Source: Methylococcaceae bacterium
GTDB taxonomy: Bacteria; Pseudomonadota; Gammaproteobacteria; Methylococcales; Methylomonadaceae
Assembly (NCBI GenBank): GCA_007280895.1
Contig: QYQN01000060.1
Coordinates: 1-58,685, forward strand
Direction: 5' to 3'
DNA: 58,685 bases
Positions within the stretch are counted from its first letter, which is position 1. Each line of letters begins with the position of its first letter. The notes beneath the pieces are model-generated. The model worked only from the letters and a program-made list of their open reading frames with translations, had not been told where the DNA came from and ran no database searches. A program made the position numbers and the translations under genes. Positions 1 through 58,685 of the stretch are shown in pieces.

Positions 1-371
1 AGTCACTTTGAATTTAGCCTAAACAAGGCTAATGCTGTTCTTCAACGCTAAGCAAGGTGTATATTTAATGAACCACAACATTTTTATTCCCCTACTTTTT
101 AAACATTTTCACCAGCAATCAAGCCATTACCCACTTGTCCACATTTTCTGTGGATAAGCTTGTGGGTAACTGCGTTATAAGTTCGTAGATTGCCCGTAAA
201 ACAATACCTTGCTACACTTTGTCTAGTTTTTATACTTTATTTTTATTAAAATAAAATCAATAAGTTACATTGTCATAGTAGAGTTTTATAGTCCAGCAGT
301 TGGCGTTTATCTCGCTTTTTTTATACGGTGTACTGTTGTGCATAAACACTTTTTAATCGATACCAAACAAC
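1..371. other. Leading intergenic region with DnaA-box-like cluster and AT-rich tract
   Basis: No convincing ORF is visible before the first gene, which ends on the minus strand at 372. Positions 127-169 hold four 9-mers close to the DnaA box: TTACCCACT (127-135), TTGTCCACA (135-143), TGTGGATAA (149-157, the exact reverse complement of TTATCCACA) and TGTGGGTAA (161-169). A fifth, TGTGCATAA (337-345), is the complement of TTATGCACA. A very AT-rich stretch lies between them at about 220-265. The two box pairs face each other, so 127-169 is also an inverted repeat. This could be a replication origin or a DnaA-regulated promoter of a gene to the left of the window. No GATC sites were seen in the region. 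Confidence 0.4.
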
Positions 372-1127
372 TTACATCAGCGCAAGTAATTCAGTAAAAA
401 TATGACCATTTGTGGCTAAAATTTGTTTGGGATAGATGCCTTCTTTACCACTAAAATCGGTGACGGTTGCGCCGGCTTCTTTGGCAATTAATGCACCGGC
501 GGCAACATCATATAAATTTAGTTCTTGTTCCCAAAAGGCATCAACCTGACCATCTGCTACCAAGCATAAGTCGATTGCAGCCGAGCCATAACGACGTTGT
601 CCGGTGGTGTGTTGGGCAATTCTGCAAAACCGAGCCAGATTATTATCTGGCAAGTACGCTCGTAAACAGGCAAACCCTGTGGCTATCATGGCATCTGCTA
701 ACTGAGTTTCGGAAGATACGCGTATCGGTAAGCCATTTTTAAAGGCTCCCTGCCCTTTTGCTGCGCTGTAATAATCATTTAGTGCTGGTGCGTAGACCGC
801 ACCGAGTTGCAGTTCGCCTTCAACTTCCAAGGCGACACTGATTGCCCAAAAATATTGTCCGCGTGCAAATGAGTGTGTGCCATCGATAGGATCCACTACC
901 CAGCGTGCTGTTTGATTTGCTGATTGGCCACTTTCTTCTCCCCAGAATCCATATTCTGGATAGGCTTGCGTTAATTTTTCTTGTAAATAAGCTTCTACTT
1001 CAAGATCTGCTTGGGTCACAAAATCACGTGGATTTTTTTTAGTGACTTCAATTTGTGCTAAGTTGCTAAAGTGGGTTAAGGCAATTTTTCCTGCTTCACG
1101 AACAATTATTTCCAATTTTTTTATCAT
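372..1127 (-). CDS. Inositol monophosphatase family protein
   Basis: The protein (251 aa) belongs to the Mg2+-dependent, Li+-sensitive sugar/inositol phosphatase family, which is cytoplasmic. The metal-binding signatures are in the expected order: GEES at residues 63-66, WVVDPIDGTHSF at 76-87, and YDVAAG at 206-211 near the C-terminus with the last metal-ligand Asp at 207. Length fits the family (about 250-270 aa). The substrate cannot be read from sequence: SuhB-type inositol-1-phosphate, histidinol phosphate (HisN) and 3'(2'),5'-bisphosphate (CysQ) enzymes share these motifs. It ends the short minus-strand run with the DUF1249 and QueD-like genes, but a 47-bp gap separates it from its upstream neighbour, so an operon is only likely. 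Family call strong, substrate unknown. Confidence 0.9.
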   Translation of the reverse strand: MIKKLEIIVREAGKIALTHFSNLAQIEVTKKNPRDFVTQADLEVEAYLQEKLTQAYPEYGFWGEESGQSANQTARWVVDPIDGTHSFARGQYFWAISVALEVEGELQLGAVYAPALNDYYSAAKGQGAFKNGLPIRVSSETQLADAMIATGFACLRAYLPDNNLARFCRIAQHTTGQRRYGSAAIDLCLVADGQVDAFWEQELNLYDVAAGALIAKEAGATVTDFSGKEGIYPKQILATNGHIFTELLALM

Positions 1128-1174
1128 GTTAATCCTCAGTTAGGTTGGTGTAATCATTAAAAATGTGCACACTA

Positions 1175-1618
1175 TTAGCCCATGACTTTATCAAGGCTGG
1201 GCACTCTATTAAATTGATACTTACTTTTTAAACAATGGTCTAGCCATTTTTGTAGAAATAAATTTAACCGCCATTTGTACTGTAGTATTTCTTTTGTTAA
1301 GCCAGGATTATCAAACACAGTGTTAACACTTAACCGCGCTGAATCACTGATTACTTCTGCTAGCCGTACATCTACATAAATTCTTATCAGCACGGCTGGT
1401 TCGCTATCGCTGAAAAAACAATGGGTTAATTTGATTGTTCTGGTGTAGGGTGTTTTTTCAATCACGTCAAGATACAAATCAACATGTTGCGCAGCAAAAC
1501 CCATAGCATGGTCTTGAACGTGGAGTAAATGAGGAATTAAATCGAACAATTTTTGATAATTAGACTCACAAAGCTGTTCTAAACAGTATGCTTTATTGAC
1601 TGGATTAAGAAAACTCAT
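1175..1618 (-). CDS. DUF1249 (YqiB-like) protein
   Basis: A 147-aa protein that resembles the DUF1249 family, whose E. coli member is YqiB. The N-terminal part (residues 13-40) has the CESNYQKLFDLIPHL pattern of that family. It is followed by an alternating hydrophobic region and a conserved Tyr/Trp-rich C-terminal segment (KWRLNLFLQKWLDHCL). No catalytic residues, signal peptide or membrane segment are visible. The function of the family is not known to me. The gene starts 6 bp after the QueD-like gene ends, which suggests co-transcription. The ATG start matches the usual family length. Confidence 0.75.
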   Translation of the reverse strand: MSFLNPVNKAYCLEQLCESNYQKLFDLIPHLLHVQDHAMGFAAQHVDLYLDVIEKTPYTRTIKLTHCFFSDSEPAVLIRIYVDVRLAEVISDSARLSVNTVFDNPGLTKEILQYKWRLNLFLQKWLDHCLKSKYQFNRVPSLDKVMG

Positions 1619-1624
1619 GACACC

Positions 1625-2044
1625 TTAATTTTCTTTATAACTGGCGCTGGCACTGGCGGTTTCCCATAGGGTGACGTCTGTAACAGTAAAGCCTGCTTTT
1701 TTTAAGTGCTGATACAGCATTTTACTTAGCACTTCTGCGGTGGGATGTTCATCGAGGGCTAAAAAACGCTCGTTATTTTGAATCAGGTAGGGGATTAAAC
1801 TATCTTCTTTATGAAGCAATAAATTATGATCTAAAAATTCGTCGATAAAACCGTCTACACATTGTCTAATATCAGCAAAATCACACACCATGCCTTGTTC
1901 GTCTAAGAACTCTTGGGTCACGGTAATTGAGGCTTTTACGCTATGACCATGAATATTTCGACATTTTCCTGCATGATTCATTAAACGATGACCGTAACAA
2001 AAATATACTTCTTTAGTGATTGAAAACATCCTGCTCCATTCCAT
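1625..2044 (-). CDS. 6-carboxytetrahydropterin synthase / PTPS family protein (QueD-like)
   Basis: A 139-aa tunnelling-fold enzyme. Zinc ligands are visible as one His in YGHRL (about residue 19) and two in the HGH at about 33-35. The Cys just before them (KCRNIHGH) matches the catalytic Cys of QueD-type enzymes rather than the Glu of PTPS-III. Further family marks are the LDH of the catalytic His (about 73-74), HPTAEVLSK, and the pterin-anchoring Glu in LWETASASASY. QueD converts dihydroneopterin triphosphate to 6-carboxytetrahydropterin for queuosine synthesis, but paralogues have other substrates and no queCEF genes are nearby. The ATG at 2044 has an AAGG ribosome site 8 bp upstream; an internal ATG at 2029 also has a purine-rich leader. 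Confidence 0.8.
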   Translation of the reverse strand: MEWSRMFSITKEVYFCYGHRLMNHAGKCRNIHGHSVKASITVTQEFLDEQGMVCDFADIRQCVDGFIDEFLDHNLLLHKEDSLIPYLIQNNERFLALDEHPTAEVLSKMLYQHLKKAGFTVTDVTLWETASASASYKEN

Positions 2045-2252
2045 AATAAAACCTTAGTGATGACAAAGTTTACTATAAAAAAATGGCGGCGTTGTCTGTT
2101 AAGGTATTTATTTCATCGATGTTTGCTTAAGTGTTACGTTGTTTATTCCCTTAATTTACGACGGATTAATTCAGCAGATTGAATTTATTTAGAATTAATT
2201 ACCAATTTTCTATAAAATCTTAGTCTTTTCTCAACTCGTCAACCTGAACTTC

Positions 2253-3209
2253 ATGGATTTAAAATTTCTCGATTTCGAACAACCCATCGCTGAATTGGAA
2301 GCGAAAATACAAGAACTGCGCAATGTGGAGTTTGATAACAAAATTAATATTTCCGATGCGATCAAGCAATTAGAAGAAAGAAGCCAAGCCCTGACTGAAA
2401 CTATTTTTTCTGAACTCACCGACTGGCAAATTTCCCAGATATCACGCCATCCTGGTCGACCTTACACGTTAGATTATATTGATCTTATCTTTACTGATTT
2501 CCATGAATTACATGGCGATCGTGCTTATGCTGATGATCCCGCCATTATTACGGGTTTAGCGCGTTTAAATAATCAGCCAGTGTTAATTATTGGGCATCAA
2601 AAAGGTCGCGATACAAAGGAAAAGATTTATCGCAACTTTGGTATGCCCAGACCTGAAGGCTATCGCAAAGCGTTACGCACCATGAAAATGGCTGAACGTT
2701 TTAAATTACCTATTATTTGTTTAATTGATACCCCAGGTGCTTACCCTGGTATTGGTGCTGAAGAGCGTGGGCAAAGCGAGGCTATTGCCAAAAACTTATT
2801 TGAAATGGCACAACTTAAAACACCTATTATCTGCACTATTATTGGCGAAGGTGGCTCTGGTGGAGCCTTAGCCATTGGTGTGGGTGATCGTTTAATCATG
2901 TTGGAATACAGCACCTATTCGGTTATTTCTCCCGAAGGCTGTGCTTCCATTTTGTGGAAAAGTGCTGATAAAGCGCAATTAGCGGCCGAGGCAATGGGCA
3001 TTACGTCTGATCGTATTCGTGAACAAGGTTTTCTTGATGAAGTTGTCCGCGAACCTTTAGGCGGTGGGCATCGTGACTTTAAAATTATTGCTGAGAACTT
3101 AAAGGAAACGTTAGTCCGCCATTTGAATGAGCTTAAACAGGATTCTATCGACACAATACTTGAAGCTCGCTATCAACGCATCATGAGTTTTGGTGTGTAT
3201 AACGAGTAA
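2253..3209 (+). CDS. accA: Acetyl-CoA carboxylase carboxyltransferase subunit alpha
   Basis: AccA pairs with AccD to form the carboxyltransferase that moves the carboxyl group from carboxybiotin to acetyl-CoA, giving malonyl-CoA for fatty-acid synthesis in the cytoplasm. The 318-aa length and the order of segments are standard: an N-terminal helical region starting [12 protein letters not shown], the [12 protein letters not shown] segment (about residue 65), the [12 protein letters not shown] segment, [17 protein letters not shown] (about 159-175) and the oxyanion-forming [15 protein letters not shown]. The gene stands alone on the plus strand and is divergent from the QueD-like gene; the usual dnaE or tilS neighbours are absent. 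No unusual residue was noticed. Confidence 0.97.
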
Positions 3210-3305
3210 TGTTTTAGCTTATATTTTTGTTGCGAGGTGCGTGCTTTATTTCCTTCTTTGACAAATAAGACTGTACACAAGTCATTATTTTGATAGCTTT
3301 ATTGG

Positions 3306-3332
3306 GTGCAATAGCCGCTAGGCGTATTGCAC
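3306..3332. repeat. REP-like palindrome (copy 1)
   Basis: GTGCAATA and TATTGCAC form perfect 8-bp arms around a core that also pairs (GCC GCTA GGC). It lies between the convergent ends of accA and pdxJ. The GCAATA...TATTGC arms and the GCC/GGC core are shared with the palindrome at 12228-12256, so the two look like copies of one small dispersed repeat. It may also act as a transcription terminator for one or both genes, although it has no T-tract. Confidence 0.6.
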
Positions 3333-3408
3333 TCGCAAGGTGGTTGATAGTTTCCCCTACAAGCTCTGGGTGACCCAAAGGGTGTGCCCTTCTTCTCCAT
3401 CAGCGTAG

Positions 3409-4143
3409 TTATCTAGCCTTAAGAATTAGCTGCTTTAGCTCCTTGACCGCGTTAAACATGCCTAAAAAAAGTGCTTGGGCAATAATTGAATGACCAATAT
3501 TTAATTCTACAATTTCTGGTATGGCGCAAATTGCTTGTACATTTAGCATAGTTAAGCCATGCCCTGCATTGACTTGCAGTCCTGCTGCATGCGCATAACG
3601 TGCTGCGGTTTGTAAGCGTGCTAATTCTAGCGCGCGCTGTTGAGGAGTTAGTGCTTCTGCATAACAGCCTGTATGCAATTCAATCACGGGCACACGGGCT
3701 TTTATTGCGGCATCAATTTGTGCTAAATCAGGATCAATAAACAGTGACACGTGAATGCCAATGTCTGCTAAAAAATCACATGCACTGTGTAATCGACTGC
3801 CTCCAGAAATAACATCTAAGCCGCCTTCGGTAGTGAGTTCTTCGCGCTTTTCTGGTACTAAACAACAGGCATGTGGTCGTACTTTATCAGCAAAGGCTAA
3901 CATGCTATCTGTGACCGCCATTTCTAAATTAAGACGGGTTGCTATGCGTTCTTTTAGCACCAAGATATCGTGGTCTTGGATGTGTCGACGATCTTCTCTT
4001 AAATGGGCGGTAATACCATCAGCACCCGCCTGCTCGGCTAATAATGCGGCATCAAGTACATTGGGATAAGTGGTTTTTCTTGCTTGCCTTAAGGTTGCCA
4101 CATGATCAATATTAACGCCTAATAACACTTCTAATTTATTCAT
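3409..4143 (-). CDS. pdxJ: Pyridoxine 5'-phosphate synthase
   Basis: PdxJ condenses 1-deoxyxylulose 5-phosphate with 3-amino-2-oxopropyl phosphate to make pyridoxine 5'-phosphate, the last ring-forming step of the DXP-dependent vitamin B6 route. The 244-aa TIM barrel carries the family signatures: [20 protein letters not shown] near the N-terminus (residues 8-27), HLREDRRHI (about 47-55), [15 protein letters not shown] and [13 protein letters not shown] near the C-terminus. It overlaps the recO stop by 4 bp, so translation is probably coupled. In many gammaproteobacteria acpS follows pdxJ; here it does not, and the gene ends the operon facing accA. Confidence 0.97.
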
Positions 4144-4853
4144 TTTGTACTCTTTTTATAAATTTGCTTAATCACTTCACGACTTTTCAAGGTGCGCCCT
4201 TGCAGATGACTATCGATAACCGAGCGCATAAATAACTTTGCTTCCAGTAACATTCGCGCATCAGTTAAGTGTTGTTTTTTTAGTGCGTGCAACGCAGCGC
4301 CGCTGATATTGCCATGCACTGATTCTAGCAATCCATGTTCTTTACTAAAACGGTATTTTTTGGTTGCTTGTAACGCCTGCTGTGTTGCTGTTTCGTATTC
4401 TAAGGCTAAGCCATAACCCGTATGCACGAGCAGTTGGTATTCAAAAATTCGCAACACTCTTTCCAGTGAAGCGTGGTTTGTTAAACACAACAAGCACTTA
4501 TAATATGTGGTAAACACGTCTGGATGCGGGTCGTATTGATGCAGAAAAATACTGAGTAATTCATTCATATAAAAGGCACTGTAAACAGCCAAGCCATTGA
4601 CAACTGGGCTGTTATTGCGCATTTCAACATGGGTTAGCGTTTTTAATTCTGCCTTGCCTGCCCAAGATATTGATAGCAAATGAAACGGCTGTAATATTCC
4701 TGCGTTGTTAGATTTTAGTTTTCTAACTCCGTTAGCGACTAACGGAATTCTACCAAAATCTTGGGTTAATACGTCCAAAAGCACGCTGGTTTCACGATAA
4801 TTTCTACGCTGCAAGATAAAGGCAGGTTGTAAAAATACTCGTTGTTCAGTCAT
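4140..4853 (-). CDS. recO: DNA repair protein RecO
   Basis: RecO works with RecR to load RecA onto SSB-coated single-stranded DNA in the RecF recombination pathway. The 237-aa protein starts with the RecO N-terminal OB-fold segment ([20 protein letters not shown], residues 9-28) and [12 protein letters not shown], followed by the helical C-terminal half ([34 protein letters not shown]). The zinc-binding Cys cluster found in Gram-positive RecO is not evident, as is usual for gammaproteobacteria. It overlaps era by 8 bp upstream and pdxJ by 4 bp downstream, in the conserved rnc-era-recO-pdxJ order. Confidence 0.95.
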
Positions 4854-5727
4854 TAAATCCTAAACTTTGCAAAGCTCTTTCGTTATCAGACCAGCCTCTT
4901 TTTACCTTGACCCAAAGCTGAATAAAAACTTTTTGACCAATCATTCGCTCAATATCAAGACGAGCATCAGTCCCTACTTTTTTAAGCATCTCGCCATCTT
5001 TACCAATCACAATATTTTTTTGCGTATCACGCTCTACCCAAATAATGGCGTAAATTTTGGTGATTGTTTCAAGCTCTTCATAACGCTCGATTTCAACTGT
5101 TAATTCATAAGGTAATTCTGCACCGAGCCTGCGTGTTAACTTTTCACGAACAATTTCTGCGGCTAAAAACCGTTGCGGACGATCGGTTACTTGATCTTCA
5201 GGAAAAATCAGTGGGTTTTCAGGGAGTAGTTCAAAAATAAGTTCTTCTAGTTTTTCAAGGTTGATACCACGTAAGGCAGAAATTGGAATCAGTTGTGCGA
5301 AGGGAAAACGGTGCTGTGCCGCATCAAAAAAACTTAAAATAACATCCTTATCTTTCACTTTATCCACTTTATTTACTGCAAGAATCACGGGTAAACCTGC
5401 CTCCTCTAGCTTTTTAAAGATAACATCATCATAGCTATGCCAAGAAAAGCCATCGATTATCCAAACAATCACATCGACACCCAATAAGGTCGTTTCTGCG
5501 GTTCGATTTAAATGACGATTTAAGGCGCGTTTTTGATTGTCGTGCATGCCAGGCGTGTCTAAATAAATGGCTTGCCCTGCTGGCGTGGTGTTAATGCCCA
5601 CAATACGGTGCCGCGTTGTTTGTGGTTTACGTGAGGTAATGCTAATTTTTTGTTTAAGCAAGTGATTCATTAATGTTGATTTACCAACATTAGGTCGGCC
5701 AATTAAGGCGACGTAGCCACAATTCAT
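4846..5727 (-). CDS. era: GTPase Era
   Basis: Era is an essential GTPase that binds the 3' end of 16S rRNA during 30S subunit maturation. The 293-aa protein has an N-terminal GTPase domain with G1 GRPNVGKST (residues 10-18), G3 DTPGMH (about 58-63), G4 NKVD (about 118-121) and G5 SAL (about 148-150). The C-terminal KH domain holds VIGKDGEMLKKVGTDAR and ends with VKVKRGWSDNERALQSLGF. It overlaps rnc by 4 bp (ATGA) and recO by 8 bp, typical of translational coupling in this operon. Confidence 0.98.
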   Translation of the reverse strand: MNCGYVALIGRPNVGKSTLMNHLLKQKISITSRKPQTTRHRIVGINTTPAGQAIYLDTPGMHDNQKRALNRHLNRTAETTLLGVDVIVWIIDGFSWHSYDDVIFKKLEEAGLPVILAVNKVDKVKDKDVILSFFDAAQHRFPFAQLIPISALRGINLEKLEELIFELLPENPLIFPEDQVTDRPQRFLAAEIVREKLTRRLGAELPYELTVEIERYEELETITKIYAIIWVERDTQKNIVIGKDGEMLKKVGTDARLDIERMIGQKVFIQLWVKVKRGWSDNERALQSLGFND

Positions 5728-6431
5728 TGAGTATCCTTAGTTGAGAGCAACGCAAGCATTTGCTCGGCGGCAGACTGTTCTGCTTTTTTTCTTGAAATAC
5801 CTTGCCCATAACTCACGTCTTCAATCATCGTCACGGTGCATTTAACCTTAAAGGTTTGCTCATGGGAGGGTCCAGACATGGTTAATAATTCATAATCAGG
5901 CAAGTCTTTTTTTTGTGCTTGCATGAGTTCTTGCAAACGTGTTTTAGGATCTTTTTCGCCATGTGTTAACGATAAATTTTGCAATTTATCAGCAAATAAA
6001 AAAACAATCCATTCTTGGCAGGCGGCGAAGCCCTGATCTTTATACAAGGCACCCATCAGTGCTTCCATAGCGTCTGATAAGATGGAGTCGCGGCGAAAGC
6101 CACCACTTTTTAATTCTCCTGAGCCCAGCACTAAGGCCTCGCCCAACTGGTATTTTCTGGCTAATTCTGCCAAGGTTGCTTCATTAACTAGACTAGCTCG
6201 CAACCGACTTAACGCACCTTCGCTAGCGACGGGAAAGGCATCAAATAATTTTTGCGCAATCACAAAGCCAAGAATTGAATCACCCAAGAACTCTAAGCGC
6301 TCATTATTATTTGAACTTGCGCTCCGATGCGTTAACGCTGCAATAAATAGCTTTGGATCATTAAATGTTAAGCCCAATTTTTTAGACAATAATTCCGATT
6401 TACTTGTCACTAACTCTTGCCTTGATGTCAT
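5724..6431 (-). CDS. rnc: Ribonuclease III
   Basis: RNase III cleaves double-stranded RNA in rRNA precursors and mRNA leaders. The 235-aa protein shows the endonuclease signature ERLEFLGDSILGF at about residues 44-56, with the second acidic cluster in SDAMEALMGALY (about 120-131). A C-terminal double-stranded-RNA-binding domain runs from about 157 to 226 and ends with SRKKAEQSAAEQMLALL. It lies 122 bp downstream of lepB. The small DUF4845 gene that sits between lepB and rnc in many relatives is missing here. Confidence 0.97.
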   Translation of the reverse strand: MTSRQELVTSKSELLSKKLGLTFNDPKLFIAALTHRSASSNNNERLEFLGDSILGFVIAQKLFDAFPVASEGALSRLRASLVNEATLAELARKYQLGEALVLGSGELKSGGFRRDSILSDAMEALMGALYKDQGFAACQEWIVFLFADKLQNLSLTHGEKDPKTRLQELMQAQKKDLPDYELLTMSGPSHEQTFKVKCTVTMIEDVSYGQGISRKKAEQSAAEQMLALLSTKDTQ

Positions 6432-6553
6432 TATTAACTCATTACCCCCTGATATTTTTAATTATGCATTAGCGAATAGATCGCTAACAGATTTTTTATG
6501 TTTACTCGTTTTGTTACCAAGCACGCTTAGCGGCTAATTATTGTGGAGGACAC

Positions 6554-7330
6554 TTAATGAAGTCTGGTTCCGATACGATCAAAACCAATGCCTTTATGCT
6601 GCATATCCCAACTCATCCAAATAAAAAAGGCTTTACCAACTAAGTTTTGTTCTGGCACAAACCCCCAATAACGCCCATCGTTACTGTTATCACGATTATC
6701 ACCCATCATGAAATAGCTGCCTTCAGGAACGGTATAAACGCCCTCTGCTGACAGCGCATCGGGTCTGACTAAAATGTCATGTTCAATACCGACAAGATTT
6801 TCTTTTAAACGTTCAGCTCCGGTCATGTCTTGACCTTGCCCAACGCCTTGATAAATGCCCAGTGACGCATAATTTACAGGTGTGTCGTTAACATATAAGC
6901 GTTTATTTTGATATACGATTTTATCGCCTGGCAGACCAATCAGGCGCTTAATATAATCAACACTGGGATCTTTTGGGTACCTAAAAACAACAATGTCACC
7001 ACGCTGCGGTTCATTTAAGGACAGAATTTTTTTATTAAGCACGGGTAAACGAATGCCGTAGGTAAATTTATTGACTAAAATAAAATCCCCCACCAGTAGA
7101 GTAGGCATCATTGACCCTGAGGGAATACGAAAAGGTTCTGCCAAAAAAGACCGTAACAGTAAAACAATTAACACAATGGGGAAAAACGATCGCGCATATT
7201 CAACCAGCCAAGGCTCTTCAGCTTCGTCAAATACCTTTCCTTGTGTTTTTAAAAAAACTAAATAACCTCCCCAAACAGTCCCTGTTACAACGGTAGCGAT
7301 AAATAAAAAAAATGCGAAATCAAAATCCAT
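6554..7330 (-). CDS. lepB: Signal peptidase I
   Basis: LepB cleaves signal peptides from exported proteins at the outer face of the inner membrane. The 258-aa protein has two N-terminal membrane segments (about 4-26 and 48-64). The catalytic Ser73 is in PSGSMMPTLLVGD and the general-base Lys128 in DYIKRLIGLPGDK; GDNRDNSNDGRYWG follows near the C-terminus. It lies 54 bp after lepA, in the conserved lepA-lepB-rnc order. Its substrates in this window would include SurA, LptD and the exported catalase-peroxidase and GDPD. Confidence 0.97.
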   Translation of the reverse strand: MDFDFAFFLFIATVVTGTVWGGYLVFLKTQGKVFDEAEEPWLVEYARSFFPIVLIVLLLRSFLAEPFRIPSGSMMPTLLVGDFILVNKFTYGIRLPVLNKKILSLNEPQRGDIVVFRYPKDPSVDYIKRLIGLPGDKIVYQNKRLYVNDTPVNYASLGIYQGVGQGQDMTGAERLKENLVGIEHDILVRPDALSAEGVYTVPEGSYFMMGDNRDNSNDGRYWGFVPEQNLVGKAFFIWMSWDMQHKGIGFDRIGTRLH

Positions 7331-7384
7331 AATTGTGTAGTGATAAGAGTTGAAAATTGGATTACCTGTGTTGACACAGTAAAT

Positions 7385-9184
7385 TTATTCTTTGTTAAGC
7401 TGTAACACAGCCAAAAACGCTTCTTGTGGAATTTCGATATTTCCCACCTGTTTCATCCGTTTTTTACCTGCTTTTTGTTTTTCTAGTAGTTTTTTCTTAC
7501 GACTAATATCACCGCCATAACATTTTGCAATCACGTTTTTACGCATCGCTTTAACTGTTGAACGTGAAATAATTTTAGCACCAATGGCGGCCTGTATGGC
7601 CACTTCGTACATTTGTCGTGGAATTAAATCTTTCATTTTTTCAACTAAATCACGACCACGATTTTGGCTCATATCGCGATGAACAATGCTTGATAAGGCA
7701 TCGACTTTGTCATTATTAATTAACACATCCAATTTAACTAAATCCGCCTCTTGAAAACGCAAAAATTCGTAATCAAACGAAGCAAACCCACGACTCACTG
7801 ATTTTAAACGATCAAAAAAGTCTAAAACAACTTCACTTAGTGGCATTTCGTAACGTAAAGAGACCTGCCGTCCAGCAAACTGCATGTCTTTTTGCACGCC
7901 ACGTTTTTCAATACACAAGGTGATGACATTACCTAAATAGGTCTCTGGCACCAAAATATTGGCTTGAATAATGGGTTCACGAATAACTTTTATCGTACTA
8001 ATGTCGGGAAGTTTTGCAGGATTATCCACCATTAACACGTCGTTGTTATGGGTGATCACTTCATAAATAACTGTGGGGGCGGTGGTTATTAAATCAACAT
8101 CGTATTCACGCTCCAAACGTTCTTGAACGATTTCCATGTGCAACATCCCTAAAAATCCACAGCGAAAACCAAACCCTAAGGCTTGTGAGGACTCTGGTTC
8201 AAATTGCAACGCGGCATCGTTTAAATTGAGTTTGTTTAAGGCTTCACGCAAATCTTCATAGTTATCTGAACTTACTGGATAAAGTCCTGCAAATACGCGT
8301 GGTTGGACACGTTGAAAACCCGTTAATGGCTCAAGCGCTGGACGATCCGTCCAGGTGATGGTGTCGCCAACGGGGGCACCAAAAATATCTTTTATACCCG
8401 CGACTAAAAACCCTACTTCTCCCGTGTTTAAGAACTCTTTTTCTAAACGCTTTGGGGTGAACACGCCCACTTTTTCTACGATGAAGGATTTTCCGGTCGA
8501 CATTATCGTAATCTTTTGTTTACGACGCACGCTGCCATGCATAATTCGAATTAAGGACACCACGCCCAAATAACTATCAAACCATGAATCAATAATCAAC
8601 GCTTGCAAGGGGCCGTCAAGATTACCAACGGGCGGCGGGATTTTGATGACCAATTGCTCTAACACATCTAAAACTCCAAGCCCTGTTTTAGCACTAATCA
8701 TTAAGGCTTCATCGGCTGGAATACCAATGACTTCTTCAATTTCAGATTGAACGCGTTCAGGTTCTGCCGACGGTAAATCAATTTTATTTAACACGGGCAC
8801 CACTTCTAAGCCTTGCTCAATTGCAGTGTAACAATTTGCCACGCTTTGGGCTTCCACGCCTTGTGCCGCATCAACCACCAATAAAGCACCTTCACAAGCG
8901 GCTAATGAACGTGACACTTCATAAGAAAAATCCACATGACCTGGGGTATCAATAAAATTGAGCTGATAGATTTCTCCATTTTTTGCTTTAAAATCTAAGG
9001 TGACGCTTTGTGCTTTGATGGTAATCCCACGCTCTCGCTCAATATCCATAGAATCAAGCACTTGCGCAGACATCTCGCGTTCACTTAAGCCCCCACACAG
9101 TTGAATAAAACGGTCTGCTAAGGTTGATTTGCCATGATCAATATGAGCAATAATAGAAAAATTTCTGATATGATTTAAATCCAC
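7385..9184 (-). CDS. lepA: Elongation factor 4 (LepA, ribosomal back-translocase)
   Basis: LepA is a translational GTPase related to EF-G that acts on ribosomes under stress or during assembly. The 599-aa length is standard. It starts with GTG ([21 protein letters not shown]); no ATG upstream restores a family-like N-terminus. Visible motifs are P-loop AHIDHGKST (residues 13-21), switch [13 protein letters not shown], switch [11 protein letters not shown], and NKIDLPSA. The LepA-specific C-terminal domain ends with [20 protein letters not shown]. It is the first gene of the minus-strand run that continues to pdxJ. The 5' side has almost 500 bp without a gene. Confidence 0.98.
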
Positions 9185-9678
9185 TGAGAGTTCTGCTGGT
9201 AATAAAAGTTTAGAAAATAAAAGAGGTTTGAAGCTAAGCCCCTTGAGTGGGTTTTAATGTTAGATCAATGACTCATTAACCATTTTTTTTAAAAAAGTAT
9301 TTTGAAGATTGATTTAAACGAGGGCTATTGTAGCAGAATAAACAAACCTGAATGTGTGCAAACAATCGCTAAGTTGCAGAAGGTAGACTGCCGATTGCTC
9401 TGAATGTCTGTGACATTGCTCTTGTATTAGGGTGTGAAGGGAAGTCCTCTAGCTTGCTTCTAAGGAAGCGCTGATTGCAAAAAAGAACAGACGCTAAGGC
9501 TGGGTGAGTGTGTCGCTAAAATTAAAACTTGCTTACAGTCTATTTGAGGACAAGGTGGATAAAAACAACGACTGGCCAACACGTGCCTGACATTGATTTA
9601 CCATGTCAGCACTGAAGCACTGTCATTGACAGGCTTCAGTGCTGTGGTGCGATGAATCAGAAAGAATTATTATCCTAA
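9185..9678. other. Intergenic region between katG and lepA
   Basis: About 490 bp with no ORF that I can support. It should hold the lepA promoter and the end of the katG transcript. The only clear structure is the long hairpin at 9607-9644. A T8-A6 run lies near 9283-9296. I do not see a confident -35/-10 pair. Confidence 0.5.
9607..9644 (-). terminator. Long hairpin downstream of katG
   Basis: CAGCACTGAAGC (9607-9618) and GCTTCAGTGCTG (9633-9644) are perfect 12-bp arms. Inside them CTGTC/GACAG adds 5 more pairs, giving a 17-bp stem with one bulged base and a 3-nt loop. It lies 34 bp beyond the katG stop. There is no T-tract on either side, so it may protect the 3' end or need a factor instead of being a classic intrinsic terminator. 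Confidence 0.5.
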
Positions 9679-11928
9679 TTATTTAAGATCAAAGCGATCT
9701 AGCATCATCACTTTTACCCACGCATTCACAAAATCAGTCACGAATTTCTGTTTACCGTCTTCAGCCGCGTACACTTCTGCAATGGCTCGAAGTTCAGAGT
9801 GCGAACCGAAGATTAAATCAACCGATGTTGCTGTCCATTTAATAGCTCCTGAGTGCCGATCACTGCCCTCATACAGCCCTTCAGTACGGGTAGATTTCTG
9901 CCATTGCGTGGACATGTCTAGCAAATTGATGAAAAAATCATTACTTAACACACCAACTTTAGTGGTTAAAACGCCTGCACTGGACGCTTCTGCGTTGGCA
10001 CCTAAAACGCGCATACCGCCCACCAGAACCGTCATTTCAGGAACACTCAGGGTTAGCAGATTGGCTTTGTCGACGAGTGCTTCCGTTGGTGAGAGCCAAT
10101 TGCCTTCAGCGTAATAATTACGAAAGGCATCTGTTTTAGGTTCAAGAACAGCATAACCCTTTACATCAGTTTGCTCTTCTGTTGCGTCCATGCGACCTGG
10201 CACAAAGGGAACATTTACATTCAGTCCAGCCGCTTTAGCTGCTTCCTCAACGGCTGCCGTACCACTTAACACAATTAAATCTGCCAGTGATACTTGTTTA
10301 GCCGTTGCCCCTTTTGACTGCGTGCCATTAAAGCTTTGCTGAATAGCCTCTAAATGTGCCAGTACTTTAGCTAGCTCTTTAGGGTTATTGACTGGCCAAG
10401 CCTTTGCTGGCGCTAGGCGAACACGTGCACCATTCGCGCCTCCACGCATATCTGTGCCACGGAAAGATGCCGCTGAAGCCCATGCAGTACGAATTAACTC
10501 TGAACGGGTCAACCCTGATTTAAGAATTTTTTGTTTAAGCGAGTCAATGTCCTTAGCATTTATTAAGTTATGATTCACGGCAGGAATGGGGTCTTGCCAA
10601 ATAAGTGCTTGTTTGGGTACATCACTGCCTAAATAACGTGTGCTAGGTCCCATGTCGCGATGAGTCAGTTTAAACCATGCTTTTGCAAAACTGAGCTCAA
10701 ATTCTTTTGGGTTGGCCAAAAAACGTTTGGAAATTTTTTCGTAACTGGGATCAACTTTAAGGGCAATATCCGTGGTAAACATGATGGGCGGATGACGTTT
10801 AATGGTGTCGTGCGCATCAGGCACTACGTTTATGGCGGCATTATCCTTTGGAATCCACTGAGTAGCCCCTGCAGGACTTTTAGTCTTGACCCATTCGTAA
10901 GCAAATAAATTGCTAAGATATTGGTGCGTCCATTGTGTTGGATTAGCACTCCAAGCACCTTCTAAGCCACTCGTAATAGTGTCGGCTCTATTGCCTTTAC
11001 CACATTTATTTTTCCACCCTAAGCCCTGCTCTTCGATGCCAGCAGCGGCTGGTTCAGGTCCTATGCATTTGCTGGGATCGCCATTGCCATGCGCCTTACC
11101 AAAAGTATGTCCACCAGCGATTAAAGCAAGTGTTTCTTCATCATTCATTGCCATACGAGCAAAGGTTTCGCGAATATCTTTTGCCGCAGCCATGGGATCA
11201 TGATTGCCATTGGATCCTTCAGGATTCACATAGATAAGCCCCATCTGCACAGCGGCAAGTGGTTTATCTAAGTTACGATCTGCTTGGTAGCGTCCGTCTG
11301 CAAGCCATTTTTTCTCAGGCCCCCAATAAACTAAATCTGCTTCCCAATCGTCGGTGCGTCCGCCCGCAAAGCCAAAGGTTTTGAAACCCATTGATTCCAA
11401 CGCTACGTTACCGGTCAGCACCATTAAATCTGCCCAAGAAATTTTACTGCCGTATTTACTTTTAACAGGCCAAAGCAAGCGACGTGCTTTATCGAGGTTA
11501 GTATTATCAGGCCAACTATTGAGTGCTTCAAAACGCTGCTGACCACCCCCTGCACCGCCACGGCCATCAGCAACGCGATATGTTCCGGCACTGTGCCAAG
11601 CCATCCGAATAAAAAATGGTCCATAGTGTCCGTAATCAGCTGGCCACCAGTCTTGTGATGTTTTCATTAACTTTTCAATGTCTGCCTTCACCGCCTTCAA
11701 ATCAAGTTTCTTAAACTCTTTAGCATAATTAAACGTGCTGTCCATGGGATTGGATTCAGCTGCGTGTTGACGAAGCGGGGTTAAATCTAAGCGATCAGGC
11801 CACCAAAACTGATTGGATAGTGTTTTCAGTTCTGCTTTAGTGCTGGGAAGAGCAGGAATTTCCTCAGCGTAGCCCAGCTGAGAAAACACCACAGTAAAGA
11901 GCATAAGCTGCGGTAATGTTGGTTTCAT
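9679..11928 (-). CDS. katG: Catalase-peroxidase with N-terminal export signal (periplasmic KatG)
   Basis: KatG is a bifunctional heme enzyme that removes hydrogen peroxide. The start is set at the ATG with a GGAGA site 9 bp upstream, giving 749 aa; a longer reading from TTG has no such site. Residues 1-21 form a signal peptide (hydrophobic [14 protein letters not shown], then EE), so the enzyme is probably periplasmic, like KatP of enterohaemorrhagic E. coli; most KatGs are cytoplasmic. Distal residues Arg108, Trp111 and His112 ([11 protein letters not shown]) and proximal His274 ([11 protein letters not shown]) are present. Trp111, Tyr233 and Met259 can form the KatG-specific cross-link. Both duplicated halves are intact. 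The gene is monocistronic, isolated by about 490 and 420 bp of non-coding DNA. Confidence 0.95.
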
Positions 11929-11937
11929 GGTATGTAT

Positions 11938-11942
11938 TCTCC
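11938..11942 (-). promoter_or_regulatory. Ribosome binding site that fixes the katG start
   Basis: GGAGA on the minus strand, 9 bp before the ATG at 11928. It favours the start that places a signal peptide at the N-terminus over an upstream TTG at 11991, which would bury the signal inside a charged extension. Confidence 0.75.
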
Positions 11943-12020
11943 AGTTTATCTGTGCAGACAAACATGCCTGCCGTGTCATTTTATATGGCAAAAAAACAAA
12001 TAAGCCCTATCACATTGCAC

Positions 12021-12042
12021 TCGCCGCTTAGGCGATTTTTTT
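12021..12042 (+). terminator. Short hairpin with T7 tail
   Basis: TCGCC / GGCGA arms (5 bp, 5-nt loop) are followed by TTTTTTT on the plus strand. No plus-strand gene ends here, so it could only stop antisense read-through out of the katG region; it may equally be chance. Confidence 0.25.
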
Positions 12043-12227
12043 AGTATTCCTTATAAAACCAATAGTGCAAGTCCAGTTAAGCCTTGGTGTAGACTCCCTG
12101 CTTTTCTCATTATGACTTGGTTGACAAACCGACACAGACTAGACAGCTAATAATGTAAATGGGGAGCACTAGGCGATACGACTGCATGGAGGTAGGAGGT
12201 AGCGCACCAAATGGTGAGCCACAAAGC

Positions 12228-12256
12228 GTCGCAATACGGCTATCGCCTATTGCGAC
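12228..12256. repeat. REP-like palindrome (copy 2)
   Basis: Perfect 9-bp arms GTCGCAATA / TATTGCGAC surround a partly self-complementary core. The arms and core resemble the palindrome at 3306-3332 (shared GCAATA...TATTGC and GCC/GGC elements). It lies between rnd and katG, downstream of rnd, as expected for REP elements in 3' non-coding DNA. Confidence 0.6.
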
Positions 12257-12347
12257 CTATGGGTAATATGGGAACAAGGTGAATAATTAAACTTAGTACT
12301 GTTTGCTAAAGACTCGTCTAGGTGTCCAACAGCAGCAGGATTTAAGC

Positions 12348-13511
12348 TTATTGTGTTACCGCAATAATTTTTAAGGTGTTCTCCTGAATGCTCAGGGCTA
12401 ATTCACCGCTTAATAAACCGACTAATTCTCTGCCTGCCATGCTGTAACGCCAGCCATGCAGTAACGGACAGCTTTCATCTGCTTCCATAAGTAATATTTC
12501 TAATTCTTTACGCGTTGCTAAGATACTGGGATTGAGTGCATTTTCTTCTGCTCTAATACGTACCCACGCCGTTAAAATATCTAAAATGGCTTCTTGCTGT
12601 TGATTCTTTTTAAAAGCACGATCTTTTTCGTTTAAAGGAATGGGCAAGCGTTGCTTGGCGTCAGCAATCAGTTGACATAAAACACGCCCGTGTCGATTAA
12701 CAATACGTTCGCTGATACCACGAATGTTTGCCAAGTCTGGGAGTGTTTCAGGTTGTAATTTAGCAATATCCAATAACATTTCATCACGCAACAGCCATGT
12801 TTTAGGACGATTGTCTTCTTGTGCTTGCGTTTCGCGCCACATGGCAAGTGCTTGCATGACCGATAATTGTCGTCCTGTTAATTTATTCTTGCCTTTAATT
12901 TTTAGCCACGCTTGCTCAGGATGAACATGATAAATTTCTGGATTGGATAATTCTAAAAAATCATTGGCTAGCCAAGTAGAACGGCCTAATTCAGCTAATT
13001 TAGCGATCACGTGCTGATAAATCTGACATAAATAAATGACATCATCCGCCGCATATTCTATTTGCTCTGGGGTTAACGGACGTTGGCTCCAATCTGCACG
13101 GGTGTGGGCTTTATTTAAATTGATGTTGAGTAAGGTTGACACCATCATGGCATAGCCTGGATTATCTTGAAAACCTAGCAAAGGTGCCGCCACTTGGGTA
13201 TCGAAGATCGGCGTAGGCAGTTTGCCAGTAATTTGATAAAAAATTTCTAAATCTTGTCGACAGGAATGAAATACTTTAATTAAATCAGGTCGATAAATAG
13301 CTTCAAATAATTCACTCAGGTCTGTTAATGCTAAGGGATCAACACACACCACCCATTCTGGCGTTGCCATTTGCAGTAAACAAAACTTAGGATAATACGT
13401 TTTCTCTCGTAAGAACTCAGTGTCTAAAGCCAACCAAGATTCCCTGCGAATTTGCTGACACAGCTGGGATAATTTTTCAGGGGTATCGATATAATTAATA
13501 GTTTTATTCAT
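12348..13511 (-). CDS. rnd: Ribonuclease D
   Basis: RNase D is a 3'-5' exoribonuclease that trims tRNA and other small-RNA precursors. The 387-aa protein has a DEDD exonuclease domain: motif I LALDTEFLREKTYYPKF (residues 27-43), motif II with VFHSCRQDLEIFY (about 98-110) and motif III with YAADDVIYLCQIY (about 173-185). An HRDC domain follows (about 210-290). Length matches the family. It lies 79 bp downstream of the DbpA-domain gene on the same strand. Both are RNA-related, which fits shared expression, but there is no overlap. Confidence 0.95.
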   Translation of the reverse strand: MNKTINYIDTPEKLSQLCQQIRRESWLALDTEFLREKTYYPKFCLLQMATPEWVVCVDPLALTDLSELFEAIYRPDLIKVFHSCRQDLEIFYQITGKLPTPIFDTQVAAPLLGFQDNPGYAMMVSTLLNINLNKAHTRADWSQRPLTPEQIEYAADDVIYLCQIYQHVIAKLAELGRSTWLANDFLELSNPEIYHVHPEQAWLKIKGKNKLTGRQLSVMQALAMWRETQAQEDNRPKTWLLRDEMLLDIAKLQPETLPDLANIRGISERIVNRHGRVLCQLIADAKQRLPIPLNEKDRAFKKNQQQEAILDILTAWVRIRAEENALNPSILATRKELEILLMEADESCPLLHGWRYSMAGRELVGLLSGELALSIQENTLKIIAVTQ

Positions 13512-13590
13512 AAAGTCATGGTTAACACAATTACTGCATAATTAAGAAGCACACTGGCATCTTGGAAAATAACTACCTTTAACTGATGTC

Positions 13591-14169
13591 TTAATTTTCA
13601 GAAGGTGTTGTTGAGCTAGCTGGTTTTTTACGACGCTGCATAAACCCACGTTTTTTATTTCTAACTTTTACGCGTCTGATAGCTAACTTTTGCTGGTTAA
13701 TCTCGACCGTTTTTAAATGATGAAAAATATCCATTGGCATCGCATCAGGTAATTCGATCAGTGTGTATAAATGTCGAATGGATACATTATTGATATTATT
13801 TTTATCTACGCCTGATTCTTCAATCAATACGCGCTTAATTTCATCCACAGTCACCTGATGATAGATACCAATATCTAAGCGATAGCGAACCATTTTAATG
13901 TGCGTTGAGGCGTTTTTATCACTATGCAGAGAGGTATTATGTTGTTCGATGCATGGCTCAGTTGCCAATAACACACCTGGTTGCTGTTCAAGAAGGTGCA
14001 ATAACGCTGCGGCACAGGTTAAATAATCAATATTAAGTGTTGCTACTAAGCGAGCCAGCAAATCATGATGAGTGTTCGCAAGCTTTGCCGCCAATATCTC
14101 TGCTAATTGTGCAATTAAATCACTCTCAGAGGCTATGTTTTCAGTAACGTTGTGCTGACTGTTGTTCAT
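13591..14169 (-). CDS. Stand-alone DbpA/DeaD-type RNA-binding domain protein (no helicase core)
   Basis: A 192-aa protein whose residues 93-168 match the C-terminal RNA-binding domain of DEAD-box helicases of the DeaD/CsdA and DbpA type: MVRYRLDIGIYHQVTVDEI, then LYTLIELPDAMPMDIFHHL and KLAIRRVKV. The segment before it (about 30-68, with LLARLVATLNIDYLTCAAAL) resembles the helical linker that precedes this domain in DeaD. A basic tail (KKRGFMQRRKK) follows. No DEAD, SAT or HRIGRTGR motif exists in the protein, and the DNA on either side belongs to surA and rnd. It is therefore an isolated RNA-binding module, either a relic of a deaD gene or a separate RNA-chaperone-like protein. The ATG start and intact frame suggest it is functional. 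Confidence 0.75.
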   Translation of the reverse strand: MNNSQHNVTENIASESDLIAQLAEILAAKLANTHHDLLARLVATLNIDYLTCAAALLHLLEQQPGVLLATEPCIEQHNTSLHSDKNASTHIKMVRYRLDIGIYHQVTVDEIKRVLIEESGVDKNNINNVSIRHLYTLIELPDAMPMDIFHHLKTVEINQQKLAIRRVKVRNKKRGFMQRRKKPASSTTPSEN

Positions 14170-14253
14170 TAAAAAAATAAATCAAAAATAATCAAACCAC
14201 AGGTTAGTATCATGATCATTGCCTTAAAGACATACGTTCTTGATACAAGTAAT

Positions 14254-14278
14254 CACGACAGGCGTTGGCTCTGTCGTG
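14254..14278 (-). terminator. Hairpin just after surA
   Basis: CACGACAG / CTGTCGTG form perfect 8-bp arms with a 9-nt loop, beginning 6 bp past the surA stop on the minus strand. No long T-tract follows, so it is a weak or factor-dependent terminator or a 3'-end stabiliser for the lptD-surA transcript. Confidence 0.5.
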
Positions 14279-14284
14279 GATAAA

Positions 14285-15586
14285 TTAAACGCGACTTTCT
14301 ATAATTTCAACATACGCTTCATCACGTAAACGACGCATCCAAAGCTCTGTTTCTTCTTCAATTTTTCGTTTTCTAATGGCTTCGCGCACCTGATTTTTCC
14401 GGTACTCGACACTGTTGTCTTTCTTTTCTCGCTCGTTGACTTGAATCAAATGCCAACCAAATTGCGTTTGCACTGGCTCACTCATTTGCCCAAGACTCAG
14501 CGCATTCATGGCTTCTTCAAAGGGTTTTACTAAATCACCTGGCGAGACCCAGTCTAAAGACCCACCTTTTATTGCAGTGCCTTTATCATCTGAATGTGAG
14601 CGCGCTAAAACAGCAAAATCATCACCGTCTTGAATGCGTTTTTTTAACTCAAGCAAGCGTTTACTGGCTTCAGTGTCATCAATTAATTCATTAGTTTTGA
14701 TTAAAATATGACGCACTTTTGTTTTGGTAATGGTATGACTGTCAACGCCTTTAATCGCTAACATTTTAATAATATGAAAACCACTAGGGCTTCTGATGGC
14801 ATCGGCAACCTGTCCTTCTTGCATACGGGTAATGCCTTCACTAAATAAAGAAGGAATATCTCGTAGTGCTCGCCAGCCCAAATCCCCGCCTTTTAAAGCG
14901 TTTGCATCATCTGAATAACTCATCGCTAATTTGCCAAAGTCTTGACCTTCGCGCAATTTTTCAAGCACTTGATCAACCTTTGCTTGAGCTTTTTTAATAT
15001 CCGTTGCTGAGGCGCCCTCGCGAACCGCAACTAAAATATGACCCAAACGATAGTTAATATCTTCGCTGCCCACTTTACCTTCAGTTTCAAGATAATGATC
15101 AACTTCACGATCAGTTACCTTAATACGTCCACCTAATTCACGTCCACGCAGTTGATTAATGATAATTTCATTACGCATATTATCTAAGAATGCTTTGTAA
15201 GACATGCCTTGGTTTTGTAATTCAGCGCGAAATTGTTCCAAACTTAAGTGGTTACGTTCTGCGATTTCAAGGGCTGACGTTGTTAACATTTCCTCACTGA
15301 CCGTAATGCCTGCTTTTTCTGCCATTAAGCGTTGCAATTTATCCATAATTAACTTTTCAAGCACTTGCTTACGCAACATAGCTTCTGGCGGTAATTGTGC
15401 CTTACTTGCTTGCATACGTTGAATAATGGTGGCGACTTCAAGATTTAATTCGCTTTCTAAAATCACATCGTCTTCTACTACCGCCACCATACGATCTAAT
15501 ACTTCGGCGATGGTCGCAAAGCTAAGCAAACCACAGCACATTAATAGTGCCCTAAGCATTTTTTTAATCACGTTATTCTTCATCAT
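14285..15586 (-). CDS. surA: Periplasmic chaperone / peptidyl-prolyl isomerase SurA
   Basis: SurA escorts unfolded outer-membrane proteins, including LptD, across the periplasm to the BAM complex. The 433-aa protein has a signal peptide (basic KNNVIKK, then MLRALLMCCGLLSFATIA, cleavage near residue 28). An N-terminal chaperone module starts at DRMVAVVEDDVILESEL, followed by two parvulin domains (about 178-275 and 287-385). It ends with the C-terminal SurA helix. It overlaps the lptD stop by 4 bp. In Pseudomonas and E. coli pdxA and ksgA follow surA; here they are absent and the DbpA-domain gene and rnd follow. Confidence 0.96.
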   Translation of the reverse strand: MMKNNVIKKMLRALLMCCGLLSFATIAEVLDRMVAVVEDDVILESELNLEVATIIQRMQASKAQLPPEAMLRKQVLEKLIMDKLQRLMAEKAGITVSEEMLTTSALEIAERNHLSLEQFRAELQNQGMSYKAFLDNMRNEIIINQLRGRELGGRIKVTDREVDHYLETEGKVGSEDINYRLGHILVAVREGASATDIKKAQAKVDQVLEKLREGQDFGKLAMSYSDDANALKGGDLGWRALRDIPSLFSEGITRMQEGQVADAIRSPSGFHIIKMLAIKGVDSHTITKTKVRHILIKTNELIDDTEASKRLLELKKRIQDGDDFAVLARSHSDDKGTAIKGGSLDWVSPGDLVKPFEEAMNALSLGQMSEPVQTQFGWHLIQVNEREKKDNSVEYRKNQVREAIRKRKIEEETELWMRRLRDEAYVEIIESRV

Positions 15587-18249
15587 GTTGTTGGTTTCCG
15601 ATACCCATATATACTTTTTTCAAAAAAGGCATCTAGCTTCTCGCCAATACCTGTTAAGCCTTTTAATTCAATTTGAAAGAAAATACCCGTGAGTAAATTT
15701 CCTTCAAGAGGATTAGTAAGCAGTGCTGGGTCACCCGTAAATTGGTTGATACTGCTTAAATAACGTCGTCCAATAACACGGAAACGCCAACAACAATTTT
15801 CTTTTTCTAACCCCAAAAATCCATCTTGCGTTTTATTATATAACCAAGAATACTGCCAACGCCCAACCGCATACCAATTATCGTAAATAAGCCAACGCAC
15901 GGAAAAATCACTTTGCGTAATATCATTGGTTTGATCTGGAATTAACGGCGCTTGTCGGTATAAATAGCCCATGTTAATAATTTTTCCTGCTTGATCCACA
16001 TAATGCATACCAAGCTTACCACGCACGATAGCATTGCTGTGAGGATCCCATTGTACCCCCGTGTCAATCGATACTTTGTCGGTGAGTTGACTGCTTAATT
16101 CAGTCACTAACGGCGACGATGTAGCTGTCTCTTTTGGACTGATTGCGCATAAGCTTGAGGGATAATCTCCGCATAAGGTTACGTCGCGATTACGAAAATA
16201 AAAAATCTCACCCACACTTAGTTTTAAACGCTCTAAGCCAGTGACCGGATCAATCAAGCTTGAGCTTAAGGCTGTCGTGATTTGATTGGCATCTTGTATT
16301 CGGTCTGAGCCACTAAATCTATTTTCTCTAAACATGCTGCTATACCAAAAGTCATAAACAGACGTATCAAAGATAGGAATTTGGCTCTGATCAACTTTTG
16401 GAATGTACAGATAAAACAACCTTGGCTCTATCGTGTGTAAAAAACGTTTATTACTTAGGCTAAGGTCACGCTCAAAGAAAGTGCCTGCATCGGCGGAGAC
16501 GCTTGGCAAGACTCTGGAAACATCGGCGGCTAATTCAGACGTGGGGCTATTAAGTAGATACTGCGTATAGTTTACTGAAACTTTTGGCGTTAAATATGCG
16601 CTGCTGGTTTGTAAGGGCACGCTCAACGATGGCTTGATAGTAAACCGTTGCCCATTGACTAAATCATCATGTTGAAAATACACCGACTCTGTTTGCAGCG
16701 CCGCATCAATGGGGAGCATTTGGTTTGTCAACGAGCGATTTACAGTTAAATTTATTTGCGGTAAACGGCGATACGGAATTTGTGCGCTACTTAAGGTCGG
16801 GTCAATGGTTTGATAGCTTTCTACTCGAGCGGTGAGTTCTACACCTTCCTTAAGATAATTGACATCCGCCTGACTTTTAAGAAAACTGAAATTTGGGTAA
16901 CTCAAGGCATTCCCTAGCTCAGTAAAATAGCCTTTATCAGACACTTGATTGACATCTAAATTGGCCTGAATATACGGTGAAAACTGTGTGCTATGATTTA
17001 ACGACGCTAAATAACGGTCGGTGTGTTTAAGCTCATCATCGGGCATGTATTCAATACTTGCTAAGCCATGAGATTGTTGGGTTAGATAGCGTAGATCACC
17101 CGCCAATAATATACCTCGTTTAGTAAAATATCGTGGGTTTAATACAGCATCGTAATTGGGTGCTAAATTCCAATAATAGGGCGTTGACGTAGTAAAACCA
17201 CCATTGCTTGTGTTGCCAAAAGAGGGCGAAAGAAACCCAGATAAACGGCGGTTATCAACGGGAAACGCCATGTATGGTGAATAAAATACTGGCACGCCTT
17301 TGAACTCAAGCCAGGTGTTTTTAGCAGAACCCTTGCCTGTTTGCTTATTAAGTTTTAACTCACCTGCATGCAATACCCAATCTTGGTTGCCAGGTTTACA
17401 ACTGGTATAACTCACATCCTGATAATGCGATAAATATTTATTATCACGAAAAATCGCTTTAGCCCGACCGCGCAACGGTGCGGCTGGATAGATAAATAAG
17501 GTTTCACGAATTTTAGCTTGATCAGACGTTAATTTTAACTGCGCAGAGTCACTGTGTAACGCTAACTCATCCTCACTGTAATAGACATTCCCTTGTAAGT
17601 TTAAGGTTTGAGAAATACTGTCATAATTTGCATGATTGGCTTTAGCGTGTTGATCAGCGCGATGCATTTCAACTTGCCCAGAATACACGCCTATTTCATT
17701 ATCAAAAATTTCGGAGTAATTAGATTTAACGTCTAAAGAGGCTTTATTGCGCAGTTCTTTATTATGCGGACTCCAGCTGCGTTGCGTGCCTTTAGAGGAC
17801 AAACAACTGCCCCAAGGGTCGTGTGCAAATTGAGCGTTTAATAATGTAAAAATATGTTCTTGCGGGGCACTAAAAGATGGTGCAAACACGTGCCAATCCG
17901 TGTCTGGCGTATTAAGTTCAGGGTCTGTATCAGGAAATGCGGGCGGTGACAAATCCACGGCGTTAGGTTCAGCAGGAGAAGCAGCAACAGTGTTGTTAGC
18001 GTGAGTGTCTGTAACGGTTGGCAATAGCTTAGGATTAGGGCTAATTTCTTGAGCTAATGGTGCAGAGATTGTAGACGGCGTGGTGGCAGTTGGTTGCATC
18101 AATAAAGCCGTTGAGTGCATTGACTCGCCTTCGCCACACACCCAGTCATTCGTTTTGTTATTCTGTTGACATGACCATACAGGAGGATTGGCCAAACTTA
18201 CAGACGTACTAAGTGAGGGTAAAAAAATTATAAATAGTCGACGAAGCAT
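15583..18249 (-). CDS. lptD: LPS-assembly protein LptD
   Basis: LptD is the outer-membrane barrel that, with LptE, inserts lipopolysaccharide into the outer leaflet. With the ATG at 18249 the protein has 888 aa and begins with a signal peptide (MLRRLFIIFLPSLSTSVSLA). A TTG nine codons upstream is also in frame and neither has a clear ribosome site. A Pro/Thr/Ala-rich stretch (about 50-130) precedes the OstA-type beta-jellyroll (about 180-320, with SEIFDNEIGVYSGQVEMHRA and ASYTSCKPGNQDW-like Cys pairs). The LptD barrel follows to the C-terminus. Several Cys residues suit the inter-domain disulfides known for LptD. Coupled to surA by a 4-bp overlap. Confidence 0.94.
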   Translation of the reverse strand: MLRRLFIIFLPSLSTSVSLANPPVWSCQQNNKTNDWVCGEGESMHSTALLMQPTATTPSTISAPLAQEISPNPKLLPTVTDTHANNTVAASPAEPNAVDLSPPAFPDTDPELNTPDTDWHVFAPSFSAPQEHIFTLLNAQFAHDPWGSCLSSKGTQRSWSPHNKELRNKASLDVKSNYSEIFDNEIGVYSGQVEMHRADQHAKANHANYDSISQTLNLQGNVYYSEDELALHSDSAQLKLTSDQAKIRETLFIYPAAPLRGRAKAIFRDNKYLSHYQDVSYTSCKPGNQDWVLHAGELKLNKQTGKGSAKNTWLEFKGVPVFYSPYMAFPVDNRRLSGFLSPSFGNTSNGGFTTSTPYYWNLAPNYDAVLNPRYFTKRGILLAGDLRYLTQQSHGLASIEYMPDDELKHTDRYLASLNHSTQFSPYIQANLDVNQVSDKGYFTELGNALSYPNFSFLKSQADVNYLKEGVELTARVESYQTIDPTLSSAQIPYRRLPQINLTVNRSLTNQMLPIDAALQTESVYFQHDDLVNGQRFTIKPSLSVPLQTSSAYLTPKVSVNYTQYLLNSPTSELAADVSRVLPSVSADAGTFFERDLSLSNKRFLHTIEPRLFYLYIPKVDQSQIPIFDTSVYDFWYSSMFRENRFSGSDRIQDANQITTALSSSLIDPVTGLERLKLSVGEIFYFRNRDVTLCGDYPSSLCAISPKETATSSPLVTELSSQLTDKVSIDTGVQWDPHSNAIVRGKLGMHYVDQAGKIINMGYLYRQAPLIPDQTNDITQSDFSVRWLIYDNWYAVGRWQYSWLYNKTQDGFLGLEKENCCWRFRVIGRRYLSSINQFTGDPALLTNPLEGNLLTGIFFQIELKGLTGIGEKLDAFFEKSIYGYRKPTT

Positions 18250-18770
18250 AGGGGGTATCAGTGAGTAACGTAACAAATCATGAATCGAAGGACACGCTAA
18301 ACACGCATTCTACAGCAAAATAAGCCCTAATAACTAATTCTAGTGACACATTACCGACAACTCAAGACGCTTAGCTTAAGCGCGTAAAACAAACAACGTA
18401 GCAAAAAAAAACGGCTAATGGTAAGCCCATTAACCGTAAAAAACTTGTCCCTTTAGTAGGTAATTTGATAAGAACCCTTATAGTATCCTTAGTTAAGTGC
18501 TTATAAAATATGACAAATTGCCACTGTATCCTTCTGCCACAGCCTAAACAGTTATTTATAAACTGTAAGCCGCTTACGTTGCACAGATTTATTTCGTGTG
18601 AGACAGCACAAGCGCGTTACTCCAACACAGCAAACCAGTTTTATAAGTAGAGCACGCTAGCATTGATTTGATGTTTTTCTGTTGTAAAAAATGCTATCAA
18701 GACAAGTAATTAAGCAAGAATTCTTTGCCCAACTAATATTTGATATTAAACGCACGTTAAGAATGAAACA
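18250..18770. other. Intergenic region between the sulfotransferase cassette and lptD
   Basis: About 520 bp without a supported gene. It contains a strong minus-strand terminator at 18403-18443 that closes the upstream cassette. The part nearer lptD (18250-18400) must therefore carry the lptD promoter, but I cannot pick a convincing -10/-35 pair. Confidence 0.5.
18403..18443 (-). terminator. Intrinsic terminator of the sulfotransferase cassette
   Basis: Arms ACGGCTAATGG (18411-18421) and CCATTAACCGT (18427-18437) pair over 11 bp with one mismatch and a 5-nt loop. Read on the minus strand the stem is followed by a run of nine T. An A-run on the other side (18438-18443) would give a shorter T-tract for the opposite strand. 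It isolates lptD-surA from the genes upstream. Confidence 0.85.
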
Positions 18771-20171
18771 TTAATTACACTGCATTGCGGCTAATGCTTT
18801 TAATGGCTCACTGGCTTCTTCAGCAGTCAGATAGCGACTCCATGACACTGCACCAATCCGTTTATCATCATAATCATTAACTCGCGACCACAGTAATTTA
18901 TCTTTTGTAAAACGAAGTTGACGACCATAATTTGTTTCTTCAATAAATAAGCCTCCGTCTGGTAACAGCTGCGCTCGCCCTTCGGTCAAGGTCATTGGCT
19001 TAGCTTCGGCTAACAGTTTTTCATAAGGCTGGGAAACTTGATTGGTTTCAAAGTCAAAAACATACACGCGATTAATATCATTTTTCTTTAAAAAAGAATG
19101 CTCTTTATTAGGTGCGCCAGAAACCACATTATTACTAAATACTGAAATACGCTGAGCATCGATAAAATCCACCGAATGCTGATTCATCCAGGGCCCTGTT
19201 TGATGCCAGAGTATCTTATTGGTTGACGGACGATATAAAAATAACGTACTTAAATGACGGGTTGAAATCAATAAATCACCACGCCGCCAGTAACGAGAAT
19301 CGGAATGCGCCACCTTAATTTGATTCATGTGAATAGGATCACCATTATCAGCCATTCCTGAGGTTCCCAGCAATAATGCTCCCAATCCATTATCAATAAG
19401 AATGCTGGCAAAGGAGCGTCGCTCAAGTAACTTACCTGCTAGTGAAAAATGACCTAAGGCATCATCCCGAATAAAATTCTTTAACCACTTATTCTCAGGA
19501 AATCCCTCTTCTGAAACAGAAGGCGCCCACACAGACTCGCCATGCTCATCCAGCTCATTAGAATGATGTACGATCTCATCCAACACCCAAATTGGTTTTG
19601 CAGGACACCTGTTTTGCCTAACTAAAGAGTTGCCAGTATTAAAAACAATATCGCCATTCTTTAACAAAATAGGATGTGTTGGTCTTATATAGAGGTAACG
19701 GCCCTTGAGTACTCTTTTCTTATCAGTTATTTGATTATTAATGGCAAGCAAATCAGGTTGCCAACGTGCCATCTCGACACCATCAGCAATTCGAAGCAGC
19801 TTGACTACACTTTGCTTAGCGGTTGCATCCACGCCTGAAAATAATAAATACCCTGAATCTTCAGGTGCTGGAAAACGACGAACCCAGCTAGGTTGTTCCG
19901 TCACCTGCTTGTCCATAAGCAACGCGCCTGGATCATCATCAATTAATTGATATAGCTCAACAACGGCTGCTTTAACTTTTGCAGGGAATGCGGCTACCTC
20001 CAAAATTATTTGCGACTGCGCTTCCGTTAATCTAGGGCCAGCCATCACCGCATGACGGGTCAGCCACGCCACACTAGTTACCACAACGATTAATACAACT
20101 AATACTGTACTACCCAGCCACAACCAAAATTGCCAGCCAAATGAGTTATCAGTAGATTTTATATTTTCCAT
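18771..20171 (-). CDS. Membrane-anchored arylsulfotransferase (ASST)-like protein
   Basis: A 466-aa protein with one N-terminal membrane segment (about residues 12-36) and a large domain that should face the periplasm. Repeated motifs such as HMNQIKVAHSDSRYWRRGD, LLISTRHLSTLFLYRP and ILWHQTGPWMNQHSVDFID resemble the His-centred blades of bacterial arylsulfate sulfotransferases, a six-bladed propeller that moves sulfate between phenolic compounds. HHSNELDEHG marks an earlier blade. No PAPS-binding site is present. The catalytic His of AssT cannot be assigned with certainty, so a non-catalytic propeller is possible. It lies 18 bp downstream of the sulfotransferase gene and ends the cassette before the terminator at 18403-18443. 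Confidence 0.6.
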   Translation of the reverse strand: MENIKSTDNSFGWQFWLWLGSTVLVVLIVVVTSVAWLTRHAVMAGPRLTEAQSQIILEVAAFPAKVKAAVVELYQLIDDDPGALLMDKQVTEQPSWVRRFPAPEDSGYLLFSGVDATAKQSVVKLLRIADGVEMARWQPDLLAINNQITDKKRVLKGRYLYIRPTHPILLKNGDIVFNTGNSLVRQNRCPAKPIWVLDEIVHHSNELDEHGESVWAPSVSEEGFPENKWLKNFIRDDALGHFSLAGKLLERRSFASILIDNGLGALLLGTSGMADNGDPIHMNQIKVAHSDSRYWRRGDLLISTRHLSTLFLYRPSTNKILWHQTGPWMNQHSVDFIDAQRISVFSNNVVSGAPNKEHSFLKKNDINRVYVFDFETNQVSQPYEKLLAEAKPMTLTEGRAQLLPDGGLFIEETNYGRQLRFTKDKLLWSRVNDYDDKRIGAVSWSRYLTAEEASEPLKALAAMQCN

Positions 20172-20189
20172 AACAATTGTTTACTTTAA

Positions 20190-21290
20190 TTAATGTGAAC
20201 GTGGTGTGATATTTTTAGTGCTACAGAGCAATTGGTGATGTGTTTGTTGAGCACGCCTCACCCAGTCTGGCTCAAACTCATCAGGTAGTGCAGACTCAGC
20301 GCTGGCGGGTCTAATATTTAGGGCTAAAGATTTCGCATCTGCCTCAACATCTAATGCTAAAAAAATAGACTCAAGCATCAGCTCTGGCTCATGGCACAAA
20401 ACATCATAATTGACTAAATAAAAAGGAGACTCAGCTTGCGCCAAAACGTGAAGATAAACTGCATTCCAATAATTAAGCCAATAATTTGGATTATCTGAGC
20501 TTAAAGTCGCATCCATTTCTGGCACAGCAAAACAAAACGGCAGGTGATCAAGTCCAAACTCATGATGCCCAAGCCACCTCATATAGTGCCGCGTAAAATC
20601 ATCTGTCGCATGCGCCGTAGAAAAACGCTGGTGCTGGTTATACAGTGATCGCGCTGTTGCAATGGGGTCACGGTACACTAATAACAGTGTTGCTGTCGGG
20701 TCACGGCTGAGCATGTTTAAACGGAGTAAATTGTTATTATTTTTAGATAAATAACGGTAAGTAGGGGAATTAGGAAAGCTTGATTTTGGGTTCGCAATTA
20801 AAGCACGATAATCAGCAAAATTTTCCAGCGCATCCAAAGTAGGCTCTTCAGCATCAAAACACTGCTTATCCAAATTTATCTTTGAAAAAGTACGCCAAAA
20901 CACTTCTTCAAAACCCTCAGGGCTATCAAAGTGAACCATGAGATTATCACCATGTGCACGCATTTCAGCAATTGCAGGCGAATTATCATGTTGTGTAATC
21001 ATTTTCCATAAATTTGGGGCAAGAACAAAAGGCATGTCACGATAAGTTTGTGAACGGAACACTTTAATTTCATCAAGAATATGAAGCAAAATTGTCGTGC
21101 CAGATCGGGCAAGCCCACACACATAAACCGCACCTTCTGCTGAAGCTAATATTTGCTTATCGTTTATATTTTGTTTAGGGGAAAAAAATAAGCGCTCTAC
21201 ATCAAAACTGAGCTCCCGTACAAAAGTAAATTCCAGTGCTAACCAATGAACTAAACGCTCGATTAAATTGTAATCACTATCAACCTGCAT
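20190..21290 (-). CDS. P-loop sulfotransferase family protein
   Basis: A 366-aa protein with the two nucleotide-binding marks of PAPS-dependent sulfotransferases: a P-loop-like 5'-phosphosulfate loop at residues 57-70 (VCGLARSGTTILLH) and a 3'-phosphate motif LLLVYRDPIATARSLYNQH (about 207-225). Between and after them are the aromatic and charged segments typical of carbohydrate or protein sulfotransferases of the Sulfotransfer_3 type. No signal peptide or membrane segment is evident, so it should act at the cytoplasmic side. It overlaps the upstream membrane-protein gene by 11 bp, so the two are co-translated. The acceptor is unknown; the neighbours suggest a surface or periplasmic product. 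Confidence 0.8.
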   Translation of the reverse strand: MQVDSDYNLIERLVHWLALEFTFVRELSFDVERLFFSPKQNINDKQILASAEGAVYVCGLARSGTTILLHILDEIKVFRSQTYRDMPFVLAPNLWKMITQHDNSPAIAEMRAHGDNLMVHFDSPEGFEEVFWRTFSKINLDKQCFDAEEPTLDALENFADYRALIANPKSSFPNSPTYRYLSKNNNNLLRLNMLSRDPTATLLLVYRDPIATARSLYNQHQRFSTAHATDDFTRHYMRWLGHHEFGLDHLPFCFAVPEMDATLSSDNPNYWLNYWNAVYLHVLAQAESPFYLVNYDVLCHEPELMLESIFLALDVEADAKSLALNIRPASAESALPDEFEPDWVRRAQQTHHQLLCSTKNITPRSH

Positions 21291-21654
21291 GTTTCTGCGA
21301 GCCTTTAAACATTCGCCTAAAAATTACCCACAACACTGCAACAATAGATAATGAAATAAAATAAGAAGAGCTATCTGTGGTCCCCCAGCCAAACTGCCAC
21401 GCTGGATAATAGGCAATTGTTGATAAGGCAATTAAAATGGCAAGCATTATGAAGCCAAATGTCATCGTCATTAAGCCGCTGCTTAACATGAGTGCCTGAC
21501 GTGCATCGTCCCCTTCTGTGCTTAGAAAGGTCGGAAGTAAATTAGCCATTTTAATTAAACGTGCGTTAAACCATGTCCCTAAAAAAAAACGAAAGCTAAA
21601 TTCAGCCAAAAAAATGCCAATTGGAATGGATAGAAGCAACGGCAAATAATTCAC
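21280..21654 (-). CDS. Small multi-pass membrane protein of the sulfotransferase cassette
   Basis: A 124-aa protein with three likely membrane segments (about 4-26, 57-80 and 96-112) and a basic C-terminus (RRMFKGSQKHAG). It starts with GTG overlapping the upstream stop codon by 4 bp (GTGA), and AAGGG lies about 9 bp before it, so translational coupling is likely. I do not recognise a named family and no catalytic residues are evident. Its position between the AYIGPG protein and the sulfotransferase suggests a membrane partner of the sulfation system. Confidence 0.65.
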   Translation of the reverse strand: MNYLPLLLSIPIGIFLAEFSFRFFLGTWFNARLIKMANLLPTFLSTEGDDARQALMLSSGLMTMTFGFIMLAILIALSTIAYYPAWQFGWGTTDSSSYFISLSIVAVLWVIFRRMFKGSQKHAG

Positions 21655-21875
21655 TTTTTACCCTTAAAATATTTAATCACACGTTTTATCGGATACCACA
21701 CTACCCCAATAATTAGCATAAAAAAACCCGCCAAAATACCCACTACTGAAGCGAGTGCGCCTGCCCCCAAACCTGGGCCAATATATGCAGATGCTACGGT
21801 GGGATAGAAAATTAGCCATCCAATTAAAATATAAATACTTGTTTTCATATAATGCGACCCATATTGATTAAACAT
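21651..21875 (-). CDS. Small AYIGPG-type membrane protein
   Basis: A 74-aa protein. The portion from the second Met (21848) reads as a signal peptide or first membrane helix ending in ASA, then YIGPGLGAGALASVVG, a second helix and a basic tail (WYPIKRVIKYFKGKK). Small proteins with an A-Y-[IV]-G-P-G start and a WYP[IL]KR tail are familiar beside sulfotransferase and phosphatase-superfamily genes, but no function is known to me. The start is uncertain: ATG at 21875 or ATG at 21848, which places the signal sequence at the very N-terminus and is the better fit. It is the first gene of the four-gene cassette. Confidence 0.65.
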   Translation of the reverse strand: MFNQYGSHYMKTSIYILIGWLIFYPTVASAYIGPGLGAGALASVVGILAGFFMLIIGVVWYPIKRVIKYFKGKK

Positions 21876-21925
21876 TTTTCTTACGTTAAAAGACGTTACA
21901 GATTGATGACAACCGAAGAAAATTA

Positions 21926-22036
21926 ATGCACGAAACTATTCCGAATATAATTTTAGCGGAGCGAGAGCGAGAGCGAGAGCGAGAGCGAGAGCGAGAGCGA
22001 GAGCGAGAGTTTATAGAAGCGTACTGTCTTTTCTAG
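21926..22036 (+). CDS. Possible 36-codon ORF with a Glu-Arg repeat tract
   Basis: ATG at 21926 opens a frame MHETIPNIILA, then eight Glu-Arg pairs plus one Glu encoded by the GCGAGA repeat, then FIEAYCLF and a TAG. The unit is 6 bp, so gain or loss of copies would keep the frame and only change the length of a charged helical tract. Only a weak GAAG precedes the ATG. It may be a chance frame over a microsatellite; I report it because the repeat is fully in frame. Confidence 0.2.
   Translation: MHETIPNIILAEREREREREREREREREFIEAYCLF
21961..22008. repeat. Hexanucleotide microsatellite, eight perfect copies of GCGAGA
   Basis: Eight uninterrupted copies, flanked by a near copy on the left and followed by GT. 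It lies 85 bp upstream of the first gene of the sulfotransferase cassette and about 330 bp upstream of amgK. Perfect tracts like this change length by slipped-strand mispairing, so copy number probably differs among strains. Confidence 0.97.
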
Positions 22037-22265
22037 CAACTAAGAGCTTATTTTTGCTTTTTTTATTTAAGAACGAAAATTATTTCATTAATATTATAGC
22101 TAAAAGTCAGGCAAAAAGCCAAGAATCAACTCACCTATTTGGGTGGACAGTACGACACGCTCTACATTAAGTTATCAATATTTAAAGAAAGTGCTTTTTG
22201 TCGCATGACGCTGTGTTCACTTACCCTTAATTAAGCAAAAACTACGCATGACTACACACTGTTAT

Positions 22266-22274
22266 TGCTATAAT
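22266..22274 (+). promoter_or_regulatory. Extended -10 promoter of amgK-murU
   Basis: TGCTATAAT matches the extended -10 consensus (TGnTATAAT) exactly, 63 bp before the amgK ATG. No good -35 hexamer is seen at the right distance, which is acceptable for extended -10 promoters. Confidence 0.6.
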
Positions 22275-22337
22275 TTCTAAGCAAGTTATCTGGCGCTGCA
22301 CTTACTTAAGCCACCTACCAAAAATTAATTCAAGCAA

Positions 22338-23324
22338 ATGATATTAAATGATTTTCGAATACTCACTCTCATGGACTGGCTGGAAAACGATTTATTACTT
22401 ACTGTTATCAGCATAGAACCTGCATCTAGCGATGCTAGTTTTAGACGGTATTTTCGTATTCTCACACCAGACGGTAGCTTTATTGTTATGGATGCTCCGC
22501 CTGATAAGGAAGATATTCTGCCCTTTATTCATGTTGCTGAATTATTTAAACGCGCGCAGGTGTATGTGCCAGAAATTTACCAGTCACACTTAACTGAGGG
22601 CTTTTTGTTACTTGAAGATTTAGGTCAGCATTGCTTACTTGATCAACTTAATAATAACTCTGTTGAGGCGCTTTATCAGACCGCGTTAGCTAGCTTATTT
22701 ATTTTACAATCGTCTGTTGATAGCCAAACAGCCCAGTTACCCCTTTACGATAGTGCGTTATTAACCCAAGAACTGGCTTTATTTGAAGACTGGTTTCTTG
22801 CGCAATACTTGGACATTGAAATACCCACTGAACTTTGGCAACACCTGCAAGCTGAGTTACTGGCTTCTGCTTTAGCCCAGCCAGTCTGCTGTGTGCATCG
22901 GGATTATCATTCCAGAAACCTCATGCTACCTGCGTACGCACCTTTGGGTGTCATTGATTTTCAAGATGCGGTGATCGGCCCTATCACTTACGATTTAGTG
23001 TCATTATTACGTGATTGTTATATTGTCTGGCCAGACGCACAGGTACAGCATTGGTGTCTTCAATACTATCAACGCTTAGTTGCTGCCAACATGATTACGT
23101 GCTCAGCACAAGACTTTACACGCTGGTTTGATTTAATGGGAATGCAGCGGCATTTAAAAGTCATGGGCATTTTTTCACGCTTACACTTGCGTGATGGGAA
23201 ATCCACATATCTTGATGATTTACCCAGAACCTTCAACTATATTGTGCAGGTCAGTGCGCGCTATCCTGAGCTGGCAGAATTTCATCATTTCCTCGTTCAA
23301 CATATTCAACCAAAATTAGGCTAA
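22338..23324 (+). CDS. amgK: N-acetylmuramate / N-acetylglucosamine anomeric kinase AmgK
   Basis: AmgK phosphorylates MurNAc (and GlcNAc) at C1 in the cell-wall recycling shunt of Pseudomonas-type bacteria, by-passing de novo UDP-MurNAc synthesis and lowering fosfomycin sensitivity. The 328-aa protein has an aminoglycoside-phosphotransferase fold: ASSDASFRRYFRI (residues 29-41), LLLEDLGQ (about 90-97), catalytic loop HRDYHSRN (187-194) and metal-binding IDFQD (206-210). The murU gene begins 3 bp after its stop. In Pseudomonas amgK-murU lie directly beside lptD-surA; here the sulfotransferase cassette lies between them. A start at the in-frame ATG 22371 is possible. Confidence 0.9.
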   Translation: MILNDFRILTLMDWLENDLLLTVISIEPASSDASFRRYFRILTPDGSFIVMDAPPDKEDILPFIHVAELFKRAQVYVPEIYQSHLTEGFLLLEDLGQHCLLDQLNNNSVEALYQTALASLFILQSSVDSQTAQLPLYDSALLTQELALFEDWFLAQYLDIEIPTELWQHLQAELLASALAQPVCCVHRDYHSRNLMLPAYAPLGVIDFQDAVIGPITYDLVSLLRDCYIVWPDAQVQHWCLQYYQRLVAANMITCSAQDFTRWFDLMGMQRHLKVMGIFSRLHLRDGKSTYLDDLPRTFNYIVQVSARYPELAEFHHFLVQHIQPKLG

Positions 23325-23327
23325 GAG

Positions 23328-24005
23328 ATGCGTGTGATGCTATTAGCCGCAGGTCGAGGCGAACGAATGCGACCACTTACCGAGACACTTCCCAAACCAT
23401 TATTATCCGTAGCGGGCAAAGCACTTATTGAACACACTATTATGCAGTTAGTGTCAGCAGGATTTACCGAGATGGTGATTAATTATGCTTATTTGGGGCA
23501 TTTAATTCCTCAGTATTTGGGCGATGGTCGAGGATTAGGGGCTCATATTTGTTATTCACCTGAAGGTGAAGGTGCGCTTGAAACAGCAGGCGGCATTATC
23601 AACGCGCTGCCTTTATTAGGTGAGCGGCCTTTTTTGGTGGTTAACAGTGATATTGCCACTGATTTTCCGTTCGCAGAACTACGTCAACTTAAGCTTAATG
23701 ATGATTTAGCACATTTAATTTTAGTGCCAAATCCTGCACACCATCCACAAGGTGATTTTAGTTTAACGCACGCGCACCGCGTTCATACTACCGCCGACAA
23801 CACACGTTTTACTTTTAGTGGAATAGGTGTATATCAGCCTGAATTATTTTCTGGCATTCCTGTGGGCATTCATAAATTGGCACCACTATTACATAAAGCC
23901 ATAGCACAAGCGCGCGTAAGTGGTACATATTATCCAGGCTTCTGGTCTGATATTGGCACACCTGAGCGCTTACAGGCACTAGAAATTAAGCTTAGCTTAA
24001 AATAA
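23328..24005 (+). CDS. murU: N-acetylmuramate alpha-1-phosphate uridylyltransferase MurU
   Basis: MurU converts MurNAc-1-phosphate and UTP to UDP-MurNAc, finishing the recycling route that AmgK begins. The 225-aa protein is a small nucleotidyltransferase with the N-terminal signature LAAGRGERMRPLTETLPKPL (residues 6-25), GGIINALPLLG (about 86-96) and the catalytic metal site VVNSDIATDF (about 104-113). It ends with FWSDIGTPERL, typical of this family. It lacks the C-terminal acetyltransferase domain of GlmU, as expected. The pair amgK-murU forms a tight operon that ends before the sucA leader. Confidence 0.9.
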   Translation: MRVMLLAAGRGERMRPLTETLPKPLLSVAGKALIEHTIMQLVSAGFTEMVINYAYLGHLIPQYLGDGRGLGAHICYSPEGEGALETAGGIINALPLLGERPFLVVNSDIATDFPFAELRQLKLNDDLAHLILVPNPAHHPQGDFSLTHAHRVHTTADNTRFTFSGIGVYQPELFSGIPVGIHKLAPLLHKAIAQARVSGTYYPGFWSDIGTPERLQALEIKLSLK

Positions 24006-24182
24006 TGAATACACTCTTTACCTCACACCCAAAAAAAAACAGAGTAAACTTTATTAAAAAGTGTATAAACCCATTGTTTTCTTGCTTGCCTTTAGTGACA
24101 AAATACTCCATATTTCATGGCAAGCGTATTGATATGAATTAACCCAAACAACTACTTCTGTATAGTCCTTCTGGATAAGACC

Positions 24183-27008
24183 ATGACCGAACTGCTTAAA
24201 TTTTTTCAAGATTCTTCTGCACTTTATGGCAGTAACGCGAGTTTTATCGAAGATTTGTATGAACGTTTTTTAGAAGACCCTGAATCTGTTGAAATAAGCT
24301 GGCAACAGCAATTTCAAAACCTTCCTAAAAATGGTCATTTTGAAACCCCGCATAGCCCCATCATTGAGCGCTTTGCTGAATTAGCCATTAAATCACCTAA
24401 TCGACTTGCGCAAATTCAGGGCTTTACTGAAGAAAGCGTTAAAAAGCAATCTGCCGTCGCCAGATTAATCAATCATTACCGTGTTCGGGGTCATCAACTT
24501 GCTAACACTAACCCTTTAGGCAATACCAATCCTATTCCACGCGATATGGACTTATCGTATTACGGTTTATCTGAACCAGATATGGATACGCTGTTCGATA
24601 ACGGCTCGTTGCATACCATTAAGCAACTGCCATTACGCAAAATCTTTGCTAATCTTAAAAATGTCTACTGTGGCAGTATTGGTTCGGAATACATGCACAT
24701 TGACGACACCCAAATACGTCGCTGGTTTATCAATCGCTTAGAGAATCCCAAAGCTACGACTGTGTTAACTAACGAGCAGAAACAATGGACGCTAAAATTA
24801 CTCACAGCGGCTGAGGGTATTGAGCGCTACCTACAAAATAAATTTGTGGGACAAAAACGTTTTTCATTAGAAGGTAGTGAAGCCTTAATTCCTATTTTAG
24901 ATGAATTAATCCAACGTTCTGGCGAAAAAGGTGTGAAAGAGATTGTGATTGGTATGGCGCATCGTGGGCGTTTAAATGTGCTTATCAATATTTTAGGTAA
25001 AAGCCCAGCCAGTTTATTTGAAGAATTTGCTGGCCATTACACCTTAGCGCCGGGCATGAATTCTGGCGATGTAAAATATCACATGGGTTTTTCCTCTAAC
25101 GTTAGCACACCAGGCGGGCCAGTTCATTTAGCGCTAGCCTTTAATCCTTCGCATCTTGAGATCATAAATCCTGTGGTTGAAGGCTCGGTAAAAGCTCGCC
25201 AAGATCGCGCCGGTGAACAGGGCAAAGCTACGGTTATTCCTGTGTTGATTCATGGCGATGCTGCTTTTGCTGGTCAAGGCATTGTGATGGAAACCTTAAA
25301 TATGTCGCAAACACGCGCCTTTTCAACAGGGGGCACCATTCATATTGTCATCAATAATCAAATTGGTTTTACCACCAGTAATCCACACGATGCACGCTCT
25401 ACGCCTTATTGCACTGATGTGGCTAGAATGATTCAAGCACCTGTGTTTCATGTGAATGGCGATGATCCTGAAGCGGTATTGTTTGTTACTAAACTCGCTG
25501 TTGATTACCGCATGACCTTTAATAAAGACGTAGTGATTGACTTGGTTTGCTATCGTCGTTTAGGTCATAACGAAGCAGATGAACCTGCGGCAACACAACC
25601 AATGATGTATAAAATCATCCGCAGTCATAAAACTGCACGACGCATTTATGCTGAGAAATTAATTCAACACGAGGTCATGACTGCTGCTGAAGTGCAACGC
25701 ATGCAAGATAACTATCAAGACTTACTTGATGCTGGCGAGATTGTGTCGCGCCCCATTCTTGATAGCAAAACCTATTCTTATGCTACCCAATGGGTAGAGT
25801 TTCTCAAAAAAAGTTGGGATACACCCTGCCCCACTGGCATTAGCTTAGATCATCTGCGATTTTGTAATGATCGAATGCAACGCTTACCCAATGGCTTTGA
25901 GCTGCATCCTCGTGTTGCGAAAGTCATGGAAAACCGCCGTAAAATGGCCGCAGGTGCAATGCCTTTAGATTGGGGCTTTGCCGAAAATATGGCCTATGCC
26001 AGTTTATTATTAGAGAAACACAGTATCCGCTTAACAGGGCAAGATGTAGGGCGTGGCACCTTTGTTCACCGGCATGCTATTTTGCATAATCAACATGACC
26101 CTAGCACCCACATTCCTTTAAAAAATCTCGATAGCCAACAAGGGCAAGCGTATATTTATGACTCCTTATTATCTGAAGCTGGAGTGTTGGGTTTTGAATA
26201 TGGCTACAGCACCACCACACCCAATACCTTAGTCATTTGGGAAGCGCAATTTGGCGATTTTGCTAATGGTGCACAAGTGTTAATTGATCAATTTATAAGC
26301 TCTGGTGAAACCAAATGGGGACGCTTATGTGGCTTGGTGATGTTGTTACCTCATGGTTTTGAAGGTCAAGGTCCTGAGCATTCTTCGGCACGTTTAGAAC
26401 GCTATCTACAATTATGTGCTGAACATAATATGCAAGTATGCACCCCAACAACTCCTGCTCAAATATTTCATTTATTACGTCGGCAACTGCTTCGTGCTTA
26501 CCGTAAACCTTTGATAATCATGAGTCCTAAAAGTTTGTTACGGCATAAATTAGCCGTGTCCACCTTGGAAGACTTAACCTCTGGTCAATTTCAACCCATT
26601 ATTTCTGAAATTGATCCCCTTGATCCTAATCAAGTAACACGCCTTGTTTTTTGTGCGGGCAAAGTGTATTACGATTTATTAGAAACGCGCCGTGATACAG
26701 AATTAACGCACGTAGCAATTGCCAGAATTGAACAGCTTTATCCCTTTCCTAAAGAATTATTTAAAGCTGAAATTAGTAAATATCCTAATTTAACAGAGTT
26801 TATTTGGTGTCAAGAAGAACCTAAAAATCAAGGGGCTTGGTATAACTCTGGACATCATTTTAGTGATAACCTGCCTTCCTCTATTCAAGTCACTTACGCT
26901 GGCAGAAAAAGTTCTGCATCGCCTGCCGTAGGTAGTTTTCACGTCCACATAGAACAACAAAAAGCGGTTGTACAATCCGCGCTTTATGGCACATCATTAG
27001 GAAAATAA
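24183..27008 (+). CDS. sucA: 2-oxoglutarate dehydrogenase E1 component
   Basis: SucA is the thiamine-diphosphate-dependent E1 subunit that decarboxylates 2-oxoglutarate and loads the succinyl group onto the E2 lipoyl arm. The 941-aa length is normal. Visible parts are the N-terminal E2-binding segment ([18 protein letters not shown]), [14 protein letters not shown], the substrate/ThDP-binding [18 protein letters not shown] (about residues 259-276) and the Mg-ThDP segment [11 protein letters not shown] (about 359-369). [20 protein letters not shown] follows near 730. It is the first gene of sucA-sucB-lpd. A complete 2-oxoglutarate dehydrogenase is noteworthy because type I methanotrophs were long considered to have an incomplete citric-acid cycle. 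Confidence 0.98.
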
Positions 27009-27009
27009 C

Positions 27010-28239
27010 ATGAGCATCGACGTACGCGTTCCCCATTTACCCGAATCCGTTGCTGACGCAACAGTTGTCACTTGGCATAAAAAAGTCGGCGATTCTGTCC
27101 TTAAAAATGAAAATCTTGTCGACCTTGAAACAGATAAAGTCGTGCTGGAAGTGCCCGCACCTGAATCTGGCATTTTAAGTCAAATTTTAACCAACGAAGG
27201 TGCTTTAGTTACCGATAACGCTCTGATGGCGATTATTGAAACCAATCAAGAAGGCACGCTGACAAACGCTGCACCAAGCGCCGCTGCAACACCTCAAGCC
27301 GCCGTGCCATTAAGTCCTTCCGTGCGTCGCTTGGTCAATGAAAATACGCTTGATCCCGCAGACATCACGGGCACGGGTAAAAGTGGCAGATTAACTAAAA
27401 CAGATGTGTTAGAGCATTTACAAAAACACCAAGCCGCGCCCCTCAACACAGTAACTCAAGCCACTGTATTGCCAACAGCAACCGTCATTACGCCCGCTCC
27501 AGCACTACTGGACGTTACACCGCCCAACACGCAACATTTGCGTCCTGAACAACGTGTCCCGATGACCCGTTTGCGCGCAAAAGTGGCTGAACGTTTATTG
27601 CAAGCGCAACAAAATGCCGCGATGTTAACCACCTTTAACGAGGTGAATATGCAAAATGTTATTGATTTAAGAAATCAGTACAAAACAAGATTTGAAGAAA
27701 AGCATCATGTAAAACTAGGTTTTATGTCATTTTTTGTAAAAGCGTCAATTGAAGCATTAAAAAAATTCCCTGCAATTAATGCGTCTATTGATGGGCAAGA
27801 TATTATTTATCATGGCTATTATGATTTAGGTATTGCTGTGAGCACGCCACGCGGTTTAATTGTTCCAGTCATGCACGATGCTGACCAACTTGATTTTGCT
27901 GGGATTGAAAAAAACATTGTGCTCTTTGGTGAAAAAGCACGCGCAGGCAGCTTAAGTTATGACGATTTAAAAGGTGGCACTTTTACCATCACCAATGGCG
28001 GTGTTTTTGGTTCGATGTTGTCTACGCCTATTTTAAATCCTCCACAATGTGCAATCTTAGGAATGCATGCTATCAAAGAGCGAGTAGTGGTAGAAAATGG
28101 GCAAATGGTCATTCGCCCTATTATGTATTTAGCCTTATCCTACGATCATCGCTTAGTAGACGGACGGGAAGCCGTACAATTTTTAGTCACTATTAAAGAG
28201 TGCCTAGAAGCGCCAGCTCATTTACTACTTAATATTTAA
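27010..28239 (+). CDS. sucB: 2-oxoglutarate dehydrogenase E2 component (dihydrolipoamide succinyltransferase)
   Basis: SucB carries the lipoyl arm and transfers the succinyl group to CoA. The 409-aa protein has one lipoyl domain (about 2-77) with the lipoylated Lys in [14 protein letters not shown] and an Ala/Pro/Thr-rich linker. A peripheral-subunit-binding domain ([17 protein letters not shown], about 99-135) should dock E1 or E3. The C-terminal catalytic domain (about 180-409) ends with [16 protein letters not shown], which holds the catalytic His and Asp. It starts 1 bp after the sucA stop codon and is followed 2 bp later by lpd, so the three genes form one operon. Confidence 0.97.
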
Positions 28240-28241
28240 TT

Positions 28242-29690
28242 ATGACTACTAACCCGTCCCATTCAACACCTTCCAGTTACTACGATGTCATCGTTATCGG
28301 CGCAGGTCCAGCGGGTTATTCATGTGCTATTCGCTGTGCGCAATTAGGCTTAAAAACCGCCTGCATAGACAGTTGGCAAAATAAAAAAGGGCAACAAACG
28401 CTGGGCGGCTTTCATCTTAATTCTGGTTGTATTGCATCCATTACTTTGCTGGAATCAGCAAAATTTTACCATCGGCTTCATCACCAAATCGATCAGCATG
28501 GCATTCATGTCGACAATATTAGTTTAGATTTGCCTGCCATGATTGCCAGAAAAAATAATATTATCCACAAGTTGGGTGACAATATTCTCAGTACGTTTAA
28601 AGATCTTGCTATTGACAGCATTCATGCGAAGGGCAAATTACTTAGCGCCAAACAAGTTGAGATTACGCCGCTAGACAATAGCCCTTCAATGATTATTAAT
28701 GCTAAAAATATCATTCTTGCGACGGGTTCATCGCCCATTCAATTACCTTATGCACCTATTGATAATGACTACATCATTGACTCCTTACAAGCTTTAAACA
28801 TTAACGAACTCCCTCATACAATGGCCATTATTGGGGCGGGCGTTAATGGCTTAGAAATTGCCAGCATCTGGAATCGTTTAGGTGTTAAAACGATACTTTT
28901 AGAAGCTCAGGAAGATTTTTTACCTTTACCTGATCTGCATATTTCTCGCGAAGCGTATCGGATTTTTACTGAGCAAGGCTTAGATTTACGTCTAGGTGCG
29001 CGTGTTATTGCTGCTAAGAAACAAGGCGCTAACGTGGTGGTTGATTATCAAGATCAGGACGGCACCCATACCTTAACAGTAGATAAACTTATTGTTGCCA
29101 GTGGTCGTAAGCCCAACACAGAAAATCTTACTGCGCCTGAAGCTAATTTACTTCTTGATGAAACAGGCTACATTAATGTTGATGAAAATTGTCGCACCAA
29201 TTTACCGGGTGTTTATGCTATTGGTGATCTAAATTTATTAGGCCCTATGCTTGCTCATAAAGGCATTGAGGAAGGTAATTTTGTTGCGGAAAGTTGTGCA
29301 GGTTTAAAAAGCTATATCCATTACGATACGTTACCCAGCGTTATTTATACTGATCCTGAAATTGCGTGGGTAGGACAAACCGAGCAAACTTTAAAAACAC
29401 TGGGTATTGCTATTAAAGTGGGTATTTTTGCACTGAATGCAACGGCACGAGCACAAGCAACGGGTAAAACGGAAGGTCTAATTAAAATCATTACAGAGGC
29501 TGACACGGATAAATTGCTGGGTGTTCATATTATTGGTCATCAAGCCTCTGAATTAATTGCTGAAGCCGTGTTAGCAATGGAATTTTCAGCCAGTGGTGAA
29601 GATTTAGCACGCACCATACACGCTCATCCCACCGTTTCAGAAGCATTTCATGACGTTGCGCTGGTGATAAAACAATCGACTACGCATTAA
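28242..29690 (+). CDS. lpd: Dihydrolipoamide dehydrogenase-like E3 lacking one redox cysteine
   Basis: In its family this flavoprotein reoxidises the E2 dihydrolipoyl arm and reduces NAD+. The 482-aa protein has FAD motif DVIVIGAGPAG (15-25), NAD motif AIIGAGVNGLE (about 195), a YAIGDLN segment and the interface acid-base pair in HAHPTVSE (460-467). The redox motif is abnormal: the expected GGTCLNVGCIPSK is GGFHLNSGCIASI, so the first cysteine is His58 (codon CAT, 28413-28415), only Cys63 (TGT, 28428-28430) remains, and the P-S-K that follows is also changed. The frame is intact around the site. It cannot form the usual disulfide, so it may be inactive, regulatory, or use another chemistry; a normal Lpd may be encoded elsewhere. 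Confidence 0.85.
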   Translation: MTTNPSHSTPSSYYDVIVIGAGPAGYSCAIRCAQLGLKTACIDSWQNKKGQQTLGGFHLNSGCIASITLLESAKFYHRLHHQIDQHGIHVDNISLDLPAMIARKNNIIHKLGDNILSTFKDLAIDSIHAKGKLLSAKQVEITPLDNSPSMIINAKNIILATGSSPIQLPYAPIDNDYIIDSLQALNINELPHTMAIIGAGVNGLEIASIWNRLGVKTILLEAQEDFLPLPDLHISREAYRIFTEQGLDLRLGARVIAAKKQGANVVVDYQDQDGTHTLTVDKLIVASGRKPNTENLTAPEANLLLDETGYINVDENCRTNLPGVYAIGDLNLLGPMLAHKGIEEGNFVAESCAGLKSYIHYDTLPSVIYTDPEIAWVGQTEQTLKTLGIAIKVGIFALNATARAQATGKTEGLIKIITEADTDKLLGVHIIGHQASELIAEAVLAMEFSASGEDLARTIHAHPTVSEAFHDVALVIKQSTTH

Positions 29691-29709
29691 TTTAACCCTA
29701 TCACAGGCT

Positions 29710-30705
29710 ATGAATACCAACTGGCAACATTTTCTAAACACCCAAATACCTGCAAAAACCACCTTCAGCGCCGAAAGCAGCACGCCACAAATCATTGCTT
29801 TAACGCAGTTTAGTGTGCTTAAAATTAGCGGCGCAGACTCGCTGCAATTCCTACAAGGACAACTCACTACAAACGTTCTTCAACTCACTGAACAGGTCAG
29901 TCAATTCAGTGCTATGTGCTCGCCAAAAGGCCGGGTTATTGCCACTTTTTTTCTGGTTAAAAGCACGGATGCCGTATTAATGATTTTACCTTTAGCATTG
30001 CTTACACTTGTTAAAGACAAACTCAGTCGCTATCTTTTTCGTGCCAAAGTGCAACTAACTGTGGCAGACAACGAGCTGTGTTTAATTGGCTTAATTCCAG
30101 AAAATTATACGACACCGCTGTTTCATCTGGAACACGATGTGCGTCCACTATTTATCACCCACGCTAATGAACACGCAATGACTATTCAAATCGGTCTGCG
30201 CACACTGGTCATTGTGGCAGCGCACCATGCGTGTGAGTATTGGCATAATCAAGGTATGCACGGTTATCAGGTAAGTACTTTAGAGGCCTGGAGACATGTA
30301 GATCAACTCAGTGGTCTGCCTTGGCTGACACCCGATACCACCGAAGCGTTTATCCCGCAAATGCTTAATTTGGATAAAATAGAAGGTATCAGCTTTACCA
30401 AAGGCTGTTATACAGGACAAGAAATCGTCGCACGCACCCATTATTTAGGGAAAAGCAAACGCAGCCTGTGTTTAGCAGAATGTCACAGCGCTACCTCTCT
30501 CCTTGCAACTACTGAAGTTTTTCTTAGCGAGCAACCCAACTCAACACCACTCAATGCCTGTGGTCAATTGCTTAGTGTCAGTCAACAAGGTACGCACTGC
30601 ACTTTTTTGCTGGTCATTAACCACCCCGATTATTTAACAAGCCCATTACAGCTCATTGATCAAACCCCAGTGCATTTACTGTCGGGTCACCCCATCAATG
30701 AATAA
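29710..30705 (+). CDS. ygfZ: tRNA-modifying / Fe-S repair protein YgfZ (GcvT-like)
   Basis: YgfZ is a folate-binding GcvT-superfamily protein that helps maintain certain iron-sulfur enzymes, including MiaB-type tRNA methylthiolation. The 331-aa protein has the folate-binding N-terminal half (SGADSLQFLQGQLTTNV, about residues 40-56). The family signature FTKGCYTGQEIVARTHYLGK (about 231-250) includes the essential Cys. A C-terminal barrel domain follows. It begins 19 bp after lpd and 27 bp before the heme A synthase gene, so it probably belongs to the same transcript or an immediately following one. Confidence 0.93.
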   Translation: MNTNWQHFLNTQIPAKTTFSAESSTPQIIALTQFSVLKISGADSLQFLQGQLTTNVLQLTEQVSQFSAMCSPKGRVIATFFLVKSTDAVLMILPLALLTLVKDKLSRYLFRAKVQLTVADNELCLIGLIPENYTTPLFHLEHDVRPLFITHANEHAMTIQIGLRTLVIVAAHHACEYWHNQGMHGYQVSTLEAWRHVDQLSGLPWLTPDTTEAFIPQMLNLDKIEGISFTKGCYTGQEIVARTHYLGKSKRSLCLAECHSATSLLATTEVFLSEQPNSTPLNACGQLLSVSQQGTHCTFLLVINHPDYLTSPLQLIDQTPVHLLSGHPINE

Positions 30706-30732
30706 TTTTTTAGCTACTGCCTGATAACCATT

Positions 30733-31725
30733 ATGACTTCTACTGATCGTGCATTGATAAATTTTCGCCGCTTGGGTACGCTGACCATTTTTGCCGTGTA
30801 TTTTGTGATTTTAGCAGGCGGCATTGTGAGAGCATCGGGAGCTGGTATGGGTTGCCCTGATTGGCCCACCTGTTTTGGGCAATGGATTCCCCCAACTGAT
30901 GAAGCGCAATTGCCCAGTAATTACCATGAACTTTATGCGCAACGTGGCTATGAAAACACGCAATTTAATCCTGTAAAAACCTGGACTGAATACACTAACC
31001 GCTTAATTGGCGTCACGATTGGTATCTTAATTTTTTTAACAGCATGGTCATCGCGGATATTTTTCCGTACCGATAAGCTCATTGTCTATCTCGCTGTGAG
31101 CTGTTTTTTTCTGGTAGGTTTTCAAGGCTGGTTAGGCTCAACGGTGGTGGCAAGCAATCTTAAGCCCTTCATGATTACGCTGCACATGCTGTTAGCTTTA
31201 GTAATTGTAGCGTTATTAATTTACACCATTGCTCGCTCTCAACGAAGCCAATTGGTACAAGTGGACAGCCATCACTTAAGCCGTCACTTTAAATCTGTAT
31301 TAGTTGGCGCAATGGTGTTAACTGTTGTGCAAATCATCATGGGCACACAAGTCCGCGAGGCCGTGGATTTTATTGCCCACGAACACAGTTATATTGAGCG
31401 ACAATTTTGGCGTGCTGATTTCCCACTTATCTTTTACGTTCACCGCTCATGTTCAGCGCTGATTTTATTCACTAATCTATGGTTAGTTTGGAAACTCTAT
31501 CAAAGCGTCTCCCGTGCCAATTTGTTATTTAAAATTGGCGTTACCCAGCTCAGCTTAATCATCACCGCAATTTTAGCGGGCATGGCTTTAGATCGCTTAG
31601 GCATGCCTGCGTTTGTTCAACCTATACATTTATTGATGGCAAATATGATTATGGGCAGCCAATTTTTTCTATTTATTTGTGTGCATTATGCAAAGACAAC
31701 ATCCAGAAGTCTGCCTATAAAATAA
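30733..31725 (+). CDS. ctaA: Heme A synthase (CtaA/Cox15)
   Basis: CtaA oxidises the C8 methyl of heme O to give heme A for aa3-type cytochrome c oxidases, in the inner membrane. The 330-aa protein has about eight hydrophobic segments; the first is followed by GIVRASGAGMGCPDWPTCFG (about residues 27-46). The N-half His ligand region (TEYTNRLIGV) and the C-half (YVHRSCSALILFTNLW; QPIHLLMANMIMGSQ) match the duplicated four-helix bundle with conserved His. ctaB and cox genes are not adjacent here. It follows ygfZ by 27 bp. Confidence 0.93.
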   Translation: MTSTDRALINFRRLGTLTIFAVYFVILAGGIVRASGAGMGCPDWPTCFGQWIPPTDEAQLPSNYHELYAQRGYENTQFNPVKTWTEYTNRLIGVTIGILIFLTAWSSRIFFRTDKLIVYLAVSCFFLVGFQGWLGSTVVASNLKPFMITLHMLLALVIVALLIYTIARSQRSQLVQVDSHHLSRHFKSVLVGAMVLTVVQIIMGTQVREAVDFIAHEHSYIERQFWRADFPLIFYVHRSCSALILFTNLWLVWKLYQSVSRANLLFKIGVTQLSLIITAILAGMALDRLGMPAFVQPIHLLMANMIMGSQFFLFICVHYAKTTSRSLPIK

Positions 31726-31946
31726 GTATTTAAAAGGTCTTTTACAGGGTAAAGCAGTGTTAGCTAGTTTCTCGTTAATAGCTAAAGAGGTGGTAAAAAA
31801 GGAAAAGAACTAGGCTCACCTAGTTAAATCTAACCTAATCACTCAACAAGTCATGGCGATGAGTAGAAAAAAATCATAAATCATGGCACTTTGTTAAAAT
31901 TAACTTATACCTTGTTAACAATTTTTATTCACCATGCTCGTTTTTT

Positions 31947-33302
31947 ATGCCAAAAGACAACACTGCTAAATTCCATAATAGCCACCAAGCTATTTTGGAT
32001 AAAATACAAAAACATAAACTTATTGCAGAATTAGTGCACAAACAAGCTATGCCACATCACAACTTGGTAGAGTCTTTGGTGCATAAAGAAAATATGGCGC
32101 AATTACAGCAAATCCTTAATCATTTGCCGCCTGAAGAAATTGGCCATATTCTTGAGGTCTTATCTCCAGAAGATCAATTGCTTATTTGGGAGCAATTAGA
32201 TGATGCGCATAAACAACCTATTTTGCTTGAAGCACCTATTTCCGTTTTACAAATTCTGGGTAAACAAGATTACAAAACTGAAAAATCCCGGGTCAAAGCC
32301 TTCAACTTAGTCGATGGACGCTTAAATGAAGTCAGCATCACCAGTCCACAGGCACTATTAGACGCCACACCTATTTGGATAGATTTGGTCGCGCCTACTT
32401 TTGAAGATCGCATTTGGTTGGGTGATATTTTTGGCATTGATTTCCCCGATCCAGAACAACTTCGAGATTTAGAATCCAGTGCGCGTTTTTATGTTGAAGA
32501 AAATGGTGAAATTCATTTGCATTCTGACTTTTTATTAGACAAAGAAGACGTCACACGTAACATCATTGTGGCGTTCATTTTGTATCATGACATTTTGTTT
32601 TCTATCCGCAAGGAAGAGTTACCGGTGTTTCGTTTACAACGCTTACGTGCCTTAAGTCAGGTAAATTACGTCACTAATTCAAAAGATATGCTGTTAGATT
32701 TATATGCCGCTAACGCCGAATATTCAGCCGACGCGTTAGAAGATGTTTACGTAGCACTTGAAGTGGTTGGCAACCAAGTGCTTAACAAACAAATGAGTGA
32801 TGAAGAAGCCAGCAAAATTCTGGTCAGCATTGCCAATGAAGAAGATTTAAATGGGCGTATTCGTAGAAACGTAATGGATACCCGTCGTGCCGTCTCTTTT
32901 TTAATGCGTAGTAAGTTTTTGGCAAAAGATCAATTAGAGTATTCGCAACAAATTTTGCGCGATATTGAATCTCTTGACGGTCATACTGCCTTCTTATTCG
33001 ATAAAATTAACTTCTTAATGGATGCGTCAGTGGGGTTTATTAATATCAATCAAAATAAAGTCGTGAAACGCTTAACGGTCGTTAGCGTTGTCTTTATGCC
33101 TTTAAATGTGTTGGCAGGAATTGGCGGAATGTCTGAATTTTCGATGATGACAGCAGATATTCCATGGTCAATTTCTTACGCTTTATTTACCTTGGCCTTA
33201 GTTGGTGTGGGCGGTATTACCTACGGAATTTTGCGTTTTCTTGAGCAACGCGAACAACGTCGCACCCAACGAAAATCAGCAGGGACGCAACAACACGCCT
33301 AA
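31947..33302 (+). CDS. CorA-family divalent-cation transporter with MgtE-N-like front domain
   Basis: A 451-aa protein. The N-terminal part (about residues 15-100) looks like the helical MgtE intracellular N domain (HKENMAQLQQILNHLPPEEI; LSPEDQLLIWEQLDD). The rest is a CorA cytoplasmic funnel followed by two C-terminal membrane helices (about 368-390 and 408-430). The loop between them, where CorA has YGMNF, reads AGIGGMSEFSMMT, so the canonical GMN selectivity motif is missing. Other CorA-superfamily members also lack GMN, so transport of Mg2+ or another cation is possible but unproven. The gene ends just before apbE. Context gives no specific substrate. Confidence 0.8.
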   Translation: MPKDNTAKFHNSHQAILDKIQKHKLIAELVHKQAMPHHNLVESLVHKENMAQLQQILNHLPPEEIGHILEVLSPEDQLLIWEQLDDAHKQPILLEAPISVLQILGKQDYKTEKSRVKAFNLVDGRLNEVSITSPQALLDATPIWIDLVAPTFEDRIWLGDIFGIDFPDPEQLRDLESSARFYVEENGEIHLHSDFLLDKEDVTRNIIVAFILYHDILFSIRKEELPVFRLQRLRALSQVNYVTNSKDMLLDLYAANAEYSADALEDVYVALEVVGNQVLNKQMSDEEASKILVSIANEEDLNGRIRRNVMDTRRAVSFLMRSKFLAKDQLEYSQQILRDIESLDGHTAFLFDKINFLMDASVGFININQNKVVKRLTVVSVVFMPLNVLAGIGGMSEFSMMTADIPWSISYALFTLALVGVGGITYGILRFLEQREQRRTQRKSAGTQQHA

Positions 33303-33363
33303 GGTGCGACCGTTGCTATGTCGTATTTATTTTTTTATGTTCTCTACTTTCGCACTCATCACC

Positions 33364-34437
33364 ATGCACACCTTTCTTTTTTTACCGGCGACGCGCCTAC
33401 TGCCTCGCAGCTATTCTGTTGCTGGCCTAATGCTCATTAGTTTATTACTTTCAGGCTGTGAAATACCTCCTCCCATCCAAAAATTAGCAGGAGAAACTCA
33501 AGGCACCACTTACCATGTGAGTTATTGGTCAACGCAAACCGAGCCCTCCGTAGACACCGTAAAAAAAGCCATCGATGCAGAACTTCAGCGCATCGATCAG
33601 GTGTTATCCAATTACCGCTCTGATTCTGACATAGAACACTTTAACAACACACTCAGTACAGAACCCCAAGCAGTGAATGCCGAAATCATTCACTTAATTA
33701 AAGAAGCCCAAGCCGCCAATAAAGCCAGCGACGGGTGTTATGACTTAACCATTAAACCTTTATTTGATTTATGGGGCTTTAAAGCAGACAAGTTAGCCAT
33801 TCCTGAGCCTGCTAAATTAGCTGAGGTTTTAGCGGAAGTAGGCATTAAGCACTTAGAAATCATTGATGACCAGCAGTTACGCAAACTAAAACCCACGCTG
33901 CGCGTGGACTTATCATCTATTGCTCAAGGTTACAGTGTTTGGCGTATAACGCAGATTTTAGAGCACTATAATATCAGTAATTATCTTGCTGAAATTGGTG
34001 GTGAATTACAAGTGCGCGGTACTAAACCAGAGAAAGAGAGCTGGCGCATCGCCTTAGAAAAACCAGTATCCAACGAACGCAGTCTAAGTAAAGTCATGAC
34101 GATTAACCGTTCCACGTCTACGTCAATCATGACAGCAGGAACATATCGACATTATTTTGATGCTGAAGGCAAACGCTATAGTCATATTTTAAATGCTAAA
34201 ACCGGCAAGCCTATCGAGCATCACACTGTTTCTGTGACGGTGATTGATGAAGATCCCACGCGAGCAGATGCCTGGGATACTGCATTGCTTTGTATGGGAC
34301 GCACGGCCGGAATTGAAGCGGCCAATCGTGCCGGCATTGCCGCATTATTTATTGAGCAACAAGAGGCTATTTTTACCGACTACACCAGCACGTCTTTTGA
34401 TAAATTAATTGACTCCAAACAAATTATAATCAAGTAA
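33364..34437 (+). CDS. apbE: FAD:protein FMN transferase (ApbE family lipoprotein)
   Basis: ApbE attaches FMN to Thr residues of target flavoproteins such as Nqr/Rnf subunits in the periplasm. The start is placed at the ATG that gives a lipoprotein signal: basic residues, a hydrophobic YSVAGLMLISLL and lipobox LLSGC (about 28-32). ATG at 33337 is an alternative, and a TTG inside corA is unlikely. Family marks: DLSSIAQGYSV (usually AKGYAVD), AEIGGELQVRG, YSHILNAKTGKPI and the metal-binding RADAWDTALLCMG. Length after processing fits the family. No nqr or rnf genes are in the window, so the target is unknown. Confidence 0.9.
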   Translation: MHTFLFLPATRLLPRSYSVAGLMLISLLLSGCEIPPPIQKLAGETQGTTYHVSYWSTQTEPSVDTVKKAIDAELQRIDQVLSNYRSDSDIEHFNNTLSTEPQAVNAEIIHLIKEAQAANKASDGCYDLTIKPLFDLWGFKADKLAIPEPAKLAEVLAEVGIKHLEIIDDQQLRKLKPTLRVDLSSIAQGYSVWRITQILEHYNISNYLAEIGGELQVRGTKPEKESWRIALEKPVSNERSLSKVMTINRSTSTSIMTAGTYRHYFDAEGKRYSHILNAKTGKPIEHHTVSVTVIDEDPTRADAWDTALLCMGRTAGIEAANRAGIAALFIEQQEAIFTDYTSTSFDKLIDSKQIIIK

Positions 34438-34505
34438 CATGCACGCTTGTTTAGCTCGGCATCACCGCACTAACCGTTATTCTTAACGTAATTTTTTTAA
34501 TTTAT

Positions 34506-34510
34506 TGAGG
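34506..34510 (+). promoter_or_regulatory. Ribosome binding site that fixes the TerC-family start
   Basis: TGAGG lies 6 bp before the ATG at 34517. The in-frame TTG at 34505 overlaps this site and cannot be the true start. Confidence 0.75.
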
Positions 34511-34516
34511 TTCACT

Positions 34517-35913
<1,397 letters not shown>

Positions 35914-35954
35914 TTAACCATTAATAATTAGTAAAGAAAAAGTAAGGACGAACG

Positions 35955-37247
35955 ATGTTTTTTATAATAAATATCAGTCTGCTATTAAGCTTGTGGCTTA
36001 TGCCTGAAATAGCTAGCGCTGAAGCACTTAACCAAGCTAACACTGTGTGGGTATTAACCTCAACCACATTAGTTTTATTTATGACGCTACCTGGTTTATC
36101 GTTATTTTATGCGGGCTTAGTGAGAAGTAAAAATGTCTTATCTGTGTTAATGCAGTGCTTTGCAATAAGTTGCTTAGTTTCGATACTGTGGCTTGCGGGT
36201 GGGTATAGTTTAATTTTCTCATCTGGCGGTGAATGGCAGACCGTAATTGGCAATTTTTCTAAAGCTTTTTTAACGCAATTAACCACAACATCATTAACTG
36301 GTGACATTCCTGAAACCGTGTTTTTCATGTTTCAAATGACTTTTGCCATTATCACGCCAGCGCGAATCGTGGGTGCTTTTGCTGAACGCATGAAATTTTC
36401 AGCCATGCTGTTATTTAGCGGAATCTGGTTAATTTTAGTTTATGTGCCAATTTGTCATTGGATTTGGGGCGGTGGGTGGTTGGCAGGTTTAGGCGTTATG
36501 GATTTTGCTGGTGGTATCGTTATTCATGTCAATGCTGGCGTTGCCGCCTTAGTTTCAGCCCTTGTTATCGGCAATCGTCGTGGTTTTCCTACAACGGCAA
36601 TGCCCCCTCATAATATGACGATGGTTGTCACAGGCGCAGGCATGTTATGGGTTGGCTGGTTTGGCTTTAATGCGGGGAGCGCCTTAACCGCTGATGGTCA
36701 CACTGGCATGACTTTGCTGGTCACTCATATTGGCGCGGCGGGAGGTGCATTAACGTGGATGTGTATTGAATGGCTACGTTACGGCAAACCCAGTGTTTTA
36801 GGTATCGTAACAGGTATGGTTGCAGGTCTTGGCACCATTACCCCAGCCTCTGGTTATGTGGGGCCGTTGGGTGCGTTAGTGATCGGTGTTACCGCTGGAA
36901 TCGTCTGTTTTTATGCAACGCAATACATCAAACGCACCTTAAAAATTGATGATGCGTTGGATGTTTTTTCAGTGCATGGTGTCGGTGGCATTACAGGCTC
37001 ATTATTGACTGGCGTATTTGCCTCAGCAGAACTGGGTGGTATGGGGTTGGCAAATGGCGTAAACATAATGCATCAAGTGAGTATTCAAGCTTTAGCTATC
37101 TTAGTGACGGCGGTCTGGAGTGCCGTGATGAGTTATCTCATCTTGATGGTCTTAAATAAAGTCATCGGTATTAGGGTCAATGCTGATGAAGAGGTGCAAG
37201 GCCTAGATACCGTTTTACATGAAGAAACAGGCTATGTTGATTTATAA
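35955..37247 (+). CDS. amtB: Ammonium transporter AmtB
   Basis: AmtB is a trimeric inner-membrane channel for ammonium uptake, gated by GlnK. The 430-aa protein begins with a signal-like hydrophobic stretch (ISLLLSLWLMPEIASAEA) and then eleven expected membrane segments. Family marks include TLPGLSLFYAGLVRSKNVLS (about residues 43-62), the AGGIVIHVNAGVAALVSAL segment with the first twin His (about 185-203), and FSVHGVGGITGSLLTGVFA (about 339-357) with the second. The C-terminal tail ends EETGYVDL; the AmtB tail contacts GlnK. Operon with glnK; a hairpin with a T-run lies downstream. Confidence 0.97.
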   Translation: MFFIINISLLLSLWLMPEIASAEALNQANTVWVLTSTTLVLFMTLPGLSLFYAGLVRSKNVLSVLMQCFAISCLVSILWLAGGYSLIFSSGGEWQTVIGNFSKAFLTQLTTTSLTGDIPETVFFMFQMTFAIITPARIVGAFAERMKFSAMLLFSGIWLILVYVPICHWIWGGGWLAGLGVMDFAGGIVIHVNAGVAALVSALVIGNRRGFPTTAMPPHNMTMVVTGAGMLWVGWFGFNAGSALTADGHTGMTLLVTHIGAAGGALTWMCIEWLRYGKPSVLGIVTGMVAGLGTITPASGYVGPLGALVIGVTAGIVCFYATQYIKRTLKIDDALDVFSVHGVGGITGSLLTGVFASAELGGMGLANGVNIMHQVSIQALAILVTAVWSAVMSYLILMVLNKVIGIRVNADEEVQGLDTVLHEETGYVDL

Positions 37248-37331
37248 AAAAAGATTTATTCGATAATGGCCGTCAGTATCTTAATGCGATGCGTATTCTG
37301 TTCAGCATTATGTCAAACACTTTAGGTTTTA

Positions 37332-37391
37332 GAGAGGTCGTTAATTCAGTGCGGTTAACCCTATGAAGACCTCTCACCTACTGTTTTTTTT
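37332..37391 (+). terminator. Terminator-like hairpin after glnK-amtB
   Basis: GAGAGGTC (37332-37339) and GACCTCTC (37368-37375) form perfect 8-bp arms. GTTAA and TTAAC inside can add 5 more pairs. A T8 run begins 8 bp beyond the stem (37384-37391). The distance between stem and T-run makes it imperfect, but it is the only candidate between amtB and the next gene. Confidence 0.5.
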
Positions 37392-37452
37392 ACCACACTG
37401 TTAAGCTAACGCCATTTTTTTACTTTTTCACGGCAAGAGAAACGCAAATGCT

Positions 37453-40400
37453 ATGAACATTCGACGTATCCTCCAACGCCCACACACGCCGACGTATCTT
37501 TTGTTAATAGGTGGATTACTCGGTTTCTTAAGCTGTGTTTTTTTTATCATTCCTAGCGTGCTTAGCATGCAACTACCTAAAGTTATCCAACAGCAAACAG
37601 GCTACATTGCCAGCAGTAAGCAGATCAGTATTGCACTCTTTCCCTTAACTGCACAGCTTCGCGATTTCTCTCTTTATGATCCAACTCAGCAAAACGTAAT
37701 TAAATTTGAGCGCCTTTTCGTAAAAATAAACTTTTTCGCCTCACTTCGTCACTCTCAGCTGGTTCTTGATACGCTCGTGCTTAATCGTGCGACGCTTCAG
37801 CTCAGTCAAGATAATGGTCGTCTGACTTTGTTGCCGACTATGTCAACGCATGCCTCAGAGACGCCCTTGCCCAAGCTAAATGCGCTTTTTCCCGTGACAA
37901 TTGAGCATTTAATATTGAAGGACGCTGAGCTCAGAATAACCTCCACAGAACACCCGCCCAACCTAACTCACAGCATTACAGGGCTGACGATTAATCTGGA
38001 AAATTTCAGTACTCGCCCCCTTCAACCCGCCTCTTTCACCATTGCTTTGTTAATGGACAACGTCACCAAACTTACTTGGCACGGCAACCTGAATCTTTCT
38101 TCCTTAAGCTCAGAAGGTGTGCTGACTGTAAGCAAGCTAGCCTTGGCAAACCTAAGCCAAACCTTAGCTGCAAAGATAACAGCTGATATTTCCTTAACAA
38201 GTCATTACCAAATTAGCGTTAACAAGGGCAAGCTAGAGGGCAGTGTTGACAAAGGCGTGCTAAATGTTGAGAAACTTCATTATGAAAACGCCGCTAAACA
38301 GCAGGTTTTATCCTTAGCACACTTTACTCATCACTTTGCAGGAAATTTTAATTATTCACCTGAGACGTGGCAGATAAATTTTCTTAACACCTTGGTCAGC
38401 GCGGATGATTTAAGCCTACGCAGTCCAGCATGGCGTGCTACCACTAAAGACATTACCTTGCGCGTAAATTATCAACTAAGTCAACAACAGCACACTCCGC
38501 TGAACGTTAATATTACTCAAGCACAGCTAAAAACAACGCAGCTTAGTGTTACTGCTGATAAGCAAAGCGTGTTAAATGTGGCTGAACTTCAGTTTGATAA
38601 ATTTGCACTCCAAGTGCAAAAACATACGCTTAATCTAGGTAACATAACGGCTCGCCAGCCTCAGCTAAATCTATTAGTCAATACTAAGGGTGAACTTAAT
38701 CTTAACCGTATATTCGCTACCCAAAAGCCAACACCAACACCAATACTATCACCACAAACAAACCCAATACCTGATTGGAATATTAAGATAGCAACGTTAG
38801 GCATAACAGAAGGCACGCTTCACTTTAAAGATCAACACACAAAGCACCCTGTGCGGCTAAACATAAGCCCGATTAATGCAACACTTAACTCGATGGATTT
38901 AGCACAAAAACATGCACTGTCTTTAACAGCAACTATTAATAACAAAGCTGTGCTAACAATAGCGGGCGAAGGTGTTTTAAATCCCTTAGTCATGCGCCTT
39001 AACATGGCACTGCAACAACTTGAACTTAATGATTTTCAGGGCTATTTTGATTCGTTCATACACACGGATCATATCAACGGGACTTGGTTTGCTGACGGTT
39101 TAGTTACGCTAGCAGAGCTGCCAAATTGGCACGCTACCTTTAAAGGTAATAGCCAATTAAAGCAGTTTTCACTTTATGCAGCGAAAGAACACTCTGCCTT
39201 ACTTACGTGGCAGCGCTTAGCGTTGGTCAATCTTGCCACTGAATGGCCTAGTTTAACCACCCATGTCGAACAACTTAGCTTAATAAAACCTTATGTGCGC
39301 TTTATTATTGACCAAGATCGTCGTGTTAATTTTGCTAATCTTGTGTTAAAAAACAATGAAGCGCATCACTTAGAGACGGTGACGAAATCACCGCAACAAG
39401 CCCGTTCGTCTGTAAAAATTGATACCATTGCTATTCAAGATGGTCGTTCTGATTTTTCTGATTATTCTTTATTTTTACCGTTTACCGCACAGATTCATGC
39501 GCTTGAAGGTGGGGCTAAAGGGTTATCTAATGCTGCGGGGGCACACTTTGATATCGCCTTAAAGGGCAATGCGTATGACTTAGCACCTGTGGATATTCAA
39601 GGTGAATTAACTCCTGATGAAGAGAAATATCATTTTTCGATTCATTTCCAAGATTTACCGATGCCCTTAGTGTCACCGTATATGGTGCAATTTGCGGGTT
39701 ATAAAGTAGAAAATGGCAACTTAGATCTTGCCTTGGATTACACCCTTGCCCACCGTAAACTAACAGCAAATAATAATCTGCTGATCGAACATTTTGAATT
39801 AGGCGATAAAATTGACCATCCCAATGCAGTAGCTCTGCCGATTAAATTAGCAGTTGCCTTACTTAAAGATGCAAACGGACGCATTAAATTTGATATTCCC
39901 ATTACGGGCAGTTTGGATAACCCACATTTTAGCGTGTCACATTTAATTATAGATGCGGTAAGCAATGCCTTACTAAAAATCATTAGCTCACCTTTTCAGG
40001 CCTTAACAGGACTTTTTACCACTGAAGAGGCGTTAAAGTCCTTAACTTTTGCTCCTGGCAGCGCCCAATTAACCTCGTTACATACAGAACAACTCAATAC
40101 ACTTGCCCAAGGTTTACGCCAACACGAAAAATTATCTTTATATATTAAAGGCATTAGTCAGCAAGATGATGACTGGCCTGCATTACGTGTAAATGCGCTG
40201 ACTGAGTATTTAAAACAACATCAGCGCACAGAAACTAACAGCGCATTACACAGCGACGATGAGCATTTAAGCACTAAGGCGTATCAACGTTTACTTGCCG
40301 AGGTGTTTATTGAAAAATTTCCGTTATTAGCCGAGCTATCGTGGCGAGGTAAGCCCAGTTTAAAAAACCCACAGCAAGGCGATTTTTATGCGCTAGCAGA

Positions 40401-40599
40401 ACAAAAATTACTCACAATTTTTGTTCCCGAACCACAACGTTTAAAAGAATTAGCGGCACAACGTGCGCAAGCAATTGTTGAGTATTTACTAAAAAATCAG
40501 CAGCTCAGCTCCACACGCCTGCACCTGCTTAATCCTGAAGTGAACACAAGCAGTCATCCCGCTGAACACAACGCAGAATTACTGTTACGCGCTGACTAG
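37453..40599 (+). CDS. AsmA-superfamily / DUF748 envelope protein
   Basis: A 1048-aa protein with one N-terminal membrane anchor (about 14-38) and a long periplasmic beta-rich part. AsmA-like features follow the anchor: QQTGYIASSKQISIALFPLTAQL and LRHSQLVLDTLVLNRATLQL. The DUF748 core is in the last third: NGNLDLALDYTLAHRKLTANN, then LPIKLAVALLKDANGRIKFD and IPITGSLDNPHFSV. The C-terminal about 180 residues carry an OmpA-like or helical segment (LTFAPGSAQLTSLHTEQLN). Relatives such as TamB, YhdP and YdbH form groove-like bridges for phospholipid transport to the outer membrane; the role of DUF748 members is less clear. It stands alone between amtB and the convergent RfaH-like gene. Confidence 0.82.
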   Translation: MNIRRILQRPHTPTYLLLIGGLLGFLSCVFFIIPSVLSMQLPKVIQQQTGYIASSKQISIALFPLTAQLRDFSLYDPTQQNVIKFERLFVKINFFASLRHSQLVLDTLVLNRATLQLSQDNGRLTLLPTMSTHASETPLPKLNALFPVTIEHLILKDAELRITSTEHPPNLTHSITGLTINLENFSTRPLQPASFTIALLMDNVTKLTWHGNLNLSSLSSEGVLTVSKLALANLSQTLAAKITADISLTSHYQISVNKGKLEGSVDKGVLNVEKLHYENAAKQQVLSLAHFTHHFAGNFNYSPETWQINFLNTLVSADDLSLRSPAWRATTKDITLRVNYQLSQQQHTPLNVNITQAQLKTTQLSVTADKQSVLNVAELQFDKFALQVQKHTLNLGNITARQPQLNLLVNTKGELNLNRIFATQKPTPTPILSPQTNPIPDWNIKIATLGITEGTLHFKDQHTKHPVRLNISPINATLNSMDLAQKHALSLTATINNKAVLTIAGEGVLNPLVMRLNMALQQLELNDFQGYFDSFIHTDHINGTWFADGLVTLAELPNWHATFKGNSQLKQFSLYAAKEHSALLTWQRLALVNLATEWPSLTTHVEQLSLIKPYVRFIIDQDRRVNFANLVLKNNEAHHLETVTKSPQQARSSVKIDTIAIQDGRSDFSDYSLFLPFTAQIHALEGGAKGLSNAAGAHFDIALKGNAYDLAPVDIQGELTPDEEKYHFSIHFQDLPMPLVSPYMVQFAGYKVENGNLDLALDYTLAHRKLTANNNLLIEHFELGDKIDHPNAVALPIKLAVALLKDANGRIKFDIPITGSLDNPHFSVSHLIIDAVSNALLKIISSPFQALTGLFTTEEALKSLTFAPGSAQLTSLHTEQLNTLAQGLRQHEKLSLYIKGISQQDDDWPALRVNALTEYLKQHQRTETNSALHSDDEHLSTKAYQRLLAEVFIEKFPLLAELSWRGKPSLKNPQQGDFYALAEQKLLTIFVPEPQRLKELAAQRAQAIVEYLLKNQQLSSTRLHLLNPEVNTSSHPAEHNAELLLRAD

Positions 40600-40605
40600 C
40601 TAACT

Positions 40606-41145
40606 TTATTCTTGCTTGCTCAGTTCGTTGGGCTTAACAGCTAGCTTGACTTGCTTACCCAGCAATTCAATCAAAACCACGACACGCTCTTCTCCGTCTG
40701 TCATTTGATAAATGGCTTCAACACCTACAAAGGCACCGTTGGTTAAGAGCAAGCGCTCACCTTCACTAAAAAACGGTGTTGGGCTTGCTTGACGCGCCAG
40801 TTCATTGTCACGAAAGAAATTAATGAGATGGTTGGCTATTTTTGCTGGCTCATTACCAAATTTAATCAAGCCATTCACGCCTTTAGTAGACCGAATTGGG
40901 CTCCAGCTTTGGGCATTGGCGCCAATGCCTAAATGAATAAATAAGTAACGTGGGAATAACGCTTCTTCAACAAGTGTTAATTTATTACGTTTGATTTTTT
41001 CAACCGATAATACCGGTAAATAACAGACATAACCTTGCTGTTGTAAATTAACTAACGCTATGTGTTCTTGGCGTGGTTTGGTATTTATAACGTACCAATT
41101 GAATGAGATGCCCGTGTCATTGGCTTCTTTAAAATGTTGTTCCAT
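40606..41145 (-). CDS. RfaH-like NusG-family antiterminator
   Basis: A NusG paralogue of about 180 aa. The N-terminal NGN domain starts NWYVINTKPRQEHIAL (about residues 15-30), followed by LPVLSVEKIKRN, EALFPRYLFIHL (RNA-polymerase-contacting face) and STKGVNGLIKFG. A short C-terminal KOW-type domain ends with LGKQVKLAVKPNELS. This is RfaH-like: such proteins reduce pausing in long surface-polysaccharide operons that carry an ops element. The ATG at 41145 is chosen over an upstream TTG at 41193, although neither has a strong ribosome site. It follows the EPS-type MarR gene by 112 bp. No polysaccharide operon lies nearby. Confidence 0.85.
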   Translation of the reverse strand: MEQHFKEANDTGISFNWYVINTKPRQEHIALVNLQQQGYVCYLPVLSVEKIKRNKLTLVEEALFPRYLFIHLGIGANAQSWSPIRSTKGVNGLIKFGNEPAKIANHLINFFRDNELARQASPTPFFSEGERLLLTNGAFVGVEAIYQMTDGEERVVVLIELLGKQVKLAVKPNELSKQE

Positions 41146-41257
41146 AATAGGTTTTTTTGATTGATAGCCGAGTGCAATGTTTTCTCGTAGCAAAGCGTGC
41201 TGATTAACTTACTAAAATAAGTCCCTGCTTAACGGAGCCTGACCCCCTTTCTTTAGC

Positions 41258-41611
41258 CTACGAGATTTTTTTCTTTCCCTTTATCTCGGTCTGTAACGCT
41301 TCAATTTCAGCCTTGAGTGCGTCATATTCTTCTAGTTTCCGTTTTAAAAAACGACTGGTTAACGCCGATTTTTCTGCAATGCCTGATGGCGTTAATAAAT
41401 ACATGTAGCCAAATTTATTTTTACTATGGCTAAAATTATGCATTTTTACCCAGCCTTTTTCTATCAGGGCTTTGAGGCAATAATTTAATCCCCCCACACT
41501 CACGCCTAAACACTCAGCTAACTCACGCTGTGTCATATCAGGATTTTCTTCAAGTAAGCGCATGACCCGATAGTTAGTATCTTCTTGGAGTTTTGCTTGG
41601 CGGCTGGACAT
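41258..41611 (-). CDS. EPS-associated MarR-family transcriptional regulator
   Basis: A 117-aa winged-helix protein. The helix-turn-helix (MTQRELAECLGVSVGGLNYCLKALIEKGWV, about 25-54 in two pieces) has the sequence pattern of the MarR-like regulators usually found at the head of exopolysaccharide clusters. YLLTPSGIAEKSALTSRFLKRK and a C-terminal coiled segment (EEYDALKAEIEALQTEI) follow, probably for dimerisation. The partner RfaH-like gene lies 112 bp downstream on the same strand. In other bacteria this pair precedes glycosyltransferase genes, but here DUF1415 and DUF748 genes flank it. Confidence 0.85.
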   Translation of the reverse strand: MSSRQAKLQEDTNYRVMRLLEENPDMTQRELAECLGVSVGGLNYCLKALIEKGWVKMHNFSHSKNKFGYMYLLTPSGIAEKSALTSRFLKRKLEEYDALKAEIEALQTEIKGKKKIS

Positions 41612-41752
41612 AAATATGGCTTACAGTAGTTTCGTTAAAGTTTGAACAAGTGTACTTAGCGTTATGCTGTTTGCCAAATTATTTTGCTGTACCAAAAGTC
41701 TTCAACAAATAAGCCATAACTGTCGCGGCTTAAATTGAGGGAATGATGTTGA

Positions 41753-42340
41753 TTAACGCTGATAACAAGAATTAAGTAATTGTTGCATGGCTTCTAATCC
41801 AAGTTGACGCGTTAAGGCAATATTACGTTCAGGAATTTCCTCAGCGTTAGGGTGCTGATCGATGGCCTTTGCCAAACTTTCTTCTCGTAAAATATGCACC
41901 ATCGGGTAAGGTGAACGATTGGTGTAATTAGCTGGATCGTCAGTGGGCGCATCGTTAAAACAATAATCAGGATGAAAGCTGGCAAGTTGATAAATACCTT
42001 CATAAGCTTCATCTGCCAGTAAACATTCTGCCATATAGAAAAAGTCTAAATAGTCATTAAAATCCTTAAAGGCATGGGCATAACAGAGCAAAGTGGTTTC
42101 ACACTCTTCATGCGCATCTAAGTATTGCCATGCTTCCACGCAGGTGGCTAAACAATCGGCAAGATTAAGATTTTCATCCACATAAAAACGAATGCTTTGC
42201 TGATCGACTTCGCGTTTTGCAAAAGGACAGAGATTATGCCCAATCACTACACGCATTAACCATTGCTGCGTAGCGTCAAGAACAGAATTAGCGTTTAATG
42301 TCGTCAAGATAATGTTTCTCAGTAAAATAAATGGAGTCAA
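41753..42340 (-). CDS. DUF1415 family protein
   Basis: A protein of up to 195 aa that matches the DUF1415 family: WLMRVVIGHNLCPFAKREV (about residues 27-45), LASFHPDYCFNDAPTDDPANY (about 142-161) and NRSPYPMVHILREESL. These conserved Cys, His and Asp residues suggest a metal or ligand site, but the biochemical role is unknown to me. The start is uncertain. The full frame opens with TTG at 42340; a TTG at 42307 gives a length nearer to the family norm; the first ATG lies inside the conserved core and is too late. It is monocistronic and divergent from the NTF2-like gene. Confidence 0.75.
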   Translation of the reverse strand: MTPFILLRNIILTTLNANSVLDATQQWLMRVVIGHNLCPFAKREVDQQSIRFYVDENLNLADCLATCVEAWQYLDAHEECETTLLCYAHAFKDFNDYLDFFYMAECLLADEAYEGIYQLASFHPDYCFNDAPTDDPANYTNRSPYPMVHILREESLAKAIDQHPNAEEIPERNIALTRQLGLEAMQQLLNSCYQR

Positions 42341-42450
42341 TAGTGTAACAATGAGTACGACTCAAGGACGCAAACAAATTTAAAAATAGTGCAGAATTAG
42401 CCTCTAACAAACGGTAAAATAGGTTTTTTAACCTTTTTATTTAAGTCATT

Positions 42451-42858
42451 ATGAATACTGAAAGCATTAACCTTATAAAAAAATATTATGCCGCGTTTAA
42501 CAGCGCAGATATGGAAACGTTTTTAAACTTACTCACCGACGATGTTGTTCACGATATTAATCAAGGACGTAGAGAAAAAGGAAAGCTTGCCTTTACAGAT
42601 TTTATGGCCAACATGAATTGTCATTATAAAGAACAATTAATCGACATGGTGATTATGGCCAATGCAGAAGGTAATCGTGCAGCGGCTGAATTTGTAGTGT
42701 TGGGAAATTATTTACACACTGATGAAGGTTTACCAGAAGCCAAGGGACAAAGTTATACCTTACCCGCTGGTGCTTTTTTTGACATCCGTGATCAAAAAAT
42801 TGCACGCGTGACGAATTATTACAATTTACAAAATTGGATAAACCAAGTTAATCCCTAA
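42451..42858 (+). CDS. NTF2-like / SnoaL-like protein, ketosteroid-isomerase related
   Basis: A 135-aa protein with the cone-shaped NTF2 fold pattern: N-terminal helix NLIKKYYAAFNSADMETFLNL (two pieces around residues 7-27), LLTDDVVHDINQGRREKG, and C-terminal strands with AGAFFDIRDQKIARVTNYYN. Enzymes of this fold include ketosteroid isomerase and SnoaL cyclases, but the active-site Asp/Tyr arrangement cannot be assigned with confidence. No signal peptide. Neighbours (DUF1415, PhnA) do not suggest a pathway; it is probably a small cytoplasmic protein with an unknown ligand. Confidence 0.7.
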   Translation: MNTESINLIKKYYAAFNSADMETFLNLLTDDVVHDINQGRREKGKLAFTDFMANMNCHYKEQLIDMVIMANAEGNRAAAEFVVLGNYLHTDEGLPEAKGQSYTLPAGAFFDIRDQKIARVTNYYNLQNWINQVNP

Positions 42859-42980
42859 ACATGCTTTTCCTTTTCAGTAAACGTGTTCAAGCGTTAATCG
42901 TCTGCGATCAAAGCTTTAACGTTTATTCAACACGTCTACTTGAACTAACACGCTGTATTACCTTTACTTTTGTCAACTTT

Positions 42981-42984
42981 AGGA
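42981..42984 (+). promoter_or_regulatory. Ribosome binding site that fixes the PhnA/YjdM start
   Basis: AGGA 6 bp before the ATG at 42991. The frame could also open at TTG 42970, which has no such site and would add seven residues before the zinc ribbon. Confidence 0.6.
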
Positions 42985-42990
42985 AAACCA

Positions 42991-43329
42991 ATGAGTGATT
43001 TACCGTCTTGCCCAAGCTGTGCTTCGGAGTATTGTTACGAAGACAATGCCATGTATATCTGCCCTGAATGTGGGCATGAATGGTCCACCGACACCGCCGC
43101 AGAGGATAACGATCAACGTGAAATCCGTGATGCTAACGGCAATGTATTAATGGATGGCGATACGGTCACCGTTATCAAAGACTTAAAAGTTAAAGGCTCG
43201 TCTTTAGTGGTTAAAGTAGGTACCAAAGTAAAAAACATTCGAATTATAGAAGGCGACCATGATATTGATTGTAAAATTGATGGCATTGGGGCAATGCAAT
43301 TAAAATCTGAATTTGTTAAAAAAGTGTAA
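42991..43329 (+). CDS. PhnA/YjdM zinc-ribbon protein
   Basis: A 112-aa protein of the PhnA (YjdM) family. Residues 1-35 form a zinc ribbon with CPSC and CPEC pairs ([17 protein letters not shown]). The C-terminal domain holds [20 protein letters not shown] and [17 protein letters not shown], standard for the family. Despite its old name it is not required for phosphonate use in most bacteria and no phn genes are nearby. The role is unknown. The start is the ATG with an AGGA 6 bp upstream. It lies 108 bp before the carotenoid genes but need not be part of that operon. Confidence 0.88.
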
Positions 43330-43437
43330 GATTTTTTAGTATTAATCTGTGGTTGATTGACATATTCTCTGCAAACAGCCACCTTAACGACGTTATAACA
43401 CAGTAAATTCATCCTTTTATTACTCCAAATTTTAATC

Positions 43438-44967
43438 ATGGAAAAGTCAAAACATATCATTATTGTGGGCGCAGGTCCGGGTGGACTGTGTGCAGGAATG
43501 CTCTTAAGTCATCATGGTTTTAAGGTTAGTATTTTTGATAAAAACGAACAGGTCGGTGGACGTAATCGAGCGATCACTATGCAAGGCTTTACTTTTGATA
43601 CCGGCCCTACCTTTTTATTAATGAAAGGCGTGTTGGATGAAATGTTTGCTCTGTGTGATCGAAAAAGTGAAGATTACTTACGCTTTGCCCCGCTCAATCC
43701 AATGTATCAATTGCTGTATGACGATCGCGCGTTGTCGGTGTTTTCAGAAACTGAAGCCATGCAAGCTGAATTAGCTCGGGTGTTTCCAGAGATAGGCGAT
43801 GGTTATCAACGCTTTATGAAACAAGAACGGACGCGCTTTAATTATTTATATCCGTGTATTACCCGCGATTATTCATCGTTGACTGACTTCTTCTCTTGGG
43901 ATTTACTAAAAGCCGTACCGTGGCTAGGCTTTCCTAAAAGTGTCTTTGAAAACTTAGGTCAATATTTTGATCAAGAAAAAATGCGTTTAGCCTTTTCTTT
44001 TCAATCAAAATATTTAGGCATGTCGCCCTGGGATTGTCCGGCATTATTTACCATGTTGCCGTACTTAGAGCATGACTACGGAATTTTTCATGTTGCGGGC
44101 GGCTTAAATCAACTCGCTACCGCGATGGCAAAGGTCTTTGAAGAAACAGGTGGTCAGTTGCATTTATCCACTCCTGTGGCCTCCTTACTGATTGAAAAAG
44201 GTGACGTAAAAGGTGTTACGCTTGACAATGGCGAAACCATTATGGCAGATGAAGTTATCATCAATGCCGATTTTGCTCATGCCATGACGCACTTAATCAA
44301 GCCTGGTATCTTGAAAAAATATCGCCCAGAAAAATTAGCAAAATATGATTATTCATGCTCTACCTTTATGCTGTATTTAGGCTTAGATAAACGTTACGAA
44401 CTACCTCATCATACGATTGCCTTTGCCGGTGATTACCGTACCAACATAAAAAATATTTTTAACGATAAAACGCTGCCTACGGATTTTTCGTTTTATGTAC
44501 AAAATGCTTCAAGCACAGATGCTAGTTTAGCGCCACCTGGTAAATCAGCGATGTATGTCTTAGTGCCCATGCCCAATAATGACAGTGGCATTGATTGGCA
44601 AACACACTGTCAGCACGTCCGCGAGCAAGTGCTGGATACCTTGGGTACGCGTTTAGGATTAACTGATCTGCGTGCACATATTGAATGTGAAAAAATCATT
44701 ACGCCACAGCAATGGGAACAAGATGAAGCCGTGTACAAAGGAGCAACCTTTAGTTTAGCGCACAAATTCAGCCAAATGCTCTATTGGCGACCCCACAACC
44801 AATTTGAAGAACTTGGGCACTGTTATTTAGTGGGTGGAGGCACCCATCCTGGCAGTGGCTTACCTACTATTTATGAATCAGCGCGTATTTCTTCGCAATT
44901 AATTGCTAAAAAATATCAGGTTAACTTTACGCAACTTGCGAAAAGTGCTTGGTTAAAAAAATCTTAA
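43438..44967 (+). CDS. crtN: C30 carotenoid desaturase (CrtN-type)
   Basis: A 509-aa FAD-dependent desaturase of the CrtI/CrtN family. The N-terminal dinucleotide motif IIIVGAGPGGLCAG (residues 7-20) is followed by VGGRNRAITMQGFTFDTGPT (about 38-57) and by LVGGGTHPGSGLPTIYESAR near the C-terminus. In C30 carotenoid clusters of the Methylomonas type (crtN - ald - crtNb) the first gene dehydrogenates diapophytoene or squalene-derived precursors to diapolycopene-type pigments. The next gene encodes an aldehyde dehydrogenase and the third a CrtP-like oxygenase. C40 phytoene desaturases are similar, so the C30 call rests on the cluster. No crtM or hpnCDE gene is in the window. Confidence 0.87.
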   Translation: MEKSKHIIIVGAGPGGLCAGMLLSHHGFKVSIFDKNEQVGGRNRAITMQGFTFDTGPTFLLMKGVLDEMFALCDRKSEDYLRFAPLNPMYQLLYDDRALSVFSETEAMQAELARVFPEIGDGYQRFMKQERTRFNYLYPCITRDYSSLTDFFSWDLLKAVPWLGFPKSVFENLGQYFDQEKMRLAFSFQSKYLGMSPWDCPALFTMLPYLEHDYGIFHVAGGLNQLATAMAKVFEETGGQLHLSTPVASLLIEKGDVKGVTLDNGETIMADEVIINADFAHAMTHLIKPGILKKYRPEKLAKYDYSCSTFMLYLGLDKRYELPHHTIAFAGDYRTNIKNIFNDKTLPTDFSFYVQNASSTDASLAPPGKSAMYVLVPMPNNDSGIDWQTHCQHVREQVLDTLGTRLGLTDLRAHIECEKIITPQQWEQDEAVYKGATFSLAHKFSQMLYWRPHNQFEELGHCYLVGGGTHPGSGLPTIYESARISSQLIAKKYQVNFTQLAKSAWLKKS

Positions 44968-44971
44968 ATTG

Positions 44972-46564
44972 ATGGCTATATTAACTGCGTATTCACCGAT
45001 TAATGGGCACTTATTAGGCGAGTATGCCATAAGTTCCGCTGACGAGATTAAGGCAAGTGTTGAGCGCGCAAGGTGTGCTGGCCAAGCATGGCAACAGTTA
45101 AGTGTTGCTAAACGTTGTCAACACATAGCGGCATTAAGCCCATTAATACTTTCGCAGCTGGATTCTATTTGTGAACAGTTATGTCAAACCACAGGAAAAG
45201 TACGCACGGAGGCGTTACTGGGTGAGATTTATCCAGTATTAGATTTACTGGCGTACTATGTCAAACACGCACCAAAAGTGCTGCAAGAGCGTGCTGTGTT
45301 TACGTCGCCGTTAAGCTTTCCTGCGTCCACCGCACACATTGAGTTTCATCCCTATGGTGTGGTGGCTATTTTGGCGCCGTGGAATTTTCCTTTTCAATTA
45401 GCTATCATTCCCATGATAACGGCATTAATTGCCGGTAACGCTGTCATCTTAAAAGCCTCAGAATTAAGCTTACCGATTAATGCGTTATTGCTTGAGTTAT
45501 TTCAGCAGTTAGCCCTGCCAGAACATTTAGTACAAACGCTGGTGGGTGATGGCTCTGTTGGCGAACAACTCATTGATGCAGCGCCAGATTTAGTGTTTTT
45601 TACAGGCGGTTTACAAACAGGGCGTGCCGTCATGCAGCGCGCAGCACAGCACCCTATTCCTGTGTTATTAGAACTGGGGGGTAAAGATGCCATGATCATT
45701 TTTGCTGATGCACAGTTAAGCCGAGCTAGTCATGCTGTTATGTACGGTGCGTTTAGTAACAGTGGACAAATTTGTATTTCCATTGAGCGTTTATACATTG
45801 AACATCACTGTTTTGACGATTTTTTGCAGCAGCTACAAAATGAACTAGCCACCTTAACTATCGGACATGGCGAGTACGGTGATGTTGGCACAATCACTTC
45901 AGCGCGACAATTTGCACTGGTTGAAGCGCATTATCACGACGCGCTAACAAAAGGTGCATGCGCCTCAGGTCCACTTGAACGACATGGAAATTATGTTAAA
46001 CCAGTTATATTATGGAATGTGCATACTGAGATGCGCATTATGCAAGAAGAAACCTTTGGGGCGCTCGTCGCAGTCCTCCCCTTTAACACTGAAGCTGAGG
46101 TAATTAAGCGCGTGAATGACTGTCAATTTGGTTTAAATGCCAGTATTTGGAGTCAGGACCTAAGTAAAGCAACACGCGTTGCGAAACAACTTGAGGTCGG
46201 TGGTTGGGTCGTCAACGACGTGATAAAAAATGTAGGCCATCCACAATTACCGTTTGGTGGCGTGAAAAAAAGTGGTTTTGGACGCTATCATGGCGCAGAA
46301 GGCTTACGTGCCTTTAGTTATTCTGTCTCCACCATGATTAATCGCAGTCGATTAGCCAAAGAACCCAATTGGTTTCCTTATTCTCAAACGCAGTACCAGC
46401 ATTTTAAAGGGTATTTGGATGTTATTTATGGGCGCGGCTCATGGCTTCAACGTGTGCAGCGTAATAGGTTGGCATTAACTCATTTTAGAGAATTTTCACA
46501 GTTTAATTTTTTACAACATTGGCAAAACTTAAAATCACGCTTACCTTGGCATAGGATTTTTTAA
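44972..46564 (+). CDS. ald: C30 carotenoid aldehyde dehydrogenase (Ald/CrtNc type)
   Basis: A 530-aa NAD(P)-dependent aldehyde dehydrogenase. Visible marks are APWNFPFQLAIIPMITAL (about residues 133-150), FTGGLQTGRAVM, the Glu motif LELGGKD (about 232-238) and the catalytic Cys in SNSGQICISIERLYIE (about 264-279). Together they give a complete active site. In Methylomonas-type clusters this enzyme oxidises the carotenoid aldehyde made by the oxygenase to a C30 carotenoic acid. Its position between two CrtN-family genes supports that role. The ATG at 44972 follows the crtN stop by 4 bp; the TTG just before it is not needed. Confidence 0.87.
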   Translation: MAILTAYSPINGHLLGEYAISSADEIKASVERARCAGQAWQQLSVAKRCQHIAALSPLILSQLDSICEQLCQTTGKVRTEALLGEIYPVLDLLAYYVKHAPKVLQERAVFTSPLSFPASTAHIEFHPYGVVAILAPWNFPFQLAIIPMITALIAGNAVILKASELSLPINALLLELFQQLALPEHLVQTLVGDGSVGEQLIDAAPDLVFFTGGLQTGRAVMQRAAQHPIPVLLELGGKDAMIIFADAQLSRASHAVMYGAFSNSGQICISIERLYIEHHCFDDFLQQLQNELATLTIGHGEYGDVGTITSARQFALVEAHYHDALTKGACASGPLERHGNYVKPVILWNVHTEMRIMQEETFGALVAVLPFNTEAEVIKRVNDCQFGLNASIWSQDLSKATRVAKQLEVGGWVVNDVIKNVGHPQLPFGGVKKSGFGRYHGAEGLRAFSYSVSTMINRSRLAKEPNWFPYSQTQYQHFKGYLDVIYGRGSWLQRVQRNRLALTHFREFSQFNFLQHWQNLKSRLPWHRIF

Positions 46565-46565
46565 C

Positions 46566-48068
46566 ATGACACACCACGCTCCCCAAAAAAAAATAATCAT
46601 CATCGGTGCTGGCTTAGGCGGCTTATCTGCAGCAATCTCTTTAGCCACCGAAGGCTTTGCGGTTGAACTCATAGAAAAAAATGACAAAGTAGGCGGTAAA
46701 CTTAATGTCTTAATAAAAGACGGCTTTACCTTTGATTTAGGCCCGTCCATTTTAACTATGCCGGCACTCTTTGATGCCTTATTCACTAACGCGGGCAAGC
46801 GCCGTGAAGACTATATTCATTTTCAACAAATTGAACCACATTGGCGAAATTTTTTTGAAGACGGTAGCGTGGTCGATTTAAGTGCTGACCCCTTGCTAAT
46901 GCACACGCAATTAAGTCAATTAGATCCTAAGGCTCCAGCAGAATTTGCACGCTTTATGGCGTATTCCAGACGTTTATGTGCCGCCACGGAAGCCAGTTAT
47001 TTCGCCAAAGGCGTAGATAACTTATGGGAATTGCTAAAGATTTATGGTCCCTTACGCAGTGCCCTTGATTTTGATGTGTTGCATTCAATGGATCAAGGGG
47101 TACGTAAGCATATTAGTCACCCGAAATTAGTTGAGATTCTTAATTATTTTATCAAGTATGTCGGTTCATCACCGTATGACGCACCCGCGTTACTCAATTT
47201 ATTGCCCGCTATTCAATTTGATTATGGCTTATGGTATGTGCAAGGCGGTATGTATGGTATTGCGCAAGGCTTAGAACGCTTAGCCTTAGAGTTGGGCGTG
47301 CGGATACGTGTCAACACTGAAGTCACCGAGATAACACAAGCAGGGCAACACGTGACGGGCGTGGTGTGCGCTGATGGCGAGAGCCTCCATGCTGATATTG
47401 TCGTATCCAACATGGAAGTCATTCCTGCCATGCAAAAGTTATTAAAAAGCAGTGCCACTGCGTTACAAAAAATGCAACGTTTTGCGCCCAGTTGTTCAGG
47501 CTTGGTGATGCATTTAGGCGTTAATCGACAATATCCTCAGTTAGCCCACCATAATTTCTTTTACTCTGATCATCCACGCGAGCATTTTAAGGCCGTTTTT
47601 ACTGAGCATCAATTGTCAGAAGATCCCACCATTTATCTGGTTGCACCTGTTAAAAGTGATCCACAACAAGCCCCTGAGGGCTGTGAAATTATAAAAATAT
47701 TGCCCCATATTCCTCACCTTGATCCTGCTAAACCTATTACCGCAGACCAGTATTTAGCCTTACGTGAGCGTGTATTGATTAAATTAGAACGAATGGGGCT
47801 CACTCATTTACGTCAACATATTGTTACCGAAGAATACTGGACACCGCATGACATCGAGGCGCGGTATTATTCACATCAGGGGTCAATTTATGGTGTGGTA
47901 GCCGATCGTTTTAAAAACTTAGGCTTTAAAGCACCGCAACGTAGTGGACAATTTAAGAATTTGTATTTCGTGGGAGGCAGTGTCAATCCTGGTGGGGGTA
48001 TGCCAATGGTCATCTTATCAGGGCAATTGGTACGCGATAAAATTCTTGAAGATCTTAAGGGTCAATAA
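46566..48068 (+). CDS. crtNb: C30 carotenoid oxygenase (CrtNb/CrtP type)
   Basis: A 500-aa flavoprotein with FAD motif IIIIGAGLGGLSAAISLA (residues 10-27), VGGKLNVLIKDGFTFDLGPS (about 41-60) and a C-terminal FVGGSVNPGGGMPMVILS. Segments YFIKYVGSSPYDAPALL (about 196-212), LWYVQGGMYGIAQGLERL and VVSNMEVIPAM resemble staphylococcal CrtP, the diapolycopene/diaponeurosporene oxygenase that oxidises terminal methyl groups to aldehydes, more than the CrtN desaturase. It would supply the substrate for the neighbouring Ald. It starts 1 bp after the ald stop codon, so the three genes form a tight operon. The assignment was made by eye and was not aligned formally. Confidence 0.85.
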   Translation: MTHHAPQKKIIIIGAGLGGLSAAISLATEGFAVELIEKNDKVGGKLNVLIKDGFTFDLGPSILTMPALFDALFTNAGKRREDYIHFQQIEPHWRNFFEDGSVVDLSADPLLMHTQLSQLDPKAPAEFARFMAYSRRLCAATEASYFAKGVDNLWELLKIYGPLRSALDFDVLHSMDQGVRKHISHPKLVEILNYFIKYVGSSPYDAPALLNLLPAIQFDYGLWYVQGGMYGIAQGLERLALELGVRIRVNTEVTEITQAGQHVTGVVCADGESLHADIVVSNMEVIPAMQKLLKSSATALQKMQRFAPSCSGLVMHLGVNRQYPQLAHHNFFYSDHPREHFKAVFTEHQLSEDPTIYLVAPVKSDPQQAPEGCEIIKILPHIPHLDPAKPITADQYLALRERVLIKLERMGLTHLRQHIVTEEYWTPHDIEARYYSHQGSIYGVVADRFKNLGFKAPQRSGQFKNLYFVGGSVNPGGGMPMVILSGQLVRDKILEDLKGQ

Positions 48069-48073
48069 GCTGT

Positions 48074-48271
48074 ATGCGTCGAGTCCAAAGCAATAAATTA
48101 CTGATGAGTAAATGGACGGCGGTTACGCCAGTAAATAAAGAAAAGCATTTTCTTGTCACCCGACTTAACCTTCTTTTAATTGAATTGGAAGCGGTTTATA
48201 CACAGCACAAAATTAACTTACCGTTACAGGATTTAGCTGACGCAAGCCAATGGCGACAAGGTTGGCACTAA
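48074..48271 (+). CDS. Small Trp-rich protein (TIGR02450 type)
   Basis: A 65-aa protein with the pattern KLLMSKWTAVTPVNKEKHFLV at the N-terminus (residues 8-28, in two parts: KLLMSKWTAV and TPVNKEKHFLV). It ends with ASQWRQGWH, matching the small TIGR02450 family known from proteobacteria. Function unknown. It starts 5 bp after the carotenoid oxygenase gene ends, so it is probably transcribed with the pigment genes, although I know of no functional link. No signal or membrane segment. Confidence 0.75.
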   Translation: MRRVQSNKLLMSKWTAVTPVNKEKHFLVTRLNLLLIELEAVYTQHKINLPLQDLADASQWRQGWH

Positions 48272-48337
48272 TTTATCCCCTCCCCTCGCACACCTCAACT
48301 TATTTGACGTGTGCAGCCTACATTTAATCTAAACATC

Positions 48338-49954
48338 ATGACGGAAGCTGTATACATAGCCTTAACATTAGGTGGATTACTGTTGTTAGCTGTATTGATT
48401 TTACTGGCCATTGTGCTGATAAAAATAAATCGTTTATTGGCAAGTAATCCAGAAACAGCTTACACAGAATTAACGCGTTTAGTTCAGAATAATGAGCTTA
48501 ATTTAACTACTGGACTGCTTGAATCCAGAAAAGAACTTAGGGATGTGAGTGCTGAAAATCGGCGCGAAATCCAAGAGGTATTTAAAAATTTGCAAGATAC
48601 CTTGCTCAATCGTATGGCTGAAAACAGTGCACTACAAGTTCAGCAACTTGCCGCATTTAAAACCTCACAGGCTGAGCTTGCAGAAAAACTCATCAACAAT
48701 TCCACTGAATTTAAACAGCGTGTAACGCAGTCACTGCAACTAAGCAGTGAGGTGCAAAGCCAAAAACAAGATGAATTCCGTGACAAAACCTTAGCCAGCT
48801 TTACTGCTTTTGAAGCCACCATAAAAACAGATGCTAAGGTTAATCGTGAAGAATTAAACAACGGTCTCAGTTCCTTTGAAGGCAAATTCTCTAATGGTAT
48901 CAAAGATTTTAACGCGCAATTACGCCTCCAGTTTGCCGAATTAAACAAGCAGCAAGCGGATGTTAATCAACAATCCAGAAACAGTCTGTTAGACCTTCGC
49001 CAAACCATAGAAAATCAATTAAAAGCCATTCGTGAAGACAATAATGTGCAGCTAAATGAAATGCGCAAAACTGTTGATGAGAAATTGCACGATACGTTAG
49101 AAAAACGCTTGGGCGAATCATTTAAGCAAGTCAGTGACCGATTAGAACAAGTTCATAAAGGCTTGGGGGAAATGCAAAGCTTGGCAATTGGCGTAGGCGA
49201 TCTTAAAAAAGTATTAGCTAATGTAAAGACACGCGGCATTTTAGGGGAATATCAATTAGGCAATATTTTGGAACAAATTTTGTCGCCCGATCAGTATGCA
49301 ATCAATGTGGCGACTAAACAAGGGAGTCGCGATAACGTTGAGTTTGCCGTTAAGTTACCAGGCAAATCAGACGAAAAAACAGTCTGGTTACCGATTGATT
49401 CAAAATTTCCATTGGAAAGCTACCAAGCTTTACAGACCGCATGGGAAGAGGGCAACAGCGTGGCTATTGAGACAGCTCAAAAACAGTTATTGAAAGCCAT
49501 AGAAAGTTTCGCCAAAGACATTAGCAGTAAATACATTGACCCACCGCACACCACTGATTTTGCGATATTATTTTTGCCAATTGAAAGCCTGTATGCTGAA
49601 ATTTTACGGCATCCCAAACTCTTTGAGAAATTGCAAAGAACCCACCGTATCACCATAACAGGCCCGACAACGTTATCCGCGTTACTCAATAGTTTGAGCA
49701 TGGGCTTTAGAACCTTAGCTGTGCAAAAACGTAGCAGCGAAGTTTGGAAAGTGCTTGCTGAAGTTAAAACTGAATTCAAAAAATATTCTGAACAATTAGC
49801 CGCTGTGCATAAGCATATCAATTCGGCGTCAACGACCTTAGAAACCTTGCAAACTACGCGCACCAAAGCAATCGATCGTAAGCTTCGAAGTGTGGAAACA
49901 ATGGCACTACATAGCGGCATTGTGCCGCCAGTGTTACTGGAGGAGGACGATTAA
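48338..49954 (+). CDS. rmuC: DNA recombination protein RmuC
   Basis: RmuC is a membrane-anchored protein with a PD-(D/E)XK nuclease-like fold, implicated in limiting inversions between short inverted repeats. The 538-aa protein has an N-terminal membrane helix (about 4-28) and a long coiled coil (about 40-290). The conserved C-terminal RmuC domain has RGILGEYQLGNILEQIL (about 300-316), WLPIDSKFPLESYQAL and FLPIESLYAEIL. The ATG places the helix at the extreme N-terminus; a GTG 27 bp earlier is possible. A perfect hairpin follows the gene. Confidence 0.94.
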   Translation: MTEAVYIALTLGGLLLLAVLILLAIVLIKINRLLASNPETAYTELTRLVQNNELNLTTGLLESRKELRDVSAENRREIQEVFKNLQDTLLNRMAENSALQVQQLAAFKTSQAELAEKLINNSTEFKQRVTQSLQLSSEVQSQKQDEFRDKTLASFTAFEATIKTDAKVNREELNNGLSSFEGKFSNGIKDFNAQLRLQFAELNKQQADVNQQSRNSLLDLRQTIENQLKAIREDNNVQLNEMRKTVDEKLHDTLEKRLGESFKQVSDRLEQVHKGLGEMQSLAIGVGDLKKVLANVKTRGILGEYQLGNILEQILSPDQYAINVATKQGSRDNVEFAVKLPGKSDEKTVWLPIDSKFPLESYQALQTAWEEGNSVAIETAQKQLLKAIESFAKDISSKYIDPPHTTDFAILFLPIESLYAEILRHPKLFEKLQRTHRITITGPTTLSALLNSLSMGFRTLAVQKRSSEVWKVLAEVKTEFKKYSEQLAAVHKHINSASTTLETLQTTRTKAIDRKLRSVETMALHSGIVPPVLLEEDD

Positions 49955-49980
49955 TACAAGGTGCTGTTCAATAAACACGT

Positions 49981-50012
49981 AAGGTGCATAAGTGATAGTT
50001 CTTATGCACCTT
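49981..50012. terminator. Perfect hairpin between rmuC and the TPR gene
   Basis: AAGGTGCATAAG (49981-49992) and CTTATGCACCTT (50001-50012) are perfect 12-bp arms around an 8-nt loop. It lies 27 bp after rmuC and before the convergent TPR gene, so it could serve both transcripts. It has no T-tract, so its terminator strength is uncertain. Confidence 0.55.
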
Positions 50013-50132
50013 GTGGTTTGCCGAATGACACTAGCGCTTATCCAGACTACGCTTTAAAACGAGTTAAGCTTAATACGTCGGATAGATGCGTGCCCCACAT
50101 AAAAATTGAAACCTGAAGCGTTTTAGACTTTT

Positions 50133-50897
50133 TCATTTTTCACTGTTAGGGCTGTCGTCTGTATGCGCCACGTCGGCCATGTTGTCGCCTGCATTATCAG
50201 TACTTTCGTTATCCTCGTGTTTAGCGGGGGATTTTGCTTTTAATTTTGCCAGTCTGGCTGCTTCCAATGCTTCGGCCTGTGCTTGTTCCTGAGCGTCTAC
50301 CATAGCAATAAAGTCTGTAAACCATAAAACATCAAGCACACTGACTAAATCCAAGTCTGCTTTAATATCCGCAACCACTGGCAAACTGCCGTGTTGAAAG
50401 GAATCCTGTAAAGCACTTAAACAAGCAAGTTCCTCACCTTTTAAGGCATGAATGCACGCCAAGTTATATGACGCAGTACCTTTTTGAATGTTATTAGCGC
50501 TCTCAAAACACTGTTTAGCTAAATCATATAATGCGTCCTTAACCGCCACTTTTTTCAAGCGTGCTAACTCCATATAGGCAACGCCACCATCGATGGCTGC
50601 ACCTAAATAATGTGGATTAATCACCCGACAAAATGAAAATTTTTCAATAGCTTCACTATAAATTTTTTCTGCTTCTGTTCCAGTTTTGGATTGTGCTTGA
50701 TGCAATAAAGCAAAGCCCCAATGGTACAACGCGTCTGCCCGCATAGGATCATCCATCATGACTTCTGCATAGCCTTGATAGGCTGCTTTATAAAGGTGAT
50801 CAGCTGAAGTGCTAGGTTTATTACGTGCTTCTTGGCTTTGCTTGATCGCCGTTTTAAGCTGACCAGCACGTTTATTGAACAAATTAAGTAACGACAT
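50133..50897 (-). CDS. TPR-like helical repeat protein
   Basis: A 254-aa cytoplasmic protein. Helical pairs typical of tetratricopeptide repeats are visible: DALYHWGFALLHQAQSK (about residues 55-71), IYSEAIEKFSFCRVINP, AAIDGGVAYMELARL, and YNLACIHALKGEELACLSAL (about 144-163), the last resembling a TPR end-of-group segment. A Glu/Ala-rich helix (EQAQAEALEAARLAK) and a low-complexity acidic tail follow. The protein probably acts as a binding scaffold; partners are unknown. It lies 116 bp downstream of rhlE on the same strand. Confidence 0.65.
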   Translation of the reverse strand: MSLLNLFNKRAGQLKTAIKQSQEARNKPSTSADHLYKAAYQGYAEVMMDDPMRADALYHWGFALLHQAQSKTGTEAEKIYSEAIEKFSFCRVINPHYLGAAIDGGVAYMELARLKKVAVKDALYDLAKQCFESANNIQKGTASYNLACIHALKGEELACLSALQDSFQHGSLPVVADIKADLDLVSVLDVLWFTDFIAMVDAQEQAQAEALEAARLAKLKAKSPAKHEDNESTDNAGDNMADVAHTDDSPNSEK

Positions 50898-51013
50898 GAG
50901 CTCTCCTATAAAATGGACTTATTATTATTTTTTCATGTTTTATCACTGCTCACAGTGAGCATTTTGTAACATTGGAAGCAGTGACATCTGTTTAGGTCAG
51001 CATAACGCAATGC

Positions 51014-52321
51014 TTAGCGTTTACTACTTCTGGCGCTACCACGACGGCCTGCTGGCTTACCAAGATTATCAGGTGATTTTGACGATTTCCCTACTGGCGG
51101 CGTTTTTTTATTGTGTCGAAAATCTTTATTACCTGTTGTCTTATTGGGCGCATTTTTTTTCGGTGCCTCCGCAACAGTTAACGAAATAGGTTCGTGGCCT
51201 GTATCGGCAACACGTGGAATTTGCCGTTTTAAAAATTTTTCCAAGTCTGCTAAATAACGTGCTTCATCAGGACACACCAAAGAAATCGCTACGCCCGTTG
51301 CGCCTGCTCGACCTGTTCTACCAATTCTATGCACATAATCTTCTGGCACTTGGGGTAAATCAAAATTAACCACGTGTGGTAAGTCTTCAATATCCAAGCC
51401 ACGTGCAGCAATATCTGTCGCCACTAAAACCGAGACCTTGCCAGTTTTAAATGCTTCTAAGGCTTTATTGCGAGCACCTTGTGTTTTATCGCCATGCAGT
51501 GCTGTTGCCCGAATTCCATCTGTCATTAATTGTTTTTGTAAACGATCGGCGCCATGTTTCGTGCGCACAAAGACCAAAACTTGTTGCCAATTATTGCTGC
51601 CGATCAAATACGATAACACCTCACGCTTATACTCTTTATTAATCGCGTATAACTGCTCTGTGATCGTATCAGCTGTGGCATTTTGTCGTGCAACGGACAC
51701 TTCAGTGGGATTATTTAATAAGGCCGCTGCCAGCGTTTTAATGCCATTGGCAATCGTGGCAGAAAATAATACTGTTTGTCTACGCTTGGGTAATAATCCC
51801 ATCAGCCTTTTTATATCAGGTAAAAAGCCCATATCTAACATACGATCAGCTTCATCTAATACCAAAATATCCACTTTTGATAAATTAACATTACGTTGCT
51901 GAACGTGATCAAGCAAGCGTCCTGGGGTCGCTACAATAATATCGCAACCACGTCGTAAATTACGCGTTTGCATTCCCACGCTTACCCCGCCCACAATCAC
52001 TTCTGCAGTTAACGGGAGATATTTTCCATACGCTTTGATGCTATCAAACACTTGTAAGGCTAGTTCACGGGTGGGCGTTAAAATTAAGCCACGAACCGGA
52101 CGAGATACTTGCGAAAAATCGACTTCTTCTGCTAAGCGTTGTAATAAAGGCAAAGCAAAACTTGCTGTTTTACCCGTACCTGTTTGTGCACCGGCTAAAA
52201 TATCTTTACCACTTAACATCAATGGAATAGTTTGCTGTTGAACAGGTGTGGGGATGCTGTAACCTTGTTCGGCAACAGCGGTAAGAAGCGCTTCGGTTAA
52301 ACCGAGTTGTTTAAAAGACAT
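51014..52321 (-). CDS. rhlE: ATP-dependent RNA helicase RhlE
   Basis: RhlE is a DEAD-box RNA helicase involved in ribosome assembly and RNA turnover. The 435-aa protein has the Q motif ([14 protein letters not shown], about residues 20-33), motif I AQTGTGKT (about 45-52), Ia PTRELA, II DEAD (about 155-158), [18 protein letters not shown] and [10 protein letters not shown] (about 332-339). Its C-terminus is basic and lacks the DbpA/DeaD-type RNA-binding domain that is encoded alone at 13591-14169. The sequence around the motifs ([18 protein letters not shown]) is RhlE-like. Confidence 0.94.
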
Positions 52322-52432
52322 TAATACCTCAAAAATTTACTACAAAAACAAATACTATACTCTAAATATAGGAGAATTTTCTTTCTTAGCTTAGCGAATG
52401 CTATAACAGCCAGCTGTTTTATCGTGCGCTCG

Positions 52433-53440
52433 TTAACCTCCCGTCATATTCATATAGCGCATGATGACGGGTTGCTCATGCAGGTTAAATTCATGGCGTT
52501 CTGGTTTTATTAACATAGCATCGATAATTGCTTGCTTTAAATCTGCCACTTTATAGTCTGCACTGCGCATAAGCTGTTTTAAATCAATAGAATGCTCATT
52601 ACCCAAACACAGCAATAAGCGCCCTTCAACGGTTAATCGCACTCGATTACAGCTACCACAAAAATTATGGCTATGCGGTGAGATAAAACCAACATTTGTG
52701 GTTGTTCCTGCGACGTGAAAATAATCTGAAGGTCCACCTGTTTTCGTTTCAGTATGATGTAAAGAAAATTCTTTAGCTAAATCAGCCTTAATTTGGTCAC
52801 TTGAATAATACGCCTCTGCGCGATTATGCTGTTCAACAATCCCCAGCGGCATTTCTTCAATGAAACTAATATCAATGCCTTGTTTAATAGCATAACGAAC
52901 TAAATCAGTCACTTCCAGATGATTACGATCTTTTAAAATAACCGCATTTAATTTAATACGGGTAAACTTTTGTGCTGTTGCACGTTCAATTCCTTGTAAC
53001 ACTTGCTGTAAGTTACCAGTTCGCGTGATGGCCTTAAATTTAATAGGATCTAAGGTGTCCAAACTGATATTAAGACGCTTAACGCCCGCTTTACATAAGG
53101 GCTCTGCTAACTCAACTAACTGTGAGCCGTTCGTTGTTAAGACCAACTCTTCAAGTGATGTTAACTGACCTAGCTGCTGTAATAATCCTAAAGCACCCTT
53201 ACGAACCAAAGGCTCTCCGCCAGTAATACGAATTTTTTTTACGCCTAATTCAGTAAATGTTTTTGCAATATGGTAAATCTCTTCCAAAGATAAAATTGCT
53301 GCGCGAGGTAAAAACTCCATCTGTTCCGCCATGCAATACACACAACGAAAATCACAGCGATCGGTAATTGAAATACGTAAATATGTTATTTTTCGACCAA
53401 AACGATCGATTAATTGGTCGGTTGTCAATCCTGTTGTCAT
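52433..53440 (-). CDS. moaA: GTP 3',8-cyclase MoaA (molybdenum cofactor)
   Basis: MoaA is a radical-SAM enzyme that starts molybdenum-cofactor synthesis by converting GTP to 3',8-cyclo-7,8-dihydro-GTP. The 335-aa protein starts at the ATG giving MTTGLTTDQLIDRFGRKI; an upstream TTG is not supported. The N-terminal SAM cluster is CDFRCVYC (about residues 28-35), ITGGEPLVRKG follows (about 78-88), and the C-terminal cluster is in FCGSCNRVRL (about 264-273) with a third Cys in LLLCLGNE. The C-terminus ends MNMTGG, the GG tail needed for activity. No other moa genes are adjacent. It is divergent from the exported GDPD. Confidence 0.96.
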   Translation of the reverse strand: MTTGLTTDQLIDRFGRKITYLRISITDRCDFRCVYCMAEQMEFLPRAAILSLEEIYHIAKTFTELGVKKIRITGGEPLVRKGALGLLQQLGQLTSLEELVLTTNGSQLVELAEPLCKAGVKRLNISLDTLDPIKFKAITRTGNLQQVLQGIERATAQKFTRIKLNAVILKDRNHLEVTDLVRYAIKQGIDISFIEEMPLGIVEQHNRAEAYYSSDQIKADLAKEFSLHHTETKTGGPSDYFHVAGTTTNVGFISPHSHNFCGSCNRVRLTVEGRLLLCLGNEHSIDLKQLMRSADYKVADLKQAIIDAMLIKPERHEFNLHEQPVIMRYMNMTGG

Positions 53441-53574
53441 AAGTAATTGTGTTCTAAATTGTGCTCTACAAAGTGATATAAAAGAGTCTTTATCATTGTT
53501 AAAGTAATGCCCTGTACACGTAAATAAATCAGACAAATTATATACTTATTGACATAAAAATGACTTATTCCACA

Positions 53575-53583
53575 TGCTATAGT
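53575..53583 (+). promoter_or_regulatory. Extended -10 promoter candidate of the GDPD gene
   Basis: TGCTATAGT fits the extended -10 pattern, 57 bp before the GDPD ATG. A perfect TTGACA at 53549-53554 lies too far upstream (23-bp spacer) to act with it in the standard way. No PhoB box could be recognised by eye. Confidence 0.4.
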
Positions 53584-53630
53584 AAAAAAGTAAGTGGCCT
53601 AAGTTGCTTACACTTAATTTTATCTATTTT

Positions 53631-53634
53631 GGAG
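53631..53634 (+). promoter_or_regulatory. Ribosome binding site that fixes the GDPD start
   Basis: GGAG 6 bp before the ATG at 53641. It excludes a start at the in-frame ATG 53560, which would put 27 residues before the signal peptide. Confidence 0.75.
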
Positions 53635-53640
53635 ACTCTC

Positions 53641-54855
53641 ATGCGTTTAATAAAAATGTTGCTAGCTGTTGCCGCTTTTTCGGCAGTACTATCACCGCTA
53701 GCAAGCCAAGCTAACGAAAAAATTCAATTAGGACCAAGACCCTTCTTTCTTGTTGATGACATGGACCAAAGTGCATTAAAAACAAGATTGCAACAATGTG
53801 CTAAAGGTCCTTTTTACAAAACTAATTTTTCTATTGGTCACCGTGGCGCTGGCATGCAGTTCCCAGAACACACTGAGCAATCTTACAAAGCAGCTGCCAA
53901 AATGGGTGCCGGTATTGTAGAGTGTGACGTAACATTTACTAAAGATAAAGAATTAGTCTGCCGTCACTCACAATGTGATTTACACACCACCACCAATATT
54001 CTTGACACACCCTTAGCAGAAAAATGCTCGGTTAAACCCGATTACAGCAGCGATACGCCTTTTGCTAATGTTAAATGCTGCACCAGCGACATCACTGTGG
54101 CTGAGTTTAAATCTTTAAAAGGTAAAATGGATGCCGGTAATTCTAAAGCAAAAACTCTTGCTGAATACCTAGATTCAACACCTAACTGGCGCACTGATTT
54201 GTACGCAAGCAACGGCAAATTAATGACTCATAAAGAAAGCATTGAGTTATTTAAAAAACTACACGTCAAAATGACGCCAGAATTAAAAGGTGCAAGCGTT
54301 CCCATGCCTTTCGATGGATTCAGCCAAGAAATGTATGCACAAAAAATGCTTGATGAGTATAAAGAAGCTGGTGTGAATCCAAAAGATGTTTATCCACAAT
54401 CTTTTGATTTCAAAGATATAGTTTACTGGATTAAAAATGAACCTGCCTTCGGTAATCAAGCCGTTGCCTTAGAAGATTTAAATACACCCGAAGATGTGTT
54501 GGCCGCCACTGCACGCATTAGTGGCATGGTAAGCCAAGGTGTAAAAATTGTTGCACCGCCAACATGGGCATTAGTTAGCTTAAATGCAAACAATAAAATT
54601 GTTGCTTCAGACTATGCTAAAGCATTAAAAGCAGCAGGTTTAAAAATCATTACTTGGACAATAGAGCGTTCTGGTCCATTGGCTAAAGTTCAAAGCAATG
54701 CTTATTACTATCAATCTGTTGTTGCTGGCGTAAAAACAGATGGCGACATGATGGTTATGCTTGATGTATTAGCAAAAGATGTAGGCGTAATAGGTGTATT
54801 TTCAGATTGGGCTGCAACAGTGACGTATTATGCAAACTGCATGAATTTAAAATAA
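53641..54855 (+). CDS. Exported glycerophosphodiester phosphodiesterase family protein
   Basis: Members hydrolyse glycerophosphodiesters, deacylated phospholipids, to glycerol-3-phosphate. The 404-aa protein has a signal peptide ([20 protein letters not shown], cleavage after ASQA). The GDPD active site is visible: [18 protein letters not shown] (about residues 68-85), [12 protein letters not shown] (about 95-106) and [13 protein letters not shown] (about 108-120). The region after it holds several more Cys (EKCSVK; VKCCTSD), which fits disulfides in the periplasm or outside. A second acidic motif (MTPELKGA) completes the metal site. It is larger than GlpQ (about 358 aa) and unlike the cytoplasmic UgpQ. 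It stands alone, divergent from moaA and closed by a terminator. Confidence 0.88.
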
Positions 54856-55222
54856 TCACTGACGATTAAAATTTTACTGACACGTAACAGCTGCGCAGCT
54901 TTATTTTAAGCTGCGCAGCTTTTTTTTGACCTTATGTACACAAAAATCATCATTACAGAAAAATTAATGGCCTAACTAAAGCCAACTAAGCGTGCCGCTA
55001 AGGTCAAGCTTTCAGTTAAAGTGGCGCCTGCTATCCAGACAAAAATCATACACTTTAAAAAAAGCACCTGTATTTATGACTGCTTAAACGACTATATTTT
55101 TTAGGTTATCGTTGCGAAATATAAAAACAGATGAGGGGTAAACTGGAACAAATGAGTGAAGGTCTTTATAATCCACACACCGTTTTAATTTTAATTTTTC
55201 AGTCTTAGTGAATTTATACCTT
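54856..55222. other. Intergenic region between GDPD and the TPR lipoprotein
   Basis: About 365 bp. It contains the duplicated-palindrome terminator at 54889-54928; the rest (54930-55222) is AT-rich. I see no further gene and no confident promoter for the downstream lipoprotein gene. Confidence 0.5.
54889..54928 (+). terminator. Terminator built from two copies of a perfect palindrome
   Basis: AGCTGCGCAGCT occurs at 54889-54900 and again at 54909-54920, and each copy is itself palindromic. The two copies can pair to give a 12-bp stem with an 8-nt loop, directly followed by a T-run (54920-54927). It closes the GDPD transcript. Confidence 0.85.
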
Positions 55223-56008
55223 ATGTCTACGCAACGACTTCTCCTTTTTTGCGCTTTGCCTGTGTTAATAACAGGCTGTACGGTATTTAACACAAAAGAA
55301 CCAGCACCTGTATTCCAAAATCGCCCAACTGTTTATCGTGCACCAGTAAGCCCACAACCCACTGAGCCCACCCCGCCTAAAACGGTTGAGTCAAGCAATG
55401 AAGCAGTTGAAATCACTGCCTTGCCAGAAACCAACTTAGCCACCCCTATTGAACTACCTTCAGAACCCTTAACGCCTGAACAAAACGTACAACCGTCAAG
55501 CACTGAACCTGCTCAGGATACAAGCACACCGCCACAACCCTCAGCCGCCTTGCCAGAAAGTACCGATTCTTCAGCACTTACACCCACGCCAGCTCAAGCT
55601 ACTCAAGCACCCACGCCAGAAATAGATACCCCAGCACCCGTGCGAGCTGGCGAACCTGATTTTGAACCGCTCCGTTCATTTGTGCCCCTCTCCCCTGCAG
55701 TCAATGCTTTAGTACTTGCTGCTAATCAAAATACTGAACATGGCAATCTGCAAAATGCCACGGCCACCATAGAACGTGCGATTCGTATAGAGCCAAGAAA
55801 TGCGACACTGTATTACAAACTAGCCTTGTTGCGCTTACAAGAAGCACGACCACGCTTAGCTGAAGATTTAGCAAAAAAATCTGCCATCCTTGCGTCCAAC
55901 GACACGCGCTTAAAAAAACACAGCTGGCTATTAATTGCCCGTGCTAGAAAATTACAAAACAATTTTGAAGGTGCTAAAGCGGCACAAGATAAAGCAGATG
56001 GTTTTTAA
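55223..56008 (+). CDS. TPR lipoprotein with a Pro/Thr-rich linker
   Basis: A 261-aa lipoprotein. The N-terminus has a signal (STQRLLLFCALPVLITGC) with lipobox LITGC; the lipidated Cys is near residue 18. A long disordered stretch rich in Pro, Thr, Glu and Ala (about 25-150) leads to a folded C-terminal part. This holds two or three TPR-like helical pairs (ATIERAIRIEPRNATLYYKLALL; AEDLAKKSAIL), cut here to short segments. The ATG at 55223 is preferred to a GTG 15 bp earlier; neither has a good ribosome site. It lies 116 bp upstream of prmB. A periplasmic scaffold role is plausible but unproven. Confidence 0.75.
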   Translation: MSTQRLLLFCALPVLITGCTVFNTKEPAPVFQNRPTVYRAPVSPQPTEPTPPKTVESSNEAVEITALPETNLATPIELPSEPLTPEQNVQPSSTEPAQDTSTPPQPSAALPESTDSSALTPTPAQATQAPTPEIDTPAPVRAGEPDFEPLRSFVPLSPAVNALVLAANQNTEHGNLQNATATIERAIRIEPRNATLYYKLALLRLQEARPRLAEDLAKKSAILASNDTRLKKHSWLLIARARKLQNNFEGAKAAQDKADGF

Positions 56009-56124
56009 TCGCTTGCTGAGTTTTTAACAACGCTATTAACTTAATTACTTTTAATATTTAAACTAAGCCACAACTTACAATTATTTCATTAATAATTACT
56101 CACCCTTAACCACTAATTACCCTT

Positions 56125-57057
56125 ATGCAACCAAAAGCTTCTGATGTATCAACCACCTTACTTACAATCCGTGACTATATTCGCTGGGCTGCCAGCCAAT
56201 TCTCCAAAGCCAACCTTAGCTTTGGACACGGCACTAACACTGCATTAGATGAAGCTGCTGCCCTTGTTTTATTTACTATTCATCAACCCTATGATTTACC
56301 AGCCACCTATTTTGACGCGTTACTCACCACAACCGAACGTCATGAGGTAATTGAGCTCATTGAAAAGCGCATTCAGCTGCGTATACCCGCAGCGTACCTC
56401 ACTCATGAAGCTATTTTTGCAGGACTTGCCTTTTATGTAGATGAACGGGTCTTAGTGCCACGCTCACCCATTGCTGAATTAATAGAACAACGCTTTGCAC
56501 CATGGATTGAAGAACATGATGTCCACGGTATTCTTGATTTATGTACGGGCAGTGGCTGTATTGCCATTGCTTGCGCTTATGCCTTCCCAGAAGCTGTTAT
56601 TGATGCCGTAGATATTTCCGATGCTGCGTTAGCCGTGACTGATATCAATGTTAAAAAACATCTGCTTGAAAATGAAATAACCGTATATAAATCTGACTTA
56701 TATGAAGAATTACCAGAAACACATTACGACATTATCATCAGCAATCCACCTTATGTTGGTACCGAAGAGTGGACGAACTTACCCGCTGAATTTCATGCCG
56801 AACCAGCTATTGGTTTTAAAGGTGGTGAGACAGGACTCGATGTTGTCATCCGTATTCTTGCCGATGCCGATCATTACTTAACAGAAAATGGCATACTGAT
56901 TATTGAAGTAGGCAATAGTGCCTATGCCTTACAAAATAGATTTCCTGAAGTTCCCTTTGTATGGTTAGAATTTGAACGTGGCGGCCATGGCGTAATGCTA
57001 CTAACTGCCGAACAAGTTAACCTTTATCATCAACTATTTTTAGCGGCACTTTCATAA
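56125..57057 (+). CDS. prmB: 50S ribosomal protein L3 N5-glutamine methyltransferase
   Basis: PrmB methylates a Gln in ribosomal protein L3 with S-adenosylmethionine and supports ribosome assembly. The 310-aa protein has an N-terminal helical domain and a Rossmann methyltransferase domain. Its SAM loop is [19 protein letters not shown] (about residues 133-151). The catalytic NPPY motif lies in [13 protein letters not shown] (about 208-220). The segment [20 protein letters not shown] after it separates PrmB from the release-factor methyltransferase PrmC. Its stop overlaps the aroC start by 1 bp (TAATG), the common prmB-aroC arrangement. Confidence 0.95.
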
Positions 57058-58145
57058 TGTCAGGCAATACCTTAGGAAAATTATTTACCGTAACCACCTT
57101 TGGTGAAAGCCATGGTGCTGCGTTGGGAGCCATCATTGATGGCTGCCCACCGGGCATGTGTTTAACTGAGGCTGATATTCAGCATGATTTAGACCGACGT
57201 AAACCAGGCACATCAAGGCACACTACGCAACGTCGCGAAGCCGATGAAGTGAAAATTTTATCGGGCGTATTTGAAGGCATAACCACGGGCACCCCCATTG
57301 GCTTGCTTATTGAAAATACCGATCAACGCTCCAAAGATTACTCAAAAATTGCTGAATTATTTAGACCTGGTCATGCTGATTACACCTATCAACAAAAATA
57401 CGGTTACCGTGATTACCGTGGTGGTGGGCGCTCCTCTGCACGTGAAACAGCCATGCGCGTTGCGGCAGGCAGTATCGCCAAAAAATACTTAAAAGAACAG
57501 GCGGGCATACAGATACACGGCTATCTAACGCAACTAGGCCCCATTAAAATTGACCATATTGATTTGGCAATAATAAATGACAATCCTTTTTTCTGCCCAG
57601 ATCATTCAAAAATTGCAGCAATGGAAAGTTACATGGATGCTCTGCGTAAAGAGGGCGAATCGATTGGTGCTTGCCTTGAAGTTGTGGCAACCCACGTTCC
57701 ACCAGGCTTAGGTGAACCAATATTTGATCGTTTGGATGCTGAGCTGGCCTATGCCTTAATGAGCATCAATGCTGTTAAAGGCGTAGAAATTGGTGATGGC
57801 TTTGCTTGCGTAACCGCTAAAGGTAGCCAATTTAGAGATGAAATGACCCCAGAAGGTTTTTTAAGCAATCATGCCGGAGGTATTTTAGGAGGGATTTCTA
57901 GTGGACAAACCATCACAGCGCGTATTGCTCTAAAACCTACGTCAAGCTTACGACTGCCAGGCCAAACCATTAACCAACAAGGCGAAGCGGCAACGGTTAT
58001 CACCGAAGGTCGCCATGATCCCTGCGTTGGCATTCGAGCCACCCCCATTGCAGAAGCAATGGTGGCAATCGTGTTAATGGATCATTTGTTACGACACCGT
58101 GCCCAAAATGCAGGCGTTAACACTGGACTGAGTATTTTGCGTTAA
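57057..58145 (+). CDS. aroC: Chorismate synthase
   Basis: AroC makes chorismate from 5-enolpyruvylshikimate 3-phosphate, the last shared step of aromatic biosynthesis, and needs reduced FMN. The 362-aa protein is full length. Signatures are [19 protein letters not shown] (residues 16-34), [20 protein letters not shown] (about 44-63), [19 protein letters not shown] (about 122-140) and the C-terminal [19 protein letters not shown] (about 322-340). It is coupled to prmB by a 1-bp overlap. The downstream 246 bp have a REP-like palindrome but no clear terminator. Confidence 0.97.
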
Positions 58146-58285
58146 TAATTTCCTACTACAGTAGTGCAGAGCGAAATAACGAAAAATACACTGTGATAGG
58201 TTGAGCTGTGTGCTTTTCGTAACCCAATTTGAATGCCAAAACCATCAACGCGCAACAGTAATAACCACCAAAAAACCCTCAAACT

Positions 58286-58314
58286 GTCATCCCGGCAGGG
58301 AATGCTGGGATCCA
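58286..58314. repeat. REP/MITE-like palindrome with GTCATCCCGGCA start
   Basis: CCCGGCA and TGCTGGG form a 7-bp stem with one G-T pair around GGGAA, preceded by GTCAT and followed by ATCCA. Sequences of this shape are dispersed in many proteobacterial genomes as short palindromic repeats. It lies between aroC and the terminal gene. Only this copy is evident in the window. Confidence 0.6.
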
Positions 58315-58391
58315 AGAGCACAGGGATGTGTTCATCCAGATTACAGTGTAGTTAAAGTTAAGAACATTAAATAAATTAAGCGGAGAAGAAA

Positions 58392-58685
58392 ATGACTGAT
58401 GATGAATTAAAAGCATTGGTTGCGAGTCTTGCCATTGCACAAAAAGCAACCGATGAGCAAATGAAGCGTACCGACGAACAAATGAAGCGTACCGATGAAA
58501 AGCTTGAGCGTATTGGTATTAATCTGGGTAATATCGGTAAAAACCAGGGTGATGTTGCTGAGGAATTCTTTTTTCAAAGCCTGATAAAAGACAATCACTT
58601 AGGAGAAATTCACTTCGATGACGTGGTGAAAAATATGGAAAAGCATCGTGGTCAAATTCAGGAGGAATATGATTTAGTCATGACC
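58392..58685 (+). CDS. Partial gene: coiled-coil protein with possible PD-(D/E)XK nuclease domain (cut by window end)
   Basis: The frame starts at ATG with GGAG seven bp upstream and continues to the last base, giving 98 aa so far. After MTDDELKALVASLAIAQKA come two 7-residue copies of TDEQMKR and a partial third (TDEK), encoded by 21-bp DNA repeats at 58449-58502. This coiled coil is followed by a Gly/Asn-rich turn and AEEFFFQSLIKD, and then a segment ending EEYDLVMT. That arrangement resembles DUF3782-like proteins, in which a heptad coil precedes a PD-(D/E)XK nuclease-like domain; EYDLV may be the first acidic strand. The rest lies outside the window, so this is a partial, tentative call. 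Confidence 0.6.
   Translation, partial: MTDDELKALVASLAIAQKATDEQMKRTDEQMKRTDEKLERIGINLGNIGKNQGDVAEEFFFQSLIKDNHLGEIHFDDVVKNMEKHRGQIQEEYDLVMT
58449..58502 (+). repeat. Two and a half 21-bp in-frame repeats encoding heptads
   Basis: The 21-bp unit (codons for T-D-E-Q-M-K-R) occurs twice (58449-58469 and 58470-58490, with a few silent differences) and begins a third time (58491-58502). Loss or gain of units keeps the frame and would only lengthen the coiled coil. This fits heptad-repeat variation, not a mobile element. Confidence 0.8.

Follow-up and report, generated by a model that had tools for sequence, protein, structure and literature searches.

Locus and gene neighbourhood

The window, that is, the whole 58,685-nt stretch of DNA analysed, belongs to a draft assembly (160 contigs, 2,864,888 bases) and carries at 13591..14169 of the minus strand an ORF encoding a 192-aa protein. 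It is flanked on the same strand by surA upstream (14285..15586) and by rnd, encoding RNase D, downstream (12348..13511; TIGR01388, 353.8 bits), as the sequence-only reading of this DNA had described. That reading also placed a DbpA-type RNA-binding domain at residues 93-168 of a protein with no DEAD-box motif, and Pfam bore it out: PF03880 (DbpA) matched aa 95-165 with an E-value of 5.4e-11 and 42.8 bits, the cutoff being 25.6 bits (45 bits for the same stretch in a genome-wide search), and neither DEAD nor Helicase_C was found in the window protein, DbpA and DeaD_dimer (PF25399) being the only families at E≤1. DeaD_dimer scored 17.1 bits in the window protein alone, below the Pfam cutoff of 23. 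An alignment and profile (A1) were built from 25 of 47 stand-alone proteins, the window protein included; all 25 members matched PF03880 at E≤1, and DEAD and Helicase_C were absent from the 15 Pfam families matched by any of them.

Read from its N terminus, the protein comprises a three-helix domain homologous to the DeaD/CsdA dimerization domain (aa 12-66, 13972..14136; Pfam DeaD_dimer at aa 19-62), a DbpA-type, RRM-like RNA-binding domain (RBD; aa 92-168, 13666..13896) and a basic C-terminal tail (aa 169-192, 13594..13665), all on the minus strand. Across the 46 named loci this tail has a median net charge of +8 (range +5 to +10) and a median length of 32 aa; the median net charge of the RBD itself is only +1. 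On the evidence of the ORF, the Pfam match, the orthologues and structural modelling, the 192-aa protein is the C-terminal half of DeaD minus both RecA domains.

In 43/46 named loci the gene is immediately preceded by a surA ORF in the same orientation, at a distance of 2-288 nt when the longest ORFs are taken, and distances this short suggest an operon with surA. Two of the remaining loci end at a contig edge and the third, L044:5019-6074 of Methylobacter sp. KS41, has no surA alongside but keeps its Zn_protease neighbour. The downstream side is variable. Within 200 nt it is occupied by rnd in 11/46 loci and by another gene cluster in 20/46 (both members examined belong to Zn_protease, PF05618), while rnd lies farther on in 10/46, other genes follow in three and the sequence is too short to tell in two. 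Scanning for promoters and terminators returned counts that were both below the shuffle mean, and an Rfam scan of positions 12000-16000 yielded no match at E≤0.1. Farther along the same strand, the window carries a KatG-like catalase-peroxidase ORF (9679-11991), whose N-terminus resembles a signal peptide by eye.

At the ten surA loci inspected in other families of the order (Methylococcales), surA was followed in eight by two ORFs, the first pdxA-like as judged by eye and the second rsmA-like, the exceptions being L192 and L193; PF00398 matches at the rsmA-like place were obtained in four of those eight (G028, G029, G031 and G038). The possibility that the gene replaces rsmA was nonetheless rejected, given that an order-wide scan detected rsmA in 168/177 family genomes. 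The genome under study yielded a weak partial PF00398 match and no rsmA/ksgA at E≤1e-15, an absence that, in view of the same 168 genomes, probably reflects a gap in the draft.

Distribution, selection and origin

The A1 profile, run against 251 genomes of the order, revealed a stand-alone match at E≤6.4e-35 in 172/177 family genomes, so that the stand-alone ORF for which the sequence-only reading proposed to survey neighbouring genomes is indeed found there. In the order's other families, 44 of 74 genomes matched at E≤1e-5, with 7.8e-24 as the best value. The window protein used as the query of a 41-genome set gave a consistent picture: all 25 family genomes matched at E≤4.4e-26 in frames of 172-281 aa, and the 16 genomes of other families either had no match (7) or matched more weakly (9; best 8.0e-11) in frames of 549-1076 aa. 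The frames bearing A1 matches span 127-281 aa among the matches listed and 174-238 aa in 22 further genomes. In-match stop codons were observed in some genomes; at L094 and L100 the stop, 111-112 aa past the RBD start, is the end of the protein.

Each of the family genomes outside the 172 was inspected individually. In G250 the gene copy is cut by the contig end, and in G209 the contig ends shortly after surA and the sole match falls in a 608-aa helicase frame. In G175, G206 and G210, surA is followed by other genes and every match falls in a helicase frame (589-602 aa), which indicates that the gene is absent. These three genomes (L183, L184 and L186) share genus g34 with G195 and G251, which keep the gene.

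Beyond the order, a class scan of 369 genomes, two of them of the family, uncovered matches at E≤1e-25 in five other genomes, all in frames of helicase length (592-765 aa), and a phylum scan of 398 genomes at E≤1e-24, in which at most eight candidates per genome were scored, returned the source genome only, so that the stand-alone protein was seen in this family alone; both scans address this protein and not short stand-alone RBDs of other kinds. A mobile origin was ruled against by searches of phage records (no match at E≤0.01), viral contigs (none confirmed) and plasmid records, where the eight matches were all below 60% identity, six being annotated DEAD/DEAH helicases and two unannotated.

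Codon comparison of 14 gene pairs, two of which were saturated, evidenced purifying selection on the gene, strongest in the RBD. Where dS could be measured (12 pairs), whole-gene dN/dS ranged from 0.08 to 0.34, with values of 0.00-0.12 for the RBD (12 pairs) and 0.15-0.37 for the N-terminal part (11 pairs).

Phylogenetic analysis of 82 RBDs over 77 columns grouped the stand-alone domains in one clade (100/99) on a long stem. The DeaD/DbpA split (99/97) leaves this clade with DeaD, and it lies outside the clade of the family's own DeaD proteins (100/97). Topology testing rejected a grouping with DbpA (p-AU 0.016) and did not reject one with family DeaD (p-AU 0.395). The gene therefore originated from a DeaD-type gene, probably before the family diversified, as inferred from this tree. 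A later origin, by duplication of the DeaD that the family already had, is disfavoured by the position of the stand-alone RBDs outside the family DeaD clade, a placement to be read with the 77 columns and the p-AU of 0.395 in mind.

The dimerization-type domain and the RNA contact site

The helical linker that the sequence-only reading had called DeaD-like could be specified further. An hhalign comparison of 21 stand-alone N-terminal segments (A2) with 17 DeaD dimerization domains (A3) gave a probability of 96.0 and an E-value of 4.2e-9 over 50 gap-free columns, against a probability of 4.7 for the best of 60 column shuffles and 0.5 for the reversed control. DeaD_dimer was likewise matched at E≤1 by 21/25 A1 members, the window protein included (best 1.7e-9), and two relatives exceeded the Pfam cutoff with 23.4 and 26.1 bits versus 23. 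Other comparisons gave weaker matches: a profile of DeaD dimerization domains matched only 21/46 named loci at E<0.01, and the A1 profile reached only E 0.16 against the matching region of CsdA (5gi4). AlphaFold2 predicted three helices in the N-terminal part, with modest confidence for the domain alone (pLDDT 69.9), and a Foldseek search with that model found no solved homologue, the best E-value being 4.4. As judged from the profile comparison, the N-terminal domain is homologous to the DeaD/CsdA dimerization domain.

This domain is present in 34/46 named loci and missing from 12, all of them titled Methylobacter (L058, L067-L071, L073-L077 and L079), where the N-termini are variable and the RBD is kept; three further loci with a Methylobacter title (L042, L044 and L051) do have it. 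Because 12 of the 46 loci dispense with the domain, a dimer would not be essential to the role of the RBD.

For the second domain, the AlphaFold2 model of the whole protein (mean pLDDT 71.7, pTM 0.42) showed an RRM-like fold at residues 93-166. Foldseek matched the model to the RBDs of DbpA, CsdA and YxiN, and VIA-align placed the DbpA RRM (7pli/7pmq; Z 11.6 over 76-77 residues) and YxiN (3moj; Z 9.9 over 74) at the top of the structural matches. Residues 94-168 of the window protein aligned to 404-478 of rRNA-bound YxiN. The reported contacts of YxiN comprise G423 and T424 at the fourth nucleotide, K427 at a uridine, and a guanine that is read by the backbone of I436, G437 and I439 (PMC3695512). 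We transferred these contacts to window-protein positions 113, 114, 117, 126, 127 and 129 through a constant offset of 310, which is supported by where the structural alignment begins and ends and by gap-free sequence alignments.

We then compared 47 stand-alone RBDs with 61 helicase RBDs (18 from family DeaD, 30 from other DeaD and 13 from DbpA) at these positions. Helicase domains are uniform there, with G113 and A114 in 61/61, N117 in 48/48 DeaD and G (43), A (17) or V (1) at 127. None of the 47 stand-alone RBDs carries the set of RNA-contact residues of YxiN and helicase RBDs at 113, 114, 117 and 127. Position 113 is K in 35, R in 5, E in 3, Q in 3 and I in 1, never G; position 114 is V in 33, T in 5, L in 4, I in 4 and A in 1, leaving A or T in 6/47; position 117 is E in 43, D in 3 and Q in 1, with neither K nor N in any; and position 127 is N in 46 and S in 1, with neither G nor A. 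At 129, I (34), V (12) and L (1) were found. The replacements are accompanied by strict conservation, since K123, N124, N125, I126 and N128 are invariant in 47/47 and form with position 127 a conserved Asn-rich stretch, KNNINN (aa 123-128; 13786..13803, minus strand), at the position equivalent to the guanine-reading site of YxiN and Hera. The alignment suggests that the contact site was remade a single time and has stayed fixed since, a pattern that argues for a new RNA target or, with lower likelihood, for a loss of RNA binding at this face.

Proposed function, rival readings and known systems

The source genome also encodes a full DeaD of 582 aa (L001) with DEAD, Helicase_C, DeaD_dimer and DbpA domains, which answers the question raised by the sequence-only reading of whether an intact copy exists elsewhere, and a DbpA-like helicase in a 476-aa ORF (L002). 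The RhlE of the window (51014-52321) exceeds the cutoff for DEAD, Helicase_C and ResIII and, as had been stated, lacks the DbpA domain, with neither PF03880 nor PF25399 at E≤1. We searched for DeaD at E≤1e-100 in 20 genomes with an intact copy of the stand-alone gene, namely the source genome plus 19 chosen for a single match in the A1 scan, and found it in 17, two of these matches being partial; it was also present in 21/21 other family genomes. In G198, G201 and G233 the stand-alone gene is present and no DeaD match was obtained at E≤1e-100.

Domain anatomy and conservation make the locus look like that of a working RNA-binding protein rather than a gene fragment. We favor, with a probability of about 0.55, a lineage-specific RNA-binding protein that would serve as a dimeric, ATP-independent RNA chaperone or adaptor with an RNA specificity of its own, most plausibly on rRNA precursors; dimer formation, the RNA target and RNA remodelling are what we infer here. 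The N-terminal domain would most likely form the dimer, the RRM-like domain with its rebuilt recognition site would bind one RNA feature and the basic tail may hold a neighbouring duplex, as in Hera, whose basic tail is reported to contact double-stranded RNA (PMC3695512). A DDX21 construct composed of the dimerization domain, GUCT and the basic tail is reported to remodel RNA G-quadruplexes in an ATP-independent manner, with dimerization being important for this activity (PMC7721647); by analogy, it may be taken as the closest experimental parallel. rRNA is put forward as the target only because DbpA, CsdA and YxiN are reported to act in 50S maturation; CsdA is also reported not to bind hairpin 92 (PMC8190605). 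The proposal of the sequence-only reading that this is a separate, putatively RNA-binding protein that could act in trans is thus supported by anatomy and conservation, and is not supported for the two partners that it named.

Those partners were RNase D and RhlE, to which the protein would present RNA. Indeed, rnd adjoins the gene in the window, lies within 200 nt of it in 11/46 loci and is found farther downstream in ten more, but a different cluster takes its place in 20/46, with Zn_protease in two tested members, and the constant neighbour is surA. No result links the protein to RhlE, which has neither DeaD_dimer nor DbpA at E≤1, so that we deem a partnership with either enzyme very improbable. 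The relic of deaD contemplated by the same reading is almost certainly wrong: the missing helicase core would fit a decaying remnant, but the gene is under purifying selection, coexists with an intact deaD, is retained in 172/177 family genomes at a fixed place after surA and encodes RBDs that make up one clade apart from family DeaD.

Two readings that accept a working protein deserve more weight. In the first, the altered contact residues would reflect loss of the original RNA-binding face, and the RRM-like domain would now bind protein. The contrast between the G113 and A114 of 61/61 helicase RBDs and the 0/47 stand-alone RBDs with G113, together with the median RBD charge of +1, speaks for such a protein-interaction module; the basic tail kept at +5 to +10 in the 46 named loci, and a Lys and four Asn that hardly vary, if at all, at the contact site, speak against it. 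Such residues often contact RNA, and we consider the module improbable. DeaD, in turn, is the candidate helicase partner because the stand-alone protein carries the DeaD dimerization domain. As a trans-acting subunit or regulator, the protein would form with DeaD a heterodimer of one motor and two RBDs of differing specificity, thereby redirecting or dampening the helicase. The homology of the dimerization domains, the presence of DeaD in 17/20 checked and 21/21 other family genomes and an RBD site unlike DeaD's own are compatible with this arrangement, which we hold to be possible though doubtful. Against it, 12 loci lack the dimerization domain, yet in the only pair of these that was compared, L073 and L074, the RBD shows no amino acid change; in two genomes of genus g16, where the stand-alone match begins only at 63 or 67 of the model, DeaD retains a dimerization domain of its own (L154 and L156); G175, G206 and G210 retain DeaD and lack the gene; and the two genes are unlinked. 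Pairing with DeaD cannot be a universal or general function either, because those 12 loci, all titled Methylobacter, are without the domain. Its more specific form, in which a helicase-free relative of DeaD adds a second, differently reading RBD through the shared domain and so acts as a lineage-specific specificity subunit in trans in methanotrophs, is tentative and rather unlikely.

In this protein the accessory part of a DEAD-box helicase has been retained alone, its RNA-reading positions having changed together and then become fixed, and it provides one family of gammaproteobacterial methanotrophs with a nearly universal protein of RNA-binding type. It offers a natural test of what the dimerization and RNA-binding domains of DeaD/CsdA do without the motor, and of how an RRM of the DbpA type gains a new RNA target. 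We found no paper on the stand-alone protein in the open-access literature; a Treponema pallidum 'DbpA RNA binding domain protein', TPANIC_1029, is listed in PMC8525777, and its likeness is one of product name alone. Comparison with characterized systems is more informative. DeaD/CsdA has the same order of dimerization domain (PF25399), RRM-like domain (PF03880) and basic tail, and the stand-alone RBDs fall on its side of the tree; the stand-alone protein differs in having no RecA domains and in contact positions 113, 114, 117 and 127. The YxiN/DbpA RBD, reader of 23S rRNA hairpin 92, is alike in fold (Z 9.9 for YxiN 3moj, 11.6 for DbpA 7pmq), but YxiN G423, T424, K427 and G437 correspond mostly to K, V, E and N in the stand-alone RBDs, which have no helicase core attached. 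Finally, in the published descriptions of Hera (PMC3695512) and DDX21 (PMC7721647), the dimerization domain and RBD of the former and the dimerization domain, GUCT and tail of the latter show the same arrangement with a basic, Arg-containing tail; there these parts sit within full helicases, whereas here they constitute a natural separate protein.
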